Assembly: GCA_003640335.1 (NCBI GenBank)
Contig: RBKG01000210.1
Span: 1 to 10,256, forward strand
Origin: Porphyromonas sp.
GTDB lineage: Bacteria > Bacteroidota > Bacteroidia > Bacteroidales > Porphyromonadaceae
Direction: 5' to 3'
Length of the DNA stretch: 10,256 bases
The notes beneath the pieces were generated by a model. That model saw only the letters and a list, made by a program, of their open reading frames with translations. It searched no databases and was not told the DNA's origin. This document shows, in pieces, positions 1-10,256 of this stretch; position 1 is the stretch's first letter; each line of letters begins with the position of its first letter. Position numbers and translations under genes: made by a program.

Positions 1-26
1 TTTTTTTAGTTACAGAGTTTTACTGC

Positions 27-644
27 CTATTCCTCATCGCTCCACGCTAGGGTCGTCCCGTAAATCTGCTCTAGACGACCGAAGAGCTTAGGCGCTTCAT
101 CAGCTCTCAGACTTAAGGACAAGCGACAACTCTCCAGAAACTCTTGCTCCAAAACGCGCGCATCCCAATCCTTGACCAAACGCATAACCTCGCCCATCAG
201 CTCATAGCCAAAAGCAACCGTAAACGCACGCTCCACGATGCGTTCAACCTTTTTGGCGGTAGAGAGTGCTTCTCGTGTAGCCTCTCTATAAGCCTCTATA
301 AGCCCCGATGTGCCGAGCTTAACGCCTCCAAAATAGCGAATAACAACGGCTACAACCTCCGTAACATTAGCACTCAACAGCTGACCAAGGATAGGTTTAC
401 CTGCCGTTCCCGAAGGCTCTCCATCGTCATTACTGCGTGTCGTCTCCCCATCTATGCCCAAGCGATAAGCCCAGCAAACATGGCGTGCATCGTAATACTT
501 TTGCCTCAGGCGAGCGACCTCTGCAAGCGCTTCTTCCTCTGTCCTTACAGGGATAACATAGGCAATGAACTTACTCCTTAGCTCTGAATATAAGCCCTCT
601 GCCGTCTCTTCCAGACTCCAGTATGACGCTATTACCTCTGACAT
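27..644 (-). CDS. yigZ: YigZ/IMPACT family protein (UPF0029 plus DUF1949)
   Basis: This is a small cytosolic protein of the YigZ/IMPACT family (UPF0029 N-terminal domain, DUF1949-like C-terminal domain). Bacterial members have no firmly established substrate; eukaryotic IMPACT modulates Gcn1/Gcn2 signalling. The family signature is clear: DDGEPSGTAG at about residues 73-82, followed by VVIRYFGGVKLGTSGLIEAY at about 100-119. The length of 205 aa is normal for the family. I start at the ATG at 644. An in-frame TTG at 650 abuts the stop of the ABC gene and would add two residues. It is the last gene of the minus-strand cluster in this window and almost touches the upstream ABC exporter gene, so the two are probably co-transcribed. 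The family call is firm; the cellular role is unknown. Confidence 0.93.
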   Translation of the reverse strand: MSEVIASYWSLEETAEGLYSELRSKFIAYVIPVRTEEEALAEVARLRQKYYDARHVCWAYRLGIDGETTRSNDDGEPSGTAGKPILGQLLSANVTEVVAVVIRYFGGVKLGTSGLIEAYREATREALSTAKKVERIVERAFTVAFGYELMGEVMRLVKDWDARVLEQEFLESCRLSLSLRADEAPKLFGRLEQIYGTTLAWSDEE

Positions 645-650
645 ATCCAA

Positions 651-2516
651 CTATTGCTCATCTTTGGAGCGCAACTGCATATTATATAGCTGCGTATAAT
701 ATCCGCCCTTAGCTAATAATTCGTCGTGTTTGCCCTGCTCTACAATCTGCCCTTCATGCAGAACGCATATCATATCAGCATTGATAATGGTCGATAGTCT
801 ATGCGCAATAACAATAGTCGTACGGCTATGCATCAAGTCCTCAAGAGCCTCTTGAACAAGTCGCTCACTAGCGGTATCGAGTGCGCTCGTAGCCTCATCA
901 AGTATCATAATCGGCGGGTTCTTATACACCGCACGAGCAATAGAGAGTCGCTGACGCTGTCCGCCAGAGAGCTTACTACCTCTATCTCCGATATTAGACT
1001 CGTAGCCCTCAGCCATACGCTCTACAAACTCATCAACGTGGGCGATGCGTGCCGCCTGCTCAATATCAGCCTGCTGCGCATCGTCTGTTCCGAAGGATAT
1101 ATTATTAGCAATCGTATCATTAAAGAGAATTGGGTCTTGATTAACATTCCCAATTAGGCTTCTTAGGTCTGTGAGCTTCAAGGCACGCACATCTGTACCA
1201 TCAACCAAAATCGCCCCCTCTTCCACATCGTAGAAGCGAGGTATTAGGTCCACGAGCGTCGTCTTACCGCTACCACTCTGCCCTACCAAGGCGACTGTAT
1301 GCCCCTTAGGAATAGTGAGATTGATATCACGCAGAACCCATTTATCTTCATAACGGAATGAGACATGACGCAATTCGATACATTCCTCAAATCTCAATTC
1401 TTGAGGACTCTCAGGGTCTTGAATACTATTCTCCGCCTGCATAATCTCATCAATACGCATCACCGAGCCCATACCCTTGCGTATGGCATAAAAGCCCTTA
1501 GACAAATCCTTCAGCGGATTGATTAGGCTATAGAAGATAACGAGATAGTAAATAAATGTAGAAGCATCAATGCCACCACTACCACTGACAATAAGCACAC
1601 CGCCATACCAAAGTACTATCGCAATGGTCATGGTCCCAAGGAACTCACTCATCGGATGCGCTAGTTGCTGGCGTCTAAATAGCGACATCGTACTCTGACG
1701 ATGGCGGTCATTAGCTTCTCTATAACGCTTGCTCATCCACACTTCACTCGTGAAAGCCTTGATAATGCGCAAGCCTCCGAGCGTTTCCTCTGTCATACTC
1801 AAGACGCTCCCCCATAGCGACTGCACGGTAAGGCTATCACGCTTGAGCATACGCCCCACACGCCCCATAATAAAGCCTGCTATCGGCAGGAGAATAAAGA
1901 CAAAGAGCGTGAGCTTCCAGCTAATGAGAATCATGCTACCCAAGTAGACGATTATCATGATTGGGTTCTTCAGCACTAGGTCAAGGCTACTCATAATAGA
2001 GTTCTCCACCTCGGCCACGTCGCCCGATATACGGGCTAGCACATCGCCCTTACGCTCACTAGAAAAATAGCCTAGAGGAAGTGCAAGAATCTTGTCATAC
2101 AGAGACACACGCATATCACGCACAATACCTGTGCGGATAGGTATCATCGCATAGAGAGCTAGATAAGCACTCCCCACCTTAAACCCAGTCATCACGACTA
2201 GATAAACACTCAAGAGCATGAGCGTATAGGGAATACCATGGCTCTCGGCTAATTGCCCGATGTAGTAAGAGAAATTATTATTGAGAATATCTGCTGCTCG
2301 TGACCAATCTCGTACATTCAGGAAGGAGATGTCCGCAAAATCCATAAGCCCCTTAGCACGCTCATCTATTTGGAAGAGTATGCGCAAGATGGGCATCACA
2401 AGGGCAAAAGCAACTAGATTAAGTATCGCACTAATGATATTAGCGACTACACTTAGAAGGAGATACCGCTTATAGGGCGGTACATAACGTCTTATAAACC
2501 GATATAAATCTTTCAA
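651..2516 (-). CDS. Type I ABC exporter, fused permease and ATPase (MsbA/lipid or multidrug type)
   Basis: This is an inner-membrane half-transporter with a permease domain fused to an ATPase domain, expected to work as a homodimer exporting a lipid or hydrophobic substrate. Counting from a GTG at 2546 (631 aa), hydrophobic spans fill about residues 27-340. The ATPase has Walker A GQSGSGKTT (422-430), a Q-loop Gln470, signature LSGGQ (526-530), Walker B IMILDE (546-551) and H-loop His582, so it should hydrolyse ATP. I prefer the TTG at 2516 as start (621 aa, beginning MKDLYRF). As I recall this Bacteroidota family, its proteins begin close to that point, and the GTG lies inside the 3' arm of a hairpin. 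The start remains uncertain. The substrate cannot be read from the sequence; MsbA-like lipid export is only one possibility. Confidence 0.93.
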   Translation of the reverse strand: MKDLYRFIRRYVPPYKRYLLLSVVANIISAILNLVAFALVMPILRILFQIDERAKGLMDFADISFLNVRDWSRAADILNNNFSYYIGQLAESHGIPYTLMLLSVYLVVMTGFKVGSAYLALYAMIPIRTGIVRDMRVSLYDKILALPLGYFSSERKGDVLARISGDVAEVENSIMSSLDLVLKNPIMIIVYLGSMILISWKLTLFVFILLPIAGFIMGRVGRMLKRDSLTVQSLWGSVLSMTEETLGGLRIIKAFTSEVWMSKRYREANDRHRQSTMSLFRRQQLAHPMSEFLGTMTIAIVLWYGGVLIVSGSGGIDASTFIYYLVIFYSLINPLKDLSKGFYAIRKGMGSVMRIDEIMQAENSIQDPESPQELRFEECIELRHVSFRYEDKWVLRDINLTIPKGHTVALVGQSGSGKTTLVDLIPRFYDVEEGAILVDGTDVRALKLTDLRSLIGNVNQDPILFNDTIANNISFGTDDAQQADIEQAARIAHVDEFVERMAEGYESNIGDRGSKLSGGQRQRLSIARAVYKNPPIMILDEATSALDTASERLVQEALEDLMHSRTTIVIAHRLSTIINADMICVLHEGQIVEQGKHDELLAKGGYYTQLYNMQLRSKDEQ

Positions 2517-2540
2517 AATCTTGTATTCATGAAAGGCGAG

Positions 2541-2566
2541 AGCCACTAAGCGATGGCTTAGTGGCT
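2541..2566 (-). promoter_or_regulatory. 10-bp perfect hairpin between the MFS and ABC genes
   Basis: AGCCACTAAG (2541-2550) and CTTAGTGGCT (2557-2566) form a perfect 10-bp stem with a 6-nt loop. In the minus-strand mRNA the 5' arm carries the last codons and TAA stop of the MFS gene, and the 3' arm carries the GTG at 2546 that could start the ABC gene. No T-run follows, so it is not a standard intrinsic terminator. It could protect an mRNA end, pause transcription or limit translation of the ABC gene; which is inference. Confidence 0.6.
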
Positions 2567-3823
2567 ACTTGCTGTATCATCTTTGTAACGGAAGATTAGA
2601 GTGAAGAGCACGGCGACAAGGGCTGCATAAGCCGCAAAGATATGCCATGAAGTCTGCCACCCATGTATTTTAGCAAGAGCGTCCGTTTGATTATTGACAA
2701 AGTGGTCAATGATAGCACCTGCAGCAAACGAACCAATCGTAGCGCCGATACCATTAGTCATAATCATAAACAGTCCTTGCGCACTTGAGCGGATAGAGTT
2801 GTCTGTCTCCTTATCCACGAAGAGAGAGCCCGACACATTGAAGAAGTCAAAAGCCACTCCGTAAACAATCATACTCAAGAGGAAGAGCCAAACACCCGAA
2901 CCCGGATTACCGAAACCGAGCAGAGCGAAGCGCAGTACCCACGCACACATAGCTATCAGCATCACATTGCGGATACCGAAACGCTTAAGCGCAAAAGGAA
3001 TAAGCAAGATACAGAGTGTCTCCGACACTTGAGAGACAGAGATAAGGATATTACTATGCGTTACCCCGAAGGTACCTGCATACTCGGCTACATCATTGAA
3101 AGCTCCAAGATAAGGATTTGCAAAACCGTTAGTTATCTGCAAACAAACACCTAGAAGCATTGAGAAGACGAAGAAGAGCGCCATCTTAGGTTGCTTGAAG
3201 AGCGCAAAAGCTCTAAGCCCCAAAGCATCTACAAGTCCCTTACCCTCAGACTTGCTCACAGGGCAATGTGGCAAAGTAAAGGTATAGGCAAACATGAGCA
3301 AAGCTACTAAAGCCGAAGCTAAGAACTGAAAGCTAGTAGCCTCCAAGCCAAGAACGCTCACCAAAATCATCATACAGATGAAGCCGACAGTCCCGAAAAC
3401 ACGGATTACAGGGAACTCCTTGATTAGGTCTAAGCCATTAGACTCTAGCACAGAGTAAGCCACCGAGTTGGACAAGGCTATCGTAGGCATATAGAAAGCT
3501 ACGCTTAAGCTGTATAGGATATAGAGCGGTAAGTACTGAACAGACTCAACCTGATGCGTGTACGCCCAAGCTCCACACATGAAGAGGGCTGCCAAGAGAT
3601 GACAAATACCGAGCAATCTCTGTGCTGGTACCCATCTATCCGCCACAATACCCATTAAGGCCGGCATAAACAGAGAGACAATACCCTGCATGCCATAGAA
3701 AGAACCTATCTGAACGCCACTAAAACCTATTGAGCCCAAATAGCGACCCATAGAAATGAGGTACGCGCCCCAAACGGCAAACTGCAAGAAGTTCAGTATG
3801 ATTAACCTTAGCTTGATACTCAT
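2558..3823 (-). CDS. MFS nucleoside permease-like transporter (nucleoside:H+ symporter family)
   Basis: This is a 421-aa inner-membrane carrier with about 12 hydrophobic spans across its whole length. The N-terminus, with LNFLQFAVWGAYLISMGRYL near residues 10-29 and then GIVADRW at about 58-64, matches Bacteroidota proteins of the nucleoside:H+ symporter family (NupG/XapB type). The expected role is proton-driven uptake of nucleosides, but specificity cannot be read from sequence and a different sugar-like substrate is possible. The ATG at 3823 is 30 nt downstream of the DUF4270 stop, and the TAA at 2558 precedes the ABC exporter by 11-41 nt. This fits co-transcription. No truncation or frameshift is seen. 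Confidence 0.85.
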   Translation of the reverse strand: MSIKLRLIILNFLQFAVWGAYLISMGRYLGSIGFSGVQIGSFYGMQGIVSLFMPALMGIVADRWVPAQRLLGICHLLAALFMCGAWAYTHQVESVQYLPLYILYSLSVAFYMPTIALSNSVAYSVLESNGLDLIKEFPVIRVFGTVGFICMMILVSVLGLEATSFQFLASALVALLMFAYTFTLPHCPVSKSEGKGLVDALGLRAFALFKQPKMALFFVFSMLLGVCLQITNGFANPYLGAFNDVAEYAGTFGVTHSNILISVSQVSETLCILLIPFALKRFGIRNVMLIAMCAWVLRFALLGFGNPGSGVWLFLLSMIVYGVAFDFFNVSGSLFVDKETDNSIRSSAQGLFMIMTNGIGATIGSFAAGAIIDHFVNNQTDALAKIHGWQTSWHIFAAYAALVAVLFTLIFRYKDDTASSH

Positions 3824-3853
3824 AACTTCTAGGATTATTTGATGAATATGCTA

Positions 3854-5257
3854 TTACTTAAACTTAGATACTGTGACGCCTATCTTCAGAGCGGCAGCAT
3901 CTTTCTTGAAGCGCACGAAGCTAGGGAAGAGATATTCATGAATAGCCGCTGTAGTTACAACGTTATTACCTGAGTTAGCCACCTGACGCTCTACGGGAAT
4001 AACTCTCAACTCCAAATCGGCATCAACCACCCACTTAGAGCCATTATAACTCGCATGATGCTTGAGGTGCTCTGTAAGCAATCTACTGATATTACTGAAG
4101 TTGTAATACTTTGCATTAGCTACATAAGCCGAGCTTAGGTAACTCACTGCCGCTGCCGTACGCTCAGTAAGACCTTTCTTAAAGTAAGTAGCCAATGAAT
4201 CCTTAGGCATCAGCATCATATAAGGAGGAGGGTCAAGGCTCAGATTAGCTGGATTATCTATTTCCAACTTAAACTGAGTGTCTGCTATCGAACGGTCCTT
4301 ACCTATCTGAATATCCTTAGGCTGATTTTGGAGTAAGCGTTCAAGCTCTGTATGAGCAAGGCGGATAGCTGGCAGAACGCCTGCTGGACCTTTGCTATAG
4401 AGGTAATGACTTTGAGGATCAAGGAGCGCATTTAAGTTCTGATGCTCAATACCATCTATACGGCTCGTGAGCTTCGTATTGATAAAAGCCTCACGACCAT
4501 GGCGAATGCTGTCGCCCTCCTTATAGTGGTAGTGTACGACTAAGTTTGTAGTCTTAACCTTGAGCACGGCTCCTCGCCCTGCAGTTGTGGTTATATACAA
4601 ACCGCCTAAGACTTTCTTAGAGAAGCTCTCTTGAGTATCGAAGTCGCTAGGGCTTGTGCGTGAGCGGTCATACAGACGCTGACCAAGTTCATTAGACAGC
4701 TTAAGGCTAATAGCGTAAGCAACTGCTGACTTCTGTACGACACGGCGCACCGTATCACTCGCATAGCGTACAATCTGCTCACCTAGCAAACGTGAAGGCT
4801 CGGCATAGCTCGATAGCTCTTGCTTGCTACGCTCTCCCCCAGTAAATCCGGCAGGAAGCTCATAGACAGATACCTGCATAGGCGCACGAGAAGAACCTAA
4901 GAAACCCTCCCCTCGAGGCAATAATAACTCAAGTCTTACGCTGTCTATCTTTCCTCCTTCGGGCGTGTGCGAGAATGAAAAGCCCGGAGCCGTGCGTAGT
5001 TGTGTGGCAAAGTCAGCCTTAAAGTCGCCATAGGTAGCATCTGCATAAGCTCCTAAAAGACCATCAGTGCTAAATCCATTATACACATCAGGCTGAACCT
5101 CCGTAGACGCTTCAAACTGGAGCTGATACTGCTCACTCTCCACCTTATCTCGTGGTGTCTGCACGCTCTCCCCTAAGTTCGAAAGCGTATCATCGCAGCT
5201 TGCTAGTAGAGCTAGTGAAAGCCCTAAGCCAACTACTGCACGTGCCATCATTTTCAT
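3854..5257 (-). CDS. DUF4270 family lipoprotein
   Basis: This is a 467-aa predicted lipoprotein of the Bacteroidota family DUF4270, whose function is not established. The chosen ATG at 5257 lies 7 nt after the stop of the upstream synthase-like gene. It gives a classical lipoprotein signal: MKMMARA, a hydrophobic stretch, then the lipobox LLASC with Cys21. A longer in-frame reading from 5341 would overlap the upstream gene and bury the signal peptide, so I reject it. The mature part contains several beta-rich stretches, including KIDSVRLELLLPRG and the late RVIPVERQVA segment, and no catalytic motif I can name. Its position right after the synthase-like gene is a recurrent arrangement in this phylum, which hints at a shared job, perhaps in surface polysaccharide or envelope biology. 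That link is inference. Confidence 0.88.
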   Translation of the reverse strand: MKMMARAVVGLGLSLALLASCDDTLSNLGESVQTPRDKVESEQYQLQFEASTEVQPDVYNGFSTDGLLGAYADATYGDFKADFATQLRTAPGFSFSHTPEGGKIDSVRLELLLPRGEGFLGSSRAPMQVSVYELPAGFTGGERSKQELSSYAEPSRLLGEQIVRYASDTVRRVVQKSAVAYAISLKLSNELGQRLYDRSRTSPSDFDTQESFSKKVLGGLYITTTAGRGAVLKVKTTNLVVHYHYKEGDSIRHGREAFINTKLTSRIDGIEHQNLNALLDPQSHYLYSKGPAGVLPAIRLAHTELERLLQNQPKDIQIGKDRSIADTQFKLEIDNPANLSLDPPPYMMLMPKDSLATYFKKGLTERTAAAVSYLSSAYVANAKYYNFSNISRLLTEHLKHHASYNGSKWVVDADLELRVIPVERQVANSGNNVVTTAAIHEYLFPSFVRFKKDAAALKIGVTVSKFK

Positions 5258-5264
5258 GACCTTA

Positions 5265-6068
5265 TTATAACTGTTCGTAAAAGTTGTTGTAAACCTCTGC
5301 TGGGTGGTCTGCACCGGGGTAAGCAAGGAAAGGCTTGCCACTCTTAGCGATAAACTCGGCTAGACTAGGGCTAATCACCTCACTACCCTGCACCACTGCA
5401 TCGGCATGACTAATAGCGAGCTTCATCAGGGCTTCGTAATCCGTCTTACCCTCCATCACTGCATAATCTTCTTCTGCAATGCCGTCGCTCTTTAGCTTGG
5501 CAAAGAGGTCAGTAGGTATTTCCACTGCTTGCTCTTCATTATAAACGCTCACAACGAGTTTCGCAGTATTGAGCGCTTCATCTTGGTTATAAACCTTGCG
5601 CAGATAAAGCATAGACAGAGCTGTAAATGCACCATGACAATGAATAAAGCCCGGCTCCCAACGCAATTTCTTAATTGTCTCAAACACTCCCTGAACAAAG
5701 AATAGTGAGCGTTCGTCATTATCATTCGGGCCCTTCGCAGATACTTCCAAGCCAGTTTTACGCTTGAAGAAGTCGTCATTATGAAGGAAATAAACCTGCA
5801 TACGAGCCGATGGAATAGATGCTACCTTAACAATAAGGGGATGGTCTCTGTTGTCGATAGTTAGGTTAATACCTGATAACCTCTGCACTTCATGCAGTTG
5901 ATTACGACGTTCGTTAATTGTGCCATAACGAGGCATAAACAAGCGCACTTCATTTTTATCATAGTGCTGCATATACTCTGGCAGTTCGCGTGAAACCTTA
6001 GCGATTTCCGACTGCTCTACATAAGGATAAATCTCTTGAGAGATATAAAGTATTCTCTTTAATGCCAT
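5265..6068 (-). CDS. Glycogen/starch synthase-like protein, GT5 N-terminal domain only
   Basis: This 267-aa protein resembles the N-terminal Rossmann domain of GlgA-type glycogen/starch synthases (family GT5), with no second domain. Visible features are KRILYISQEIYPYVEQSEIA at 4-23, INERRNQLHEV at 51-61, and IHCHGAFTA at 142-150, which corresponds to the H-x-H region of GlgA. Full GlgA enzymes are near 480 aa and carry a KxGGL ADP-glucose site close to the N-terminus; here that place reads VEQSEIAKVSREL, so catalysis as a normal synthase is doubtful. The same short form is common in Bacteroidota, so it is a family trait and not a truncation. I start at ATG 6068, where I expect homologs to begin; ATGs at 6095 and 6101 are possible and a GAGG lies just upstream of 6095. 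It is the first gene of the minus-strand cluster. Confidence 0.88.
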   Translation of the reverse strand: MALKRILYISQEIYPYVEQSEIAKVSRELPEYMQHYDKNEVRLFMPRYGTINERRNQLHEVQRLSGINLTIDNRDHPLIVKVASIPSARMQVYFLHNDDFFKRKTGLEVSAKGPNDNDERSLFFVQGVFETIKKLRWEPGFIHCHGAFTALSMLYLRKVYNQDEALNTAKLVVSVYNEEQAVEIPTDLFAKLKSDGIAEEDYAVMEGKTDYEALMKLAISHADAVVQGSEVISPSLAEFIAKSGKPFLAYPGADHPAEVYNNFYEQL

Positions 6069-6135
6069 TCGAGTTAATAATTCAACATGAGTCATACCCA
6101 TACCTCAGATATGACTATAACATTCCTAAAATTAA

Positions 6136-6150
6136 ATCTTTGCAAAGATA
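6136..6150 (-). promoter_or_regulatory. Bacteroidota -7 promoter box TATCTTTG within a 14-bp palindrome
   Basis: Read on the minus strand, TATCTTTG (6150 to 6143) fits the Bacteroidota -7 consensus TAnnTTTG exactly. It lies about 75 nt upstream of the chosen start of the synthase-like gene. A clear -33 TTTG is not seen; only CTTACAG lies at a roughly suitable distance. The box sits in a perfect palindrome, ATCTTTGCAAAGAT (6136-6149), so the opposite strand also carries a near-match (AATCTTTG). This is the likely promoter of the five-gene minus-strand cluster; the palindrome could be an operator or chance symmetry. Confidence 0.6.
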
Positions 6151-6212
6151 CGAATAATAGCTGACTCTGTAAGCCCCCGCCTAAGAGCAAGCCAGCGCAA
6201 GCCCATGAAAAT

Positions 6213-6405
6213 AACCAAGTAATTGATTGGTGGTGATAACGTAGATGAGCCCTGCAAGGGCGACACTATTCTGTCCAAGGCAAATGCTCGCTCTGTTAGT
6301 GCCGCTCCTACGGAGCTCAATCCGCTTTTATCTGTGTGTACCCAGGGTTTCATTTCGGGCTTTGCCCTCATTACACCCTGGGCTATGAAAAAGTATCGGG
6401 CCTAA
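6213..6405. repeat. Hairpin-rich non-coding element, probable dispersed repeat
   Basis: This gene-free stretch carries a chain of GC-rich dyads. They are GCCCT-GCA-AGGGC (6249-6261), GCTCC-TAC-GGAGC (6304-6316), an outer CCCAGGGT/ACCCTGGG pair (6341-6348 and 6375-6382) enclosing an inner GGGC-TTT-GCCC (6357-6367), and GCCT-AA-AGGC further on. The wording resembles hairpin-rich intergenic repeats I associate with Bacteroidota genomes. Short open frames across it on both strands have no ATG-to-stop protein that I recognise and are probably spurious. Copy number cannot be seen from this window. It separates the housekeeping cluster from the Thoeris operon. Confidence 0.5.
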
Positions 6406-6487
6406 AGGCACTCGTAATTAGATGAATTTTGATGCGGTTGCCCTGTAATCTCACCATCGCTCGGTATCTTTTTCGCAATAAATCAAG

Positions 6488-6495
6488 TATATTTG
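6488..6495 (+). promoter_or_regulatory. Bacteroidota -7 promoter box TATATTTG for the Thoeris operon
   Basis: TATATTTG matches the TAnnTTTG -7 consensus exactly and is followed by GC, as is common. The -33 region is poor: a T-rich CTTTTTCG lies at 6468-6475, slightly too close. Transcription would start near 6500 and run through the broken TIR gene into thsA and thsB. No other convincing promoter was seen before thsA, so this is the best candidate for the operon. Confidence 0.5.
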
Positions 6496-6541
6496 CATTA
6501 TTCATTTAAGAAATTTCTCCCGTGAGCGAAATCCTCCGACT

Positions 6542-6938
6542 TCGAGAAAAAACACAAAGGAGGAAACCATATTGAATAATATCATTTCAATTTATGTAGA
6601 TTGGGCAGATGAAACAATGCCTAAAAAACAAATAGAATAACAGCACAAAAAGTTAAATGTCAGATTTATAAAAATGATAAGCTTGTACTATCAGCAACTA
6701 ATTCTGCAATTACAACTAAATGGTGTAATTGGGAAGTAGGCATTAGAGATATCTATAAGCTATCAAGTAGAAAGATTGCATTACTCCCTTTGGCTGAAAA
6801 TAGTGGTGTATGGAATGGTAATGAATCTCTACAAATCTATCCCAGAATTGAGAAAAAATTTATATAAAAATGACGAGTCCTACATTCGTTACCCTGATGG
6901 AACATTTAAAGACCTATCTAATATGGCTAAACAAATAA
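6542..6938 (+). pseudogene. Degraded TIR-domain gene (former first gene of the Thoeris operon)
   Basis: Spliced over three frames, this region reads as the middle and end of a bacterial TIR-domain protein. Frame one gives IISIYVDWADETMPKK (6581-6628). After an A6 run the next frame continues NRITAQKVKCQIYKND, then SAITTKWCNWEVGIRD and NGNESLQIYPRIEKK, ending near 6858. At a second A6 run it moves to NLYKNDESYIRYPDGTFKD (6857-6919). A third shift near 6920 gives WLNK and a TAA at 6936-6938. The TIR strand with the YVDW motif, the ATN..(S/T)KWCNWE helix with the expected catalytic Glu, and the C-terminal GNE.LQIYP block are recognisable. I cannot find the first TIR strand (a FISHS-like motif) or a start codon, so the 5' end is lost or altered. 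Two shifts fall in A6 runs, so sequencing error or slippage is possible for those, but three shifts plus a missing start favour a pseudogene. Confidence 0.8.
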
Positions 6939-6940
6939 TT

Positions 6941-8401
6941 ATGGAATTTACAGATCAACAGAAACAATTCATTAGAGATTATATAGCTGAAATAAATAGT
7001 GGTGATGCTGCAATTTTTGCAGGAGCAGGGTTGTCTGCTTCTGTAGGTTTTGTAAACTGGAAAGAGTTACTGAGAGACTTAGCGACCGAATTAAATTTGG
7101 ATATTGAAAAGGAGCATGATTTAATTTCTGTAGCACAGTATCATTTCAATAAATTTAAACGTAGTAAGATAAACAACAAGATTATCAACGAGTTTAGCAC
7201 ACTCAAAGTAGGAAGTGAAAATCATAAGATCTTATCCCGTATTGGTATCGATACATTTTGGACGACTAATTATGATCAACTTATAGAAAGAGCATTAGAG
7301 AGCGAAGGAAAGACTGTAGAAATAAAAATTAGACAAGAAGACTTTTCACGAAATATCAAGAAAAAGGATGCCATCGTTTACAAAATGCACGGAGATAAAA
7401 ATTCACCAGATGAAGCTGTTTTGACAAAAGATGACTATGAAACATATAATGATAAGAAAGAATTGTTCTCCACTGCATTAAGAGGTGATTTATTATCAAA
7501 GACGTTTCTATTTATAGGATTTAGTTTTGATGACCCGAATTTGGAATACATTTTAGGGAGAATAAAAATTTTACTAAAAGACAACACTCCTACTCATTAT
7601 TGTTTCTTCAAGGAAGTACAAGAGTTAGACTTTCAAGATACTACAAAAACTTCCGAGCAAAATAAAGAAGATTATTTGTATGCTAAAATCAAGCAAGAAT
7701 TGAAAATTGAAGATTTAATTCGATATGGTATTCGTGCAATAATGGTAAAAGAATATTCTGACATAACTGCAATACTTTTGGAAATTGAGAAAAGACTAAA
7801 AAGGAAAAATATTTTTATTTCGGGCGCAGCTCACGACTATGATCCATATACGGAAGAAACAGCCAAAGATCTTATTCATTCTTTGAGTTACAAATTAGCA
7901 GAAAAAGAGTATAAAATCATTTCAGGCTTTGGTTTAGGTATCGGAAGTATCGTTATTAATGGAGCTTTAGATTTTAAGCTAAACTCAAATTATAGAAGTT
8001 TGGATGACTTACTGGTTTTGCGCCCTTTCCCGCAGATACAATCGGGAGGGCAAAGCATTTCTAAAGTATGGACGGATTACAGGAACGAAATGATCTCAAA
8101 AGCTGGTATCGCAATCTTTGTTTTTGGGAATAAAAAGGTTAGAGAAAATATTGTTAACTCAAATGGTATGGAGGAAGAATTTGAAATTTGTTTAAAGCAC
8201 AATGTTATTCCGATTCCAATAGGAGCAACTGGCTATGTTTCTAAATCTTTATGGGATAAAGTTATAACCAAATTAGAAAGCTATTATCCCAATAATGACA
8301 GTTTATATAATACAATTACAGAGCTTGGGAAAGACAATTCCACAAAAGATAATTTGATAAATAATATATTAACGGCAATTGACATCTTACAAAATATCTA
8401 A
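6941..8401 (+). CDS. thsA: Thoeris ThsA: SIR2-type NADase with C-terminal SLOG sensor domain
   Basis: This is the effector of a type I Thoeris anti-phage system, 486 aa. Residues about 5-280 form a SIR2-like NADase: AIFAGAGLSASVGFVNW (24-40), WTTNYDQLIERAL (107-119) with Asn110, and VYKMHGD (146-152) with His150. These two correspond to the catalytic Asn and His of the Bacillus cereus protein. KTFLFIGFSFDDPNLEYIL follows at 187-205. Residues about 288-480 form the SLOG domain: IFISGAA (291-297), SGFGLGIGSIVINGAL (328-343), LRPFP (360-364) and IPIGATGY (425-432). In characterised systems the SLOG domain binds a cyclic ADP-ribose isomer made by ThsB, which activates NAD+ hydrolysis and stops phage growth. 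I start at ATG 6941, where the N-terminus matches the family. A TTG at 6776 would only add translated TIR pseudogene. The gene is visibly AT-rich (17 of 60 G+C at 7321-7380, against 28 of 60 at 3241-3300 in the MFS gene), which suggests transfer. All key motifs look intact. Confidence 0.95.
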   Translation: MEFTDQQKQFIRDYIAEINSGDAAIFAGAGLSASVGFVNWKELLRDLATELNLDIEKEHDLISVAQYHFNKFKRSKINNKIINEFSTLKVGSENHKILSRIGIDTFWTTNYDQLIERALESEGKTVEIKIRQEDFSRNIKKKDAIVYKMHGDKNSPDEAVLTKDDYETYNDKKELFSTALRGDLLSKTFLFIGFSFDDPNLEYILGRIKILLKDNTPTHYCFFKEVQELDFQDTTKTSEQNKEDYLYAKIKQELKIEDLIRYGIRAIMVKEYSDITAILLEIEKRLKRKNIFISGAAHDYDPYTEETAKDLIHSLSYKLAEKEYKIISGFGLGIGSIVINGALDFKLNSNYRSLDDLLVLRPFPQIQSGGQSISKVWTDYRNEMISKAGIAIFVFGNKKVRENIVNSNGMEEEFEICLKHNVIPIPIGATGYVSKSLWDKVITKLESYYPNNDSLYNTITELGKDNSTKDNLINNILTAIDILQNI

Positions 8402-8403
8402 TT

Positions 8404-8883
8404 ATGGCAAAAAGACAAGTATTTTACAGTTTTCACTATGAAAATGATGTTTTTAGAGTTCAACAAATTCGAAACATTGGCGCATTGGAAGATAATGAAC
8501 CCGTTTCTCCCAATGAATGGGAAAGCATTAAAAGACGCGGAGAAGCTTCAATAAAAGAATGGATTGACGATAACCTTAGATACAAAAGTTGTGTTATCGT
8601 ATTGATAGGAGAAGAAACGGCTAATAGAAAATGGGTACAATATGAGATCAAAAAAGCTTTGAAACTTGGTAAGGGATTAATCGGGGTTTATATACATAAC
8701 CTAAAAGACCCAAGAACGGGAAAATCTTCAAAAGGAAAGAACCCTTTTGATCAATTTATATCCGATGATGGTACCAAACTTTCAAGTATTGTAAAATGCT
8801 ATGACCCCAATCCTAATGATGCCTATAATGAAATTAGAGACAATCTTGAAAATTGGATTGATGAAGCTATAGAATCACGTTAA
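8404..8883 (+). CDS. thsB: Thoeris ThsB: TIR-like signal-producing protein
   Basis: This 159-aa protein has the ThsB-type TIR-like domain (formerly DUF1863, MTH538 fold). Visible markers are VFYSFHYENDVFRVQQIRN (6-24), a helix region around SIKRRGEASIKEWID (41-55), CVIVLIGEETANRKWVQYEI (63-82) with Glu81 in the place expected for the TIR catalytic Glu, and LIGVYIHNLKDP (92-103). In known systems ThsB detects infection, cleaves NAD+ and makes a cyclic ADP-ribose isomer that activates ThsA. The ATG lies 2 nt after the thsA stop in a TAATTATGG junction, so translation is probably coupled. Length and motifs look complete. The gene is AT-rich like thsA. Which phage signal it senses cannot be told from sequence. 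Confidence 0.95.
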   Translation: MAKRQVFYSFHYENDVFRVQQIRNIGALEDNEPVSPNEWESIKRRGEASIKEWIDDNLRYKSCVIVLIGEETANRKWVQYEIKKALKLGKGLIGVYIHNLKDPRTGKSSKGKNPFDQFISDDGTKLSSIVKCYDPNPNDAYNEIRDNLENWIDEAIESR

Positions 8884-9010
8884 TTCTCCTACATTAAACT
8901 AATGAGAGAGCTGTGAGTTCGAGGGAAAAGACATTAAAAACAAAAGTGACCATAAGGATCTGTACCACTGACAAGCACTTTTTCAATACTTAAAATGAAA
9001 CTATAAAGAG

Positions 9011-9050
9011 AAAGAGCTTGCTCCATTAATGATGGAACAAGCTCTTTTTT
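9011..9050. terminator. Intrinsic terminator after thsB, possibly bidirectional
   Basis: AAAGAGCTTG (9011-9020) pairs perfectly with CAAGCTCTTT (9038-9047). After one C-A mismatch, TCCAT pairs with ATGGA around a 5-nt loop. The right arm runs into six T residues (9045-9050), making a strong rho-independent terminator for the Thoeris operon. On the opposite strand the hairpin is followed by TTTCTCTTT, so it may also stop leftward transcription from the integrase remnant. Confidence 0.88.
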
Positions 9051-9075
9051 ATATTCAAGTTATTTGCCCTCTTTG

Positions 9076-9620
9076 TTACTTAAACCTCTCCATATCTCTT
9101 GCAATCTTTTGGTCAATGATTTGGGCATAGATCTGCGTGGTGGCGGCAACGGAGGAATGTCCCACCATCTTGGCAATATTCTCTATCGGAATACTTGCCT
9201 CCAAAGTCAGCGTGCTGAAACTGTGGCGAGCGGACATGGTAGCCCAGTGGAGTACGAACACCACACGCCAAGCCTACTGCTTTGAGGAGGGCAATCAGTT
9301 TATTGTGTCGGGGAATATTTTCGTTTCGGGGAGTGCCTTGCAATCTCTCTCTACTTCCGTTTTTCGTCTTTCCTTACGGATATATCGTTTCCTCCTCGCT
9401 GTTCGTTTCGATTTGCAAAGCTCGCAGAGCCTGCAAGTCGGCAAATAGCAAACCCGTGAAGGTGGAGAAAAGAAACATTCTTTGGCTTAGTTTTGCCCCC
9501 CTCATCCTGCAATGGAAATGCCAAGAGCTTTGCCTCATCGCCTTTGCTTAGCGAACGAGGGTTACGCTCCATGGCTTCATACTTCCCCTCTTCAAATGAA
9601 TTAAAGCATATTGTTCCCCT
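9076..9620 (-). pseudogene. Tyrosine recombinase (integrase), broken by four frame changes
   Basis: Read leftward, pieces of one Bacteroidota-type phage/ICE integrase follow each other in order but in changing frames. They are KYEAMERNPRSLSKGDEAK and LLAFPLQDE (about 9595-9500), FLFSTFTGLLFADLQALRAL (about 9475-9416), YIRKERRKTEVERD (9384-9343), NKLIALLKAVGLACGVRTPL (about 9303-9244) and SARHSFSTLTLEASIPIENI, which runs on to the true C-terminus with a TAA at 9076-9078. The last piece holds the ARH box, a GHSS motif and the likely nucleophile Tyr in TQIYAQI. With four frame changes and no clear N-terminal half, the protein cannot be made. It converges on the Thoeris operon, with the terminator between them, and is probably a relic of the element that carried the defence genes. 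Confidence 0.85.
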
Positions 9621-9908
9621 GACCGACAGCTCGATACATCAATATTCAACCAACAGAGATACTTACTTATTGTTGCAAAGACATAGCCCTCTTTCTTCAA
9701 ATGGAAACGATAATCATCAGATATCTATGATAAGTTAGAGAAATATACTCTTCGTCACGATTTCGTACAAAAGCATTGAGCTTCATCGGAACTTAGATTG
9801 TTGCTATACGCACCCTCACTCTTGCTTTCTCTTTGGGTATTCCTCTGTACTAAGGACAAGAAGTATCGTTGGATTCCGCCTGATGCCTTGTGAGTAGTTC
9901 TTCAGAAG
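9621..9908. other. Gene-free stretch, nothing recognised
   Basis: I see no convincing gene, RNA or promoter here. On the minus strand a short run near 9730-9650 reads FHLKKEGYVFATISKYLCWL, which faintly resembles the core-binding part of tyrosine recombinases and could be the decayed N-terminal region of the neighbouring integrase. That reading is weak. The rest looks like eroded sequence between two mobile-element remnants. Confidence 0.4.
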
Positions 9909-10140
9909 TGCAGTGCACCCCCAAAGTTAGACAATAAACATTTTGAGTTTTCTTATGAGTAGTAAAAAGAGAGAAGAACGATTTTTCAAATTTGCTAAGG
10001 CATATACATCATACTAGATGCCGGTTATTCATTTGAGCATACCCGCATCGCCTATGGTATAAGTGCTACACATCTTAAAGTTTTACGATCAAAATACCTA
10101 CAATAGGGTCCAGTTGGATTGAAAAAAGATAAATACAAAA
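9909..10140 (+). mobile_element. IS3-family insertion sequence remnant, left end
   Basis: The segment TGCAGTGCACCCCCAAAGTT at 9909-9928, continuing AGACAATAAA, looks like the terminal inverted repeat of IS3-family elements in Bacteroidota. It is followed at the expected short distance by a decayed orfA. No orfB transposase or right end is visible before the window ends, and the similarity stops near 10140 where a different repeat-rich sequence begins. This is therefore a truncated, non-functional copy. The family assignment rests on end wording and the OrfA-like reading only. Confidence 0.6.
9955..10140 (+). pseudogene. IS3 orfA-like transposase fragment (helix-turn-helix), broken
   Basis: An ATG at 9955 opens MSSKKREERFFKFAKAYTSY and stops at 10015-10017. 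In another frame from about 10011 the reading continues as LDAGYSFEHTRIAYGISATH and LKVLRSKYLQ, then hits a TAG at 10104-10106, followed by GPVGLKKDKYKSEYG. The order, with an Arg/Lys-rich start, a helix-turn-helix-like GYS..xxxYGIS segment and a G..GL.KK close, is that of OrfA proteins of the IS3 group. One frameshift and one premature stop make it a pseudogene. No second reading frame for the DDE transposase follows. Confidence 0.6.
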
Positions 10141-10247
10141 GTGAGTACGGTGTACTTATTTCCGTGAGTACACGTAAATAAATTCGTACTTACGCGCACT
10201 TAAATCGATACTTGCACTTACCTTTCTGGAGACTTCAGCTGTAGTCT
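10141..10247. repeat. Short repeat block with GTAC-centred words and two hairpins
   Basis: Near-repeats of a GTAC/GCAC word occur in both orientations: GTGAGTAC (10141), GTGTACTTA (10150), GTGAGTACAC (10164), CGTACTTAC (10185), GCGCACTTA (10194) and TTGCACTTACC (10212). GTGTACT (10150-10156) and AGTACAC (10167-10173) form a perfect 7-bp hairpin. AGACTTCAGCTGTAGTCT (10230-10247) is an 18-bp palindrome with two mismatched positions. It begins where the IS3-like similarity ends. Function is unknown; it may be another small dispersed element. Confidence 0.45.
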
Positions 10248-10256
10248 GTACAAACT

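Follow-up and report, generated by a model that had tools for sequence, protein, structure and literature searches.

A question raised by the 10,256-nt Porphyromonas sp. stretch analysed here (the window) is whether the region in front of its thsA gene once encoded a second phage sensor and, if so, what kind of defence the loss of this sensor has left behind. In Thoeris systems, infection causes ThsB to make a cyclic ADP-ribose signal, and the signal-bound ThsA destroys NAD+. The window contains both genes on the forward strand. thsA (6941..8401) encodes an intact type I ThsA of 486 aa with SIR2 and STALD (SLOG) domains (Pfam STALD 1e-74 and SIR2_2 9e-31; PADLOC ThsA 1.3e-199), and next to it an intact TIR gene of the ThsB family, thsB (8404..8883), encodes an EcThsB-like protein of 159 aa (Pfam ThsB_TIR 1.4e-28; PADLOC PDLC00433 9.7e-75; PDB 8wcf 1.2e-57), as is characteristic of type I Thoeris. 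NCBIfam models, searched with ThsA, ThsB and one piece of the upstream region, gave only Dsr2 for ThsA, far under the cut-off.

The region adjoining thsA, at about 6578-6938, is almost certainly the pseudogene of a ThsB-type TIR, with tir-thsA-thsB as the ancestral gene order. The longest piece of this relic (6628-6861) matched the PADLOC ThsB models PDLC00436 (E 1.5e-24, model positions 77-152 of 183) and PDLC00423 (E 6.2e-24), and our own profile of the upstream type, made from 115 of 120 listed homologues (426 were found), detected the same piece at E 3.2e-38. A Pfam search of three short relic pieces returned no TIR match. The relic consists of four segments, all on the forward strand. The first (6578..6637) holds the junction of a ~184-bp deletion followed by the ISIYVDWADETMP block, with YVDWADETMP read in the frame of 6563-6637 (own profile E 8.8e-6 for 6482-6637). 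A first frame break near 6622 leads to the second segment (6625..6864), which starts with TAQK, carries the blocks KWCNWEVG and LQIYP (both read in frame with 6628-6861), and is the part recognized by both the PADLOC ThsB models and our profile. After a second break near 6856, the YPDGTF block of the third segment (6860..6919) is read in the frame of 6563 again, a frame now shared with thsA; a third break near 6918 then precedes the last codons (6920..6938), where WLNK and the stop codon (6924-6938, in a third frame) end 2 nt before the thsA ATG at 6941.

The initial annotation had stitched three frames at 6542..6940 into one TIR protein and had pointed to two A6 runs. All four sequence blocks and the end of the gene 2 nt before the thsA ATG (stop at 6938) are indeed there, but the TIR is incomplete, with ~62 N-terminal residues deleted. 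Instead of three frames there are four segments with three frame breaks and a deletion, the third break and the ~184-bp deletion coming in addition to the A-runs; moreover, the relic of the protein starts only near 6578, and 6542-6577 belongs to a leader and ribosome-binding region.

The lesions can be read against an intact counterpart. A ThsA scan of species genomes yielded 23 loci, of which the closest is that of Porphyromonas levii DSM 23370 (L001; ThsA 97% identical), where an intact TIR gene of 180 aa (950-1492) has its stop codon 2 nt before the thsA ATG. Searching related genomes for an intact TIR gene at this junction, as the initial annotation had suggested, uncovered six loci in which such a gene lies at the same distance before thsA (L001, L002, L003, L006, L008, and L009), in agreement with the ancestral order that it had proposed. 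Relative to L001, the relic has a changed or lost start codon, three frame breaks, and the ~184-bp deletion, which is flanked by a 4-bp repeat and removes the N-terminal third of the protein; in a model of the intact L001 protein (mean pLDDT 83.8), the deleted part comprises strand A and helix A. Although the relic matches ThsB TIR profiles and is placed directly before thsA as in relatives, it has no open reading frame with a start codon and a complete TIR fold, and it is a pseudogene of the ThsB family rather than a working member.

A-runs are found at or next to two of the breaks, as would be expected if a whole gene had been missequenced or misassembled at homopolymers; however, the ~184-bp deletion, the lost start codon, and the substitutions at invariant columns are not errors of this kind, and the explanation can be rejected with near certainty. 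The same A-runs might be thought to serve programmed frameshifting or phase variation that keeps the TIR switchable, but switching at a run cannot restore a deleted N-terminal third or a lost start codon, and the TIR genes of intact relatives are free of such breaks, so that the chance of a switchable gene is negligible.

The substitutions that distinguish the relic from L001 are in line with a pseudogene. They look unconstrained when compared with those of intact family members, within the low power of 9 residue differences over 88 sites (two segments), and appear to be random with respect to conservation, unlike those of ThsA and ThsB. The mean column entropy was 0.72 at the changed sites versus 0.61 at all sites (P 0.30, a test of low power at only 88 sites), and 7 of the 9 changes were unseen among 117 homologues. 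In the intact family members P0004 and P0006, only 2 of 22 and 1 of 24 changes, respectively, were unseen, and it was the variable columns that had changed (P<=0.0004). The changes of ThsA (16, of which 2 unseen in 120 homologues; P 0.0004 or less) and ThsB (21, of which 2 unseen in 116; P 0.0004) did likewise, as did those of two further controls, ThsB P0126 (P 0.0016) and ThsA P0242 (P<0.0002). For this test, the ThsB rows omitted P0134, P0122, and P0123, and segment 3 of the relic was excluded on account of poor alignment, the 118 rows of the relic family that include this segment leaving 117 homologues. At columns conserved in at least 95% of the sequences, the relic showed departures at 0 of 8 in segment 1, 5 of 39 in segment 2, and 1 of 3 in segment 3, compared with 0 of 48 for L001; this count excluded P0121, which is the window's own entry, and P0134, which is identical to that of L001, and the query proteins were not among the comparison set. 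The NG86 comparison with L001 gave 4.7 synonymous and 17.3 nonsynonymous differences for the relic (ratio 0.97).

The lost TIR was not a second copy of the remaining one. Neither the profile of the upstream TIR type nor that of the downstream ThsB type matched the other at E<=10, HHalign aligned only 17 columns of them with a probability of 0.5%, and the best PADLOC ThsB models differ between the two. The closest solved structure of the intact upstream-type counterpart, both by sequence (E 6.7e-15) and by fold (E 4.1e-9, TM 0.63/0.68), is 8btn (titled BcThsB), while that of the remaining ThsB by sequence is 8wcf (titled EcThsB; E 1.2e-57). BcThsB is a protein of Bacillus cereus. The intact L001 protein and the downstream ThsB are nevertheless both TIR proteins by Pfam, and because both exceed the ThsB_TIR cut-off, they are distant kin and not unrelated. 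These comparisons confirm what the initial annotation had read from the letters, namely that the lost TIR differs in type from the neighbouring ThsB: the ancestor had two unlike TIRs, of which the one lost is closest to BcThsB among solved structures and the one kept to EcThsB. A third ThsB type (PADLOC PDLC00428, 235-237 aa) was observed downstream of thsA in L002 (3746-4450) and L005 (7467-8177), which means that sensors there may turn over at more than one place.

Upstream of the relic, the old tir leader (6460..6577, forward strand), with a promoter-like region and a ribosome-binding stretch, shows 88% identity to the leader of the intact L001 gene. The Bacteroides -7 box has the form TAnnTTTG, and this pattern is present at 6488 (TATATTTG); a combined -33/-7 promoter pattern had 0 matches. 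When 6110-6600 was compared with 38 Porphyromonadaceae genomes, 14 gave a match at E<=0.001, which in 9 of these 14 covered at least 95 bp of the ~120-bp leader (6460-6587). Copies of this leader (L064-L069) precede unrelated genes, including a gene for an HU-type DNA-binding protein in L065 (Pfam HU-HIG 6.6e-14), and in L067 the end of an integrase lies nearby. The leader resembles a module of promoter and ribosome-binding site that travels with mobile genes.

The junction leaves room for a residual role of the relic, through an N-terminally extended ThsA or a need for reinitiation from the relic. An open frame (6740-8401) places relic segment 3 in frame with thsA and could add residues to ThsA, and the spacing of 2 nt from the stop codon of tir to the start of thsA in intact relatives suggests coupled translation. 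However, of the two in-frame ATGs of thsA (6923 and 6941), that at 6941 agrees with the conserved start of the relatives, and the one at 6923 is available too; we thus consider such a role improbable.

The tir-thsA-thsB genes belong to a cassette shared with P. levii. From the leader to an integrase (6447-9908), the window aligns with P. levii in three pieces of 88-96% identity, whereas the chromosomal flank 27-6101 reaches only 64-74% in four pieces. Against 12 genomes of the P. levii genus group, this flank showed 63-85% identity in pieces (the highest values belonging to the shortest pieces), and its best match by score among those listed was a genome of the same family outside the genus group (71-72%). 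Because the flank is far less P. levii-like than the cassette, the host of the window is another species of the family, probably of another genus, and the cassette has been exchanged. Judged by these identities, the cassette is one that has moved horizontally. At its far end, on the reverse strand, lies a broken integrase (9082..9908), which tblastn with the 396-aa L001 open reading frame matched in several frames with stops; in L001 this frame is open (Pfam Phage_integrase 8.4e-19). Given this integrase remnant, the cassette is probably no longer self-mobile. Elsewhere, ThsA matched at E<=1e-60 in 2 of 395 phylum-level genomes, ThsA relatives on plasmids were below 60% protein identity (DNA matches 60-80%), and a search of viral contigs gave one locus for ThsA, at 38%, and no match for the TIR.

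Is the loss of the upstream TIR peculiar to the window? Among 28 distinct loci, the window included, an upstream-type TIR is intact before thsA in 13 (in one of them, L020, with another TIR gene between it and thsA), broken in 2 (the window and L010), reduced to a C-terminal stub in 2 (L007 and L011), and absent from the covered sequence in 10; the remaining locus, L017, offers only 133 nt upstream and was scored as no data. L032 (the same place as L001) as well as L024-L031 and L035-L061 (no ThsA match at 1e-40) had been dropped beforehand. The matched thsA stretch is free of stops in all 28 loci. In the 12-locus ThsA clade of the window (support 100/100), 6 loci have an intact upstream TIR, 2 a broken one, 2 a C-terminal stub, and 2 none; the idea that homologues might simply lack a TIR gene upstream of this thsA lineage is thus not borne out, 4 loci (the window included) having kept remains. 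thsA is unbroken in 12/12 of these loci and thsB of the window's type in 10/12, being broken in L010 and missing beside thsA in L005. As remains occur in the same place in the window, in L010, and in L007/L011, which are separate on the ThsA tree, at least three losses must have taken place in this slot. On the tree of 28 loci, the intact state required 8 changes versus a shuffled mean of 9.5 (119 of 500 shuffles were as low) and thus seems hardly clustered, as expected of frequent loss or exchange. Outside the clade, L021 and L014 possess an upstream TIR that is absent from their close relative L022, whose thsA and thsB are still constrained (0.085 and 0.017, respectively, versus L021). An unbroken thsA and an intact window-type thsB without a whole upstream TIR are found in L004, L007, and L011, but a further D-like TIR nearby means that these are not clean one-sensor loci; the more distant L013, L022, and L062 have a single TIR by the two profiles used. 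Among the 120 listed relatives of the relic, P0011, P0075, and P0084 are N-terminally short, a lead to further damage, and two others are C-terminally short.

Two further observations concern damaged sensor genes. In L010, which is Chryseobacterium rhizosphaerae, the TIR genes on both sides of an unbroken thsA are broken (5574-5885 and 7443-7740), and in L034 (2909-3443) thsB is split into two overlapping frames beside thsA.

As to whether the remaining pair of genes still works, the main doubt concerns thsB. thsA is constrained, with 28 synonymous and 16 nonsynonymous differences from L001 (NG86 ratio 0.13) and departures at 0 of 238 columns that are at least 95% conserved. For thsB, the same comparison gave 6 synonymous and 22 nonsynonymous differences (ratio 0.90, near the neutral expectation), about ten times the 0-0.093 of six other pairs (one of them saturated); its 22:6 is close to the neutral site ratio of 383:94 and differs from thsA (Fisher p=0.0006). 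At columns at least 95% conserved, ThsB departs at 9 of 129 among 42 near homologues (L001 at 0 of 129, its relative P0122 at 12) and at 2 of 76 among 114 wider homologues. Of the 21 ThsB changes, 8 were unseen when the near set (45 homologues) was used, and the changes lay at variable columns here (P<0.0002) as in the set of 116. Given the nonsynonymous excess and the departures at conserved columns, ThsB may be under relaxed constraint too, although adaptation may also account for the excess. Some of the ThsB changes are common to the metagenome proteins P0122, P0123, and P0126. Recombination as the cause of the thsB divergence was considered and found unlikely, the synonymous distance (0.067) being below that of thsA (0.104).

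If the two TIRs had been an obligatory pair, the loss of one would have silenced the whole system, and thsB would now be drifting in a dead or dying locus. The near-neutral thsB ratio and the departures at conserved columns are consistent with such an outcome, as are L010, where both TIRs are broken and thsA is without a stop, the broken integrase of the cassette, and the single complex of S. aureus ThsB1 and ThsB2 described in PMC12578639. On the other hand, thsB is an unbroken 159-codon frame whose changes lie at variable columns, 7 of the 21 being found in P0126 versus L001 as well; ThsA remains constrained; and a window-type thsB with ThsA and without an upstream-type TIR exists elsewhere. 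We therefore regard a dead system as possible but rather unlikely. The reading that we prefer, with moderate confidence, is a working one-sensor Thoeris that has lost the trigger of its upstream TIR; it is the best guess since ThsA is constrained and ThsB unbroken. The sequence covered for this organism was the window itself, and TIR genes elsewhere in its genome might act in trans.

In this preferred course of events, a second ThsB-type sensor belonged to a type I Thoeris cassette, tir-thsA-thsB with leader and integrase, that is common to P. levii and was horizontally transferred. In the lineage of the window, the start codon of the upstream tir disappeared, a deletion of ~184 bp between 4-bp microhomologies took away the N-terminal third, and the gene acquired three frame breaks and unconstrained substitutions. 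The relic would now be, at most, leader sequence for thsA that is translated in part or not at all, while ThsB, the sensor that is left, probably continues to produce the cyclic ADP-ribose that turns on the ThsA NADase, whatever phage trigger the upstream TIR recognised having been lost. The data show the relic, the ancestral gene order, the two types of TIR, an intact ThsA under constraint, and an unbroken ThsB; that ThsB alone suffices, that sensing has narrowed, and the order in which the lesions arose are what we infer. A more far-reaching interpretation is that sensors in the position preceding thsA are dispensable, in view of their repeated loss there (by deletion, frame decay, or reduction to stubs) and the persistence of ThsA and, usually, the downstream ThsB, and that a burst of amino-acid changes in ThsB after the loss (ratio 0.90 here, 0-0.093 in the six other pairs) retunes phage recognition; we find this doubtful.

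Whether loss of one TIR narrows or kills the defence depends on whether paired TIRs act independently or jointly, and the few systems studied disagree. The discussion in PMC11204291 holds that multiple Bacillus ThsBs are most likely independent. According to PMC12578639, ThsB1, ThsB2, and a phage capsid protein form one complex in S. aureus, where defence needs the putative catalytic residues of ThsB2 only, and ThsB1 alone is enough against one phage in S. equinus. The initial annotation had proposed that such TIRs differ in phage range and that the loss may have narrowed the spectrum; for the window, different ranges are conceivable and a narrowed spectrum is plausible. As a pseudogene in an already known type of defence system, the phenomenon itself is nothing unusual, and the recurrent loss in the slot together with the fast thsB makes it mildly interesting. 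Two further papers touch on it: PMC12322248 excludes pseudogene-containing systems from its counts, and the P. gingivalis defences named in PMC10367356 include Thoeris. In the open-licence literature we found no description of a decayed thsB beside a whole one, a weak negative. As a clear case of an immune locus that has lost one of its two sensors, with a near-identical intact relative for natural comparison, the window allows independent and joint action of Thoeris TIRs to be tested in Bacteroidota.

Among known systems, the P. levii L001 cassette is like the window in its leader, gene order, junction, ThsA (97% identical), ThsB (87% identical), and homologous downstream integrase, but its upstream TIR and integrase are unbroken and those of the window are broken. 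EcThsB (PDB 8wcf) and the ThsA of PDB 8wc0 are the closest solved relatives by sequence of the window's ThsB (1.2e-57) and ThsA (4.5e-130), respectively. BcThsB (PDB 8btn) resembles the lost TIR type, which is a pseudogene in the window, where the unbroken TIR is of another type. The S. aureus and S. equinus Thoeris systems, as presented in PMC12578639, share with the ancestral locus a ThsA and two TIR proteins; unlike the window, their loci are intact, the S. aureus TIRs act jointly, and ThsB1 in that system, with residue numbers above 300, is a longer protein than the TIRs here.
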